From Arcuatula senhousia (lineage: Eukaryota; Mollusca; Bivalvia; Mytilida; Mytilidae): a stretch of 64,000 nucleotides of DNA. Position numbers and translations under genes: made by a program. The DNA is taken from NCBI GenBank assembly GCA_963971305.1, contig OZ020305.1:44155717-44219716 (forward strand). Direction: 5' to 3'. The notes below the pieces were generated by a model. That model had not been told where the DNA came from. It made no database searches and saw only the letters and a list, made by a program, of their open reading frames with translations. This document shows positions 1 through 64,000 of this stretch, piece after piece. How positions within the stretch are numbered: the first letter of the stretch is position 1; each line of letters opens with the position of its first letter.

Positions 1-770
1 CCTTAACTTTGTTTTATTGAAAACTTGAACTGTTTTTAAAAAATATTTCATTTATTTATTTTTGCATTCTTTTAAATGTGTTTTCTTATCGTTTTAATAA
101 TGTTCTGCGGTGTACTCTGGTATTCTGTTGTGTTCTGTGGTAAAACGACGCAGACGCACCGATCTTTGCAAGTCGTGTACCGTACATTTGTACAAAAGTG
201 AAACATGTAATAACGTAAAATAAATTTAGTTTTAGCCGGAAATTGTCTTTGTTTCAAAGCGTGTGCTTGATACATCATGATTTTTCTCAAAAGAGTGTCA
301 ATCATAATTTACACATCATGATCATAATATGTTGGTCTCTCACATAGAGGATATTTAGTTATGGGTCTATCGTAGTTTTCTAGAAAGAGAACTAGTGTCA
401 AGTTTCTTGACATAAGTGAATTTTTATTGGAAGCTTTATTTAAATCTAGGACTCTCAAGGTAGTCCGTTCGTATCTAATTTGAACATTCGATCCATTCCG
501 GATGAGATTTCGTTCAACCTCACAAGAGTTCATGTTGTCTAGATACATTTGCTTCGTTTGGTTCATATGTTGTTGGACTGTAAGGTTCTAATTTCCATTT
601 AGTACATGTATAGCCTTACTTAAGTAATACCAAATAAGTAATATTCTAGTATAAACTCATTTTAGTAGAACCTTAGATTTTTTTTAGGAAGATAGTATAT
701 ATCAAAACACGATAGGCGTTCCTGTCCTCACTATATTATAGTACTTAGACTACTTTTTTTTATAATATCC
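1..770. other. Intergenic, nothing recognised
   Basis: AT-rich DNA. Short open frames on the minus strand show no domain, no compositional signal of coding and no family resemblance that I recognise. Confidence 0.5.
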
Positions 771-850
771 CTTCTATTCCTTTTCGGTAGACATCATGTG
801 CTCGTAGACATATATTGGGATTTACAATGTATATCTCTCATGAAGATGAA
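771..850 (+). pseudogene. Fragment of Penelope-like RT 3' region
   Basis: The stretch reading as GRHHVLVD followed by a degraded KYGI-like segment matches the segment GRHHALIDKYG found near the end of the better-preserved Penelope-like reverse transcriptases at 14190-14720 and 43591-44307. It is short, out of frame afterwards and clearly dead. The assignment rests only on similarity inside this window. Confidence 0.5.
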
Positions 851-937
851 CACAGATATTCTCATATAGGGCATAAAATGTGCACCCAGTTGGGACTCTC
901 CAAATTTGTAACCCCCATTATGCCAATGGTTGCAAGT

Positions 938-938
<1 letters not shown>

Positions 939-969
<31 letters not shown>
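939..969 (+). repeat. (TTAG)n microsatellite
   Basis: About seven and a half perfect tandem copies of TTAG. It sits at the edge of a repeat block (970-1215) that shares the phrase CCACTGGAAAAAG...GATGGGTAGG with 29690-29720. Confidence 0.9.
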
Positions 970-1215
970 TTGCTTTACTCCCAAGCAGCACGATTTCGGC
1001 TATATCCGGGAGATGAACATGAAAGTGGTGATACAATGAACATGAAATGATGATGAAGTGGAGGAAATGGGGACACAAGGCCAATCGGGTAGGAGAGTTT
1101 TGACTGCCACTGGAAAAAGGAGTGATGGGTAGGGACGGGAAATTTAGCCTCCTGCATGGGGATCCTACGGGTCCTACTCTTACCGAGACCTGCAGCAGGG
1201 TTCTTTAACGTGCGA
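970..1215. repeat. Interspersed repeat fragment shared with 29640-29730
   Basis: The segment around 1100-1140 (GCCACTGGAAAAAGGAG, then GATGGGTAGGG) recurs near 29690-29720 in the same orientation, so this is a dispersed repeat, not a unique gene. No coding signal is seen. Confidence 0.45.
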
Positions 1216-1458
1216 GAAACGTGACATTTTTCCCAACACGGTGCAAGGGTTACATTGGTTACATGAGTATCTTTATCTTGAAATCATGTACTAAATGGGG
1301 ATTACAAAACAAGAGCACTTCAATTTGGTGCACATTTAATTTAAGGACATATCTTGACATTCTAGGAGCTGCACATGATGTCTTTACGAGCAAACTACTA
1401 CATCGTAGATGTTTAGTATTGTCGTTCTTAACTGGATTAAACCCACACTAAATCGATC

Positions 1459-1545
1459 GTTGACAACTTGACGAGTGCGCTATAGTAAGTAGGAACAGTT
1501 TTAATTTATAGCTTTCAGCGCTTGAGTTCACTCTTGTTTCAGTTC
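1459..1545 (+). pseudogene. Fragment of Penelope-like element 3' tail
   Basis: GTGCGCTATAGTAAGTAGGAAC followed by GAGTTCACTCTTGTTTCAGTTCGAG matches, with mutations, the sequence just before and after the RT stop at 14786-14860 and 44254-44310. Together with the piece at 771-850 it marks the remains of one plus-strand copy broken by unrelated DNA. Confidence 0.55.
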
Positions 1546-2230
1546 GAGTTTACATTGCTGATTGTGTTATAGTTGTACATGTAATATGTGGTTTGCTTTT
1601 GTGGGTTTTGGCGGAATTTCACGGAGTGAAAAAAAAATCGGGTTATAACATGGTGAATGTCGGGCGGACGGGTGGCATGATGGGAAAAAAATGTAACAGT
1701 TTTCTCTGCAACTACTAATCACAGCCATTTGATATTTTGTATACAGCATCAGGGTGGGGCCCATAATGTGGGATTCGATTTCAAGTCTCTCGCTCACCTA
1801 CTTCCTGTTTAACGAAATCCTGCGATTTTTGACTTTGACAGATTTTATGTTCTTACGTCACATTCTACTGTCTCATTGATACTTATTTGCTATATATCAC
1901 ATATCACGCTGATGTATAAATTAAAAAAAATAAGAAGCACGTACTTCTTGAAGAGTGCATGGCCCGTCTTTTTGTATATTCTTAAACCAACTTCTTTTAA
2001 AATAGGTTCATGTCAACTGTGTTTATATAGAAGATATATTTTAAACTTATTTTTATTGCATGCCGATAAAAAATATTATTTTAATTTAATATAAAATAAC
2101 GGACTATTTAAAAGTAATTTAAAATTTAATTAAAACTTCGATACTGTATTTTTGACCTGTCAAACATTAATTATTAAACATGATTGTCAATACCAATATG
2201 TATGCGTATATTAAAGACGATGCATGAGAT
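1546..2230. other. Intergenic, nothing recognised
   Basis: AT-rich. This is the 3' flank of the minus-strand gene at 2231-3361. Short open frames are present on both strands, and none shows a domain. Confidence 0.45.
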
Positions 2231-3361
2231 TTATTCACATAAGCTTAAGAACTTTTTCCAATCCTCTTCCAGGGTATCAGCAAAACCCAAATATTTATCA
2301 CAGTATGTCTCTAATCCATCAGCCCTTTCTTTGATGAAGTACTGTGCAATGCGAACGCGTCTCCTCTTCATCCTTTCGGGATCGCCGAGGTCAAAGCGCT
2401 TGCTCCGTGATAGCAGCACCTCTTCTTGTCCCGGTGTTGTGACATCGTCTTTGATTAAATCCACTTGTATCACATCCCAGGCTGCTTCTCCGTCTATCTG
2501 ATAATCAAGAGTATCTTCCCCAATATCTGATCTAAAGACCTCCTCATCGGTCAAAGGGGTGTCAATAACTGGCTGATCGGCCGTCTTAATCACAGACCAC
2601 GGACAATGCCATTCGTTATCATCGGGTAAGTCTGTGTCAAAAGTTTGCCATTCGACTATCCATAACCGGATTGAGGACGGATCGATAGATTTTGAAAGAA
2701 CAAATGCGGATTTATTTGGATCACCCGATGGGGGTGGGAGATTGAATGGTATATCCCCGGATAATTCCGAAAAACAAGCAAAGAATCTACTCAAAACGTC
2801 TAAATATTCCGTTTGGTAAGGTGTTCGTTTTCCGTCTGAATTAAGCGATGACTCAATACCTTTTGCATCTTCGAAAATATCTTGAAAATACTGTTTGTTC
2901 GAAATAATGCTTAACTGTGCCACCTTACTCTGTCCGATCATTTGTGAAAACTTCTTGTACTTGTAACCTTTCGATATAACCAGGAATACGGGATTCTCGG
3001 TCCATTGCACGTTAAAATCCAAAGGTTGATCCCATTCATCATACGTTCTTGTTTTTTGGAATTCTTCAACATCTGGTCGGACACTTTCTTTAAATTTATC
3101 GGACGAATGAACAGCACCTTTCCAAGGAAAAATCTCACAAAAACCCAGAGACGAATTATGAATACTGATTTCTTTTATAGTATAACAATCTTTATACGAG
3201 CCAGTGGTGGTAGGTTCAGGCATAGACCTGACATGATGTTCGTACGCCGGTTTTGCATACCCCGCGGGCACTTCACCCTCATTGATATCGTATGCAGCCT
3301 TTTGATTTGCATGAGCTCTTTGGTCATAGACGTGCGCGTCTGCACTTTGGCCACATCCCAT
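2231..3361 (-). CDS. Uncharacterised 376-aa protein with acylation-type N-terminus
   Basis: Intact 376-codon frame. I do not recognise the family. The N-terminus MGCGQS has Gly2 and Cys3, the classic arrangement for N-myristoylation plus palmitoylation, so membrane anchoring on the cytoplasmic face is a reasonable inference; no signal peptide or membrane segment is visible. Residues 1-55 are polar and low in hydrophobics (a likely disordered leader). The rest looks globular, with aromatic-rich segments such as FNVQWTENPVFLV (116-128) and SIRLWIVEWQTF, and an acidic stretch around 255-290. The C-terminal part is basic then helical (RSKRFDLGDPERMKRRRVRIAQYF). The start is supported by a pyrimidine-rich splice acceptor 25 bases upstream on the minus strand. 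The stop codon TAA is contained in an AATAAA hexamer. The antisense frames over this gene are shadows. Confidence 0.75.
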   Translation of the reverse strand: MGCGQSADAHVYDQRAHANQKAAYDINEGEVPAGYAKPAYEHHVRSMPEPTTTGSYKDCYTIKEISIHNSSLGFCEIFPWKGAVHSSDKFKESVRPDVEEFQKTRTYDEWDQPLDFNVQWTENPVFLVISKGYKYKKFSQMIGQSKVAQLSIISNKQYFQDIFEDAKGIESSLNSDGKRTPYQTEYLDVLSRFFACFSELSGDIPFNLPPPSGDPNKSAFVLSKSIDPSSIRLWIVEWQTFDTDLPDDNEWHCPWSVIKTADQPVIDTPLTDEEVFRSDIGEDTLDYQIDGEAAWDVIQVDLIKDDVTTPGQEEVLLSRSKRFDLGDPERMKRRRVRIAQYFIKERADGLETYCDKYLGFADTLEEDWKKFLSLCE

Positions 3362-3386
3362 GATGTCACTCTAAACCAGCCTATAC

Positions 3387-3406
3387 CTAGAATGATAAAA
3401 AAAACT
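3387..3406 (-). promoter_or_regulatory. Predicted 3' splice site upstream of the 376-aa gene
   Basis: Read on the minus strand, GTTTTTTTTATCATTCTAG ends at 3387, about 25 bases before the ATG at 3361. A long pyrimidine run ending in CTAG is a good acceptor, implying a 5'-UTR intron and an upstream first exon not identified here. Confidence 0.45.
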
Positions 3407-3674
3407 TTCATCATAAGCCCAACTACCGATCCCTTTAATGACAATTTCTTCTTTCATATCTACATATGACGCACTTCCTTCACGTAAAGTTTCATAGAAA
3501 CCCCTCAAGCGCTTTAGGATATTATGCTTAAAAGATGTGGACAGACGGACAGACAGACAGGCAACCTATGTTTGCCAGGGGGTGGTATAATGAATGTATC
3601 TTGTCATTATTGTTGCATGGTACTAGTATAATCTACTCATGACAGAAGCGCATTAGTTCTTTTGTATCTGAAAG

Positions 3675-4166
3675 ATATACTCTCTCAAAAAAGATACGTA
3701 ACAGTGGAAAATTTCCCTATATGTTTAAAATACACCTTCCTTATTTTAAATTGACAATGCCAAGCCGTTTTTCCATTATTTTTTATCAAATAAGAACCAA
3801 GAAAAAGACAAACAAGTGAAGTTTATTTTTTATGATTTGGGCAAAATCGTAGCTGTTACGGTTTTTGATAGAACGCGAGTAGAACATAACCAATGTTTTT
3901 CCACGGAAAATGTTGGTTGATTTAAACGGGTTGTTGACGCATAAAATTAACAATTGATTTCTACTTGTGATATCTTAAAAACCGGTGATGTGACGATTTT
4001 CCTGAAATCATAAAAATAAATTTCAATCATTTCTCAATCTCTTGATTTTAATTTCATTAAAATCAGTTAAGAAATGGCTTTGCAATACAAAAATAAAATT
4101 AGGTGGGTTTATTTAAAATATATAGGGAAATTTGTACTGTTGCGTAACTTTTTTGAGTGAGTATAT
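3675..4166. mobile_element. MITE with about 60-bp inverted repeats (family M, copy 1)
   Basis: The left end ATATACTCTCTCAAAAAAG, then ACGTAACAGT...TTTCCCTATAT, is matched in inverted orientation by the right end ...ATATAGGGAAA...ACTGTTGCGTAACTTTTTTGAGTGAGTATAT. No coding capacity. A second copy lies at 52153-53048 and shares the inner phrase CACGGAAAATNTTG...TTAAACGGG. A clear target duplication is not visible. Confidence 0.75.
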
Positions 4167-4290
4167 TTTTCCCACAATTGTCTACAAGCACATGATGCCC
4201 GTTTTCCGTAAAAAAAGACTTGAATGATCAACAAAGACAACAATCGAGGGACACAATAACCCTGTTGTAGGAGGAAATCATGGTAAATAT
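4167..4290 (-). pseudogene. Fragment of Penelope-like RT 3' region
   Basis: On the minus strand the sequence reads ACAGGGTTATTGTGTCCCTCG...TTTTTACGGAAAACGGGCATCATGTGCTTGTAGACAA with small changes and gaps. This matches the RT segment at 14600-14680 (QGYVAPRLLSSLKKFYGRHHALIDK). It abuts the MITE on its left. Confidence 0.55.
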
Positions 4291-4460
4291 CCCAAATGCT
4301 GACTAGTTGAGATGCACCGAGAAGGGCATGATGGGATGGTGCGACTGTGTTTTTATTAATGTAGTTTTGATTTGTTATTTAAAGCATGTTAATTCTATGG
4401 TTAAAGAGATTCATCACATGATTTATATCATCGGACTCGGTTCTCAACAATTGAATTACC

Positions 4461-4704
4461 TTATATGAGGGGGCGGACAGGGGGGGCGGGGATACGGGGG
4501 TTGAGGGGGCGGGGAGCGGGTGTAGAAAGGGTGGGGAGCGGGGAGCGGGGGTAGGGAGGCGGGCAGGAGGGACGGGGGTACCGGGGTAGAGGTTGCGGGG
4601 AACGGGGGTGGAAGGGACGGGGAGCGGAGGTGGAGGGGCGGGTAGCGGGGGTGGAGGGGCGGGGAGTGGAGGAAGATGACCCCCTGTCCACCCCCCTTAT
4701 ATAA
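4461..4704. repeat. G-rich minisatellite flanked by inverted repeats
   Basis: The plus strand is almost all purine, with degenerate tandem units of GGGGAGCGGGGGTGGAGGGGC type and many runs of 3-7 G. The block is bounded by TTATATGAGGGGGCGGACAGGGGG on the left and the inverse, CCCCCTGTCCACCCCCCTTATATAA, on the right. The proline/arginine/serine-rich minus-strand frames over it are composition artefacts. The density of G runs gives strong G-quadruplex potential. Confidence 0.85.
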
Positions 4705-6132
4705 ACATTTAACATGCTTTAAAACGAAACATTTAAAACAGATATTTTGAAATTTCAATATTGTCCTTTGATATTACATAAAATTATTCTAGGTGGTTTT
4801 CTGTACAATCGTTCCATTTATTATTTTGGATAACGAAAGAACTATATAGGTACATTAAATTAACTTAATTCTATTGATATAAAATCTGATAACTAAACTC
4901 TGACCAAGACATAGATAAGATTGAATCGAATGGCACCCAACGTTGTCATTTAATTCATCATAGATCTGCATATATAGTTCAATATACAGATCTAAATATC
5001 GATCATAAATGTATTTACAAAATTAATGTGTTATTTACCTGTTTAATTAAATACTTGATTGATTCAACCATGAAATTACTAATAACTCGATTCTATACGC
5101 TTAATTCCCATGGAACTTTGTTTTAAGATTTAAAATTATGTTTTAGCTTCCAAATAAGAATATTACTAGATATAAGTATATAACTTACCCTTATCAGACC
5201 TTTAACACAGTGTTCAGAATGGCAGGTCCATATTGCATTCAAGGATATCGATTCAATAAATCCACTGGCCTCCATCATTTTATGTAACACGAAATGTCAT
5301 TATTTTTTTCTATTGACAATAGAATTTAAAAGTTTGTTGTGGCTAGTTGCTATCAACTGAAAAAATACGATATCGTCAATTTACTAGTACGACTTAAATA
5401 TTACAAATCTATTTTCGTTTTATAAAATGGAAATTTCACAATGACGTATAGTTTACATGCTTATAGGACCCGGCGCATAGCTAGCCCGTCGTTGTAACTA
5501 CATGTAGGAAGCATCGACAAACTCCATAAAATGTATTACGCTTAAATGACTCTAGCTGTAGATTATTGCATTTTTCACGCTCTTTTTCTGCATGTATGTA
5601 CTGTTTTCAAAACCATCGTGCTATTCTCTGAGAAGTATGCAACTACTGGTGGCACATCAAGTGTGCTAAGATAACCCCAACAGACTATATTAGCCTTGGA
5701 ATTTCTATGTGGTGACTGTGATAAATTTCATTTCCAGACTCTTCTTTGATAAATCTTTACAATCAGACACAACCGTCTCAGATGCCAAAAGCTGTGATGA
5801 CTTTGACCTTTTTGAACAACTTACAATTACAAAACAATCTTCTAATCCTTCTTAATACCGTTACGGAGGGAGATTATGACGTCGTCGTTGGATACATATT
5901 GTGCATACATGAAAATAGCCAAAGGGGGGAGTTCCCCGCCATCAGGAAAATTTTTTAATCCTCAGGACTGTGACAATTGCTCCCATAAGTACCTCACATG
6001 CCATATTTTAAAAAATTTCTAAGTTTAGATAACAATTGGACTTGCCCATATTTTTTTTTCATTTAAAAGTCAAAATTTGGTTGTCAAATGATGAAAAAAA
6101 ACCCATTTTTTTACCTTTTATGGACAGTCTTG
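4705..6132. other. Intergenic, nothing recognised
   Basis: AT-rich DNA with no repeat shared elsewhere in the window that I could see and no credible coding frame. The 70-codon frame at 5746-5958 has no domain. Confidence 0.45.
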
Positions 6133-6146
6133 GTTACCATGGCAAC
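6133..6146 (+). promoter_or_regulatory. RFX X-box-like motif
   Basis: GTTACCATGGCAAC fits the RFX-family X-box consensus GTNRCC-N(0-3)-RGYAAC exactly and is close to palindromic. No gene start is visible nearby, so function is doubtful. Confidence 0.3.
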
Positions 6147-6317
6147 CATGAAAATGGCGCCTGAGACCTGTATCAATAGACCCTGGGCCAGCCTAATCAA
6201 GTTTCAAAAATAAATTTAAACAGCGTTTTCATTTTTTTGCCTTTTTTCATTGGGCATTTTTGTCATTTTTTTACTGTTGTTCATGGTGGAAAGGGGTAAA
6301 GAGGTATTACAAAAGGG

Positions 6318-6930
6318 TACTGTAGATATTTTATTTTTGTCTGAAACTAAACTTTACAAATCTTGTTGATTGCCAATTTAAGAATGATAATTATATTTTT
6401 TGGAGACAAGACCGTACTAGTTAAGGTGGTGGTATTGCAGTCTACTTAAGGACAGATATAGGAGACAGGAAAAGTAATTTTGCATTTGAATAAAAAGAAA
6501 TAATTAGTTCTGAGGCGCATATAAGCCTCCACCAATGCCAGAAACAAATTTTAGTAATGATTTAATTAAAACTTTAAATAAAACCACATGTATATAAACA
6601 TGATAACTTTCTTGTTCTTGGAAACTTAAATCTTGATTTTTTACATGAAGAATTTATAACCAATTAAGCTGTGATATTTTTGATATAACAAACTTGGTTA
6701 AAGAACCCACTTGCTTTTGTAAAGATGCAAACCCACGTCTGGTAGATGTTGTAAAATTTGTAACTTTCTCTGTGGAGGTATCAGTGATGTGCACCACCTT
6801 GATTCTGTACAACTTAAATGTCACATGTCTCCAAAACAAAAGGTGAAGAGATTTTATAGAAAATATAGAAATTCGGAATACTCAGATGTAAAATGCATAT
6901 AATACATATAATGACAACTTTACAGATGGG
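6318..6930 (+). pseudogene. Non-LTR retrotransposon endonuclease (APE) remnant
   Basis: Translated across several frameshifts and stops, the sequence shows APE-endonuclease landmarks in order: FLSETKL, WRQDRT followed by GGGIAVYLRTDIGDRK, VLGNLNLDFL (the GDxNxDxL motif with a decayed D), DIFDITNLVKEPTCFCKDANPRLVDVV, and GISDVHHLDSVQLKCHM (the SDH/SDHHL motif region). These are typical of LINE ORF2 endonucleases; substrate would be genomic target DNA. Many lesions mean it is dead. Its probable RT half lies at 8030-8570, separated by the ribozyme-bearing repeats. Confidence 0.8.
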
Positions 6931-7019
6931 GTTTAACAAACATGTCCCTCTTTAAGAGAAGATCACGAGTAAAAAATCATGTACCTTATATGAACTCTAT
7001 TTTTTTTATTTATAACAAA

Positions 7020-7210
7020 TATATAAATTTATGTACATTCTAAAACCTAAGGTTTTACTCCTTCCAACATAGTTTTGCCCTTAGCTATATTTATTTGGAT
7101 TTGGTTTGGTTGCATGCATTTTAAACATCTTTTGAAATAGTGGATTTCCTATGTTTGGGTTCTAGTGCTGCTGATGAGGAACACTTTTCCGAAATGGCCA
7201 TACAGCTCAT
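7020..7210 (+). repeat. Direct repeat copy 1, ends in hammerhead ribozyme
   Basis: About 190 bp that recurs at 7827-8010 (shared phrases: CTAAGGTTTTACTCCTTC, GTTTGGTTG, CATCTTTTGAAAT, TATGTTTGGGTTCTAGTGCTGCT) and partly on the minus strand at 51655-51760. The two direct copies flank 616 bp (7211-7826). The hammerhead fold lies at the end of the repeat. Confidence 0.75.
7165..7208 (+). ncRNA. Hammerhead ribozyme, family B, intact core
   Basis: Core CTGATGA at 7171-7177 and GAAA at 7191-7194. Stem II is GGAA (7178-7181) with TTCC (7187-7190) and a 5-nt loop. Stem III is a minimal ATGGCCAT hairpin (7194-7201). The cleavage triplet is AUA, with predicted cut after 7202. Stem I is GCTG (7167-7170) with CAGC (7203-7206), plus one further G-C pair across a U-U mismatch. 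All essential core bases are present. The minimal stem III parallels that of the GUC family at 15912-15984. Activity is inferred, not shown. Confidence 0.65.
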
Positions 7211-7438
7211 AAAAATATTTAAAGTTTGAGTTAAGATATGTGTTATATTCCTATGTGCATAAACTCCATATCCTTTCATAAATTATTTATTACAGGAGTT
7301 TGTCTTTAGTGCCATGTAAAGTTGGTAGAAAAATTCCCTGTGTTTTAGATGTATGCTCTTTTTTTATATGGTGTACTTGTGCATGATATTACCTCCCTTG
7401 TGTACACGTTATTTAATATGATTAAGGCCCTGCCTTTT

Positions 7439-7817
7439 TAGCGAGCATCGAAAATTTATATATTGTTCAATAGGACGATTTTCAGTTGCCCAAAGCTAGC
7501 TCGGTAATTTCCGGAAAATCGTTTTCCGGCGGAAAAGACCGAGTGGTGTTCAAATAGGCATCTTTGTGTAAAAATAAACAAGTGGATGAATTAGGGTTTT
7601 ATCACTTGTTTTGCATTTCTATTTTTTTTTATTTTTGCATTACAGATTATGATGTATTTTTTTATAAGCCCAGAGGGTTGATTGTTTTACTTGCTCCGTG
7701 TCTATTAGATTTTTTGCTCCGTAAAAGTAAACCTGTTCCGGTTTTCTCGTCAGTATATTTCTGGCACATCTCAAAACATGCACAATGCCGTTGGGCTTGC
7801 ATCTGCGATGCTCGCTA
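7439..7817. mobile_element. Short foldback with TAGCGAGCATCG ends
   Basis: TAGCGAGCATCG at the left is the exact inverse of CGATGCTCGCTA at the right. A third occurrence of TAGCGAGCATCG is at 46653. The interior contains TTTCCGG/CCGGAAA symmetry but no coding frame. It lies between the two direct repeats at 7020 and 7827. Confidence 0.5.
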
Positions 7818-7826
7818 TAACATTTA

Positions 7827-8010
7827 TCTAAATTTATGTAAATTCTAAAATCTTAGGTTTTACTCCTTCTATCGTAGTGTTGCCCTTAGCTCTATGTATT
7901 TGGTTTTCGTTTGGTTGTATGCATTCTAAACATCTTTTGAAATTGTGGATTTCATTTCCTATGTTTGGGTTCTAGTGCTGCTAATGAAGAATACTTTTCC
8001 GAAATGGTCA
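7827..8010 (+). repeat. Direct repeat copy 2 with broken hammerhead core
   Basis: Second copy of the 7020-7210 repeat. At the ribozyme position (7965-8008) the core reads CTAATGA instead of CTGATGA, losing the invariant G5. Stem II is also weakened and stem I is lost on the 3' side, so it should be inactive. Confidence 0.7.
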
Positions 8011-8029
8011 TACATCCTGATCGTTCCGG

Positions 8030-8570
8030 ACACCTGAATGTGATATGTTATTACACCAAAACTTGTACTTTTCCAGATAAACTGAAAATACCTCATGTAG
8101 TGCCTATTCACAAAAAGAATAGCACACTAGTTAAAGGTACATGTAACTACAGACCAGTTAGTGTTTTCCCTTTATTTTTCCAATTTTGTTTTTGAAATGT
8201 TAAATGATCAACAGTTAGTACATGTAAATGTTTTTAATTTGCACTTTGATATATACTTACCTGCGATATTTACGAAACGGCACCATTTTGTTATTAGCTT
8301 TGCACTTAACCGCTACCCAATTTAATAATGCTTCAATGAAGCTCGAGTCATTAACTAATTCATGGCAAGGGAACGGCTATAAAAAAATCCACGTAAAGTC
8401 TTTACCGGTTCCCAAAATTCATCATTGGGCTCCATTTCAACAAATTTCGATATTTTTTATATGCTCTTCGTATTCATATGCGAAGCGAACCTCACTGATG
8501 TACATAGTCTGCCAAAATTGTTGTCCTTTTTATTAAATGATTGTTACAAGTTCATCACAGATACATGACT
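8030..8570 (+). pseudogene. Non-LTR retrotransposon reverse transcriptase remnant
   Basis: The sequence reads FPDKLKIPHVVPIHKKN...NYRPVSVFP, the usual opening of a LINE RT domain (pKxxxxxPipKk...yRPIS). After frameshifts, GSQNSSLGS corresponds to the GxPQGSxLGP motif. The catalytic YADD is not recognisable. Most likely the same element as the endonuclease remnant at 6318-6930. Confidence 0.75.
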
Positions 8571-9890
8571 GACAATCAAGGCGCGGATTTTAGAGAATTT
8601 TGAAAAGACGACGAACGAACGATATGACAATTAGATGGATAAGGTGTTTCAATCTCAGATGAGCATAATTACTCGTTTGTCAGAATTTTTGTATAAAAGA
8701 CCCTAATCATTAGCAAAATAAAACTTAACCAGGTGCGGATCCATAAAATTTTAAAAGGAGAGGTTCCACATGCATACTGGCCACTGTTGACGAAAATGGG
8801 GGGAAGGCGATTCCAGACCAGCTACGTGAAAGATTACAAAATTTTTAGAGGATAGCTGGATTCCAACCCTCGGAATCCTTTGATTTATATACTGGTGCAT
8901 GAAGAGTAAATTAAAATAAGTAAAAAATAGGGCATCTAATGGCACATTAAATACCGCGCCACGATATTCATCAATAGTAAAATATATTTATATACTAGAT
9001 CTATATAGGGACAAAAAAGAAATGAGTTATCTTTCTTAGACCACAAAATTTCTTCATTTTCAAATTTGGAAAAATTACAAAGTCGTAAATCTTCAAAAAT
9101 ATTTTTCAGATCATCCTGAAAATTGAACTTGACCTATATTTCATGGTACTCAACCACAGGCACTTGGAGTATGGATTTCATTTTCTAACACCCCTAACAA
9201 AATAAAATTTCGATAAAAATGATTTAATTAGTCTTTTCTTGTCATTTCTAAACATATTATGTCAAAATATTGCAGTTATATAAGGTCCAAAATTTTACCC
9301 ACTGGTATACATAAAGCTTTATATGCTCCAAGTGCTCGTGTTCGTCTGGCGGGGTATAATAAAACAAGTAAAAAATATCACTTAAGATTTTTCTGAACCT
9401 AGATAACTATATGCTAAATCAAATTTGGTTAAATCAATAACGCAATATAATTATTCACTTTCTAAAAAGTGATTTAAAAACCATTCATTGGAACTTTATT
9501 TTAAGTGAAATTGATCCATTTTAAATCATATCTATTTTTTAAAATTCTGAATTATAAAGAAAGATTTAATTAATAGTAACAAAAGGCTTCAAGCTACCGA
9601 TTAAAGAGACTCCAGAAATATTTATCAAATTACGGCATCTAAATACTCGAAAGAGCTTGAGCGAGACTTCATACGGCTTATCAGCATGATCAACACCTCT
9701 TATTAATTTGACCAACTTACAACAAGGTCACGGTGACTTTGGCTGTTTTCGTTCAGATATTTTGAAATTATACAGTATATATTGTACGTCTTCCTCTTAA
9801 CCTACCAATTAAGGTCAGCCCAATTGGTAGTACGTACACACTCTGTAAACAACAAAAGGATGCGTGCGGTATATCGGCGAACTTCCGTAG
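8571..9890. other. Intergenic, nothing recognised
   Basis: AT-rich, with no credible gene or recognisable repeat. Confidence 0.4.
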
Positions 9891-9894
9891 TATA

Positions 9895-10335
9895 TAGAGA
9901 CTGTTTACAAGAGGAAAGTAACTATGAACAATCGTCAGATAAAAAAAGGTTGGTGGCTGAGTATTTGTAGTGTGGTCTTCTTTTCCTTGAAGATTCATAG
10001 GTAGGTCAAGCCAAAAAGGAAGAGCACTTTCTATTGACGAACTATACTGATAGTACATATATTTAGAAACATTACTCTGTTTACAAGAGGATAGGAAATA
10101 TGACATGTATGAACACACGCCAGGTTAAAATGATTGGTGGCTGGGTAATCTTAGTGTGGTCTTCTATTACTAAAAGGTGGGTGGGTCCATTCAAAAAGGA
10201 AGAGTATATAGTCTATTGAAGAACTTTTAATAGTACAAGACACTCTGTTTATAAGAGCCTGAAGAGGAATGGAAATATGAATACACGTCAGGGTAAAAGA
10301 GTTGGTGGTCGAGTAATCTTAGTGTGGTCTCATGG
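9895..10335 (+). repeat. Tandem repeat, three units of about 170-178 bp
   Basis: CTCTGTTTACAAGAG...GTTGGTGGCTGAGTA...TTAGTGTGGTCTTCT recurs at about 9900, 10076 and 10244. Units are diverged, so the array is old. Overlapping short frames are not coding. Confidence 0.8.
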
Positions 10336-11099
10336 ATCTGTACCACTTCCTGAAGGGAGCGTAAACACGGAACTGCATGCCATGTAGGAAATTGACAGAT
10401 CATGCTAGTATACATTTGTTCTGGTGTAAAGTTAGGCAGTAGCTACTTATGACTGTGTCACCGAATTGTTGAATATGTAGACATAAGCCATCCTATTGTT
10501 ATTGCAACTCAGTGTTTCGATCAAAATCGCCTGCTGTTCGCTCTTCTTTCTCGAGGTGTCGGTGCCTAAAGTTTGTGAAGCATGTTGGTTACCTTACCAG
10601 TGTAGTAGTGTATCATTGATGGTCTTATTTTTGTTCGTTTGTCCAGTTGGCTATATGTGTCCAATTCCATTTCTTACTTCATTATCTTTTAATGTTCATG
10701 TTATCGATCACCCCTTGCATGTTCATCTACCTAATTCAAAAAATCTTACAAAGTGACAAATAAAATGGGACTCTGTTCCCTGTTTTATTGATGCCAATAG
10801 ATTAAATATTCCTGCATGCTTATGGTCATACGCTGAATGAATATTTAGAAAATGGTATCTTTATTTTCGAAAAAAACCAAGATCGTCTCATTATATATGA
10901 TTCATGACTGTCAAATACCCGATGTCAGTTTGCCTTACGATTTCAGTTTAGTTAATTTGTGTGCGTTTTCTTGTGTGTTTCATGATGTTGTCTTTGGTGT
11001 TAAAAAATCTTGTTATTGTATTTTTTAAACTTTTTTATACATCATCTGTGCTGGGAATGGAAAGCTCGAAGTGTCAATTCACATTAGCTAAAATATATG
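10336..11099. other. Intergenic, nothing recognised
   Basis: No domain-bearing frame. The open frame at 10496-10756 is hydrophobic and Cys-rich by composition only. Confidence 0.4.
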
Positions 11100-11345
11100 T
11101 TCCCCTTTCTTAAAGACACCATAATTATACAGCTTTGTGGACGTGCTTCCCAGCGGACAATTCAGTGGCTTTCCAATGAGTACAATTTCGCACCTTTTCT
11201 TGCCGATTTGTTTGTTCATTCATTTAAAGCTGACTTCTTACTTTCAGGTTTAGACAAATGGAATCTTAGACTTGCTTTATCCTTTAATCTCACACTTCGT
11301 TACGTCGATGTCAATTTAATAAACACTCCCAGGCTAATAGTTTAG
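11100..11345 (+). pseudogene. Penelope-like RT fragment, central palm region
   Basis: Reads NFAPFLADLFVHSFKADFLLS...RLALSFNLTLRYVD, corresponding to NCAPLLADLFFHSYEADFLQ...RLALSFNLTFRYIDD in the copy at 43591. The catalytic pair is damaged (YVDV instead of YIDD). Continuation of this copy is displaced to 11690-11990 by a foldback remnant and a MITE. Confidence 0.75.
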
Positions 11346-11354
11346 TATTTAGGG

Positions 11355-11483
11355 AAGGACTGTTTAATTTAAAGGAGAGGCCTTGGTATTTTCTTCTGAC
11401 CAGAAAATTATTTACAGCACAGAAATTGTCTTTGTCTCTCCAAAATTAGCATTTTTTTATATGGCAGAAATTCTACTTCAGAC
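11355..11483 (+). repeat. Decayed foldback end related to 53231-54002
   Basis: TAGGGAAGGACTGTTTAATTTAAAGG...CTTGGTATTTTCTTCTGACCAGAAAATT resembles the left end of the foldback at 53231, and ATATGGCAG.A.TTCTACTTCAGA resembles its interior at 53878-53900. A diverged copy without its other end. Confidence 0.5.
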
Positions 11484-11644
11484 CAGGCCTGGGTGCCACA
11501 AAATTAAAAAAATACTTAAGTCTGAGAATATTCTTAATTTCCATGGCGACTCCAATCAAATCTGTCTAATTTGATGACGTCACAATGAGTTGAGAATATT
11601 CTCAGACTTAAGTAATTTTTCATGTATTGTGGCGCCCAGGCCAG
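11484..11644. mobile_element. 161-bp MITE with about 51-bp inverted repeats
   Basis: The left arm CAGGCCTGGGTGCCACA...ACTTAAGTCTGAGAATATTCT is mirrored by the right arm. The inner 21 bases of the arms are identical; the outer ends differ by a few bases (CAGGCC versus CTGGCC). No convincing target duplication. The terminal decamer CAGGCCTGGG equals that of the giant element at 48181. It sits inside a Penelope-like fragment. Confidence 0.8.
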
Positions 11645-11689
11645 AGCTTGTAAATGAAAAACTGTGATTTCCTGGATAGAGCATTTCGT

Positions 11690-11990
11690 CTGACAAGCTC
11701 CCTGAGCACATGAGTTCACTCTCATTACGACTAGAGTTCGCGTTGATAATTGATATTCAGTGGCTTTTGTGTTTTATATGTTGTCCGTTCTTTCGTCCTG
11801 TCCTTGTTTGTGTTTACTGGTTTTGTCTCTGCCCTTTCGGACTTCGGATTGGTACCTCTGCTTCATTTTCCCTGGTTGCTGTCGTCGCCCAAGAAAGTTT
11901 TCAGATGACATAATTTGGTAGTTGCCAAATACGGTATATCTATTTCTCAAATGGGCACAGGTGTTGGTTAGAAATTACTTACCCTTCCGA
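11690..11990 (+). pseudogene. Penelope-like element 3' tail fragments
   Basis: GAGCACATGAGTTCACTCTCATTACGACTAGAGTTCGCG... and TTTTGTCTCTGCCCTTTCGGACTT...ATTGGTACCTCTGCTTC match the 3' region after the RT stop at 14820-15000 and 44290-44460. A piece reading KYGISISQMGTGVG follows out of order, so the copy is rearranged. Confidence 0.7.
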
Positions 11991-13865
11991 AGTGATGGTT
12001 GTGTTACTATACATGTTGTTCTGTGTGTTTTGTGGTTTGTTTGCTTCTAGAGTATTGGTATTGTGACATGTGCCTTTCGTACATTCGTTTTCTCTTAAAT
12101 CTCCGACTCCTTTTTGCAGAATATCTTTTGTAATTTAAAATCGCTATTTCGTCCGATCAGACTAATAACATAACTTGCATTAAAATATTCATTTCAGATT
12201 GACAATAAAATGATTATATGATAAAAATTTTATACCATTTCTAGACAAGGAGCGTATATAGTGATTTCATTTTGGGTGTGCACAAGTTGCACCTAACGGT
12301 ACCAATCTCTTATCGGCAAATCCTTGTAAATAATTCAGTGAATTTCCATGAAACTTTTCACACAACCTTTTGGCACTATGATAGTCAAGAAGATGTGCAT
12401 CTTCTATTTAAAAATTGATATGACTTGATTTTGGGTTTCCCCAAACAAAAACATGGGCTTTGCCATGCATTAGACGACAAAAGGTATCCATCTCTTATCC
12501 ACAACCCATTCTAAACATGCATGTCAATGGAATATCATTCAATTTTCAAACAATCTCTGTAAACTATATACAAAGTAATGTAAACACCTTATATTTTAGA
12601 ATTTTATGTCAGGTTTTGTGGTATGGAGGTATTTTTTTTTTTGTGAGCCACGTCTTATGGTTTTCTTATATATTTTTTTTTCAGAACGTGTGTGTAAAGC
12701 ACCCTTAAATATTCAGTAGTTTAATGTAAAATCTGACCACAATTGTAAGATCAACGTTATTACAAATAAAAACCAAGTTTAGAATAGAAATTATATGAAT
12801 TTCCAGAACTAATAGTATTTTCATGAAATCACACAATATAGTCAGATTAATATTTTGAATTTTTCAACCGATGGAGCATTTCTGATGAGCCTAAAAGGAC
12901 AAATGTGTTCAGCCAGATTTTGAAAAATGCATGGTAAATTTTCGTTACATGCATTTTGCTTATACTAATTCCTTTGAAATTAGAAGCTACTGTTAAAATA
13001 TTGTTAGTTTTCATGGTCAATCAATCCGTTTTGTCGATCATAGCCAGGAAAACAACAACAACAAGAAGAAAAAAAGGAGAGCAAATAATAGAAAAGTGAA
13101 AGAAAAGAAAGGGGGATAAGAAAAGAACACGTTTATACAGATGTTCAATAAAAAAGACGAATAGCAATCGACAATGTGGCATCTGTTGAAAATTTATTAG
13201 TCTTTTTGAGAATTGAACTTTAGTTGTTGCCATGTTTTGACCATATTATAACTTATTCACTCTTACTATTTTTGGGATTTTTTTTTCTCTCATTCAGGGC
13301 ATCCGCATAGCTCTATAAGCGGATCACCGATGGCGTGATCTATATAGACTCTGAAAGTTATTTTTAATGGTATATTAATTTTTCATAGAGCAATTTTCTT
13401 AATAATGTAACAAAGTAATATTACATGCATGGACTTGAAAGAGAACCAATTCCTTGACGTAAATAATCTATGTTCATTTTAATAAACTGATGAAATATTC
13501 TTCTCGTCCGCATACGTAATAGTCCTTAACCCATAATTGATGTGTAATAATTGAAAAAAGAATTAAACAAAAATATTTTTGAATTTGATGATTTTATTAA
13601 TAGATAGTATAGGCCACACTGTCATGGCATGAAGGATGAAGTCAATCGATTAATGTGCCGGTCCTTGTTATGTTCATCTTTATAAAGAGAATTGATGATA
13701 CATACAATGAGCTCTGGTGTAAACTAGTGTTGCATATACCGTCTTAAACAGCAATATACATGTAAACCAGAAGAGTCGGCAATTACATCTTACATTGACC
13801 AGTGGTCGCTACTAGCACCACTTTTTCAACAAAGGAGTATGTCAACTAAAAATGTACTTGTGGGG
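11991..13865. other. Intergenic; one weak hammerhead-like motif
   Basis: No gene seen. TTCTGATGAGCC...GGACAAATG at about 12880-12906 resembles a decayed hammerhead core, with flanks AATTTTTCAA and TTGAAAAAT able to pair. The GAAA box is lost, so it is reported only as a weak finding. Confidence 0.4.
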
Positions 13866-14190
13866 TCTGATGAGTCTTCAATAGACGAAAAGCGCGTCAC
13901 GCGTAGCAAAATTTATTGTCTGGAACCCTGTTGGAACCCCCGTGAAGGTTAGAGCTGCTGGTGGGGTTTAATTCCCCGAGATAAATTATCCGTGTAAATT
14001 TCAAAATTGTCCAAACCATTAGGTTCTGTCTACCCTAGACATTGGTTGTTCTTAGTCAAAATTTGGTTTTACTGTTCAGTAGTTTTGGGTTTATTATTAA
14101 AGGCTTTACCTCTGATAAGTCTTCAATAGACGAAACGCGCGTTGCAAAATTTATTGTCTGGAACCTTGTTGTAATTTGTATTTATATCAT
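13866..14190 (+). mobile_element. Retrozyme copy, internally deleted, with two decayed hammerheads
   Basis: Two hammerhead motifs flank a shortened body. The first (about 13868) keeps CTGATGAG, the stem II hairpin and GAAA but has a poor stem I. The second (about 14112) reads CTGATAAG and lacks the stem I 3' strand. The body between shares CGTGAAGGTTAG.GCTGCTGGTGG and the TTTCAAAATTGT phrase with the copies at 15608 and 26041. About 110 bp of body is missing. A Penelope-like RT begins immediately after it. Confidence 0.75.
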
Positions 14191-15000
14191 TCTAGACAAA
14201 AAAGACCGTAGACTAGCTCTCTCTAGCTTTCAACCTCACGTTCCGTTATATTGATGATGTCCTTTCACTAAACAATTCTCGATTTGGTGACTTTCTCCAT
14301 CTCATATATCCCTAGGAGCTTGAGATAAAGGACACAACGGATTCTAGGAAGTTTGCTTCATATTTAGATCTACATCTCGAAATTGACTCTCAAGGAAGAC
14401 TTTCAACAAGGCTCTATGACAAACGTGATGACTTCAACTTTCCAATCGTCAACTTTCCCTTCTTGTGTAGCAACATTCCGTCTGCTCCATGCAGCTTATG
14501 GAGTTTACGTATCTCAATTGATTCGTTACTCCGGAGCGTGCGGGACTTACATCGATTTCCTTAGCAGAGCGACACGTCTGACGCAAAAATTGCTCACACA
14601 GGGTTATGTTGCTCCTCGGTTGCTGTCTTCACTCAAGAAATTTTACGGAAGACATCATGCACTTATAGACAAATATGGGATTTCGATCTCTCAGATGAGT
14701 GCAGATGTTGGTTTGTCATAGGGTTTTGTTTTGTCTTCCTTTACCGGATTTGACACGCTGAATGGACTATTGGCAACGCGACGGGTGTGCTATAGCAATC
14801 AAGCAGGAGCTGCTTACTCTTCCGGAGCACCTGAGTTCACTATTGTTTCGACTGTTGATTGATATTCAGTTATTTTGTGTTTCCATGTTTTACATGTTGT
14901 CTGTTTTTGTCCCATTCTTGTTGGTGTTTGCTGGTTTTGTCTCTGCCCTTTCGGACTTTTGACATTCGGGTACCCCATTGGTACCTCTGCTTCTTTCGAA
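14191..15000 (+). pseudogene. 5'-truncated Penelope-like reverse transcriptase
   Basis: Nearly identical to the 3' half of the copy at 43591-44460. It holds the RYIDD catalytic motif, IYP.ELEIKDTTDSRK, YLDLHLEID, RLYDKRDDFNF, AYGVYVSQLIRYSGACGTYIDFLSRATRLTQKLL and GRHHALIDKYGISISQMSADVG, but spread over at least three frames, with a 5-bp insertion after LALS and a stop in IYP*ELE. RT copies RNA into DNA; this one cannot. The shared 3' tail ends near CATTGGTACCTCTGCTTC (14990). The 5' truncation joins retrozyme sequence. Confidence 0.9.
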
Positions 15001-15563
15001 CAAATGGACAGTCTTTGAACCGAAAGCACATTGCAATTCCTTCTGTTGAATATTCAGCCACTAATTTTCAAGCAAACTGAATTAAATTACGCTTAATTTT
15101 TTTTTTCATAATCACCTTCAGAAGTAATCGTGAAAAATAATCACATCTCACCTTGTCTACAGGAGTATATCAGCTATTTATTTACTGCACAAATAATATT
15201 ATTATAATAGTACATGTATATGAAGATTTATTAACGAAAGATGTTCATTGATTCAGACATACGACCAAATGAATTGTCTTTCTTAGAAAATAAGTATGCA
15301 GGATGCAGTATCAGGCCTATCTCTTAACAGTTCGCTAGCCTGAGTTAATAGTCGTTAAATATCATACCAAGCCTAAAAAGAAATATTGAAAAGAAAACAC
15401 TGGACAATGAAAGATGGATTTATTTAGTTCGTTCACAGCATATAGGACAAAGCTACATGCTAAATATCAAGAGGCTGTGGCAAGTAGTTGCTTAAAAATC
15501 TGTGACGGATGTTTTGTGACGCTGCAGGACGAAGGACACCGAAAAACGACGAATGTTGAGTTA
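15001..15563. other. Intergenic, nothing recognised
   Basis: AT-rich, no coding frame or shared repeat noticed. Confidence 0.4.
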
Positions 15564-16015
15564 AAGTAACTTCAACTGATGAGTCTTGAATAGACAAAAC
15601 GCGCGTCAGGCGTAGCAAAAATTATTGTCTGGAATTTTGTTGTCATTTGTATTTCGAACACACGTGAAGGTTAGCACTGCTGGTGGAGTTTCAATTCCCC
15701 GAGGTTAGCCCGCTCCGGCATCAACACTTTTGTGTTGGAGAATACATCAAAGCTTTAAATTATCCGTTTAAATTTCAAAATTGTTTAAACCCTAAGGGTA
15801 TTCCTACTCCAGACATAGGTTGATCATCTTAGTATTAATTTGGTTCCCAAATTTGGTATGTTTGGTTTTACTGTTCTATGCTCTTCATAATCATATAATG
15901 TTTGGCTTTTTCAATATTTTTGTAGAGCGCCTCTGATGAGTCTTGAATAGACGAAACGCGCGTCAGGCGTAGCAAAAATTATTGTCTGGAATTTTGTTGT
16001 CATTTGTATTTCAAT
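15564..16015 (+). mobile_element. Retrozyme: 357-nt unit between two hammerhead motifs
   Basis: Predicted cleavage points after 15607 and 15964 define a unit of 357 nt. The upstream hammerhead (15575-15615) has AAAA in place of GAAA and no upstream stem I strand. The downstream one is complete. The body has GTGAAGGTTAGCACTGCTGG, a hairpin-like CTCCGGCATCAACACTTTTGTGTTGG and an ACTCCAGACATA segment also seen at 26045. There is no coding frame, as expected for non-autonomous retrozymes, which are known to spread as circular RNAs made from tandem copies. Confidence 0.8.
15912..15984 (+). ncRNA. Type I hammerhead ribozyme, complete
   Basis: Proximal stem I is GCGCCT (15927-15932) with AGGCGT (15965-15970). 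Core CTGATGA is 15933-15939. Stem II is GTCT (15940-15943) with AGAC (15949-15952) and a TGAAT loop. The GAAA box is 15953-15956. Stem III is the minimal ACGCGCGT (15956-15963). The cleavage triplet is GUC, with cut after 15964. Beyond an internal loop, CAATATTTTTG (15912-15922) pairs with CAAAAATTATTG (15973-15984) with one bulge, extending stem I as in natural fast-cleaving hammerheads. All invariant core bases are present. Confidence 0.88.
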
Positions 16016-16331
16016 GTGTCGCTTTTCAACAACTTGCAAACATAAAAGAGTTTTTTTTTTTTGGGGGGGGGCTTTATTACATTTAGTTTAAACATAAACA
16101 TATTCATTTATCCTGGATTTGGAAACAAGCTTTATGCGTATGCAAATTCCTCTCCGGCTTCAGTTACCAAGTGTTGCAGCGGCCCCCATTAAGCCTACTC
16201 TTATCGTACTCTACAAAGAGATATTTAAAATGCATGTGGTATTGCTGCCCACATACACGGCAAAACTTTTTCGCCCGGCTTCCGAAGGACTTGCATCGTT
16301 CTATAAGACCATCCTCAGAAATGGTATCGAA

Positions 16332-16353
16332 AGAGAGAGAGAGAGAGAGAGAG
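16332..16353 (+). repeat. (GA)n microsatellite
   Basis: About eleven GA dinucleotides. It lies downstream of the tRNA-like SINE head on the minus strand. Confidence 0.85.
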
Positions 16354-16381
16354 TCTCTGAAAATTGGTTCATGAAATTTTC

Positions 16382-16449
16382 GCCCCTGACGAGGATCGAA
16401 CCACAAACCTTAGTGTTAGAAGCCCCATGCGTTAACCACTTAGTCTACA
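16382..16449 (-). repeat. tRNA-derived SINE head
   Basis: The minus strand holds an A-box-like segment (TAAGTGGTTAACGC), an anticodon-loop-like CTTCTAACA resembling tRNA-Arg(TCT), and a B box GGTTCGATCC at normal spacing. The anticodon stem does not pair well and no acceptor stem closes, so it is a SINE promoter head or a tRNA pseudogene, not a working tRNA. The SINE body would run toward lower coordinates through the (CT)n tract. Overlapping frames are not genes. Confidence 0.7.
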
Positions 16450-17770
16450 CTAAAAAACTTAAATAACAAATTGTATCTCGTTAACCTTTTCATCTCCGTT
16501 TAATGAATTGAAACAGAATGCTTCTTCAAGTCTAAACAAATGAACAACTATTTTCACACTAATATTGTTTTTGTCAGATATACGCATTGGTGAATTGACC
16601 CCATTTAATTCAATTAGTTCACTTAACTAAATGATATTTTATACCAATAATGATTCAGTTCTTTGAAGACGTTGAATAAAACTGATGAAGATATCATTAT
16701 GACTTGATTTCGCAACACGAGTCTTGCTTTAATGAAGCTCTATTAGATACTTTATGGTTTTCTGATCAATTCTATATTGTCTTAAATCCTTGGCAAGTTA
16801 AAGACTAAGCTTTATTCTCTATCAAACCAAGCCTTCAGGAAATTCTGCTCAATGAGCATCGTAAATACGTTTCTTAATGAAGATCAAATTAATAACGTTA
16901 GTTCTCAACCAACGTCAGCAACATCTGCGCCGGACGAAATGCATTTCTAATCAAGCCAATCACGTGATTAACTAGAATGTCGAAATTTACCGAAGTAACA
17001 ACATCGGATTTTTAATTTAATGATGAGACTTTAACTGATTGTTATTAAATTCAACAGACGGGAAAGAATTGCTTTAAACTATTTGATTCCATTTCTGATA
17101 GAAAAAAGAAAAGAAAAATGATGTTGATGTAGATATACAAAAAATTACTTTCATCTTCTATATTGAAGGAAAATTGCGGTTATATTCAGTATAAACGGTA
17201 AGAACTATTTTTATAAGAATACTAGAATTTATGTTTCCCATTTTTTAGTCCTTTATTTAATTTATTTTATATAAAAACAAGTTAAATTGTTTTTTTTTTT
17301 TTTTTCACCCTTAAAATAGTTTTGCTCCATTTTTGTTTTACAACATTTTTTACTTTAAAACTGGAGATATCCGTTAGTTTTTCGTATAGTTATTTTTATG
17401 TGTACATAAAATGTATGAGTCATTGACACTCGCTTTATAAATAAATTGTGATTGTATGCTTAAACAAAATTACAACAAAAATCACAAATTTAATCTTCCT
17501 ATTAATTTGTTTTAAAATGAACGTTTTACACCATTTTTTTTTCTATACATCAAATGAATCAGCTACATGTATATTAATAGGATTTAGACTCCTGTGGCTA
17601 ATATTCTGTTAAAAATAATTATGGAATGGCTCATTTTAAAAACCATTCTTTACTCTTTCAAGACCAGGTTATTTTTACCTCAGTACCTTTTGCTAAGTAA
17701 CCCAGGAACCTTAAGTTAGTTTTGGCTAGAAAAAAATATATTTCGGATTATACTTGTATCATTTGTAAAC
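16450..17770. other. Intergenic, nothing recognised
   Basis: AT-rich, with poly-T tracts only. Confidence 0.4.
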
Positions 17771-17897
17771 TTACAAAATATTGACTTTAAATTTTTATGA
17801 TATAGGTATAAAATTTTACGAAATATTGACTTTTACTTTCTATGATATAGGAATAAAATATTACAAAATATTGACTTTAACTTTTTATGATATAAAA
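17771..17897 (+). repeat. Tandem repeat, 3 x 45 bp
   Basis: TTACAAAATATTGACTTTAA.TTTTTATGATATAGG recurs at 17771, 17816 and 17861, 45 bp apart, with a few differences. It abuts the pearl-like element. Confidence 0.85.
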
Positions 17898-17933
17898 TAA
17901 GCATTATTTAACAATGGTGGTAAAACTTATAAC

Positions 17934-19462
17934 AAGAGGCTCCCAGGAGCCTGAATCGCTCACCTGGTATTGATGTTGACCCTATACAGTTTTGTAGAGC
18001 TAAATGAGCTGAACATTTAAGCAAGCAACAGCTTTTCTATACCTGCAATAGTTTTCATTCTATAGGCCAAAAACACCATTTTCCACCTATAAGGGGCCAT
18101 AACCCCTATAAGGAGTCATCTGACAACTTTGACCCTATGGAGACTTTTGTAGAGCTAAATGAGCTGAACATTTAAGCAAGCAACAGCTAATCTCTATCTG
18201 CAATAGTTTTCATTCTGTAGGCCAAAAACATGAAAAATCGCTTTTTTCAGGGGCCGTAACCCCTTTAAGGGGTCATCTGACAACTTCCACCCTATGGAGA
18301 ATTTTGTAGAGCTAAATGAGCTGAACATTTAAGCAAGCAACAGCTAATCTCTATGTGCAATAGTTTTCATTCTGTAGGCCAAAAACATGAAAAAACGCTA
18401 TTTTTCAGGGGCCGTAACCCCTATAAGGGGTTATCTGACAACTTCGACCCTATGGAGACTTTCGTAGAGCTAAATGAGCTGAACATTTAAGCAAGCAACA
18501 GCTAATCTTTATCTGCAATAGTTTTCATTCTGTAGGACAAAAACATGAAAAATCGCTATTTTTCAGGGGCCGTAACCCCTATAAGGGGTCATCTGACAAC
18601 TTCGACCCTATGGAGACTTTTGTAGAGCTAAATGAGCTGAACATTTAAGCAAGCAACAACTAATCTCTATCTGCAATAGTTTTCATTCTGTAGGACAAAA
18701 ACATGAAAAATCGCTATTTTTCAGGGGCCGTAACCCCTATAAGGGGTCATCTGACAACTTCGACCCTATGGAGAATTTTGAAGAGCTAAATGAGCTGAAC
18801 ATTTAAGCAAGCAACAGCTAATCTCTATGTGCAACAGTTTTCATTCTGTAGGCCAAAAACATGAAAAATGGCTATTTTTCACCTTTAAGGGGCCGTAACC
18901 CCTATAAGGGGTCATCTGACAACTTCTACCCTATAGAGACTTTTGTAGAGTTAAATGAGCTGAACATTTAAGCAAGCAACAGCTAATCTCTATCTGCAAT
19001 AGTTTCCATTCTGTAGGCCAAAAACATGAAAAAATGCTATTTTTCACCATTAAGGGGCCGTAACCCCTATAAGGGGTCATCTGACAACTTTGACCAAATG
19101 GAGACTTTTGTAGAGCTTTTGATGCTGAATCAGTAGCGTGGCCTCAGATTTCCTTTATCTCTTATACTTTTTGATTTATAAGCCAAAAACAGTAGTCTGA
19201 CCCCCCTAGTCTATTTTTAGTAACGGCGGCCATGTTTTTTAACGGATCAAAAATCAAAACACAAGTTTGGTGCAGGACACCCTAAGGATCATTCATACCA
19301 AGTTTCATTAAATTCTGTTTGGTAGTTTCAGAGGAGAAGATTTTTGAAAAATTGTTAACAGACGACGACGACGACGACAGACGACGACAGACGACGACGA
19401 CGACGACGGACGCCAAGTGATGGTAATAGCTCACATGGACCTTCGGTCCAGGTGAGCTAAAA
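17934..19462 (+). mobile_element. Pearl-like tandem-core element, copy C1
   Basis: Starts AAGAGGCTCCCAGGAGCCTG (a self-pairing hairpin) followed by AATCGCTCACCTGG. It continues with about seven tandem units of 155-165 bp (GAGCTGAACATTTAAGCAAG at 18006, 18161, 18318, 18476, 18634, 18792, 18957), then a unique region, a (GAC)n microsatellite and a terminal hairpin AGCTCACATGGACC/GGTCCAGGTGAGCT (19428-19458). It encodes nothing. Terminal hairpins plus core tandem repeats plus microsatellite resemble the bivalve pearl and Helentron-type non-autonomous elements. Confidence 0.85.
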
Positions 19463-19719
19463 ATGAACGGTAACCCCATTTCAGATTTATCATTCCGATT
19501 GAAACGTTTGCCCCTTGATTTGGTTATGTCCAACCTTGTCCAAAAAATGTGGTTGTTTAATAAACTATCATACGTTTTGTACTTTCATTGAAGAATTTGT
19601 GTTTTTCATGTCTGCTCAATTAAAAAACTGCTTTACACTAAAAGTTCATGACCTCAGTTACTTTACACAAGAATGGTCAAAAAGATTCGGAACAACCTGT
19701 AAATGGAATTTGTTGCAAG

Positions 19720-19862
19720 ACTTAAATCCAGGGGCCAATTGAAAAACAGCGAGCAGCGACCGCTTGTCACATTGAAGGCTGCTGGCTATTTTCCATTGTG
19801 GATATTTTAAATTTACGTTTATAATGTAGGTTGTGTCGCGTACACTTATTCCACACATCATT
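19720..19862 (+). repeat. Family B repeat, partial copy
   Basis: AACAGCGAGCAGCGACCGC...TTTATAATGTAGGTTGTGTCGCGTACACTTATTCCACA matches 29935-30090 and 59950-60080 and, inverted, 21465-21570. Confidence 0.75.
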
Positions 19863-21435
19863 TTCTTCTATTAAGGCTTGTAGTTGAAATTCATATACCG
19901 AAAGTGTAAATATGAAACATAAAATATGTGCTGGGCAAAGCCCTTTCCAATCTTGCTATGAAAATAAGCAAGTCTGTGTAAAGAAGATATCATTCTTATG
20001 ACCTTTTACTTTTTTCTTTTTATTTTACTTGTACTTTTTGCGTCTTGACAAATTGAATTAACCTCTTCAATTAATAGTAATATTAAATAGAAACAATATA
20101 TAAGGTGTGTTAATCAAACATGGTTTGTTGTTTAATATATTGCGCCTGTTTTCTTGAACTTTTGCATGACACCTTGTAACTTTAAACGCCTTTTTTTAAA
20201 TACACCATATGCATGTGTTGCACATTACATTTTTAACAATGAACGTATACAGATTAGTTTTACATATGACTTATTATGGAATTTTTATAAAACAATTTAA
20301 AACAATATTTACAGGCAAACAACGAATCCATACCACCTCCCCAAAGTAAAAAAAAGAACATAACAGATTTATAACATTACATGATATATAAAGTCTGTAA
20401 ATTACCAATTTATATTAACAGACCTTTATTGTCCTATGACAAACGCAGATGTACAACCTTAACAATATGCTAGCGGGAAATACAGGATAGGCATATTTCT
20501 TTGATAAAATTTTCTATAACAGATAACAGAGGAAGAAAATAAAGAAGTAGATGAAAATGTATAAATAACATTATTTAAAAAATAAACCGAAAATAACATT
20601 TTAAACGCCATACGCCCACAAATGTAGAGAATTTTCATACCGGAATATTACATCCTAATATTTATGTAATTGATGATTATAATTCATACAACTTCAAGAA
20701 CAATCCTTTGGAAATAAACCACTGTTTTTTTAAGTATATCGGCAAACTTTAAGATAAAAATAGTAAACATAGGAGGGGCGGTAGTTGGACTGAGGTTAGC
20801 CCTATACCACATAGCACAAGTTCCTATCTTTGTCGAGGCTTTTAATAACATTACTCTTTTTATGTTAATTGTTCTAAGTTGAGAAGGGGGTCTTTGATGA
20901 CATTTTTAGGATTTTGTTTTTCATTTGCATATATTTTTGTCATCTTTGTTTATCGAATTTCTTCTAAACATCATGTTGACTTTTATTAGAAATCACAGTT
21001 GTCGCTTTAATTTTTAAAATGTAAGTAAACGAGAAGCACACCTTCCTTATAACAAACCGACTTTCTCGGGTGTTCTTCATAACAAATAAAATGATTCAAT
21101 CTTTACATGTAAACAAGGTCGTCAATAAGTTAATCTTTGTTTAAAATAAGAAAGGCAAAATAAGTTTTATATCAAAAGCGCCTGTAATTGCTGGAAGCCA
21201 TACGTTATGTTTTTTTTTCAAAGGGAATGATATTGGGATCAGGTGTTATTCATTGAGAGCCTTGACATCTAGAACTTGAAGATTTTTATCCGAACTAAAA
21301 TATAAGCTTTGTTAATAAGGTGAAAGGTTAAAAGTATAGGAAAGTCCAAGGCCGAAAAGTGAACGTACTTGACATTTGTATTTATTTGTTTTATGCTTCG
21401 GTCATTAAATACAGATTTTATTGTAACAGTGAAAA
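19863..21435. other. Intergenic, nothing recognised
   Basis: AT-rich, with no domain-bearing frame. Confidence 0.4.
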
Positions 21436-21439
21436 ATTA

Positions 21440-21790
21440 CTCAAATAGAAAATAATGAGATGTGGAATAAGTGTACGCGACACAGCCCACAATCAAACGG
21501 CAATTTAGAAAAACCACAACGGACAACCGCCAGCAGCCTTCAACGAGGCCATTTGGCACTGCTCGCAGTTCTGCAATTGGCCCATGGTCTAAATAAAATG
21601 CATATAATTCAAATCCAGCCCTGAAATAGTCACGGATAGACCCCCTTCTTAAACAAGGAACAGAAAACATCAAAAAGACAAGTACAAACGAAAGCTTTGT
21701 CAAAGATTCCTGGCTTAGGACAGGCACATGTAATATGTGGCGGGGTTAAACTAGTTTTTTGGGCCAAACCTCCCCCTATCAATATTCCAA
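21440..21790 (-). repeat. Family B repeat, long copy
   Basis: From GTGTACGCGACACA (21471) through CAGCAGCCTTCAACGAGG and GATTCCTGGCTTAGGACAGG to GGGGTTAAACTAGTTTTTTGGG (21742-21763). The same modules occur in order at 22262-22600 and inverted at 29735-30090. Frames over it are not coding. Confidence 0.8.
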
Positions 21791-22261
21791 GACAAAGCAC
21801 AAAAACCAAACACACAATAAAAATCAAATCGATCAAAGTCCAATTCCACTAGAGAGAACCTAAGACAAAAAACAAGAACAAACAAAAGGACGGTAAAGGA
21901 ACTCTCTATATAGAACACTCGATGTTACTGACAGATAGCTGAGAATCATCAATCGACTGATGTAAAAAAATCAAACGTATCGATTTTAAATCCGACACAA
22001 CACTTCAAACAATAATGATTTAGTGAAGTGTCATCACACAAAACCGACACGCTTGATCGCTATAATGCTTAAAAATGACAATAGTAAAAACGTTTATGGA
22101 AGTTTTAAAGCAAGTATCAAGTTATCAATATTTCTGCCAAAAAACACTAAATTCAAAGATTTAACCAAAATATTCAATTCATATCCTTTCCGTAATAAAT
22201 TTTGAAGCCAATTTTTCATTTTTCATTTCATTTTTTTCAAATCCTTTTAGATTGAAGATAA

Positions 22262-22600
22262 AGAAATGTGGTAGAAGTGCACGCGACACAACCAAGATAA
22301 AGAAACGGCAGTTTTAAAAAATCACAATGGAAAACAGCCAGCAGTCTTCAACATGACCATAGGTTGCTGGTCGCCGTCATGCATTGGCCTAGACTAAAAT
22401 ACAATACATAAGATTCAAAACCAATCCCTAAATTATTAACAAAAGACCCATTCCTTGACATAGAATAAAAACAGATAGAAGACAGGGACAAACAAAAGCT
22501 TTGACAAGGATTCCTGGATTAGGACAGGAACATATATAGAACGTGGCGGGGTTAAACTAGTTTTTGTGGGCCCAACCGTCCCCCTTTTGCTTATCTTGTA
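22262..22600 (-). repeat. Family B repeat, long copy
   Basis: Same order of modules as 21440-21790: GTGCACGCGACACAACC, AGCCAGCAGTCTTCAACATG, GATTCCTGGATTAGGACAGG, GGGGTTAAACTAGTTTTTGTGGG. Two copies in the same orientation within 1 kb. Confidence 0.8.
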
Positions 22601-23910
22601 CAAAGCACAAACGTAACACACTCTAAAAATTAAATCGATAAAAGTTTAATTCACTTAGAGAGAACCTGAGAGTCAAATTGATAGGCTTTGCTTTGAAGCA
22701 TAACATACAGTTTATATTTTACTTCATTTAGAATATTCACATGTATTTTTGATCCACTTTGTGTTATATGTTGACCAGTTTATTCTCCATGAGACAGATG
22801 ACAAATATATATTTTTTCTCTATTATTCACATCATGAAATTCTACATTATTCATATTAGTAAAATAATAAGTATTTTCACCAGAGTACGCATGGTATATT
22901 AGATTCTATACAATCTTCATCAAAGTCTGTATAATATACAGATTTATCAGGATTTGATAATATCAGTTTATGCCTTAAATACATGTCTCACAGAAACTTT
23001 GAATCCCTTTTTCGTCAAAAGTTTATATTAGCCTTTTAAAATTGAAGATGCTTTAATTACTGTATGCAAGAAATGTCTTCGTTTAACTATTAAACAAACT
23101 TTTCTGATTTGTTAAAGTACAGAGTGTTACTTTTGATACAGGATCAATTGGGGAAATTCAAATTTCCTTCATCTGAGAAAATCTACTCCATAGATTTTTC
23201 TTAAAATTTGTGGAAATATTTTTTTTGTTAACGACTGTAAAATAAACTAAATAAAAAATTTAAGTTCAAAATGTTTGAAAAAAATGGAAAATGTGATTTT
23301 TCCCTATTATTTCTACACAAATTATATCCCCTTAAAAGTATGACAGGAAATATTAAAATTCTCAAATATGGTTTACTTTGTCCAAATTTTTGTTGTAATT
23401 TTCAATATTAATGTTTACCATAGACATGTTTACCAAGCTTAATGGAAATCAATCACAACAGCTAGCATGAATGATAGATGTGCAAAAAGATGCTCAGTAA
23501 TAGACACCCTATCTACCTTAAACTACAAGAATGTTATTAGGATGGCAGAGAAGGCTTCTAACGCCATAATAAGAGTATGTAAAGCTCACTATGACAATCG
23601 TTAAGTTTGAAGAACTAGGCAGTGATGTATACTATATCAGAAAAAGATAATGTTCTCTTTATCTAGGAATGAAGAATGAGCATAGGGATCTATTTTTAAT
23701 GTATTGGATACCTAAACTACCCAAAAATCCATAGAAACTGAATCGTTATCGTTTTCTATATCCTCAACACAGAAATGTCCTTTCAATCCACGATGATTTT
23801 GTTTCAAAGATGGATAACAAGCATTCTGCCACAGTAACTATTAATTTCCTTCAAATGTTAAACAAACTACATATGGACTTTTAAAAGATTTGTTAGAAAA
23901 TGGTTAAATC
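22601..23910. other. Intergenic, nothing recognised
   Basis: AT-rich; no gene seen. A decayed RT-like phrase may exist around 23700-23900, but it is too weak to name. Confidence 0.35.
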
Positions 23911-24876
23911 CTGACCCTTTTTACGAAGGGTCAGGTGAGCTATTGCAATCACTTGGCGTCCGTCGTCCGTCCGTCCGTTCACTTTTTCAAAGGTTAACTC
24001 CTCTGTCACCATAAGTCCAAATGCAACCAAACTTATTACAGTTGTTTATTGGTTTATGTGCCATTGTTGGGATTTATGATTCGTTAAAAAAACATGGAGA
24101 CTGTAGCTAAAAATAGAACATAGGGGTAAATAGTTTGTTGCAAATAACTCAAAAACAGTGACAGATATCAAAATTCTGGCAAGAGTAAAGGTCAAGATCT
24201 ACGCGTCCTGACATTTTCAAGAAGATCCAACAACCGATGTAGGAGTAAATGCCCTTTTTCTGTTTTTTTTTTTCAAAATTTTTCACTTATTTAGCCCTAT
24301 ATCTTGAAAACTATACATATGATTAAGCACATCAAGATCTACATTTCACGTAATTAGGTCAAAGCTGTAGGACCATTTCTTTAAGGAGTTAAGGCCCTGA
24401 AAGCATCAATTTACCATGAATTACAAAGATTAACTTGTCTGACACCATTAGACCAACTGCATCTAAACTTGGCACACATGTATAATAGCATATATGCTAC
24501 AATTCCATCGTTTGGATTTTTGACTTGTTGAAAAATATGACCGCCATGGTTAAAAATAAAACATAGGGGTAAATTGCAGTTTTATGCTAAAAACTCAACA
24601 ATGGTTTCAGATATCGAAACTGTTCAAGAATCAATAGTGATCAGCATATTAAGATCTACTTGCCTGAATTTTTTAAAAAAAGATCCGACTGCTGATGTGG
24701 GAGTTATTGCCCTTTTTCGTAATTTTTGCCAAATTTTGCACTTATTAAGCCCTATATCTTGAAAACTAAACAAGATATTTCAGAAATTTAAATTGGTTAA
24801 GCACAATAATATCTATAAAATATGTGTATCTCTATAGTTCAGGTGAGCGATTCAGGCTCCTGGGAGCCTCTTGTTT
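23911..24876 (-). mobile_element. Pearl-like element, copy C2
   Basis: Inverted relative to C1. The terminal hairpin (CTGACCC...GGGTCAGGTGAGC) is at the left with a (CCGT)n microsatellite; the head AGGTGAGCGATTCAGGCTCCTGGGAGCCTCTTG is at the right. The core is strongly diverged, so this is an older copy. Confidence 0.8.
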
Positions 24877-26040
24877 AATTTCTTACAATTTGGCCATTTT
24901 GTTTTCTACGTTATCGCACGAGATATTTATATTGTCATTTGAATGAACTGATTCAATAGTCTTTTTTAAATCTAGAAACTATCTAAAAGACACATTTAAA
25001 ATCAAAATATCAAAAGTGACATGCCCATCATAATACCTGTTTTTTTATGTCTATACGTAGGCCAAACCTTGCCAACTAATCATTTTGGATTTTTTCTGTA
25101 TTCGCTTATGGTTAAATAAGAATAAAAGTATCATCAAAATACTTAACAGGAAAGACAAAATTAAAGATTTTTCATACAGAAAAAATGTAAGACCCCAATG
25201 GGCCTGTTCTGGAGCAAGTTTTGTACAAATAAAATGGATAGTTGTACAAAATCTCATGTTGCCAAACCTCCCTCTCCTCCGATAGTCACAAAATCAAAAC
25301 AAAACGCGGAAGTAACATGAGTAAGGTGATCATCTTAATACAGCAAACAGCCAAAAACTATTAAACTAAAATAAGATTCATGTAACTCGAATACAATTTC
25401 GATTCTTTTCTCCCAGTGAAGAAGAACGTCTAAAAAGATTGAAAAAAGAAAAACAACAGAAAAAATGGTATAATTCATAGCCTGACATATCATTTTATCA
25501 TCTGTGTCACACATCATATGCCGGTTTGGCAGGGTGTGTTATTTCTATTAAAGGAACAATTTATAATTGAATCTAAAGTAGTCATTTTAAAAACCACGCA
25601 GTTCAAATTCTAGATACTTGGATAACTATCCAAGATTTAAGATGACTCATTATAATTCGTAGCATATTTTTTCATTATAATTCTGAGTAATTTAAAAAAG
25701 CATCAACATGATCAAGCACGAATCATTGCTGACAAAGAGTATACCATCAATATATATCTGAAAAGACATATTTGTTCTAAAAAAAGCATTAATATTTAAA
25801 GCTTTTCCACAATTATGACCTGGATAAACCCGTTACAAGTGTTTCCCAGTAAAATATATACCAAAGTATTCATCTCGTACAACGCCTTGTATATGTCTAT
25901 GAGGCGACCACTGTTGTGCATAATAGAGACACGTTTATTTTTTGTGTGTCCAACTTGACACAGTTTGGATGTTTATGCCAAATATAAATAAGCAATCTTA
26001 GTGAAATGCTTTGTTCGGTTGATAATAGCTTAGAGTTTTT
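24877..26040. other. Intergenic, nothing recognised
   Basis: AT-rich, with no gene or named repeat. Confidence 0.4.
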
Positions 26041-26395
26041 AAGCAACCGTGAAGGTTAGCGCTGCTGGTGGAGTTATGATTCCCAGAGATAAGCCTGCTT
26101 CGGCACCAACACTTCTGTGTTGGGGAACACATCAAAGCTATAAATTATATGTTTAAATTTCAAAAATGTCTTAACCCTAAGATTCTTCCTACCCCAGACA
26201 TATGTTGATGATCTTAGTGATAATTTATTTGATTCGGTATTTTTGATTCTATTGTTATATGCTCTTCATAATCATACAGTATTTGGCTTCTCAATATTTT
26301 TGGTAGAGAGCCTCTGATGAGTCTTGAAATTCCGAAATGCGCGTCAGGCGTAGCAAAATTTATTGTCTGGAACTTTGTTGTCATTTTAATTGTAA
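26041..26395 (+). mobile_element. Retrozyme copy with decayed hammerhead
   Basis: The body (CCGTGAAGGTTAGCGCTGCTGG...CAGACATATGTTGATGATCTTAGT) matches 15660-15830. At 26317 the core CTGATGAG and CGAAA remain, but stem II has lost pairing (GTCT no longer meets AGAC) and stem I carries a mismatch, so it is probably inactive. Only one hammerhead is left. Confidence 0.8.
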
Positions 26396-26603
26396 TGCAT
26401 GTATGCTAATGATGGATAGCTTTTTATTTTTCAGGTGAGCCTCTTATTTTGTTTTTGCGCACATTATTGCACGTGGTTAAAATTTTTAAAAGAATCCCAT
26501 AAAACAGGAAAAAGATTGAAATCTTGACCTACAACGTACATTGATATCAAACTCTTCACATGCTTTAAGGTTAATTAATTTAATTCAATAATGATCCTAT
26601 GTT

Positions 26604-26822
26604 GAGGGGGGGGGGTAGGAGGGGGTCTGATCCCGGAATCCCGAACTAATTTTTACAAAATCCCGTCATCCCGACTTAAAATTGAGAAAATCCCGAAGCC
26701 CGGTAAAGTTGATATAATTTTATCCCGGAATCCCGAACTTAAATTGTCCAAATCCCGGAATCCCAAGCTTAAATATGGCCAATCCTTGTGTCCCGAAAAA
26801 GGTCCTACCCCCCTCTATGTTG
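26604..26822. repeat. Degenerate TCCCG-rich array with inverted G/C-run ends
   Basis: Repeats of ATCCCGGAATCCCGAACTTAAA type, 20-50 bp apart, lie between TGTTGAGGGGGGGGGGTAGGAGGG on the left and the inverse TCCTACCCCCCTCTATGTTGAA on the right. No coding. Confidence 0.8.
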
Positions 26823-27326
26823 AATTTTCATAATTTTTCGCATTTACACATCTGTCAAAATAACCTCTGGTGTTATTAATAAACCATTTCTAACATAATT
26901 AGCTAATTAGTACATCTTATATACAGAAACAGAAGTCTTTATTTTGAAAAGAGATTTTAATTACTACATGGAATAAGATTATATCATTTCTGTGTCTTTG
27001 TAAAGTAAAATGCTTTTATCTTAAAATGCAATTATCCTCATTAAAAATCTGTCAATGATGGGAATGTTGGATACTTGTTAAATAATATTTCATATTTATT
27101 TATAAAGGTATAACAAAATGTTCACATAAATATCATCCTTTTCCCATCTTCTTCTCTTTCTTTTATTTTCTTAGTGTTTGTATCCTGTATTTGTGCATAT
27201 GTTGATATGTTTGTAGCTCATATTGCACATATAGACCTGTGATAAATTAATAATGAAACGTGAAAAATCTATATGCGAAATTTCTTATTTTAAAGAGACT
27301 AAGAAGACTATAGCTATACTGAGCAA
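26823..27326. other. Intergenic, nothing recognised
   Basis: AT-rich spacer. Confidence 0.4.
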
Positions 27327-28714
27327 ACAATAGGCTCTCTGGAGCCTGAATCGCTCACCTGACTTCAAACTGATTGAATGAAAATAATTTGGGGTACCTG
27401 AGGTGAAAACTCCATCAAAGGATCGTCATAGAATTTCTACCTTATTATGAAGGCTTTTGTAGAGCACATAAAGCCAAACAGTCAAGCAAACACAAGCTTT
27501 TCTTAATCTTTTATAGGTTTAATCTGCAAAGCAATGACCCAAAACTTGACAATTAAGGGCCATAAATTTTAAAGGGGGTCATCTGACAGCTTCAGATTAA
27601 TGGATATTTTTAAAGAGCTAACTGAACTGAAGATTTAAGCAAGTAACATTTTTTTCTCTATCTGTAACAACTTTCATTCTATTGTGTCAAATACACAAAA
27701 ACACTATTTTTCACTATTAAATTACCATAATCCCTTTAAGGGGTCATTTGACAATTTTGACCCTGAAATTATTTTGTAGATCTCAATAAGCTTCACAATT
27801 CTCCAAAGCTAACTTTCCTCTGGCGCTTACAGTTTTCAAGATAAAGTAAAAAAAGTGAAAATGATCAATTTTTTGATAAAGGGAAAATAACTCATGTAAG
27901 GAGTCATCCTCCAATTTTTACCCAATGGAGAGTTTTGAAGAGCTTTTGAAGCTGAAGAAGTAGGGTTGCTTCGGATTATCTCTATCTATTATACTTTTTG
28001 AGCTATAAGCTAAAAACTATGGTCTGACCCCCTGTTCTATTTTTAGCAACAGCGGCCATGTTGGTAAGTCGGCGTGAAACTTGGTAGAAGACATCCTAAA
28101 GATCTAGTGTACAAAGTTTCAAAGCAATCCCTTCATTAGTTTCAGAGAAAAAGATTTTTTAAAATCAGTTAATATTGATAGAAAAAACAGTTAAAGGGGA
28201 ATATAACTCTTAAACGGTTGATCGGACAATTTTGACTCTGAAATCATTTTTGTAGACCTGAATGAGCTACAGAATTCTCTAATGTTAAATTTTCCTCTAG
28301 CACCAAGTCCAAAAATCTGTGAAAATTGTCAATTTTGACAATTGAGAGGAAATAACTTTTATAAGGCGACTTCCCACAACTTTGACCCAATAGAGAGTTT
28401 TGTAGAGCTTTTGATGCTGAAGAAGTAGTGTTGCTTCGGATTTTCTCTAACTATTATACTTTTTTTAGCTATAAGCTGAAAACTATGGTCTGACCCCCTG
28501 TTCTATTTTTAGCAATGGCGGCCATTTTGGATCGTCGGCGTACACAAATTTCACAAACTTGGTAGAGGACATCCTTAAGATGTAGTGTACAAAGTTTCAA
28601 AGCAATCCCTTCAGTGGTTTCAGAGAAGAAGATCTTTGAACAAAAGTTAACGCACGGACGACGGGCGCTTAACGATGACAATAGCTCACCTGACCCGGGT
28701 CAGGTGAGCTTAAA
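27327..28714 (+). mobile_element. Pearl-like element, copy C3
   Basis: The head GGCTCTCTGGAGCCTGAATCGCTCACCTGA and diverged core units lead to two copies of the unique right region (27890-28160 and 28360-28650). The end is a perfect 28-bp palindrome, AGCTCACCTGACCC then GGGTCAGGTGAGCT, at 28683-28710. Confidence 0.8.
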
Positions 28715-28776
28715 CGTAAAGGATCATGCATATGTGTATCAAACATTAGCAAAACTACTATAAGTAGAAATTTGTG

Positions 28777-28860
28777 CAAATCGTGATAGAATTTTTTGGG
28801 TCTTTTGACTCGTTCCGTTGCGCTCCACTCGCAAAAAGACTGAAAAATTCTATCACTCGT
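28777..28860. repeat. Short foldback hairpin
   Basis: GTGATAGAATTTTTTGGGTC...TTTT is mirrored by AAAAAGACTGAAAAATTCTATCAC around a GC-richer loop (GACTCGTTCCGTTGCGCTCCACTCGC with no partner). Either a small MITE or a structured RNA site. Confidence 0.7.
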
Positions 28861-29734
28861 GAAAGATCAGCCGGTCTTTTCCAAGAACTTATGTAAGAAC
28901 CTATAACAGTATACCAATTATCCTTTCTGTCATTGGATAATTATGTCTTAGACATTGATTTTATAATAAGCAATTCCTGACAAAATAAATCATTGGTTGC
29001 GTTTTCTTAAATAAACTAGACCCCTTATATGTCTATAATATTTTGATATACATTAAACAAGAATTTATTCGATTTTGCATTGATAACATTACAACGAATA
29101 TTCATGTCAGTTCACGTCTTCCTAATATTCACGTCGAAACCGTAGGCATGTTTTTACAATACAATGTTCCATATGGAATAATTATTAGCCAAATTATAGG
29201 GATACTCGATATCTTTCAGATTCTTAAACCGGAGGGGCAACATGAAATCATTTGGTTAGATATTCAGAAATAGTCAATATAGAAACAGGTTTACATTATG
29301 TCTGTCTTAATTCTACCTTCGGTGCAGTTTTTAAATTTGTCGTACATGCATGCCGTAACTGATAAATTTATGGACAGGAATAAAGAAAAATTAACAATAA
29401 CGTTATAAACGAGGAGTAGTCTTCTAGATGTTGTATTACATCAATCTGAATGTGGATTCCTTTTGTCCTCATTTTGTTGGTTAGTTATTGTTTTACACTT
29501 AATGAGCGTGAATACAGCTACAAAAAATGTATATAAGGGTGATATGAAAGGGGTGATAAAATACAAATACCAAAAGCGGGTATAAAACGGTTAATTTTGG
29601 TTATGCAGTATCATTTGATAAAACGAACATTAAATGAGAATGGAGTAGAGAAACAAGCCGTGTGACCAAACGGGGAAACGAGCTTCGACCGCCACTGGAA
29701 AAAGAGGGATGGGTAGGTCGGACAATTTGACTTT
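28861..29734. other. Intergenic with repeat fragment at 29640-29730
   Basis: No gene seen; the right part shares CGCCACTGGAAAAAGAGG with 1100-1140. Confidence 0.4.
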
Positions 29735-30090
29735 AGGGAGAAGGTTGAGCCCAAAAAACTAGTTTAACCCCACCACATTTTAAATGTGCCTGTCCTCAGT
29801 CAGGAGTCTTTAATAAAGCTTATGTTTGTATTTGTCGAATTTATGTTATTTATTTTTTTCTGTCAATAAGATGGTCTTTCATTTGCACTTTAGGATTGGG
29901 CTTGAACCATATGTAGTTTATTTTCAATCCAGGGCCAATTGCAAAAACAGCGAGCAGCGACCGCTGGTCACATTGAAGGCTGTTGGTTGTTTTGTAGTCT
30001 AGAAACGTATATACGTTTCGCTTCTTATAGATGTTTAAATTGACGTTTATAATTGTAGGTTGTGTCGCGTACACTTATTCCATATCCCAT
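29735..30090 (+). repeat. Family B repeat, long copy with inserted palindrome
   Basis: Order: AAAAAACTAGTTTAACCCC, CCTGTCCTCAGTCAGGAGTC, AACAGCGAGCAGCGACCGC, GGTTGTGTCGCGTACACTTATTCC. Unlike other copies it carries, at 29993-30040, a block with the 18-bp palindrome GAAACGTATATACGTTTC that recurs alone at 31095-31150. Confidence 0.8.
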
Positions 30091-31094
30091 TATCTTCTTT
30101 ATTTCGTGAGTTATTTTCTTTTTCCCGTTTGTGTTGTCTCATTGAATGTTTCTTCTTAATTTGTGCTTGTATAGCATTTTTTCTTCTTTTACATTTTACA
30201 TGAATGAATAGCTTGAGAAATCGGTCTAGATGGTTAATAAGTCGAAATACCTAATTGGGATTTCCTAGGAAGTGACTTCGATGAACGTGGTTAGTAAGCA
30301 TGTCAACATCTCGTTGTATTAAGCATGCTATTTCTTTCTGTCTCAGACAATCCGGACTAATCATATTTGATGAAAGATTACAACTTATCAAAAGAAAAGA
30401 GCTATATAAGGAAGCGTTTAACCCCACGTATTAACATTAAGTCCAGCAATTTAATTTAGGATTTATTTGTATGTACATGTGGAAGGAACATTTTGTCGAA
30501 GACTAATTTCAGTTCTATTAGTTTTCTATTTGTTTATTTGACTTAATGTCTGTGACAGTCTGGTATTTTCTGCTAGACCGACTTCTAGGGAAATTTAATG
30601 TACAATAAAAGTTTTATTTTACTTTTCTTGTAGCACATGTAGTTTATGTACATTTATTATTAATTTAAGATGACAATCGTTGATGATATATAAAAACAAT
30701 CATGAAATGATGAAAGAATTCTCTATCTTGTATTAAAATTCTCTGTATAATATGGTTTACTTTATATGTTTGTAAAACAGTTGTTTTGTTTTGTTAAAGA
30801 AGACCCTTTATTACTTATCATCTGGTGATAAAATCATCAAGAGAAACTATTGCTGTCATAAAAGTAAAGATTATAGATGAAAATTAATTCACAGCTACTT
30901 TGCTTCCACCAATATCCGTTTATTAGGCTCCTAAATGGATGAATATATTCTATAGACGGTCATTTGGGCACGTTTATTGTTATTTTACCGCAGAGATCAT
31001 GATAAACAACCACAAAATAGACAGCTTCTGCTGATTTCTGAATACTGTTGAAATTAATTTCCATTGTATTAGCAACTTTTGTTCCTTTTATTGA
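30091..31094. other. Intergenic, nothing recognised
   Basis: AT-rich; no gene or named repeat. Confidence 0.4.
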
Positions 31095-31150
31095 CTATTT
31101 TGTAGTCTAGAAACGTATATACGTTTCGGTTCTTATAAATGTTTAAGGTT
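31095..31150 (+). repeat. Dispersed palindromic block
   Basis: TTTTGTAGTCTAGAAACGTATATACGTTTCG followed by TTCTTATAAATGTTTAA is nearly identical to 29991-30040 and contains the perfect palindrome GAAACGTATATACGTTTC. Confidence 0.8.
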
Positions 31151-32185
31151 TGTACAAACTTACTTTTTCTATTACAAATGTTGCAATGGTTAGGTGGATA
31201 AAAATTAGACAACTTTGGTTAATTTGGATTTTCTGTTCGGTAGTTATAGATTGGGAAGCTTTTACTATACAGGGACTGTAGTACATCCCCATCGACGAAA
31301 CCAACAATTGTTGGTGATTTTTTTTTTCGACAGGAAAGTATATGCTTAAGAAAAATGTGATTTTCCATTTTAGATATTTCTCCTATATAGCCCCTGGTAC
31401 ACAGGGGTTACTTCTTGCTATCAATGCATGTAGTTTCTTGTAGATATAGATAAACGGGTATAGGTTATTTGTTGTTTAAACAAACACGCCTTAAGGCTTC
31501 TTGTTTTCTATTTGTATCATATCAGTTTTATCTTATCATACAAAAGCAAGAGAAGTTGGAAAATGCCGAAAAGTGATTGTATTTATTTACAAAGTAGACA
31601 ATGAAATTACTTATTGTAGGTCAAAGATCAAGAATCAAGGTCAACTTAAAACAAGGACAAGGTCAAACAAAAGTTTCTGTAGATCTTGGATGCTGCGAAT
31701 ATTTTCCCACTAACTCATGCTAAACCTTTACTTTACGAAGCTTTCATGCACTTTTTATAATCAAAAAATCGCGGGATACAACAAATATATATACTAGTAA
31801 ATTCTTGAATGAAAGAATTGTCGAATTCAACATATAAAGTAATTCATCATTATTGAGCAGACTTCTTGGATTTGAACCATTGGCAATGCGACGGGATAGA
31901 GTCATCCAATAGCAGCTTGACATACATAGGCACCTGTGGTCAATTTTGTTTTAGGGAAGTTGTCGTTGTTGGTTGTAGTGTAAATGTAGTGGAGTTTTTG
32001 AGATTCAAATGCCCCTTTTGTATGTCTTTGCTTCTGCAACTGACACACTTTTGACACTGTAAAATCATAATACAATACAAATGCCATTAACTAAAAACAA
32101 TGAGATTACAAGTAGAAGACTAGAATAATAACCGAGAATAAAGAATAAAGCTTCATCAAAGTTTGAAACTAGTATGTTGGTGACA
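31151..32185. other. Intergenic, nothing recognised
   Basis: AT-rich; short open frames have no domain. Confidence 0.4.
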
Positions 32186-33170
32186 CCCCGGTAGTCTAAC
32201 AGCCCATTAGTCTGAAAATTAATAGTCCGACAGCCACTAGTCATAATAGACGGTCAATGTAAACGAATGCTTTAATATTAATATAAAACGCCATACGCAT
32301 GCATCCTAACTTAAATTGGATGTTTTGTAGAAATTACCTTCTAACTAAAGACATTTTTCAATGATTTGATTACCAAAATATACGATTAACGCATGCTATG
32401 ATTATTCGCAACATACTACAAGAACAAGTGCAATTTTATGAGTGTTACTTAGAAGACAAAAAAAGTTCCTTTGCAAAGAAAGCATAGCAAATCTCGGGTA
32501 CTTCTACCAAATGAAATTGGGATACGTTGGTTTCTTTGCAGAACACAACTATTTTTTTTTAGTTTTAAACCTTATATTTTCTTTTCTTCAAAGTTATAAG
32601 TATTTTCCATGTGCTGACATGTACATTTTGTTATAAATCAAAATCAATCACCTATTCTGATTTCTCTTTTTGCTAGCGGCTTTCAGAATCTACTGTTTCT
32701 TTTTTCAACATCACACTAATATTATTCATTCATTATTAGTATTACATGTATCCATTTGATGTTCATGTTCTTCGCCCATGTATAACGTATAAAAAATAAA
32801 TAAAATAAAATAATAATATAACGTATAAAGCTGGTTAAACACTGGATTATCATTCCTTGAAAAGTAAGTAAATCTTATTTGAGACAGACAGACGTACACA
32901 CGGACGAACAAACAGAACAAAAGAACTAAATTCCCTTGATAGACAGACCCAAGAAAAATGTTTTTTTTTTTATAAAGTTCAAGTACTGCCCGATAGGACT
33001 ATAATGGGTTGTTGGACTATTAGACTGACCATGGAAGTATTAAATTGACTTACAATTTAATACTTCCATGGACTGACGGACTATAGTGTGTGGGTTTTCG
33101 GATTACTAGGCTGTTGAACTAATGGGTTGTCGGATCGTAAGGTTGTCAGACTATTGGGATGTCGGAGTGC
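32186..33170. mobile_element. Foldback-like element with GGACTAT/TGTCGG arrays at its ends
   Basis: The left end (AGTCTAACAGCCCATTAGTCTG...AGTCCGACAGCCACTAGTC) is the inverse type of the right end (GGACTATTAGACTG..., GGCTGTTGAACTAATGGGTTGTCGG...). Both are made of degenerate 20-25 bp units. The middle is AT-rich. No coding. Confidence 0.6.
33029..33071. repeat. Perfect 19-bp inverted repeat with 5-nt loop
   Basis: CCATGGAAGTATTAAATTG, loop ACTTA, then its exact reverse complement. It interrupts the GGACTAT array. Confidence 0.95.
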
Positions 33171-34562
33171 AGACGTGTATGCCGGAAAAGGACGAATCTG
33201 TTGGATGAAATGTTGAATTATAAAACAGGAGATGACACTGAAGTAGTATATATGAATGATGGATTGCTCCTTTTTTGGACTCAAGAGTACGCTGAATACG
33301 AGAATCGATGTGACATAACCAGCTTTTATATTAGTTCATTTTTTGTAGGCAGCACCGAACATATTTAGAAAACAATCCTATCTAATGTTCTTTATTACCA
33401 TAAACCACAACATGAAAGAAATGTCTGATTGTAAAGGGTCATACAAACGATTATTTCCAAATCAAGTCAGATTTTTAATGCTTGAAGGAATGTAGCAAAT
33501 TTCATATTTCTTTTGATCTGTCTAAACAAATAAACATTGACTTATTCAAATTTCTATAAGGGATAAATTTAGTTATTCCATTATGTCTATGTTATGGATA
33601 ATTTCCCAATTTCATTAAGCTGTTCGTTCATAAACTTCTGTATAGAGTAGGAACAAGCTGTCAATAAACGTTGGCAACAGTTTTATTCACTCAAGTGTGA
33701 GCCCATACCATATATCATCTTGTTTGCCATAACCGTAACAAATTGACTTTTTGTTGAAATGAGTAGTTTTATAAAGCTAATCTATCCTCTTAACAAATAA
33801 CATCCATTACGAGGTTTCATATGCTAACTTGTACACTGTCAATCATTGTGCCAAAGAAGATGTTTTACTGTAAAACCCCTTCTTACGTTAAATATCAAAT
33901 AAACTCATTAGGCATTTTAATATATTTGGAAATACAAAATTGGGTTGACCTGGGTCATACAATAGAAACGAAAATGGTGAGCTTTAAAGTATAAAAGCTA
34001 TACAGAAACAAGATTTTTCTAAGACAAAATGATAAAAGAAAGACTTTTTTACCAGTGATTTTTGCCTGTTCCTGTATATAAACATGCAGATATTTAAAGA
34101 TAACATGGATAAGATCGATAAATAAGTTTGAAAAAAAAATTCGTGGCCCACATACATGACATACATGACATAAAGGTATCCTTAGCTTAACATTGAACTA
34201 ATGATCCCAGAGCAGAGACAGTTTTTCTTATGATGTGCTTTATTTATGCAAATTTTTTTCAAACCGACAAGCGGTTTGGGAGATGTCACCTTAAAAGATA
34301 TATGATCAGACAGACGGGATTATTCCTATACATCCCTCTAAAGTTTTTGGTGGTATAAAAACATATACATTTTATCATATAACCGTAAAAATCTGTAAAT
34401 CTAACTTAATACACTGGTCTATGGTAAGGAATGGAACGACTAGAAAAAATATAAAAAAGAATAAGAACAAAGTTTCAGGGGAATACTTTGAATCTGCGTC
34501 CGATGCTTAATTCGTCTACATAAAACTCATTTCAGATTGAACTGATACTCTGTATTTCATTT
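33171..34562. other. 5' region of the GPCR gene, no exon recognised
   Basis: No repeat or coding frame is recognised; upstream exon(s) and promoter of the GPCR may lie here or farther left. Confidence 0.4.
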
Positions 34563-34582
34563 CCTTTGTTTTTCTTTTGTAG
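34563..34582 (+). promoter_or_regulatory. Predicted 3' splice site directly before the GPCR start codon
   Basis: CCTTTGTTTTTCTTTTGTAG is immediately followed by ATG. It is a strong pyrimidine tract with TAG at the exact boundary, implying a 5'-UTR intron that ends at the start codon. Confidence 0.6.
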
Positions 34583-35623
34583 ATGAATTCAACAGACTTT
34601 AACGTCTCGTTTTCAACAACAACTGAGGAGATGCAAACGACGAGCGAAAATGCCCTTCTTATGAAAATATACCAAGACCACATCCCCATAGTATTGTTCA
34701 TACCCAAGGCTAAAGTTCTACTTTACGTGTTTGGATTTCCTGCAAATGCATTGTCTTGTTTTCTTTGGCTGCGGTCGCCGTTACGTCATTCATCTGGATG
34801 TTACTTTGCGGCATTGGCGGTATCTGATGACTTGTTTCTTTTGTTGTCTGTAATCTACGAGTTACAGAATAACTGGGACACAAATACATTACAATTTCCG
34901 ATTATATGCGAGATGTTTCCAGTGTTTTATCTTGCGGTCCAGTATTTATCCCCCCTCTTGACTCTTGCATTTACGGTAGAGAGGTACATATCAATTAGAT
35001 TCCCTCTGAAACGGAGACAGTTTTGCACAGTGAGAAGAGCAAAACTGGTTATTTTATGTATGACAATACTTGTTTTTATGTTGTCGTCGATACAAGGATA
35101 TTTTTGGAGTTTTGCAGGAACATGTCTTATAAGAGAAGAAGCAGGTGATTTACGTATCAACTGGAACTGGGTCACGGAGTCAACAATGTTCATTATAGTC
35201 CCATTTGTGATTCTGATATTTAATATAATGGTCATCTATACCATGCAGAACACCAAGAAACGTGTCAAGAAGTTATATGGCCCAATCCCGCCGAGGAAGA
35301 GATCAGCCAATACAAGAACGCTTCTCTTTGTATCTTTTGTTCTCATCATTACGACACTTCCGGTTAGTTTGACCTACATATTATCAGATCATTTTGTGTA
35401 CCCATTTCGATGCTTAGACCTGGATTACGATTGTATACAAAATGATTCGGAATGGCAAAGGCATTTACGATTTCATGTTGTAAGAGAGATTGTGTATCTT
35501 TTGGGGATAACTCATTACGCTTTTAATTTCATCATATATCTGACGACAGGAAAAAGATTCCGACGAGAACTCAAAAGAATTTTTGAACGAAAGATATTTC
35601 AATGTTCACATAACGAAGAGTAG
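34583..35623 (+). CDS. Rhodopsin-class (class A) G protein-coupled receptor, peptide-receptor-like
   Basis: 346 residues in one coding exon; a plasma-membrane receptor expected to signal through heterotrimeric G proteins. Visible landmarks: N-glycosylation sites N2 and N7 in a short extracellular tail; TM1 about 43-63 with GFPAN; TM2 73-94 with LAVSDD; Cys109 at the top of TM3, a likely disulphide partner of Cys181 in the second extracellular loop; ERY at 133-135 (DRY variant); TM4 153-172; TM5 197-220 with Pro207; TM6 244-267 with Pro260 but no CWxP tryptophan; TM7 297-321 ending NFIIY (315-319) in place of NPxxY; basic helix 8 (GKRFRRELKRIF). This pattern is common in lineage-expanded lophotrochozoan FMRFamide/TRH-receptor-like GPCRs. 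The ligand cannot be read from sequence. The ATG directly follows a splice acceptor, and AATAAA lies 68 bases after the stop. Confidence 0.9.
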   Translation: MNSTDFNVSFSTTTEEMQTTSENALLMKIYQDHIPIVLFIPKAKVLLYVFGFPANALSCFLWLRSPLRHSSGCYFAALAVSDDLFLLLSVIYELQNNWDTNTLQFPIICEMFPVFYLAVQYLSPLLTLAFTVERYISIRFPLKRRQFCTVRRAKLVILCMTILVFMLSSIQGYFWSFAGTCLIREEAGDLRINWNWVTESTMFIIVPFVILIFNIMVIYTMQNTKKRVKKLYGPIPPRKRSANTRTLLFVSFVLIITTLPVSLTYILSDHFVYPFRCLDLDYDCIQNDSEWQRHLRFHVVREIVYLLGITHYAFNFIIYLTTGKRFRRELKRIFERKIFQCSHNEE

Positions 35624-35690
35624 TTCTAAATCAACAAAATATAAATGTGAAAAAAAAACTGACAGGCTAAGCGAGAGATACATGTAATCG

Positions 35691-35700
35691 AATAAATAAA
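35691..35700 (+). terminator. Poly(A) signals of the GPCR gene
   Basis: Overlapping AATAAATAAA gives two AATAAA hexamers shortly after the stop at 35623. Confidence 0.6.
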
Positions 35701-37080
35701 ACAGAAAAATGTAAAAGAACAGAACATGGACATAAAAAAATAAGCGGTCACCTTTTCACGAAAGCTTTTAAATCAAGCACTGTACTATGATATTAAAAAT
35801 CTTTTACCAGACACTGTTCGTATATTGTTGTATCAAAATTAAGGCGTTCAAAATATGTAATTTCTCCATCCGCAAAAAAAAATAAATGATAATGCATCAA
35901 GTGTTGTTATCAATAATCATATAAACATTTAAGCTAATTCTGCAGCAGAAATTTTCATCAAAAGTTGATATCTTAATATTGTCTTTGATGATTGCTTTTC
36001 ACTACTGGTTCTTCTCATTTCGAGATGCTGTGTTATTACTTTGGTGCCATAGTTCGCAATGAAAGCAGGAGGAATGCGCCATTAGAATGGCTGTATAGAA
36101 ATCAAACCACTGCGAGTGATTCCTATTCGTATAAGTTCTAAAGGGTCATTATATATTAAATATCGCCTCCAAATTTGAGTGCAAGTAGTGTTCGAGTCTG
36201 CTTGTCCATGCCTGTTATAATCAAAGCGCTAAAGCGTTTAAAGGCAAGCGAAATATATAAGAACTATAACAGATTTATTCTCTGTTAAAGTATATTGTTC
36301 AAAATATTAATTTTTGTGAGCGAAGAAAGGGTCGTCATGCAGATGCCCTCAAATTTAAAGTTAATGAACACAATTGCACACACAAGACAGGTATCGTGTA
36401 AAAACGGTATCGATTGAAACACCCCTTCGATTAAAATGCACTCGTCCCAATGATGTGTATTGTTTACTGAATTTATGAATGGAGAACATTAACCAATCAA
36501 TAACAGAAGTATTTATACGAACCAATCAAGTAATAGATGAATACATAATGTATATTCTGTAAGATGCAAAGGAATAAATAAAACTTGTGTCGGTCATATA
36601 AAATGCCAATAAAAATGGAGATTTATAGAAGTGTAGATCATGATAGCAAATAATGAAAAGTAATATAGAAAATAAAGCATTTTATGCCAGACTGGATGCA
36701 GGAAGATCACTCCGTCTAGACTGAAAAAAAACGCGAAAATCATCACTACTCTATAGACTCCATAAGGCTTCGCTGGCGCTTGCCTAAAAATCAGGTTGTC
36801 ATGCATCAGTTTTAAGTTACACTACCATGAAAGAAGTATATAAGATTTTACACCCAGCAATCACATTCCTCGCGCCAACTTACGGTTTGGTAAAGAAAGG
36901 AAAAAGACGTGTCGCGAGATAAGGCGACTTGTCTTTTTGGAAAAAGCGCATTTTTATTATTTGTCCTTTTATTTAGATTTTAATAAAAATGATACACACA
37001 ATGCAAACGGCAATACGTAAGGAAAACAATAAGAAGCGTCAATGTGCCAATAATCGTGGTCTTACAAGTAGTCCTAGATT
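35701..37080. other. Intergenic, nothing recognised
   Basis: AT-rich; no repeat or gene identified. Confidence 0.4.
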
Positions 37081-37803
37081 AACAAGAGGCTTCCAGGAGC
37101 CTGAATCGCTCACCTGGTCCTTAAACTTAAAGGATGTATTCTATGAGCTATTACCCCTATGATGGATCTGATATCTTTGACCCAATTTAGACTTTTCTCT
37201 ATCTGCAACAGTTTTCATTCTATAGGGCAAAAACATGGAAAGCGCTAATTGTTTATCTTTAAAGCCAATAAAGGGCCATAATCCCTATAAGGGATCATCT
37301 GACATCTTCGATTCAATGAAGACTTTTGTAAAGGTCAATGAGCTGATGGTTTAAGCAAGCAACAGTTTTCTATTTCTGCAATAGTTTTCATTCTATAGGG
37401 CAAAAACATGAGAAAACACTATTTTTGACCATTAAAGGGCCATAACCCCTTTAAGGAGTTATCTGACAACTTCGACCCAATGGCGACTTTTGTAGATATT
37501 TTTTATGCTGAAGAAGAGAGGTTGCATCAGATTTTCTCTCATACCTTTTGATGAACAAGGTAAAAACAGTAGTATGACCCCCTGGTCTATTTTTAGCAAT
37601 GGCGGCCATGTTTTCTGACGAATCAAAAATCAAAACACAACTTTTGTGCAAAATACCCTACGGATTAACCATATCAAGTTTCATTCTGATCAGTAGTTTC
37701 AATGGAGAAGTTTTTTGAAAAATTGTTAACGGGCGACAGACGACGACGATGACGGAGGCCAAGTGATGTTATAGCTCACCTTTGGTCCAGGTGAGCTAAA
37801 AAA
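37081..37803 (+). mobile_element. Pearl-like element, copy C4 (short)
   Basis: The head AACAAGAGGCTTCCAGGAGC, about three core units, the unique right region, a short GACGACGATGACGG microsatellite and the tail CACCTTTGGTCCAGGTGAGCTAAAA. Diverged. Confidence 0.85.
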
Positions 37804-38080
37804 TAAAACAAAACTTTGCCAATATAGTAAAAAGTATAGACATATACCAGTCCTGACTGTAAGGAAATTCTCATGAAATTAAGTTGGACAATTTGATTTT
37901 TACCTTTTAACCTTGTGGCGTACCTAGCTTTTAGTATTATATTTTTAATATAATTTTAATGAAAAAAAATTCTGGCAGCAGAGATTAAGAAAAATAAATA
38001 AATCATTTTTTATTGTCATATAAACAATTTTGTGACATAATGCAAAAAAAACCCCAGCAAATCTTATGTAGAAACTAAAC

Positions 38081-39613
38081 AAGAGGCTCCCAGGAGCCTG
38101 AATCGCTCACCTGGTCTTGATGTTGACCCTATACTTTTGTAGAGCTAAATGAGCTGAACATTTAAGCAAGCAACAGCTAATCTCTATCTGCAATAGTTTT
38201 CATTCTGTAGGCCAAAAACATGAAAAATCACTTTTTTCAGGGGCCGTAACCCCTATAAGAGGTCATCTGACAACTTCGACCCTGTGGAGAATTTTGTAGA
38301 GCTAAATGAGCTGAACATTTAAGCAAGCAACAGCTAATCTCTATCTGCAATAGTTTTCATTCTGTAGGCCAAAAACATGAAAAATGGCTTTTTTTCAGGG
38401 GCTGTAACCCCTATAAGGGGTCATCTGACAACTTCGACCCTATGAAGAATTTTGTAGAGCTAAATGGGCTGAACATTTAAGCAAGCAACAGCTAATCTCT
38501 ATCTGCAAAAGTTTTCATTCTGTAGGCCAAAAACATGATAAATCACTTTTTTCAAGGGCCGTAACCCCTATAAGGGGTCATCTGACAACTTCGACCCTGT
38601 GGAGAATTTTGTAGAGCTAAATGAGCTGAACATTTAAGCAAGCAACAGCTAATCTCTATCTGCAATAGTTTTCATTCTGTAGGCCAAAAACATGAAAAAT
38701 GGCTATTTTTCAGGGGCCGTAACCCCTATAAGGGGTCATCTGACAACTTCGACCCTATGAAGAATTTTGTAGAGCTAAATGGGCTGAACATTTAAGCAAG
38801 CAACAGCTAATCTCTATCTGCAATAGTTTTCATTCTGTAGGACAAAAACATGAAAAATCGCTATTTTTCAGGGGCCGTAACCCCTATAAGGGGTCATCTG
38901 ACAACTTCGACCCTATGGAGAATTTCGTAGAGCTAAATGAGCTGAACATTTAAGCAAGCAACAGCTAATCTCTATCTGCAATAGTTTTCATTCTGTAGGC
39001 CAAAAACATGAAAAATTGCTATTTTTCACCTTTAAGGGGCCGTAACCCCTATAAGGGGTCATCTGACAACTCCGACCCTATGGAGACTTTTGTAGAGTTA
39101 AATGAGCTGAACATTTAAGCAAGCAACAGCTAATCTCTATCTGCAATAGTTTTCATTCTGTAGGCCAAAAACATGAAAAAATGCTATTTTTCACCTTTAA
39201 AGGGCCGTAACCCCTATAAGGGGTCATCTGACAACTTTGACCAAATGGAGACTTTTGTAGAGCTTTTGATGCTGAATCAGTAGCGTGGCCTCAGATTTCC
39301 TCTATCTCTTATACTTTTTGATTTATAAGCCAAAAACAGTAGTCTGACCCCCCTAGTCTATTTTTAGTAACGGCGGCCATGTTTTTTATCGGATCAAAAA
39401 TCAAAACACAAGTTTGGTGCAGGACACCCTAAGGATCATTCATACCAAGTTTCATTAAATTCTGTTTGGTAGTTTCAGAGGAGAAGATTTTTGAAAAATT
39501 GTTAACAGACGACGACGACGACGACGACGACAGACGACGACGACAGACGACGACGACGGACGCCAAGTGATGGTAATAGCTCACATGGACCTTCGGTCCA
39601 GGTGAGCTAAAAA
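38081..39613 (+). mobile_element. Pearl-like element, copy C5, near-identical to C1
   Basis: Same head and tail hairpins as C1 with about seven core units of 155-165 bp and a (GAC)n tract at 39507-39558. The right third differs from C1 by only a few substitutions and microsatellite length, so the two copies are recent relatives. Confidence 0.88.
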
Positions 39614-39689
39614 ACTACAAATGAGTTAATCATTTGTTAATTAAAACAATAAAAAATTTGTGATACATTTTCAAAGACCAACAATGGAC

Positions 39690-40908
39690 ACGTGTCACCT
39701 TTTATTTCTCTCTATCTGTTTTGGTTTTCATAGGCCAAAAACAGCTTTGACATCTGACAACTTAGACCCAACGGAGACTTTTATAAAGCTAATTGAGCAG
39801 AAGGTTTAAGCAAACAACAACTTTTCTCTATCATTATTGTTTTCATTTTATCGACCAGAAACACGAAGAATGCAATTTTTTCACTTTTAAAGGGCCATAA
39901 CCCCTATAAGGAGTCATCTGACAACTTCGACCCAATGGAGACTTTTGTAGAGCTAAATGAGCTGAACATTTAAGCAACCAATAGCTTTTCTCTGTCTGCA
40001 ATAGTTTTCATTTGATAGGCCAAATACACTATTGTTCGCCTTTAAGGGACTGTAACCCCTTTAAGGGGTCATCCCACAGCTTTAACCCTATGAAGACTTT
40101 TGTAGAGCTAAAGGAGCTGAATATTTAAGCAAGCAAAAACTTTTCTCTATCTGCAATAGTTTTTATTTTATAGGCCAAAAACGCTATTTTTCGCCTTTAA
40201 GGAGCTGTGATCCCTATAAGGGGTCATCCAACAACTTCGACCATATGAAGACTTTTGTAGAGGTAAATGAGCTGAACGAATAAGCAAGCAACAGTTTTTC
40301 TCTATCTGCAATAATTTTCATTCTATAGGCCAAAAACACTATTTTTTGCCTTTAAGGGGCTGTAACCCCTATAAGGGGTCATCTAAAAACTTCAACCCTA
40401 TGGAGACTTTTGTAGAGCTAAATGAGCTGAACATTCATGCAAGCAATAGCTTTTCTCTATCTGCAATAGTTTTTATTCTATAAGGCAAAAACATGAAAAA
40501 AAAAACTATGTTTTACCTTTAAGGGGCAATAACCCCTAATAGGGTTCCTCTGACAACTTCGACCCAATGGAGACTTTTGTAGAGCTTTTGAATTTGAAGA
40601 GCCTAAGATCCTTCGGATTTTTTCTATCTGTTATGGTTGCTGAGTTATAAGCCATTTTAAGTGGTTTTACCCTATGTTCTATTTTTAGTAACAGCAGTCA
40701 TGTTTTTATCGAATCATTTCAAAATGAGGATCGTTTGTTGCCAACATGTCATATACCATTCCTGCAAAGTTTCAGTTAAATTGGTTCAGTGATTTCAGAG
40801 GAGAAGATTTTTGAAGTTGTTAAATGACGACGGACGACAGACGACGGACGACGACGGACACATAGTGATGGCATAGGCTCACATGGCCTTTGGCCAGGTG
40901 AGCTAAAA
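39690..40908 (+). mobile_element. Pearl-like element, copy C6, head missing
   Basis: Core units of about 155 bp (GAGCTGAAC.TTTAAGCAA motif) and a tail (GACGACGGACGAC..., CTCACATGGCCTTTGGCCAGGTGAGCTAAAA) are present, but the GGCTCCCAGGAGCC head is absent. It lies 80 bp after C5 in the same orientation and is more diverged. Confidence 0.8.
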
Positions 40909-40914
40909 ATCACA

Positions 40915-41062
40915 TTTGAAAACAGCCAGTAGTCTTCAACATGACCAGAGGTCACTGTTCGCTGTCTTTCATTAGCCCTAGACTAAAAATACAATACATA
41001 GGATTCAAACAAATCCCTAGATTATCAACGAAAGACCCATTTCTGGTAATAAAACAAAAAAC
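40915..41062 (-). repeat. Family B repeat, partial copy
   Basis: AACAGCCAGTAGTCTTCAACATGACCAGAGGTC...AATACAATACATAGGATTCAAA...CCCTAGATTATCAACGAAAGACCCATTTC matches 22330-22455. Confidence 0.75.
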
Positions 41063-41084
41063 AGAGAGTCTACTCAGGTGCTCT

Positions 41085-41285
41085 GGAAATGTTAGCAGTT
41101 ACTGCTTGCTATAACACACCCATCGTGTTGTCAACATTCAAATTGTCAAATCCGGTAAAGGAAGTCAACACAAAACCCAATGACAAACCAACAACTGCAA
41201 TTAAACATCTGAAGATCGAAATCCCATATTTGTCTAAAAGCACATGATGTCTTCCGTAAAATTTCTTGCGTGAAGACATCAATCA
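41085..41285 (-). pseudogene. Penelope-like RT 3' end, inverted
   Basis: The minus strand reads KKFYGRHHVLLDKYGISI then LTSFTGFD and CYSKQ, the same carboxy-terminal region as at 14630-14820. It points away from the plus-strand Penelope-like locus that begins 280 bp to the right, giving a head-to-head pair of fragments. Confidence 0.8.
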
Positions 41286-41562
41286 TTCCGGTTTGGAAAT
41301 TTTGGTTAAATCTGTATTATTCAAACGGACCAAAATTATTCAGGAATTTTTTAAAGGTAGATATTAAGTCCCTGGAATTAACTAAATAAAGCGATCCTAT
41401 ATGTCCCTATCATTTCAGTACCAGCTCCAAAGAACTTATAACCCTGACTGGCATTATAGGTATGCTTTTCTACAACCAAGCCAATGTCGCTGTTGGTGGA
41501 GTTGATAATTCTCCGAGGGCATTGAAATTTGGTCGCTTTTTTAGCAATTAATTCAGAACTCG

Positions 41563-42345
41563 ATGCCGGCTAGGACGTCTCCCGGATTACCAAGGTCCTC
41601 CTTTGCTACCTCTAGGAACAAGGTAACAAATGAAGTTGTTGTTCCTATGGATATCCTTAAGGATATCACCAATTTGACTTTTGTTCAGCCAGAGGGTAAC
41701 TATTACCGGTATTTCAAAACATCAGATTCATTTCAAATTATCAAACCATGTTCTATTAAACTCAATGACGTTCTAAAATCATCTCCACCACCTACTATTT
41801 CGACAGGCAGATCTAAAACCGGTAAAAAATCAACTTGCAAGACCTGTGATATGCTTATTATTTCTCCTAAATTTACCAGTAACTTAAACGGTAAAGTTTA
41901 CCAAACCCTTTCTCACGACCCTCTGGACTGTTCTTCCTGAAATGACATTTACGGAATTGAGTGTACTTTGTGTGGACTGTTGTATGTCGATGAAACAAAA
42001 AATTCATTGCGTTCTCGCATGAATGGTCATAGGTATGATACCTAAAATTCTGATTATCGGGTTTTGTATAACCACTTTAATCAACCTAACCATGACCAAT
42101 GTTTGAACATGAAAGTCCGTTTTATCGAAAAGATTTACCACGACACCAACAGTCCTAATCTTACTACACCTCACCGTAAAAAACGAGAGCTTCACTGGAT
42201 AAAATCTTTAGGTATTGCAATGCCTTATGGATGTAATGATAACATCAAAGGAGTAGGAAATCTTTCTAGCCCACAATGTAGTGAGGTGAATGTTATGAAA
42301 CTGTTTGACCCTAATGGTAGACACAAACGTAGTCATGGTCAATAA
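41563..42345 (+). pseudogene. Penelope-like element, GIY-YIG endonuclease part
   Basis: The first frame (41563-41940) carries CKTCD at the end of a basic linker, then a stop. The following frame continues IYGIECTLCGLLYVDETKNSLRSRMNGHR, then VLYNHFNQPNHDQCLNMKVRFIEKIYHDTN...RKKRELHWIKSLGIAMPYGCND. These are GIY-YIG landmarks (YVGETxNxLRxRMxxH, HF..H, iE, RE..WI..L.t..P.GlN), with paired CxxC motifs upstream. The nuclease nicks target DNA. It lies upstream of the RT, opposite to classical Penelope order, as reported for Naiad-type elements. Stops and a frameshift make it defective. Confidence 0.82.
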
Positions 42346-43040
42346 CGATACAAACCGGAATCTGGTGCCAGTCAAACTGACAACAGATCTCTTTCAGACA
42401 CGTTTGATGATCTGGTAACAAGTCTTCAACAACCATTGGGAGTCCATCATGTTCGTACCATTCTCTTTTCACTACGAGTCACGAAACTTAAAGACCTACA
42501 TGATTTTGGGTTAGAAAAAGGAGGTAGTGATCCATTTTCTCCTTCTTACAGACTTACTAGCATCATCTGTGACGTTGCCCTTTTCCGTCTTTTTAAACCT
42601 GTAAGAAGTGAACCTCTTATACTGAGGATAGAAAATTTCTCCATATTCCATTCAAGAATAAAGGGATAGATGCTATTAACATCAGCAATATTTTTAATCG
42701 TAATGAAGTTACATCTCAAATTCCTCCATATTTAAAAAATCAGTCAACACCAATTGTTTCCTACCGCTAAACTAAAACCATAAGTAGTAAAATTTTCAAC
42801 CACAAAAAGGCATTGCAGGACCTATACATCCGTCCATTTAACTAAAATCTGCTGTCAAAGAAGGTCAACAAGCATACTGCGACACTATTGATAATCGTAG
42901 TGGAATCAACCATATGTAGATTTTGAAGAACTCAAAAGATTTGTTAGATCATTTTAAATCTAGATCATTTTTCTTAATACACTACCTTGCCACACGAAAA
43001 ACTAAAATGTCGCCTGAAAAAACTTCTCGAAAAAGCCTTT
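42346..43040 (+). pseudogene. Penelope-like element, linker/RT amino-terminal region
   Basis: Decayed segments LKDLHDFGLEKG, PSYRLTSIICDVALFRLFKPVRSEP, IPFKNKGIDAINISNIF and IPPYLKNQSTPIVSYR follow in different frames. They fit the region between the GIY-YIG and RT core of such elements and contain several stops. Confidence 0.65.
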
Positions 43041-43590
43041 TCAAACTAGGAATTTTGTTGTTTTGGGTTATAACTCTACATTCTTTTCCAAAACATCGTT
43101 CAAAGATAAGATTTGTTACACACTGGAACAAGTTTGCAGAATGCTTGATTTCCTCATTGACATATATTTGTCACTTCGGAGGAGATATTTTTCAACAACA
43201 ATCGGCATTCCAATGGGCACAAATTGTGCTCCTCTCCTCGCCGATTTGATTTTATACTCTTACGAGACTGAATTTCTCCAGGGACATTTAATCTTACATT
43301 CAGATATATTGATGATGTCCTTTCTGTCAATAAAACTTCATTTGGTAGATGGATTCCTTCAATATATCCTCCAGAATTGGAGATTAAAGAGACCACAGAA
43401 TCAAATTGCTTCACGTCTTTCTTGGATTTGCACCTCGAATTTGACCCAGGTGGTCATCTCAGTACAAAAAGTTACGATAAAAGAGACGATTTTAATTTTC
43501 AAATTATTATTTTTTCTTATCTACAGAGCAATATACCTACTTCCCCTGCATACGGTGTTTATATTTCACAACTTATTCGATATGGCAGAG
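43041..43590 (+). pseudogene. Penelope-like RT, older copy truncated at its 3' side
   Basis: GIPMGTNCAPLLADLILYSYETEFLQ lies in one frame; after a shift, NLTFRYIDDVLS and PPELEIKETTESNCFTSFLDLHLEFDPGGHLSTKSYDKRDDFNF...AYGVYISQLIRYGRAS. It stops abruptly at LIRYGRAS, where a second RT copy begins. Confidence 0.85.
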
Positions 43591-44307
43591 CTTCCAGGGA
43601 TTCCAATGGGCACTAATTGTGCACCTTTGCTTGCTGATTTGTTTTTTCATTCATATGAAGCAGACTTCTTACAATCTCTAATAGACAAAAACGACCGTAG
43701 ACTAGCTCTCTCTTTCAACCTCACGTTCCGTTATATTGATGATGTCCTTTCACTAAACAATTCTCGATTTGGTGACTTTCTCCATCTCATATATCCCCAT
43801 GAGCTTGAGATAAAGGACACAACGGATTCTAGGAAGTCTGCTTCATATTTAGATCTACATCTCGAAATTAACTCTCAAGGAAGACTTTCAACAAGGCTCT
43901 ATGACAAGCGTGATGACTTCAACTTTCCAATCGTCAACTTTCCCTTTTTGTGTAGCAACATTCCGTCCGCTCTAGCTTATGGAGTTTACGTATCTCAATT
44001 GATTCGTTACTCCAGAGCGTGCGGGACTTACATCAATTTCCTTAGCAGAGCGACACGTCTGACGCAAAAATTGCTCACACAGGGTTATGTTGCTCCTCGG
44101 TTGCTGTCTTCACTCAAGAAATTTTACGGAAGACATCATGCACTCATAGACAAATATGGGATTGCTATCTCAGAGATGAGTGCAGATGTTGGTTTTGGTT
44201 TGTCTTCCTTTACCGGATTTGACACGCCGAATGGACTATTGGCAACGCGAAGGGTGTGCTATAGCAAGCAGGAACTGCTTACTCTTCCGGAGCACCTGAG
44301 CGACTGA
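43591..44307 (+). pseudogene. Penelope-like reverse transcriptase, best-preserved copy (5'-truncated)
   Basis: An open stretch of about 235 codons starts at GIPMGTNCAPLLADLFFHSYEADFLQ and runs through RYIDD (catalytic aspartates), YLDLHLEINS, RLYDKRDDFNF, YGVYVSQLIRYSRACGTYINFLSRATRLTQKLL and GRHHALIDKYGIAISEMSADVGFG to a stop after PEHLSD. Fingers-domain motifs before GIPMGT are missing, so it is not a complete enzyme. It is joined in frame by chance to the frameshifted older copy, creating a spurious 414-codon frame from 43063. Confidence 0.88.
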
Positions 44308-44470
44308 AGTTCGCGTTGTTCATTGATATTCAGTTATTTTGTGTTTCCATGTTTTACATGTTGTCTGTTTTTGTCCCGTTTTTGTTGGTGTTTACTGGTT
44401 TTGTCTCTGCCCTTTCGGACTTTTGACATTCGGATACACCATTGGTACCTCTGCTTCTTGCACACATTTC
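44308..44470 (+). mobile_element. Penelope-like element 3' untranslated tail
   Basis: GATATTCAGTTATTTTGTGTTTCCATG...TTTTGTCTCTGCCCTTTCGGACTTTTG...CATTGGTACCTCTGCTTCTT is shared with 14860-14995 and 11755-11865. All three copies diverge after this point, marking the element's 3' border. Confidence 0.75.
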
Positions 44471-45825
44471 ACAGACTTTTTTTTATCAGACACCGATTTC
44501 TTCGTGACGGACTTTTGGAGCAAGGCTATAAGAAAATACGTCTCATACAATCCCTAAAATAATTCTTTCTTCGTTATCAGCCACTAGTAGAAAAGTTCAA
44601 AATTGAGTTGAAAGATATGGTGGTTAATTGTTTAAATTAGTTTTTGACTGGTCTGCTGTACTGAGATGATCACCTCAATATCCCTATTGTGTCTCACAAC
44701 TATGTTGTGTTCTATGGTCATTACCGGATCCTAAGATCGCAATGGAAGAGGGAGGTTTGGTGCCATAAAACCTGGTTTAAGCCACCATTTCGTTTGAAAT
44801 GCCTGTACCAAGTCAGGACCATTGCGATCCACCAATTCTCCGTTATGACTGATTCGTTTTTGTCATTTTCTCTGGACTATGAGATTGATCATTCAAGTTC
44901 GGTAGTTTTATTATTACCTTTATTCGGTAATTACCCTTATGTCACGTAAGCCCGCCCATTTGTAAGAGAATATTCTGGTACTCTGGAACTCTGGTTTTTG
45001 GTTGAAATGTAAGAAAAGAAATGTTTTCAGCAAATTTGATAAATAGTTATTCTTTAAAAAAATAAAAAAATAAATTTTAAATGGGATTTTATTAATTTTC
45101 AATGATTTCTTAGATGACAGGGGTAGGTACTAAATTAGTGCAAAATTATAGTGTTTGTAAATAAGGGAACGTGAAAGTGCCAACAATGCCGCATGACATG
45201 ATGGTTTGTTTAGGGGAAAGAAAGCAGCTGCATATCTTATTTACTAAAAAAGGTATGAAAGATTTTTATTTTGAAAGATATGTTTTAGAATTTAATAAAG
45301 TATTAATGTCGTTGGGCAAGTAATTACTAAAATCATTCCTATATGGCCACTTACTAGTATCTCTTTCATGTAGTCATCTCCCTTATATAGCCAAAATATT
45401 GTGTTACTTGGTAGTACATAATATGATAAATAGTAAATAAGTAACTAACTACATATACACGTAGATATTTGCTTGTTCCTTTTCTTTGTATAAATCAACA
45501 TTAAGAATTAAAAAAACCCATGCATTTACTATCGTAATTAAGGGGAAAGTTGGTAATTGAATTCACATATTATGACGATGAATAACTTGATTGTATTTGT
45601 GTTGTGCATTATTACATATAGCATGGTATAATCTTAGAAATGACAAGGACATTTAAATTAAAATGAGTTGAAAATTTGCAACCTGCGACGAATGAAAGGG
45701 GGTCATATGTCTTTTACTTGTGTTTGTCGCCACGCGAGATGATGCGGTGTTATGAGAGGCCATTAGTTTTTTTGGTGCCAGTTCGTCTTTCTTTGGTGCT
45801 TTCTGGACGATAATCTTAAAATAAA
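44471..45825. other. Intergenic, weak repeat similarity only
   Basis: The part at 44760-44815 (GTGCCATAAAACCTGGTTTAAG...TGCCTGTACCAAGTCAGGA) distantly resembles the family B phrase around TTTAACCCC...CCTGTCCTAAGTCAGGA. No gene seen. Confidence 0.4.
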
Positions 45826-45885
45826 AATGACAACAAAGTTCCAGACACAAATTTTGCTACGCCTGAAAAGCGTTTCAACAGATTG
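45826..45885 (-). repeat. Retrozyme fragment
   Basis: The minus strand reads GAAACGCTTTTCAGGCGTAGCAAAATTTGTGTCTGGAACTTTGTTGTC, the part of the retrozyme downstream of the GAAA box. The CTGATGA box is missing. Confidence 0.75.
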
Positions 45886-46189
45886 GAGCAAAATTATGCA
45901 CAGCTATAATGTGAAGTTCGATTTCCATCAAAATGTGATAAACATTTTTCCAACTACAAGTTTAACCATTTTGCTAACCTGAATTTTCATAATGGAAGAA
46001 AGATAATCCAATTTAACTTTTTTAAACAAAGAGAGATAATTCAAAAAAAAATTATAAACCTGTATGTTGAGTTTATTTTATCCAGCAAATACCAACTTAT
46101 TCGAGGTATAGATAAATTTTTGTCTGTGTTTATCTGCAGGGACATGCTGTTACTGTATCTACTAAATTAATGCATTGTGTTATACGATA
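45886..46189. other. Intergenic, nothing recognised
   Basis: AT-rich spacer. Confidence 0.4.
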
Positions 46190-46327
46190 TGTTTTTTTTT
46201 CTCGTGTGATACATTGGCGATTACAATATATTGTTGAAGCAGAGAAAAAGACTGCCATGTTTTTTTTCTCGTGTGTTACATTGGCGATTACAATATATTG
46301 TTGAAGCAGAGAAAAAGACTGCCATGT
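46190..46327 (+). repeat. 67-bp tandem duplication
   Basis: TTTTTTTTCTCGTGTG.TACATTGGCGATTACAATATATTGTTGAAGCAGAGAAAAAGACTGCCATG occurs twice head to tail (CTCGTGTG at 46201 and 46268), with one substitution. Recent. Confidence 0.93.
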
Positions 46328-48180
46328 AACTCATTAATTATATAGAGTAGTCTCATATTTAAGATTTGAATGTACTTGTATAACATGACTATTTTATTAT
46401 TTTTTCCCTATCCACTGGCAGCCTTACAGAAAGCTATGCAAATATCATGGTGCAAATCTTAATTTTTCTCTTGAATTGGAAACTCCATCACTTTAGGGTG
46501 TTGATATTTTCAACAGCTCTGAAGCGTTCTTTAGACAAACCATGTCACACACCATTAAAAGGAGATAATTACCTGCTTACGTTATGACATTTTTCCATCA
46601 TCTGTTAACCAGTTTATGCAACACTTGGCACAATGTACAAATGTACCGTGTAATAGCGAGCATCGCAAGTGAAGCCCCAAAGAAACGTGCACATGGTTCA
46701 GGAGCATAAACAGATTGAGTGATATAAAAAATATATATTTTTGTTTGGCTTGCTATTTTTTTTCTTCGTATATACATAAAGGCGAGACTTGTTTTAAGTA
46801 GAAGAGTCGTTAAATTTGTATTCGTTTATCAAATCGTCGTCTATAGGCTTTTAACAACGAATAACTCCAGTTCAAGAGAGAACGAAGTAAACATGATGCC
46901 ATTAATAACAACATATCAGTCCTATATAGCCATTACAAGAAACATTTATACTGCCTTCTCCATTTCAGTGATTGGCACCTTCTTGACAAAGATTTTCTTA
47001 AATATCCGTCTGCGTTAATTATTGTATTACGCTGTTACATAATATGTTTATATTCTTCCTTATTGACAATTATCTATACTTTTCGGGATTTTCTTTTTTA
47101 TTGCTGGTACAAATAAGGTTTGGTCTGTTTTTATACAGTTCAAGGAAGTTAGAATTTTTAAATCATTTGTTAAATGTATGAGCTACCGGGATGTGCCGCT
47201 GCTTATAGAATAAGGTTTCTGATATTGTTGCATCAGTATAGGAAATCATATTTGTCATTTTCTAAGGTACTTCAAAGTCATCTGTACCTTTAATCTGTAT
47301 CTAGAGAAGATTAAAGGACTAATTGATTTGATATTTGTTTTATTTTAAATATAGATAAATGTACATTGTACATGCACATGGCCTAATTGGAAGTGAAAAT
47401 GAAAGGATTAACTTTCTGAACACAATATTATTTTATATCTTTCTGGCATGGGTGCAATTAACTTGTCTTTTTTCCTAATTAATTGGTCTAAATTGCTTTT
47501 GACCACACCAATCAAAACACAGTTTCTATGGCGACAGGGAATAGGGAAAGTTTTATGACGCACAGACCAACAGGAATTAAGAGACAAATAAGAATCTCAT
47601 AAACTATGGGGAATCGGTTGATTCTTCATTGTAACAGCAGCTTTTGCGAGTGACACATATATCATTTAAGGTGTTTTGCATCAACAGGGATTAGTTTTTC
47701 TTTTGATAATTAGGAAGACGTTATTCGAATAAAGAGAGGAAAATTTGTCGCAAATGTGATGTTTGTATTAATGAACAAATCAAAATGCATCAAACTTAAC
47801 AAATAAATAAGGAAAACTCCTCAAAAACTCGCTACTTGTTTCCGACCCATACATCACACCACTAATGGTCAAACTAAATATATGATGTCATTATCACCAA
47901 AATAAATCAGACAAAGTAAACGAAGCAGCTGAACCAAAGTACTTATGTAGGAGGAAAATAAACAAGTCCAGTCTGCCAAAACCATTAAAACATAGTTCTA
48001 TAAGGGCAAGACATTTCGTTTAGAACATAGTGGTTTTGTTTATGACAGAAAACCAGATGACAGAAAGTTTTTTTGTCGGATTTCATAGTCGAACACCAAT
48101 TAAGTTAAGAATAGTAGACTTTACTCCTTGTTAGTCATATAACATAAACGTCCTATGCGTATTTTTATATATATATATAT
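46328..48180. other. Intergenic, ends in (AT)n at the element border
   Basis: No gene seen. It contains a TAGCGAGCATCGC motif at 46653 shared with the foldback at 7439. The last 15 bases are an (AT)n run that forms the left flank of the giant element. Confidence 0.4.
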
Positions 48181-48345
48181 CAGGCCTGGGGTCAATAACA
48201 ATGCAATGTAATGCATTACATTACCATTACTTTACAAATTTTGTCATTACATTACATTACCATTACTTTTTTTCTCTTCTGTAATGCATTACATTACCAT
48301 TACTTTGCTTTTGTAATGCATGTCATTACGCATTACATTTTGATT
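48181..48345 (+). repeat. Left terminal region of the giant element
   Basis: The tip CAGGCCTGGGGT is followed by repeated GTAATGCATTACATTACCATTAC modules separated by T-rich DNA. The right end has the same kind of modules inverted. Confidence 0.8.
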
Positions 48346-49164
48346 AAATATCTATAGGTAAATCTTTTTGTACTTCTTATAAGTCATCTGCAGAAAACAC
48401 TATTTTTTTGTTCTGTATACAATTATGTTTTGAATTTTTTTTTCACATCTAATGTGGTATGTATGGTATTTACATAAATATGAATCAGTGAAAAATTCAT
48501 ACAAATTCATATCACAATCCCTTGCGGAGATATATGGATTTGAAATTACAAAGAATATTTATCAGCAATCCTGTGAGTTTGTACTATCAGTTGTACAAAT
48601 GGTCAAAATCTGTAAACCAACAGAAATGAGGCTAACTTATTCAAGTTTTTTGTAGAAATGTCACAAATGACCATATATTGATTGCATGAAATAATACTAT
48701 AGATTTGGTTTGTTTTTATTATTTTAATTTTAAAATCTTTTTGAATAAATCATAAAATAGTGTTTTCTTCAAGACCACTATAGACAGGCATGTCATTTCA
48801 TTTATATTTAAAGATTAAATCCTTTGGTCTTTTGTCCTTTCATTAAATTTGGCCCCAATTAATGAATATAAATAATTGTTATAAAAACAAATTAGTACAA
48901 TAAAAATGCCATTGTTATGCCTGGAGACACCTTAATTGGAAACATCAAAAAGGTGATTTCAAATGAAGCTTCTTAAGGATTTTTTTTTTATTTTAGTCTC
49001 TCTTTTCTTACATTACTATAGACATACACAGTTTCATGTTGCTAAGTACACCCTTTGCATAATTTCTTTTTTTTTCAAATAAAAGTACATATAAATAAAT
49101 AAATATTTAATATTATTGGATTAAGGGTTGATTGACAACTTTCTGTTTTAAATCATATAATATT

Positions 49165-49234
49165 CACAGTGTATAACCGGACAGTGGCCGATCACGGAAG
49201 TTGCCCACTGTCCGATGCTAAAATCTTAGTTGAT
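49165..49234 (+). repeat. Subterminal inverted repeat, left copy
   Basis: 70 bp, identical at 69 positions to the inverse of 63325-63394. It contains a hairpin CGGACAGTGG...CCACTGTCCG with a 17-nt loop. Further TGTCCGA motifs occur at about 49601 and 49645. A likely transposase or replication binding site. Confidence 0.9.
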
Positions 49235-49812
49235 AGTCATTATTTTACATTTTTTGTGCGTTTTTTTGACTGAAAACAAACATTACGGTAGCGGATTATG
49301 ACATTGGTAAGATGTTCATTTACTTAAGTCAATTACGTAACCATGAAACGTTCTTTATCTTATTAAGACTAATTAAAACTGTTTAAAATCTCTGATTAAT
49401 CATCAATGAGTGAACATTTTTTTTTCAACTCCGAGTAAAAATGTGAAATATACTCACAAACTCAGGTGAGTTCAGTAAAGTTCGTGTCATCAATAAAAGG
49501 AACATTCATTGGGCTTACTACAGTTAAAAAGGTTTGTAAAAAATAATATTATTTCTTGTTAAAAAACATCTTTTTTGTGAGATTGGTATAATTGTTTACT
49601 GTCCGAATAATTGCTCTAATCTTTTTTATGAGTGTCCGATTAATTGATTGATTTGAATCATTTATATGCATGTTTGATATTAATTAGGAACATTGTTTTT
49701 TCATCCTTACCATCTTTTAAAATATACATAAGTAGTGTTATTAACTTATATCATATATTTAAGTAATTATGCAGTCTTTTTGAATATGTATTACATGTAT
49801 TATAAGACATTT

Positions 49813-49941
49813 CATGGCAAAATCTGTATCGACTGCGGTATTAACCCTCGACCTATATCATACACAGGGTCGTTGGCCTTCGGTATGATACTAAGTAGGT
49901 GTCTCGGGTAAATACAGCATGTGATAACGATTTTGCCATGT
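49813..49941. mobile_element. Small foldback, about 129 bp
   Basis: CATGGCAAAATC at the left is mirrored by GATTTTGCCATG at the right, with inner GACCCTCGACC.../GGGTCG symmetry. Non-coding, nested in the giant element. Confidence 0.65.
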
Positions 49942-49979
49942 ATTATTCAGTATGAAATGTTACCTATGGGGCTATACAA

Positions 49980-50110
49980 AACAGCGACATTTAAGAATAG
50001 CCAAAATAATAACAGTGACATTTTGTTTTTCCGAAACAGCGACATTATTAATTGGGTCTTCTTAAAATCGAGTTAAAATCGTGCATAAAAAAGCGACATT
50101 AGATTTAATG
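49980..50110 (+). repeat. Scattered GCGACATT motif cluster
   Basis: AACAGCGACATT-like words occur four times in about 120 bp with irregular spacing, close to the left subterminal region. Confidence 0.5.
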
Positions 50111-50189
50111 CCAAACATTGAATGTACTGTCGCTTTCTACAGCTGACTTTGAATTTTTTTAATGGTCAAAAGTTGATTTTTCAAAACAG

Positions 50190-50466
50190 ATTTCTCAGCT
50201 ACTATTTTTGGTAGGCTTTTGATAATTGGTATGGAGCTTTTAGTAGAGGTCTCATATGGTGGGATAAGTTTCCAGGTCTGGCGCTTTTCTACTTCTTGAT
50301 TAACGAGCTGAATTAGAAATTTTTAATTGTCAAAAATGGAAAATTTTGGTAACCGATTTCCCAGCTACTATTAATGGTGGACTGTTGATATTCGGTATGT
50401 AGCTTCAGGTAGAGGTCTTAAATGGCGGGATCCGTTACCAGGTCTGTCGCTTTTCAACTTCTTGTA
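50190..50466 (+). repeat. Diverged tandem repeat, two units of about 174 bp
   Basis: TTTCTCAGCTACTATT...GGTAGAGGTCT.A.ATGG.GGGAT...CCAGGTCTG.CGCTTTTC.ACTTCTTG occurs twice (about 50190 and 50364). Confidence 0.8.
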
Positions 50467-50662
50467 TAGCAAATGCACTTAAAATTTTTGCCACTCGGTG
50501 TGGACCCAGGAATTCCGTTCTTGTTTTTTTTTTTTTTTGCTGTTAAAAAAATATTGTCACTATTTTGATGCATGCTTGTCTTTTTGAAAAAAGCAAAAAT
50601 ATCCGTTACTAAGTGTTTTTTTCATAAGGTTGTCTTGTCACAAAAATATTACCAATTTCCTG

Positions 50663-50684
50663 TTGTTATTTTTTGCTTGTTTAG
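50663..50684 (+). promoter_or_regulatory. Predicted 3' splice site before the zinc-finger gene
   Basis: TGTTATTTTTTGCTTGTTTAG ends 12 bases before the ATG at 50697, implying an upstream non-coding exon. Confidence 0.55.
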
Positions 50685-50696
50685 GGTTAGAAAAAA

Positions 50697-51329
50697 ATGG
50701 ACGAACTAGAAATTGTTCCAAGTGTGGAGGAAATATCGACATCTTATGCGTGCATCCATTGTCCCTTTTCTAGCAAATGGAAAAGTAACCTTATCCGGCA
50801 TCAATTAATGCATAATAAAGCAGCAACTAAAACAAATGCTAATGCATTTACAGCCACGGGAAACGAAAAAGAGTTTGTGTGTGATCAGTGTGGAAAAAGC
50901 TTCAGAAGTCGTTATGGAATGAATGTCCATAATAAAATCAAGCATCTAAACAAATTCCGGTTCTCCTGTGCAGTGTGTAAGAGGGGATTCCATCATCTAT
51001 GGAACTTCAAAGGACATTTGGCATCACATCACAAACAACTAGAAGAAAAATGTCAAGTGTGTGGGGCAACTTTCAGGTTCAAGGCATCCCTGCTTGTTCA
51101 TGCTAGACAGTGTAAAAAGCAAGCCGACTCTAACAACAACCCAACCACTGCTTTATATAAATGTCATACATGTGATGCTACATTTCAGATTAGAAAAAAC
51201 CTCTCGGATCACATCCAAGGGCAGCACGGAGGACGTGTTTATAGGTGTGAGAAATGTGGAAAATCGTTTAAGTGGAGAAGTTCTCTTTCTTATCACAACC
51301 GATTTGTTAAACATTGTGACAGTTTTTAA
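50697..51329 (+). CDS. Six-finger C2H2 zinc-finger protein
   Basis: 210 residues, intact, one coding exon behind a predicted splice acceptor. Fingers by zinc ligands: C19/C22/H35/H39; C62/C65/H78/H83; C91/C94/H107/H111; C119/C122/H135/C139 (a CCHC variant); C156/C159/H172/H177; C184/C187/H200/H206. Several fingers have the usual aromatic and leucine core (CGKSF...L..H), but TGEKP linkers are absent, so the fingers are not a canonical KRAB-type array. Expected nuclear DNA- or RNA-binding. There is no KRAB, BTB, SCAN or transposase domain. It lies inside the giant inverted-repeat element, convergent with the transposase-like gene, so it may be element-encoded (a terminus-binding factor) or a captured host gene. 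Confidence 0.9.
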   Translation: MDELEIVPSVEEISTSYACIHCPFSSKWKSNLIRHQLMHNKAATKTNANAFTATGNEKEFVCDQCGKSFRSRYGMNVHNKIKHLNKFRFSCAVCKRGFHHLWNFKGHLASHHKQLEEKCQVCGATFRFKASLLVHARQCKKQADSNNNPTTALYKCHTCDATFQIRKNLSDHIQGQHGGRVYRCEKCGKSFKWRSSLSYHNRFVKHCDSF

Positions 51330-51536
51330 CTTTTGAACAATTAATTGGTGATTCTTGAAGACGCCTTTATTTTATAGTGCACTTTTTATGTTATTTTTTT
51401 TTATTTCAAATGTTGTCAAATGAATTGATTGTTTTAACTTTTGAACAATTAATTGGTGATTCTTGAAGACGCCTTTATTTTATAGTGCACTTTTTATGTT
51501 ATTTTTTTATTTCAAATGTTGTCAAATGAATTGATT
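51330..51536 (+). repeat. Tandem duplication in the 3'UTR of the zinc-finger gene
   Basis: About 104 bp beginning TTTTAACTTTTGAACAATTAATTGG and ending CAAATGAATTGATT is repeated head to tail, differing only in poly-T length. The first copy overlaps the stop codon region. Confidence 0.93.
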
Positions 51537-51544
51537 CTCATCAC

Positions 51545-51580
51545 AATAAATTTAAGTTACAGTTTCATAGTGTCAATAAA
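51545..51580 (+). terminator. Poly(A) signals of the zinc-finger gene
   Basis: AATAAA at 51545-51550 and 51575-51580, about 215-250 bases after the stop. Confidence 0.55.
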
Positions 51581-51654
51581 ACTATTAAATAATTTAAGAA
51601 AGGATATGGAGTAAATGAACATGAGACCACAACACATATGTTTACTCCAACTGC

Positions 51655-51760
51655 AATTAATTTTTATGAGCTGTATGGCCATTTCGGAAAATTATTCCTC
51701 ATCAGCAGCACTAGAACCCAAACAAAGGAAATCCACAATTCAAAAGATGTTCGAGTTTAA
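51655..51760 (-). repeat. Fragment of the 7020/7827 ribozyme repeat
   Basis: Minus-strand CATCTTTTGAATTGTGGATTTCCTTTGTTTGGGTTCTAGTGCTGCTGATGAGG matches 7128-7178 closely. Confidence 0.8.
51668..51711 (-). ncRNA. Hammerhead ribozyme, family B, intact core
   Basis: On the minus strand: stem I GCTG (51709-51706) with CAGC (51673-51670); CTGATGA at 51705-51699; stem II GGAA/TTCC with a 5-nt loop TAATT; GAAA at 51685-51682; minimal stem III ATGGCCAT; cleavage triplet AUA. The stem II loop differs from the copy at 7165 (CACTT), yet core and stems are unchanged. It lies downstream of, and antisense to, the zinc-finger gene. Confidence 0.65.
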
Positions 51761-52152
51761 GTTTTGAAAAATGCAGTTTAATCATTTATTCCACACTGCA
51801 TATTCATCAGAAGTAAAACTCACAGTAAGAAGGGGGAGGCAATGCGTTGATTACCACAGGTTGAAGTATGTTTTCTATAAAGAAAGTATGAAATCATAAT
51901 GAAACTTATATAAATACATGTATACTATTTTAAAGATATCTGGATATGTACATACAAAGGTCAAATTATCCAAAAAAGAAAAAAAAAAGAAATCTGATAT
52001 ACAAGACATCATGTATTTCTAGTGCTGAAAATAAACTGAACTTGATATTACCACCACACCCCGTACATAAAAACCAACAAACAAACAAAACAAAACACAA
52101 AAAAATAAAAACAAACAAATCAAACAAGAACAAAAACAACCCAGTAGTCCTT
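51761..52152. other. Spacer inside the giant element
   Basis: A-rich low-complexity tract at 51970-52140; the overlapping Lys/Asn-rich frames are compositional. Confidence 0.45.
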
Positions 52153-53048
52153 ATATTCTCTCTAAAAAAGTTACGCATAGGGAGAAAATTCCCCCTACAT
52201 CTACACAATTTTAAAAGAACATTTCTGAGCCGTTCTGTAACCGATTTTCATGAAATAAAATCCTGTAAAAAGAAAACAAAATTAAAGTTTGTTTTTGCCT
52301 ACAAAAACGATGTCTTCCCCTGTTTCCCCAAAAAGTTCTAAGTTCAAAGGGCCATTACTCCCACAAAAAAAATTGAAGATCAAAATTTCCTGGTCATATG
52401 CACAACTACATATGGTGTCCTTCCTATAAACCAAGTTTCATTGAATTCAGTTTAGTAGTTTTAGAGGAGTTGCACTGACAAGATAATAAATGAGGATTTT
52501 CAGCAAATTTCTAAGTTCAAAGGGCCATAACTCCCACAATAATTTGAGGATCAAAATTTCCTGGTAACATGCACAACTGCATTTGGTGTCCTTCCTATAT
52601 ACCAAGTTTCATTGAATTCGGTTCAGTAGTTTCAGAGGAGTTGCGCTGACAAACTTTGTGACGGACAGACGGACGGACGGACACGACAAAACGTTTGATC
52701 CATTTGGACCAAAATTCCAACTTCAATCGTTTTTTAAGACCTCCACCAATGTTTTTTCACGGAAAATTTTGCTTTGAGTTAAACGGGAAGTTGATGTGTA
52801 AAATGTTACGTATACTTGAGTTCTACTTGCAGTAGCATAAAAAAGCGAAGCTACGATTTTGCTCATAACTTAACAAATAAGCTTCATTTATTTTTATTTT
52901 TATTGTTTTTTTTTTTGTTTTTTTTGTTTTTTTTTCATGAAAATCGAATAAAAGACGACTTAGTAGAGTTGTTTTGAAATGGTTTGGGTTTGAATTAAAC
53001 ATATAGGGAATTTTCTAACTAGACGTAACTTTTTTTGAAGAGAATATG
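52153..53048. mobile_element. MITE family M, copy 2, interrupted
   Basis: The left end ATATTCTCTCTAAAAAAGTTACGCA and the right end ACGTAACTTTTTTTGAAGAGAATAT form the same inverted repeat as at 3675-4166. The inner phrase TTTTTTCACGGAAAATTTTG...GTTAAACGGGAAGTTGATG corresponds to 3894-3940. It is split by the tandem repeat at 52336-52690. Confidence 0.75.
52336..52690 (+). repeat. 173-bp tandem repeat plus GACG microsatellite
   Basis: TTCTAAGTTCAAAGGGCCAT...CAAAATTTCCTGGT...CCAAGTTTCATTGAATTC...AGAGGAGTTGC.CTGACAA occurs twice (52336, 52509), then GACGGACAGACGGACGGACGGAC. Core repeats followed by a microsatellite recall the pearl-like architecture, but with different sequence. Confidence 0.85.
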
Positions 53049-53230
53049 TTCAAACAAGTACAACCAAGCAAATATATATATTTATTATTACGTGAAAGTT
53101 TAACAGCAGCGTCAAGAATTCTTTCTTGCCAATTGCAACGTTTCAATGGGCTTTATTGTCACCACCTTCCTTTTTTTAAATAAAACAGTATCTTCCAGTT
53201 CTCTGCGAAATGGTGCGATGCGCATGAACA

Positions 53231-54002
53231 TAAGGGACGGACCATTTTACCTTAAGGGGGGGGCTTGGTTTCTTGTTTTGGTCAGAAAATTTTTTTCCGC
53301 GCAGAGGCGTCGCGACAGAATTTTTTTTTTTATAATTATATATAATTCATTTACATGTTGAATCATTTTGTTCTTATAAATGTACCACTTTTTATAAGAA
53401 CCATGCAAAAAGCGATTCATGGGTAGAAAGCCTACACCACTTTATTTTTGATATGTTACTCCTACTAGCACCCTGATTCGATATTTTGTACTCTTTTTTC
53501 AAACAAGCGTTGGTCCTGAGAGAAAAAAAATATATAGAATGCATTAGAAAATTGTAAGAAAGGGAGATAACTCTGAAAACTGTCGATAATTTCAATAGAA
53601 ACCATTGTAACAAAATGGCAAGATTTCTCCCAGGACCAGACAGTTATGAGCAAATTGTTATTTATTTCTTATTTTGTATACTTTGAACTATCTTTTGTTA
53701 AAAATAAACCACTGTAGCCTTTTTATCGATGAATCACTTTTCTTCAATTTTGCATGATTCTTAGGTGGAGTACTACTTAAATATATATGCTTTATGTTTG
53801 TCATTTTTCATTTGTATTTGCTGAACCCGTCAGGGTTTTATGTTTTGCAAATAAACTTATTATCATCATTATTTTATATGGCAGGGGTCCTTCTTCAGAA
53901 TATTTTTTTTTTCTTACCCTCTGCTGCCTCAAAAATAATTTTCAGAATACTTTTTATGAAAAAACCAAGCCCCCCCCATTCAATTTAAATGGTCGGTCCC
54001 TA
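53231..54002. mobile_element. Foldback element with TAGGGACCGACC-type ends
   Basis: TAAGGGACGGACCATTTTACCTTAAGGGGGGGCTTGG at the left is mirrored by CCAAGCCCCCCCCATTCAATTTAAATGGTCGGTCCCTA at the right. Non-coding. A decayed end is also seen at 11355. Confidence 0.75.
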
Positions 54003-54731
54003 AACATTTTACAACATGAGCACAACATAGTGGAACAGCTGGTCTATCAAACATATGTTAAAGTACAACAAAGTAATAAAAAAATGATAAGGCATGTTGA
54101 GATGCTTTTGCACAAATAAGATACTGAATGAGACTAGAAGCTTGGTGTGATGAAGTGTACGCGACACCACCTACAAACTTATATGAATTTAACAACAAAT
54201 ATAAAACAATACCCACAGCGGAAAGCATCCAACCTAGGAATTTTAATGCTTGAGGTACTAGGTGCTTATAAACCTTTTCATTGCTTGTATATATGTTGAC
54301 AATTTTTACATTCACTCAGGCGAAAAGTAAAATTGTTGGACTGCAATATAAATATGAAGTTTCATTATATGTTATGAAGTTCGCCATTTACTTTCTCAAG
54401 TATTCGGTGTACTCAACCTATGAAACTGACTGCACTATTTAACCATTGTGTTTTACAATAGTCTGTTTACTAGTATATGAAACCCTTTCACAGTACCACC
54501 CATCGACAAAAACATATATGATATGACAAAAATTAACAGGAAGGAAATTTTCACCAAAAGCCAAAACAACACACACACTAATTATCTCAATGCAATATTC
54601 TATGAACAAATACTACTGAGTATGTGCAAAGAAAGAAATATTATGATTGCTATTCATATTATAAACAATGATAAATGGCAATGTTATATTATGCTGATGT
54701 ACGGTCAATCTATTAGCTCTTTTTAAGTAGT
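54003..54731. other. 3' flank of the transposase-like gene
   Basis: Contains a weak family B trace (GTGTACGCGACACCACC at 54157-54173). No gene seen. Confidence 0.4.
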
Positions 54732-57700
54732 CTAATCAAGTAGATCAATTCCGAGTCTTTTGTGAGGCAGAATCTTTTCTTCGTCGCATCTATGATGTTG
54801 CCGTATAGGCTTTATACCTCTGCAAGGTGCACCATACTTTGTAATTGTCGACCTCTTACGCTTGTGACGGGTGGATCTGTCATGTGAATCAAACAAATGA
54901 TCGATTGGTTCAATGTAATCTATAGATATAGGATTAAGAAAATGTGACTTATTTTCTACATTATGTTGATTTAAAAGTTGATGTGCGGGGTAAACTTTAG
55001 CTTTGCTGGTTTGCATAAAGAATGATTTTTGTGCATTCATGCGCACGGACAAAAGTTCACAGGCAGTGCTTATTGCACATGGTATATCATCCGGTCTCAG
55101 CACTCCTACGCCTTTCGGGTCTAAGTCTTGAAATTCTCCGAACAAGTTTTCTGCTTCAAGGCTTCCAAGGGCTCTAACATTATAGGCATTACCTTTAATG
55201 TATGGAAAAAGCTGGATGCGACGGTCTATGTTTGTCAGCAAACCTTCAAACATAATAAGTGGAATTCCATTAACATGCGATCCAGGTGGGGGAAATCTGT
55301 TGAAATTCACGTTATCCAACAACCATTCTCGTAGGTTTACTCTGTATCGACAACGATCTAATGCGCTTATCCCTGGACGATCCTCAGCATCATACCACTC
55401 TCTTATTAATCTGCAAAATTTGGCTTCATTGTTAAATCCACTTTTCAACATCTCATCTTCAACTTCTATTGAAAACGTTGCGTGTGCGAATGAATCACTC
55501 TGTCTATCAACAAGATCTTCCACGTGAGCTACTCCTAAACTAGTCCTCCCACTCTTAGCAACGGTCAACCATGCCTCTTGTTGGATTCCTTTTTGTTTTA
55601 TTCCCGTTGTGCAACATTTTATTCTTGCATTTGTAAAAAGATGGTGGGGGTCGAGCAAATGAAATACTGTCTGAAATCGATCAGCAATATAGTCTGGCTT
55701 ACAGTACCAATTTATACTACATAGCTCCATTACGTCACAATTATTTTTGAACAAATTTGATCCATTCCATTCTTCTAGTCTTTTAGGAAATATATGTTCT
55801 GCATAAACTGCATTGAGAACACTTTTGGGTAGGTTTGAGATGACATTTTGGCATAGTTTTGAAAGAGATTTTACAGTGTGGTGTAACTTGGACTTTGTTT
55901 GCCGTTTGGTTTTCTCAATCCATACTTGTTTACCAACGATTCTATAAAACAGCTCCACTATTTTATACTTTGGCCATGACAATGCAAACATGACTCCACA
56001 TCCTTTTAACTTTTGGGCAACAGCTTTGAGACATGTTTGAATTTCTTTCTTTCGTAGTGAACCTTTCAAAAGTTCCTGTGATGTAAACATTTTCAAAAAC
56101 TCTTCTATGTCACAATTCTTCCAACGGTCATTGTAGTTTTGTTTTAAATCTTCCAACATGGCTACAAAATCTGTTCCAGAGAGAGTCACAAGTAACGTGT
56201 CAGAGTCGGAGTTCGTTGTTTCTACCGTTTCTTCAACAACGTTTGTCGGAAGGTTAATTACATTTTGATATTCTCTTTGATCTTCCGGAGACTCCGTGGG
56301 ATCTTGGTTTTCTTCTTCCTGATCTTTCCTATGTTCAACATCATCTTGGTCTTCTGCTTTATATAAAATGTCCAAGTTAAAGTCTTGTGTGTTCCTTGTC
56401 ATACGATCATGTGTTTTAATTTGCAATTCTTTTGAACATTGCAGTTCATCCAGGGCATCTACTACATTCTCTGGTAGTGTATCCAGCACACAGCAAACTG
56501 TTTCTTCTGATAAATTATCTAATCTCATTTCTGTTTGTTCTTTGAGCTTTAATGAAGAATTATTTCTGATATAATCCTCCATATGTTTTGATGGAGAATA
56601 ACATTCATTCGTTTTTGCTGTTATGTGTCCAATTTGTATCGGACCAATGAAGAATCCATGTTCGTTTTTTCTAAACGAAATTTCCACAGCTTGTGCCAAA
56701 GAACTCAAATCATTCACCTTAAGCACATTTCCATTGTTCATTGTTTTAAGAATACTGCTTTTAGACTCTTTCTTTGCTTCAGTGAATACATCTTTTTGCA
56801 GCTGCAATAATGTAAGCGGGTTTCCTTGGCTATCTCTGATGGCAATATTATTCCACTGGCCATCAAACGAAACAATAGGAATATACAATCCTCTTTCAAA
56901 GCACTCTTTCAACACTTGCTCTATCATTTTTCTCATGCTATTGGAGTTCATGCTGTAACCCTTTAAACCATATGCTATTGGCATCGCGTATGGGATATCC
57001 GGATTATTAATCCTGTCTGTGTTTGCAAGTAGGAATACTACAACTTCTGTTGCTTTTCTTCTGGTTAAGTTGTAAGCGAATTGCAAACAGGAGATTGACT
57101 TATGTACCATACTTTGAAATGCATTTGAACATATTTCTGTTAATCTAGAACATGGACTCATGGTATGACTGCCGAATAAATAGGTGGAAGGATCATCAAT
57201 GTTGTGGTTACATTTTTTGGCTTTTGTAGACATAACCTCACACAGAAACTCAACATTTGTATTAACAAATTCCTTAATATTCTGCCGTACGTACTTAATA
57301 TCCGGATGAATCCGTTTGGGACACTTCATTTGATCAACTGGATATATGTTGCGCGCCGTATTTATCAACATTTCCATCAGATTCCTGTCATTTGTAACTT
57401 TCAAAACCGTTGTCGATTGTTCAGTATAACTTACAAATAACAGAGTTTCTACATTGAGTACATTCATCTCGCATAGCACTTGTGGGACATAATATACAGG
57501 TAATGTGTACAAACACGGGGTTGTGTATTCCTTACCAGGATACGGGCATTTGATTTCAACTCCCATTCTAGCCATTGGCCTCTGAGTTTGGTATCGGGGT
57601 GATCCACATACATCTTCATCTTCTATATTGTTTTCTCGTAGACTTCCATCTGGGCTAATTATACAAGGCTGCATTCCATCAACAGACAGTGCATAACAAC

Positions 57701-59510
57701 CTTCTTCGAAAAACAATAAATCGGGGAAGTACGTAGGCAAAACTTTTGAAACGAGTGTAGCAACCGCGTTTAACTCGTTTTCAGTTCCGTGTTTCAAACG
57801 TTTCTGGGTCTCGGCACTGTGTTCCTCCTGCTCTTTTTTCATATAGTTTTCAAAATGCTGTTTCTGTTTTTTTAATCCATCAAGACCAAGAGCTCTGAAA
57901 AATGTACTTCCAGTTATAATTGATTTTTCTCTGATACAAAACCACGCTTTGCTTTTTTGCTGTATCGATGACAAAATTTCATTTGCAGGAAACGAATCTG
58001 TAACCTGAAGTTCTTTTATACCTTGAAGGCAAACGAAGTTAGCCTGCTGAGACAAATCCACTAACGCGAAAGAATTCAAGAACGTATCGACTTGGCTTAA
58101 GGCTGAACAACAGCAGCACATATCGTCAATAACCCTCAAAATATCCATAATCGTCGAGTCAATCTCATATATTTTTGATCTTATTGCACTTATTGCAAAC
58201 CCGAGTTTTGAGACTTTCCAATCGCCAATCACCTGAGATTTGAGTTTTTCTAAAGTCACATTCTGACCGACTTTCATTGTACGTAAGTCGTGAAGCCGTT
58301 TCGACAATACTGAAATGCACTGCTGGATACTGGAAACAATTTCTGGAAACGTATGGGTCGGTAAATCGTTGAGAAATAAAAGTTCTCGTTGAAAAAGTAG
58401 CTCTCCATAACTGTGTAATTGTTCTAACACTTTTAAATTGTCTTCAAGTTCCTCTTGTCTGTCGCATAATGTAGGTGAGGTTTCGTAGCCCCATAGATTA
58501 ACATCCCCTAGTTTTTGATCCTTTACTCCAGCGTTTATTTTCTTTCCATCGACGCACAATTTATATGTACTTTGTTTATTTGGATCTGCTAAACTTATCT
58601 GGTCAATCATATCCGTTAAAATTCCCGGTGCAGATGCATTAACCGGCGATTCCATTGCATCCAGAATTTGCCTGCTTGGCACAGCAAAGTTTATTTGTGA
58701 GTCAGATGGGTCACACTTTCCAGCATCACACGTCGAGTCCAAGATATGTCCTCTATTTTTAAACCCACTCATAAACCTTAAGTATTTACCTTTAAATAGC
58801 TTCAATCCTACTCTCCAAAATCGTTTGACATCTTCAGAGTAACGCATTTGTGATGAATTGTCGTTTGAATACCAGTTGACAATGTCCATGAATAGCTTAA
58901 AGCCAATATTTGTCAAAGGAAATTTACCCTCTGCGACTAACCTGCAGAACTTTAAGAGATTGTAATGTTGATCAACATTCTCCAATTGTGATATAACTTT
59001 CGGAAGAAGTTGCTGAAATTCATCGAAAAGACAATCATTATCATTTTTTTCTGAACAAGACAGATCCGAAAAGTCACATGATAAGTTCAGATCAATTTCA
59101 ATATCACCGTCTGGCTTGGTTTCATCAACATGCATTTTGGTATCGTTTCCCCTTCTAACAGGAGTTGATATTCTGAGTTTTTGTTTTTTGCTAAGCGGAC
59201 TCCGCATCTCAAATTCATCACTAATGTTGCTGAGCAAACAGTCTGTTTTGCCTATTTTAATTGTTTCTTTGTCATTTTCGCTGTGAATATAATACCCTTC
59301 TGACAATAACTGTGAAGGCACAATACCGAAATTCTTTGTAATCAGTTGGTTTGCTTTTGATACAAATGTTTTGATCTTAAGCTCAGATTTCGGATGTTGA
59401 ATCACATGGTGGTCAATTGTTTCAGAAAACACAGAACATTGGAATTTACAGACAACGCAGAAATATCTACTAGAACTGTTCATTTCTAAAATGAAAAATA
59501 AAACATGCAT
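54732..59510 (-). CDS. Giant transposase-like protein with embedded YqaJ nuclease domain
   Basis: 1592 codons from the ATG at 59510, uninterrupted. A splice acceptor at 59486-59505 makes Met10 (59483) the more likely start; numbering here uses 59510. A C2H2-like finger is at 18-39. D321 lies in LCVDGKK. Residues about 520-700 are a YqaJ/lambda-exonuclease fold: W523...REKSIITGS, GTENE (577-579), SPDG with D621, and E652-I-K654. Then come ATEVVVFLL (about 820), IVSFDGQW with D883, an acidic linker (about 1050-1085), LLDPHHLFTNAR with D1287, SLEAENLFGEF with E1452, and a basic tail. The D321...D1287...E1452 set and their surroundings resemble P-element/THAP9 RNase-H-fold transposases (first D in a DG strand, DPxH at the second, an E in an ENxFG helix). 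Expected role: cut and join the element's ends, with the nuclease trimming or processing DNA. Superfamily is inferred from motifs only. Confidence 0.8.
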   Translation of the reverse strand: MHVLFFILEMNSSSRYFCVVCKFQCSVFSETIDHHVIQHPKSELKIKTFVSKANQLITKNFGIVPSQLLSEGYYIHSENDKETIKIGKTDCLLSNISDEFEMRSPLSKKQKLRISTPVRRGNDTKMHVDETKPDGDIEIDLNLSCDFSDLSCSEKNDNDCLFDEFQQLLPKVISQLENVDQHYNLLKFCRLVAEGKFPLTNIGFKLFMDIVNWYSNDNSSQMRYSEDVKRFWRVGLKLFKGKYLRFMSGFKNRGHILDSTCDAGKCDPSDSQINFAVPSRQILDAMESPVNASAPGILTDMIDQISLADPNKQSTYKLCVDGKKINAGVKDQKLGDVNLWGYETSPTLCDRQEELEDNLKVLEQLHSYGELLFQRELLFLNDLPTHTFPEIVSSIQQCISVLSKRLHDLRTMKVGQNVTLEKLKSQVIGDWKVSKLGFAISAIRSKIYEIDSTIMDILRVIDDMCCCCSALSQVDTFLNSFALVDLSQQANFVCLQGIKELQVTDSFPANEILSSIQQKSKAWFCIREKSIITGSTFFRALGLDGLKKQKQHFENYMKKEQEEHSAETQKRLKHGTENELNAVATLVSKVLPTYFPDLLFFEEGCYALSVDGMQPCIISPDGSLRENNIEDEDVCGSPRYQTQRPMARMGVEIKCPYPGKEYTTPCLYTLPVYYVPQVLCEMNVLNVETLLFVSYTEQSTTVLKVTNDRNLMEMLINTARNIYPVDQMKCPKRIHPDIKYVRQNIKEFVNTNVEFLCEVMSTKAKKCNHNIDDPSTYLFGSHTMSPCSRLTEICSNAFQSMVHKSISCLQFAYNLTRRKATEVVVFLLANTDRINNPDIPYAMPIAYGLKGYSMNSNSMRKMIEQVLKECFERGLYIPIVSFDGQWNNIAIRDSQGNPLTLLQLQKDVFTEAKKESKSSILKTMNNGNVLKVNDLSSLAQAVEISFRKNEHGFFIGPIQIGHITAKTNECYSPSKHMEDYIRNNSSLKLKEQTEMRLDNLSEETVCCVLDTLPENVVDALDELQCSKELQIKTHDRMTRNTQDFNLDILYKAEDQDDVEHRKDQEEENQDPTESPEDQREYQNVINLPTNVVEETVETTNSDSDTLLVTLSGTDFVAMLEDLKQNYNDRWKNCDIEEFLKMFTSQELLKGSLRKKEIQTCLKAVAQKLKGCGVMFALSWPKYKIVELFYRIVGKQVWIEKTKRQTKSKLHHTVKSLSKLCQNVISNLPKSVLNAVYAEHIFPKRLEEWNGSNLFKNNCDVMELCSINWYCKPDYIADRFQTVFHLLDPHHLFTNARIKCCTTGIKQKGIQQEAWLTVAKSGRTSLGVAHVEDLVDRQSDSFAHATFSIEVEDEMLKSGFNNEAKFCRLIREWYDAEDRPGISALDRCRYRVNLREWLLDNVNFNRFPPPGSHVNGIPLIMFEGLLTNIDRRIQLFPYIKGNAYNVRALGSLEAENLFGEFQDLDPKGVGVLRPDDIPCAISTACELLSVRMNAQKSFFMQTSKAKVYPAHQLLNQHNVENKSHFLNPISIDYIEPIDHLFDSHDRSTRHKRKRSTITKYGAPCRGIKPIRQHHRCDEEKILPHKRLGIDLLD
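59486..59505 (-). promoter_or_regulatory. Predicted 3' splice site before the transposase-like gene
   Basis: The minus strand reads TTTTATTTTTCATTTTAG then AAATGAAC, placing an acceptor two bases before Met10. The same layout (acceptor just before the start) is seen at the zinc-finger gene. Confidence 0.55.
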
Positions 59511-59789
59511 GTCATCATTATATTAATTTTATTTTAAAAACAGTCCCTCAAATCTCATGGAAATGTAAAAGAAGACATAAGATTTAGAATCTATGAGGTT
59601 TTTTGCATCAGTCGATAAATGCTTCTTAGATAGCTGTCAGTAACTGCGAGTGTTCTTTTGAGAGAATTCCTCTACGTCTCATTGTTCTTGTATATAGTGA
59701 TCTTGTCTCAAGTTCTCTCTTGGTGAATTGAAATTTTATCGGTGTGTCATTTTTGTGCTTTATACAGTTTTGTCAATAGGGGGAATGTT

Positions 59790-60082
59790 GGGTCAAAAAC
59801 TAGTTAACACATTTTACATGTGCCTGTCCTAAGCCAGGAATCTTTGTCAAAGCTTTTGTTTGTCTTTGTCATGATTTCTATCTGTTTATTGTTCCTTTTG
59901 TTGATAATTAATTGATAGGATTTGAATCTTATGTGTTGTATTTTTAGTCTTTGCCCAATGCAAGACGGCGAGCAGCGACCTCTGATCATGTTGAAGACTG
60001 CTTGCTGTTTTCTGTTGCGATTTTATTTTTAAATTGCCGTATCTGTATGTTGGCTGTGTCACGTACACTTATTCCATAAAAG
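59790..60082 (+). repeat. Family B repeat nested in the giant element
   Basis: AAAACTAGTTAACAC, CCTGTCCTAAGCCAGGAATC, ACGGCGAGCAGCGACC and GGCTGTGTCACGTACACTTATTCC occur in the usual order, as at 29735-30090. Confidence 0.8.
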
Positions 60083-60351
60083 TTTTATAATAACGACGAG
60101 ATTACAATATACTCACGGATTGAGATTGCACGCAGTTCTTACTTGTTGAAGCTCAGGGTTTGTGATAGAAAAGACATTTAAGAGCCATTTAAGGATTAAC
60201 TATAAAATACAACTTTGTTCAGTCAATTTTCTTTTAAAAGATGATCCATGAATGATGAATATATATTTTATTTAAGCCGAAGAATCCCTATACCCCAGAC
60301 ATAATGTTTCCACTGTAACAAACAATCAAAGAGATTTAATCCAATTTGATA
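60083..60351. other. Spacer inside the giant element
   Basis: Nothing recognised. Confidence 0.4.
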
Positions 60352-61393
60352 AAACAAGACGATCCCAGGAGCCTGAATCTCTCACCTGGTCTTGATGTCA
60401 ACCCTATGAAGACCTTTTTTTATATATAGCTAAATAAGCTGAATGTTTAAGCAAGAAAAAGCTGTTCTCTATCTGCAATAGTTTTCATTCTAGATAAGCA
60501 AAAAAACACTATTATTCATTTTTTGGGGGCTGTAAATCCTATAAGGGGTCATCGGACAAGTTCGACCCTATGGAGACTGTTATAGAGCTTAATGAGCTGA
60601 ACATTTAAGCAAGCAACAGCTTTTCTCTATCTGTAATAGTTTTCATTCTATATGCCAAAAACACAATTTTTCGCCTTTAAGGGGCTATAACTCCTATAAG
60701 GGGCCATCTGACAAGTTTGACCTTTGGAGACTTTTGTAGAGCTAAATGAGCTGAACATTTAAGCAAACAACAGCTGTTCTCTATCTGCAATAGTTTTCAT
60801 TCTATAGGACAAAAACACTATTTTTCGCCTTTAAGGGACTGTAACCCCTATAAGGGGTCATCTGACAACTTCGACCTTATGGAGATTTTTTAGAGCATAA
60901 TGAGCTGAACATTTAAGCTAGCAACAGCTTTTCTCTATATACAATAGTTTTCATTCTATAGGGCAAAAACATAAAAAACCGCTATTTTTTACCTTTAAAG
61001 GGTCATAACCCCTATCAAGGGCCATCTGACAACTTCGACCCAATAGAGACTTTTGCATAGCTTTTGATTATGAAGAGCCTAATATTCTTCGGATTGTTCT
61101 ATCTGTTATGGTTGTTGAGTTAAAAGCAATTTTAAGTGATTTTACCCTATGTCTCTGTGTTCTATTTTTAGTAACAGCGGCCATGTTTTTTATTGAATAA
61201 TTTTAAAATGAGGATCGTTTGTTCCTAACATGTCATATATCATTCCTGCAAAGTTTCAGTTAAATTGGTTTAGTGCATGGTTTCAGAGAAGAAGATTTTT
61301 GAAATTGTTAACGGGCGACAGACGACGGCCGACGATGGACGCATAGTGATGGCATAAGCTCACCTTGCCTTTGGCCAAATGAGCTTTAAAAGT
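60352..61393 (+). mobile_element. Pearl-like element, copy C7, nested in the giant element
   Basis: The head GATCCCAGGAGCCTGAATCTCTCACCTGG, four to five core units of about 150 bp, the unique right region and the tail GGCATAAGCTCACCTTGCC...GAGCT. Diverged from C1/C5 and closest to C6 in its right region (TTGCCAACATGTCATATACCATT-like phrase). Confidence 0.85.
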
Positions 61394-61711
61394 GGGACAT
61401 CTTCCAACTTGAAGATAGATGAACGCATGATTTTCCATGTTTTATTATAGAGTATTTATATAAGGAGAACAGTTATAAAGTCTGGACACCTAAAAAGATA
61501 TCTAATACAAAATCTGCTGAAAATCTGAAGATGAAGCCTTTTTTACAGCTCTTTGAAATAATCAACAACAACAAAATCGAGTCGCCTTTAATTTGTTCCA
61601 AAACTTATTTATTCTATATAAAGAATTGTCTCCCTTTTTTTTTAGAATGGTGTTATCCCTTTAATTTAGTATGATGTCAATCATTATGTTATGTTTGCTA
61701 CTTATTTCATG
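61394..61711. other. Spacer inside the giant element
   Basis: Nothing recognised. Confidence 0.4.
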
Positions 61712-61932
61712 TGTGTGCAGTGTGTGTGTGTGTGTTGGTGTTTAACGCCCTTTATCGACGCACCTGGGCCATGTAGGACGGTCAGTTTGATTGGTGGAGG
61801 AAACCACCGACCTTTGGCAGGTAACTGACAATCTTAATCACATACATTTAGGGAAGTCCCTTTTTTGTGAAATACAGCTGAGAGAAGCTATTTAAACCAG
61901 CGCTTTAGACCACTCGGCCACCCAGCCCCCTA
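61712..61932 (-). mobile_element. tRNA-derived SINE
   Basis: The minus strand starts GGGGGCTGGGTGGCCGAGTGG then TCTAAAGCGCTGG, a clear tRNA-Leu/Ser-type 5' half with A box. It continues to GGTCGGTGGTTTCCTCCACC, a conserved SINE-body phrase, and ends in a (CA)n tail (on the plus strand, (GT)n at 61715-61736). Pol III-transcribed, non-autonomous. Confidence 0.8.
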
Positions 61933-63324
61933 TTTATCTTATAGAATATTTTATATGATATTATTGTTTGGTTCTATTTGGCAAGTCCAGCTGCAGTTCA
62001 AGAAGATGCCAACTGAAAATATAAGAGTACAACAGACCTGAAACTGGATGCCATACTTATGTACATACTAAATGAAAAAAAAATCCAAACTTGTAAACGG
62101 ATATTTTCCTCGAATGCCTGTCCAGCAGACAGCGGTCCTAGTTTCATTCACCACAGGTCATGCGAGATCAGGTCGAAAAATCTTTGATGGTGTTGCAGTC
62201 TTATAAGATATTTTTGTTCAAGCTTTGAGAGAAAATTGCATCATAAAACTAGGCAGAATTTTGATTGAAGTCTACAAATGTCTCCCAAATAACTCTTATT
62301 ATTATTCAAGTCATGAGCATGCCAAACAATACAGAATAAATATTTATTTTCATCTTTGGCAGATTCTTTAAAATTTCGACTAATGAAAACCATAATATTT
62401 TCTTAAGAGATAACTTTTTGAAATAGCATATTCAAGACCACCACCATTTTGGAAAATTATACCTCGAAAATTACATTTTCGTAAGTAAGAATAAAACAAA
62501 GATCGCTTTCACTTTTTTCTCATATCAAAATAGTCTTTTTTATCATGTGTACTCGTAATCAAATAGATTTATCACAAGAAAAATGCTTTTAGATACAACA
62601 TGCTTTTAAATACAACAGGTCATCAGGGGGACGTTCTCAGATCTAATATACAGCATATGTATTAAGGAAATTTTAATCAAATTGCGCCAGTCATGGCTTA
62701 AGTTTGAATAAATCATGGCCTTATTCCAACCCAACTTGACCGGAGCATGGTGGACCCTAAGCTGGGACCCTGATCACATTGTAAGAAGAAGGTTTAGTGT
62801 TATAAAAACTAGGTGTTTCCATATGATTTGATAGACAAATCAGTTATTAAAATGTATTTGTGAAGCGAAATTTGTTTTTATATCAGTCAATTAATCGGAC
62901 AGATACTATTTTTCTTCTGACAATTAATGATTACGTACAGTGACAAGTGATCGGACAGATTTTGAGTGACACCTGTTCATACAAATCGAATAAATATAAA
63001 CATTCTAAATAAATTGTATTAAATACGTATAGCCAAAATGATTCGGCAAACAAATGGCTTTAGCCTGGTATGTTATACATAATTGTGTTTTAAGTATTTT
63101 TTTGTTAAATGATGAATATGTTGATAAAAAACGGGTTTGCTCTGTCAAATTCGTAATGATTAAACCCAATTATTTACTACTTTGCATACATTAAACAAAA
63201 GTTGTCGTAATTTCTATAATTAAAAATAACATTATACAAATTATACAGCCTACCTTTTTTCAATGAAATCACTTTTAGCCATGTGAGGCGTCTAAATCAT
63301 AGTAAAATTGTTCATATTTCCAAA
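61933..63324. other. Right subterminal part of the giant element, no gene
   Basis: AT-rich. ATCGGACAGAT-type motifs at about 62894 and 62952 are inverse matches of the TGTCCGAT words on the left side. Confidence 0.55.
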
Positions 63325-63394
63325 ATCAACTAAGATTTTAGCGTCGGACAGTGGGCAACTTCCGTGATCGGCCACTGTCCGGTTATACACTGTG
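63325..63394 (-). repeat. Subterminal inverted repeat, right copy
   Basis: Inverse of 49165-49234 with one mismatch, including the CGGACAGTGG/CCACTGTCCG hairpin. Confidence 0.9.
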
Positions 63395-63480
63395 ATATTT
63401 TTTTTCAAAGACTTTTTTTTAAATTTTATTGTCATTCGAAAATTTTCCTTTTTTTTCAAGATGTACAAAATAAGAAAAAT

Positions 63481-63657
63481 ATAATGACATGTAATGCAAT
63501 GTAATGGGGGCATTACACAATTTTTTACCCAAGTAATGCATTACATTACATTACATGTAATGCAGAATTGGTGCATTACACAATACTTTGCATTACTGAA
63601 AAAAAATGTAATGATTACAATGCATTTGCATTACGCATTTGCATTACCCCAGGCCTG
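63481..63657 (-). repeat. Right terminal region of the giant element
   Basis: Modules of CATTACATTACATGTAATGC and GCATTACGCATTTGCATTACC lead to the tip ACCCCAGGCCTG and an (AT)n flank. Confidence 0.8.
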
Positions 63658-64000
63658 ATATATATATAATTTGAAGTGTTCCAGAGGGATGAGAAATTCA
63701 GATCCCCTCCAAAAAAAACCATAAGAAATATTTTTGTTATTTTTATTTGTTTACTAAAACATCGTTTCCCATTAAACTAGCTTTTACCGTTTTCAAATTA
63801 TATTTGTAACTCCTAAAATTGTACATAATAGCCAGCATATATTTTTAATTTCCTCAAGTATGTACAGGATTTCAGTAATATGCACTGAGCAATCATTATA
63901 AGATCTTATAAGTTGTCATTAAGCTCTACATTTTTCTGTTATACTTATCCAAAGAAAACGATAAAATCACATCATTAGAACCTTTTGCCTATTACATGGT
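63658..64000. other. Right flank of the giant element
   Basis: Begins ATATATATATAATTTG; nothing else recognised. Confidence 0.4.

What the first reader, a model, noticed from the sequence alone, without database searches (positions are those of the whole stretch)
48181..63657. A 15.5-kb inverted-repeat element that appears intact: candidate giant DNA transposon
The perfect 12-bp inverse tips, matching TAATGCATTAC-rich subtermini, a 70-bp inverted repeat with one mismatch and two uninterrupted genes define a unit far longer than ordinary cut-and-paste elements. Both tips sit in (AT)n, compatible with an 8-bp duplication of ATATATAT. The transposase-like frame has no stop in 1592 codons, so the element was active recently or is under constraint. 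Lineages this could belong to include P, hAT, KDZ/Zisupton or Academ relatives, or something unnamed; I cannot search.
Basis: partly seen in the sequence, partly recalled or inferred. Interest (0 to 1): 0.95.

Follow-up and report, generated by a model that had tools for sequence, protein, structure and literature searches.

The report
Transposon with exonuclease inside its transposase

Summary
The repeats and both genes are real, but the 15.5-kb unit is two nested elements. The outer CAGGCCTG ends belong to a small element: of 30 loci fetched from 102 right ends, 26 carry both flanks of the core without it, and 6 of 9 two-ended copies have perfect 8-bp duplications. The real element is 49165-63394, with 70-bp inverted repeats starting CACAGTG. 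Four copies with both ends were found: three have a perfect 5-bp duplication (ATATT, TCCAT, TTCTA), one 4 of 5. Two carry an uninterrupted transposase frame.

5-bp duplications and CACAGTG ends resemble RAG/Transib, not P (8 bp). It is filed under neither: a superfamily-level lineage of DDE transposons, apparently undescribed. That the nuclease steers repair after excision is inferred.

The parts
48181..49164 (+). left part of the outer small element (tip CAGGCCTGGGGT at 48181-48192, TAATG-rich subterminus to about 48340)
49160..49164 (+). 5-bp target duplication ATATT, left copy
49165..49234 (+). left 70-bp terminal inverted repeat of the large element, starts CACAGTG
50697..51329 (+). gene for a 210-aa multi-finger C2H2 protein; open also in the C1146 copy
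53383..53781 (.). about 400 bp present here but absent from the C12 and C1 copies (later insertion, 8-bp overlap at its edges)
54732..59510 (-). 1592-aa transposase: N-terminal C2H2 finger, split RNase H (D321, D883, E1454), D1287xxH1290 before an insertion domain
57321..57953 (-). aa 520-730 of the transposase: lambda-exonuclease/YqaJ nuclease between the first and second catalytic Asp
59599..61385 (.). stretches similar to repeats elsewhere in the window; most of this stretch (to about 61150) is also found in the C1146 and C12 copies, so it belongs to the element
63325..63394 (-). right 70-bp terminal inverted repeat of the large element
63395..63399 (+). 5-bp target duplication ATATT, right copy
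63395..63657 (+). right part of the outer small element (tip at 63646-63657)

Best explanation
49165-63394 is a DNA transposon of about 14 kb, moved by its own 1592-aa transposase, that inserted into a copy of a small CAGGCCTG-ended element and duplicated 5 bp (shown by four copies with both ends and an empty site). The transposase has a DDE RNase H core of P element type (shown by predicted fold and conserved residues; activity inferred) and, between its first and second catalytic Asp, a lambda-exonuclease/YqaJ nuclease (shown). Most likely step, inferred: after excision the nuclease resects the broken ends 5'->3', which sends repair to homology-directed copying and can restore the element at the donor site. 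The zinc-finger protein is a second element gene, inferred to bind the long terminal repeats or to regulate transposition.
Against: Nothing shows movement today. The nuclease role is inferred. Foldseek TM-scores to 6p5a are low (0.37 of the target), and active-site geometry and GTP contacts were not measured. A sequence profile did not find 6p5a in PDB. PF21787 is below its cut-off for the window protein (18.5 vs 24.6). P-type fold and RAG/Transib-type duplication do not agree with one known family. Ends of the two C13 copies and of 18 diverged loci were not found. The contig link is equal length, not a distance.
Confidence: 0.8

Rival explanations
1. The nuclease takes part in the cutting reaction itself (second-strand cleavage or trimming of staggered ends), not in repair.
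For: It lies inside the RNase H fold, so near the DNA ends; its residues are invariant where present.
Against: P element transposase, with the same core, needs no second nuclease (recalled); lambda-type enzymes act as exonucleases in recombination (established knowledge).
Confidence: 0.25
2. The whole 48181-63657 stretch is one element and the copies without the core are its internal deletions.
For: Outer ends in inverse orientation with similar subtermini; short copies share both outer parts.
Against: Deletion would have to stop at both 70-bp repeats; other copies of the core end at 49165/63394, have their own 5-bp duplications and no CAGGCCTG tip in the 5 end loci examined; the small copies have their own 8-bp duplications.
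Confidence: 0.02
3. A canonical P-superfamily element with an extra domain.
For: Fold, DDE order, [C/D](2)H motif, spacing from that motif to E (for DmTNP).
Against: 5-bp instead of 8-bp duplication, no THAP hit, CACAGTG ends.
Confidence: 0.12
4. A Transib/RAG-type element whose core has drifted towards P in the model.
For: 5-bp duplications and a CACAGTG tip, identical to the RSS heptamer consensus (PMC8289069 passages).
Confidence: 0.08

Closest known systems
P element superfamily (Drosophila P, zebrafish Pdre2/THAP9)
   Same: RNase H fold, D-D-E order, [C/D](2)H motif before an insertion domain (167 residues from D1287 to E1454; 192 from D339 to E531 in DmTNP)
   Different: 562 instead of 73 residues between the first two Asp, holding a nuclease; a long linker before D1287; C2H2 finger, no THAP hit; 5-bp duplication; 70-bp repeats; second gene
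Transib / RAG transposons (ProtoRAG)
   Same: 5-bp duplications, tips beginning CAC, here CACAGTG (passages)
   Different: Catalytic core closer to P, no RSS nonamer in the tip, inserted exonuclease, no RAG2-like gene seen
ISL2EU (PHIS, Harbinger-like)
   Same: DDE transposon that encodes a YqaJ exonuclease (PMC4482050 and PMC9179366 passages)
   Different: There YqaJ is a separate ORF, and the duplication is AT
KolobokP
   Same: Bivalve-rich DDE transposon with an added nuclease (PMC9587614 abstract)
   Different: Separate His-Me finger nuclease, long terminal direct repeats
Lambda exonuclease / LHK-Exo / viral YqaJ recombinases
   Same: Fold and D/E/K motif of the inserted domain
   Different: Free-standing phage or viral proteins

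Membership tests
P superfamily | P-type RNase H core with D, D, E on strand, strand end and helix | tested here: met
   geometry not measured
P superfamily | GTP-binding insertion domain between beta5 and alpha4 | tested here: inconclusive
   helical region aa 1288-1450 after D1287xxH1290; VIA range spans chain 200-565; GTP contacts not tested
P superfamily | 8-bp target site duplication | tested here: not met
   5 bp perfect in 3 of 4 copies, 4 of 5 in the fourth
P superfamily | N-terminal THAP domain (usual) | tested here: not met
   no THAP hit at E<=10 in the window protein; C-x2-C...H-x4-H finger instead
Transib / RAG | 5-bp target duplication and CAC tips | tested here: met
   comparison
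Transib / RAG | Transib/RAG1-type catalytic core | tested here: inconclusive
hAT (for the large element) | hAT-type transposase and 8-bp duplication | tested here: not met
hAT (for the outer small element) | 8-bp duplication | tested here: met
   6 of 9 perfect, 2 of 9 with one mismatch, 1 of 9 none; its transposase was not sought
ISL2EU / PHIS | YqaJ in a separate ORF beside a Harbinger-like transposase | tested here: not met
   YqaJ lies within the transposase frame
YqaJ / lambda exonuclease domain | PD-(D/E)XK core, D...ExK and Q | tested here: met

The most novel reading that the evidence does not exclude
A DDE transposon superfamily of its own that joins a P-type catalytic core to RAG/Transib-type ends (CACAGTG, 5-bp duplication) and carries a recombination exonuclease inside the catalytic domain, so that one polypeptide excises the element and resects the break, turning cut-and-paste into copy gain.
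Probability: 0.4. Interest if true: 0.88.

Novelty: new variant of a known kind. Interest (0 to 1): 0.8.

Why it matters
Copy gain of cut-and-paste transposons depends on donor repair, usually left to the host; here the enzyme may bring its own exonuclease, testable by point mutations. The mix of a P-type core with a 5-bp duplication and CACAGTG tips bears on how P, hAT and RAG/Transib transposases are related. It may also explain some 'YqaJ viral recombinase' genes in mollusc annotations (names), which one paper lists among endogenous viral elements (PMC7826175 passage). A curated bivalve library that used a P profile lists no P elements among its curated counts (PMC10294476 passages).

Tried and rejected
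I also first read the host-like repeats in 59599-61385 as later insertions; most of that stretch is shared by other copies.

Papers: searches. Searches listed only the first 20, 20 and 30 of 425, 15318 and 18551 papers. One search (YqaJ and transposase) listed 20 of 21; I saw passages of four of these and judged the rest by title and start of abstract. 'Not described' means not seen in these.

Full report
What the window shows. The tips, subterminal arrays, 71-bp arms and two frames are as described. The arms are far beyond chance, the 12-bp tips alone are not.

Two nested elements. The window is G000:C3:44155717-44219716 in a genome of 1036387356 bases. The right outer end occurs 102 times there, against 0 for the reversed control. 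I had 30 of these loci, one of them the window. In 26 of 30 both flanks of the core lie next to each other without the core; the others are L001, L002, L018 and the window's own L027. Nine loci have a second tip within about 1.5 kb (648-1496 bp): six have perfect 8-bp duplications in unlike targets (CTAAGAAG, ATTTTCAG, ATATCTTG, GTTGTGTA, GTTCATTA, CTTGGCGT), two differ by one base, one has none (L012). So the outer ends define a small element with 8-bp duplications, of hAT-like look (recalled), and the core sits inside one copy. L015, the copy most like the flanks, shows the site without the core.

The large element. The protein search in the host genome gave 36 matches, 29 of 730 candidates being scored. 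By my grouping these are 6 loci of the same family (88-99% identity) and 18 diverged loci (31-40%). Lengths are 14230 (window), 13852, 13989 and 15335 bp. Duplications are ATATT, TCCAT and TTCTA, and GTATT/ATATT for C1. All tips read CACAGTGTATAACCGGACAGTGG. The zinc-finger gene is open in C1146. Most of the repeat-like stretch 59599-61385 is in other copies too, so the 14-kb size is that of the mobile unit. The window alone, against C12 and C1, has about 400 extra bp at 53383-53781.

Activity. Window and C1146 have full frames of 1592 aa; they differ at 38 of 4776 nt, 19 synonymous and 18 other codons, which suggests constraint, on few changes. C12 has one stop, and C1 and both C13 copies have stops in part of their pieces.

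Spread. In a tree of 26 rows Mytilus proteins sit on three branches, two of them with Batillaria and Ruditapes; three long branches make deep forks unsure.

Second gene. 8 hits of 29 candidates; four near full-length (P0036-P0039, 191-212 aa, 40-51% identity), two are bird C2H2 proteins at weak E. P0038 and the transposase relative P0031 share a contig length of 573517.

Filing. P: core met; 8-bp duplication and THAP not met, so not filed as P. RAG/Transib: 5 bp and CAC tips met (PMC8289069 passages), core not supported, so not filed there. The mechanism of cutting follows from the DDE core; the repair role of the exonuclease is inferred from lambda-type enzymes (established knowledge) and from gap repair in P copy gain (recalled). 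ISL2EU, unrelated by transposase, keeps YqaJ in a separate gene, which suggests that such nucleases were taken up more than once.

Noticed in passing
window 53383-53781: About 400 bp absent from the C12 and C1 copies, with an 8-bp overlap at its edges in the alignments and an imperfect inverted repeat inside: probably a third, small element nested in the large one.
   Followed up: partly
L006, L007, L020, L021, L024, L025: Non-autonomous CAGGCCTG-ended element of about 0.65-1.5 kb with perfect 8-bp duplications, 102 right ends in the genome; its own transposase was not sought.
   Followed up: partly
G000:C4:49266007-49269855 (-) and 49421339-49425187 (+) (L047, L048): Two diverged transposase copies with the same score and span in opposite orientation 155 kb apart: perhaps an inverted duplication.
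   Followed up: no
window 15927-15970 (+): Type I hammerhead ribozyme above the gathering score (36.5 vs 34).
   Followed up: no
window 34583-35623 (+): 346-aa rhodopsin-family GPCR frame (PF00001, E 3.7e-17).
   Followed up: partly
window 43063-44307 (+): 414-aa frame with a weak reverse transcriptase match, below cut-off.
   Followed up: partly
window 51324-51400 and 51432-51508: Perfect 77-bp direct repeat starting at the end of the zinc-finger gene.
   Followed up: no
transposase aa 1454-1475: EF-hand-like stretch after the catalytic Glu; EF-hand matches in 4 of 35 members at E<=5, best 0.027.
   Followed up: no
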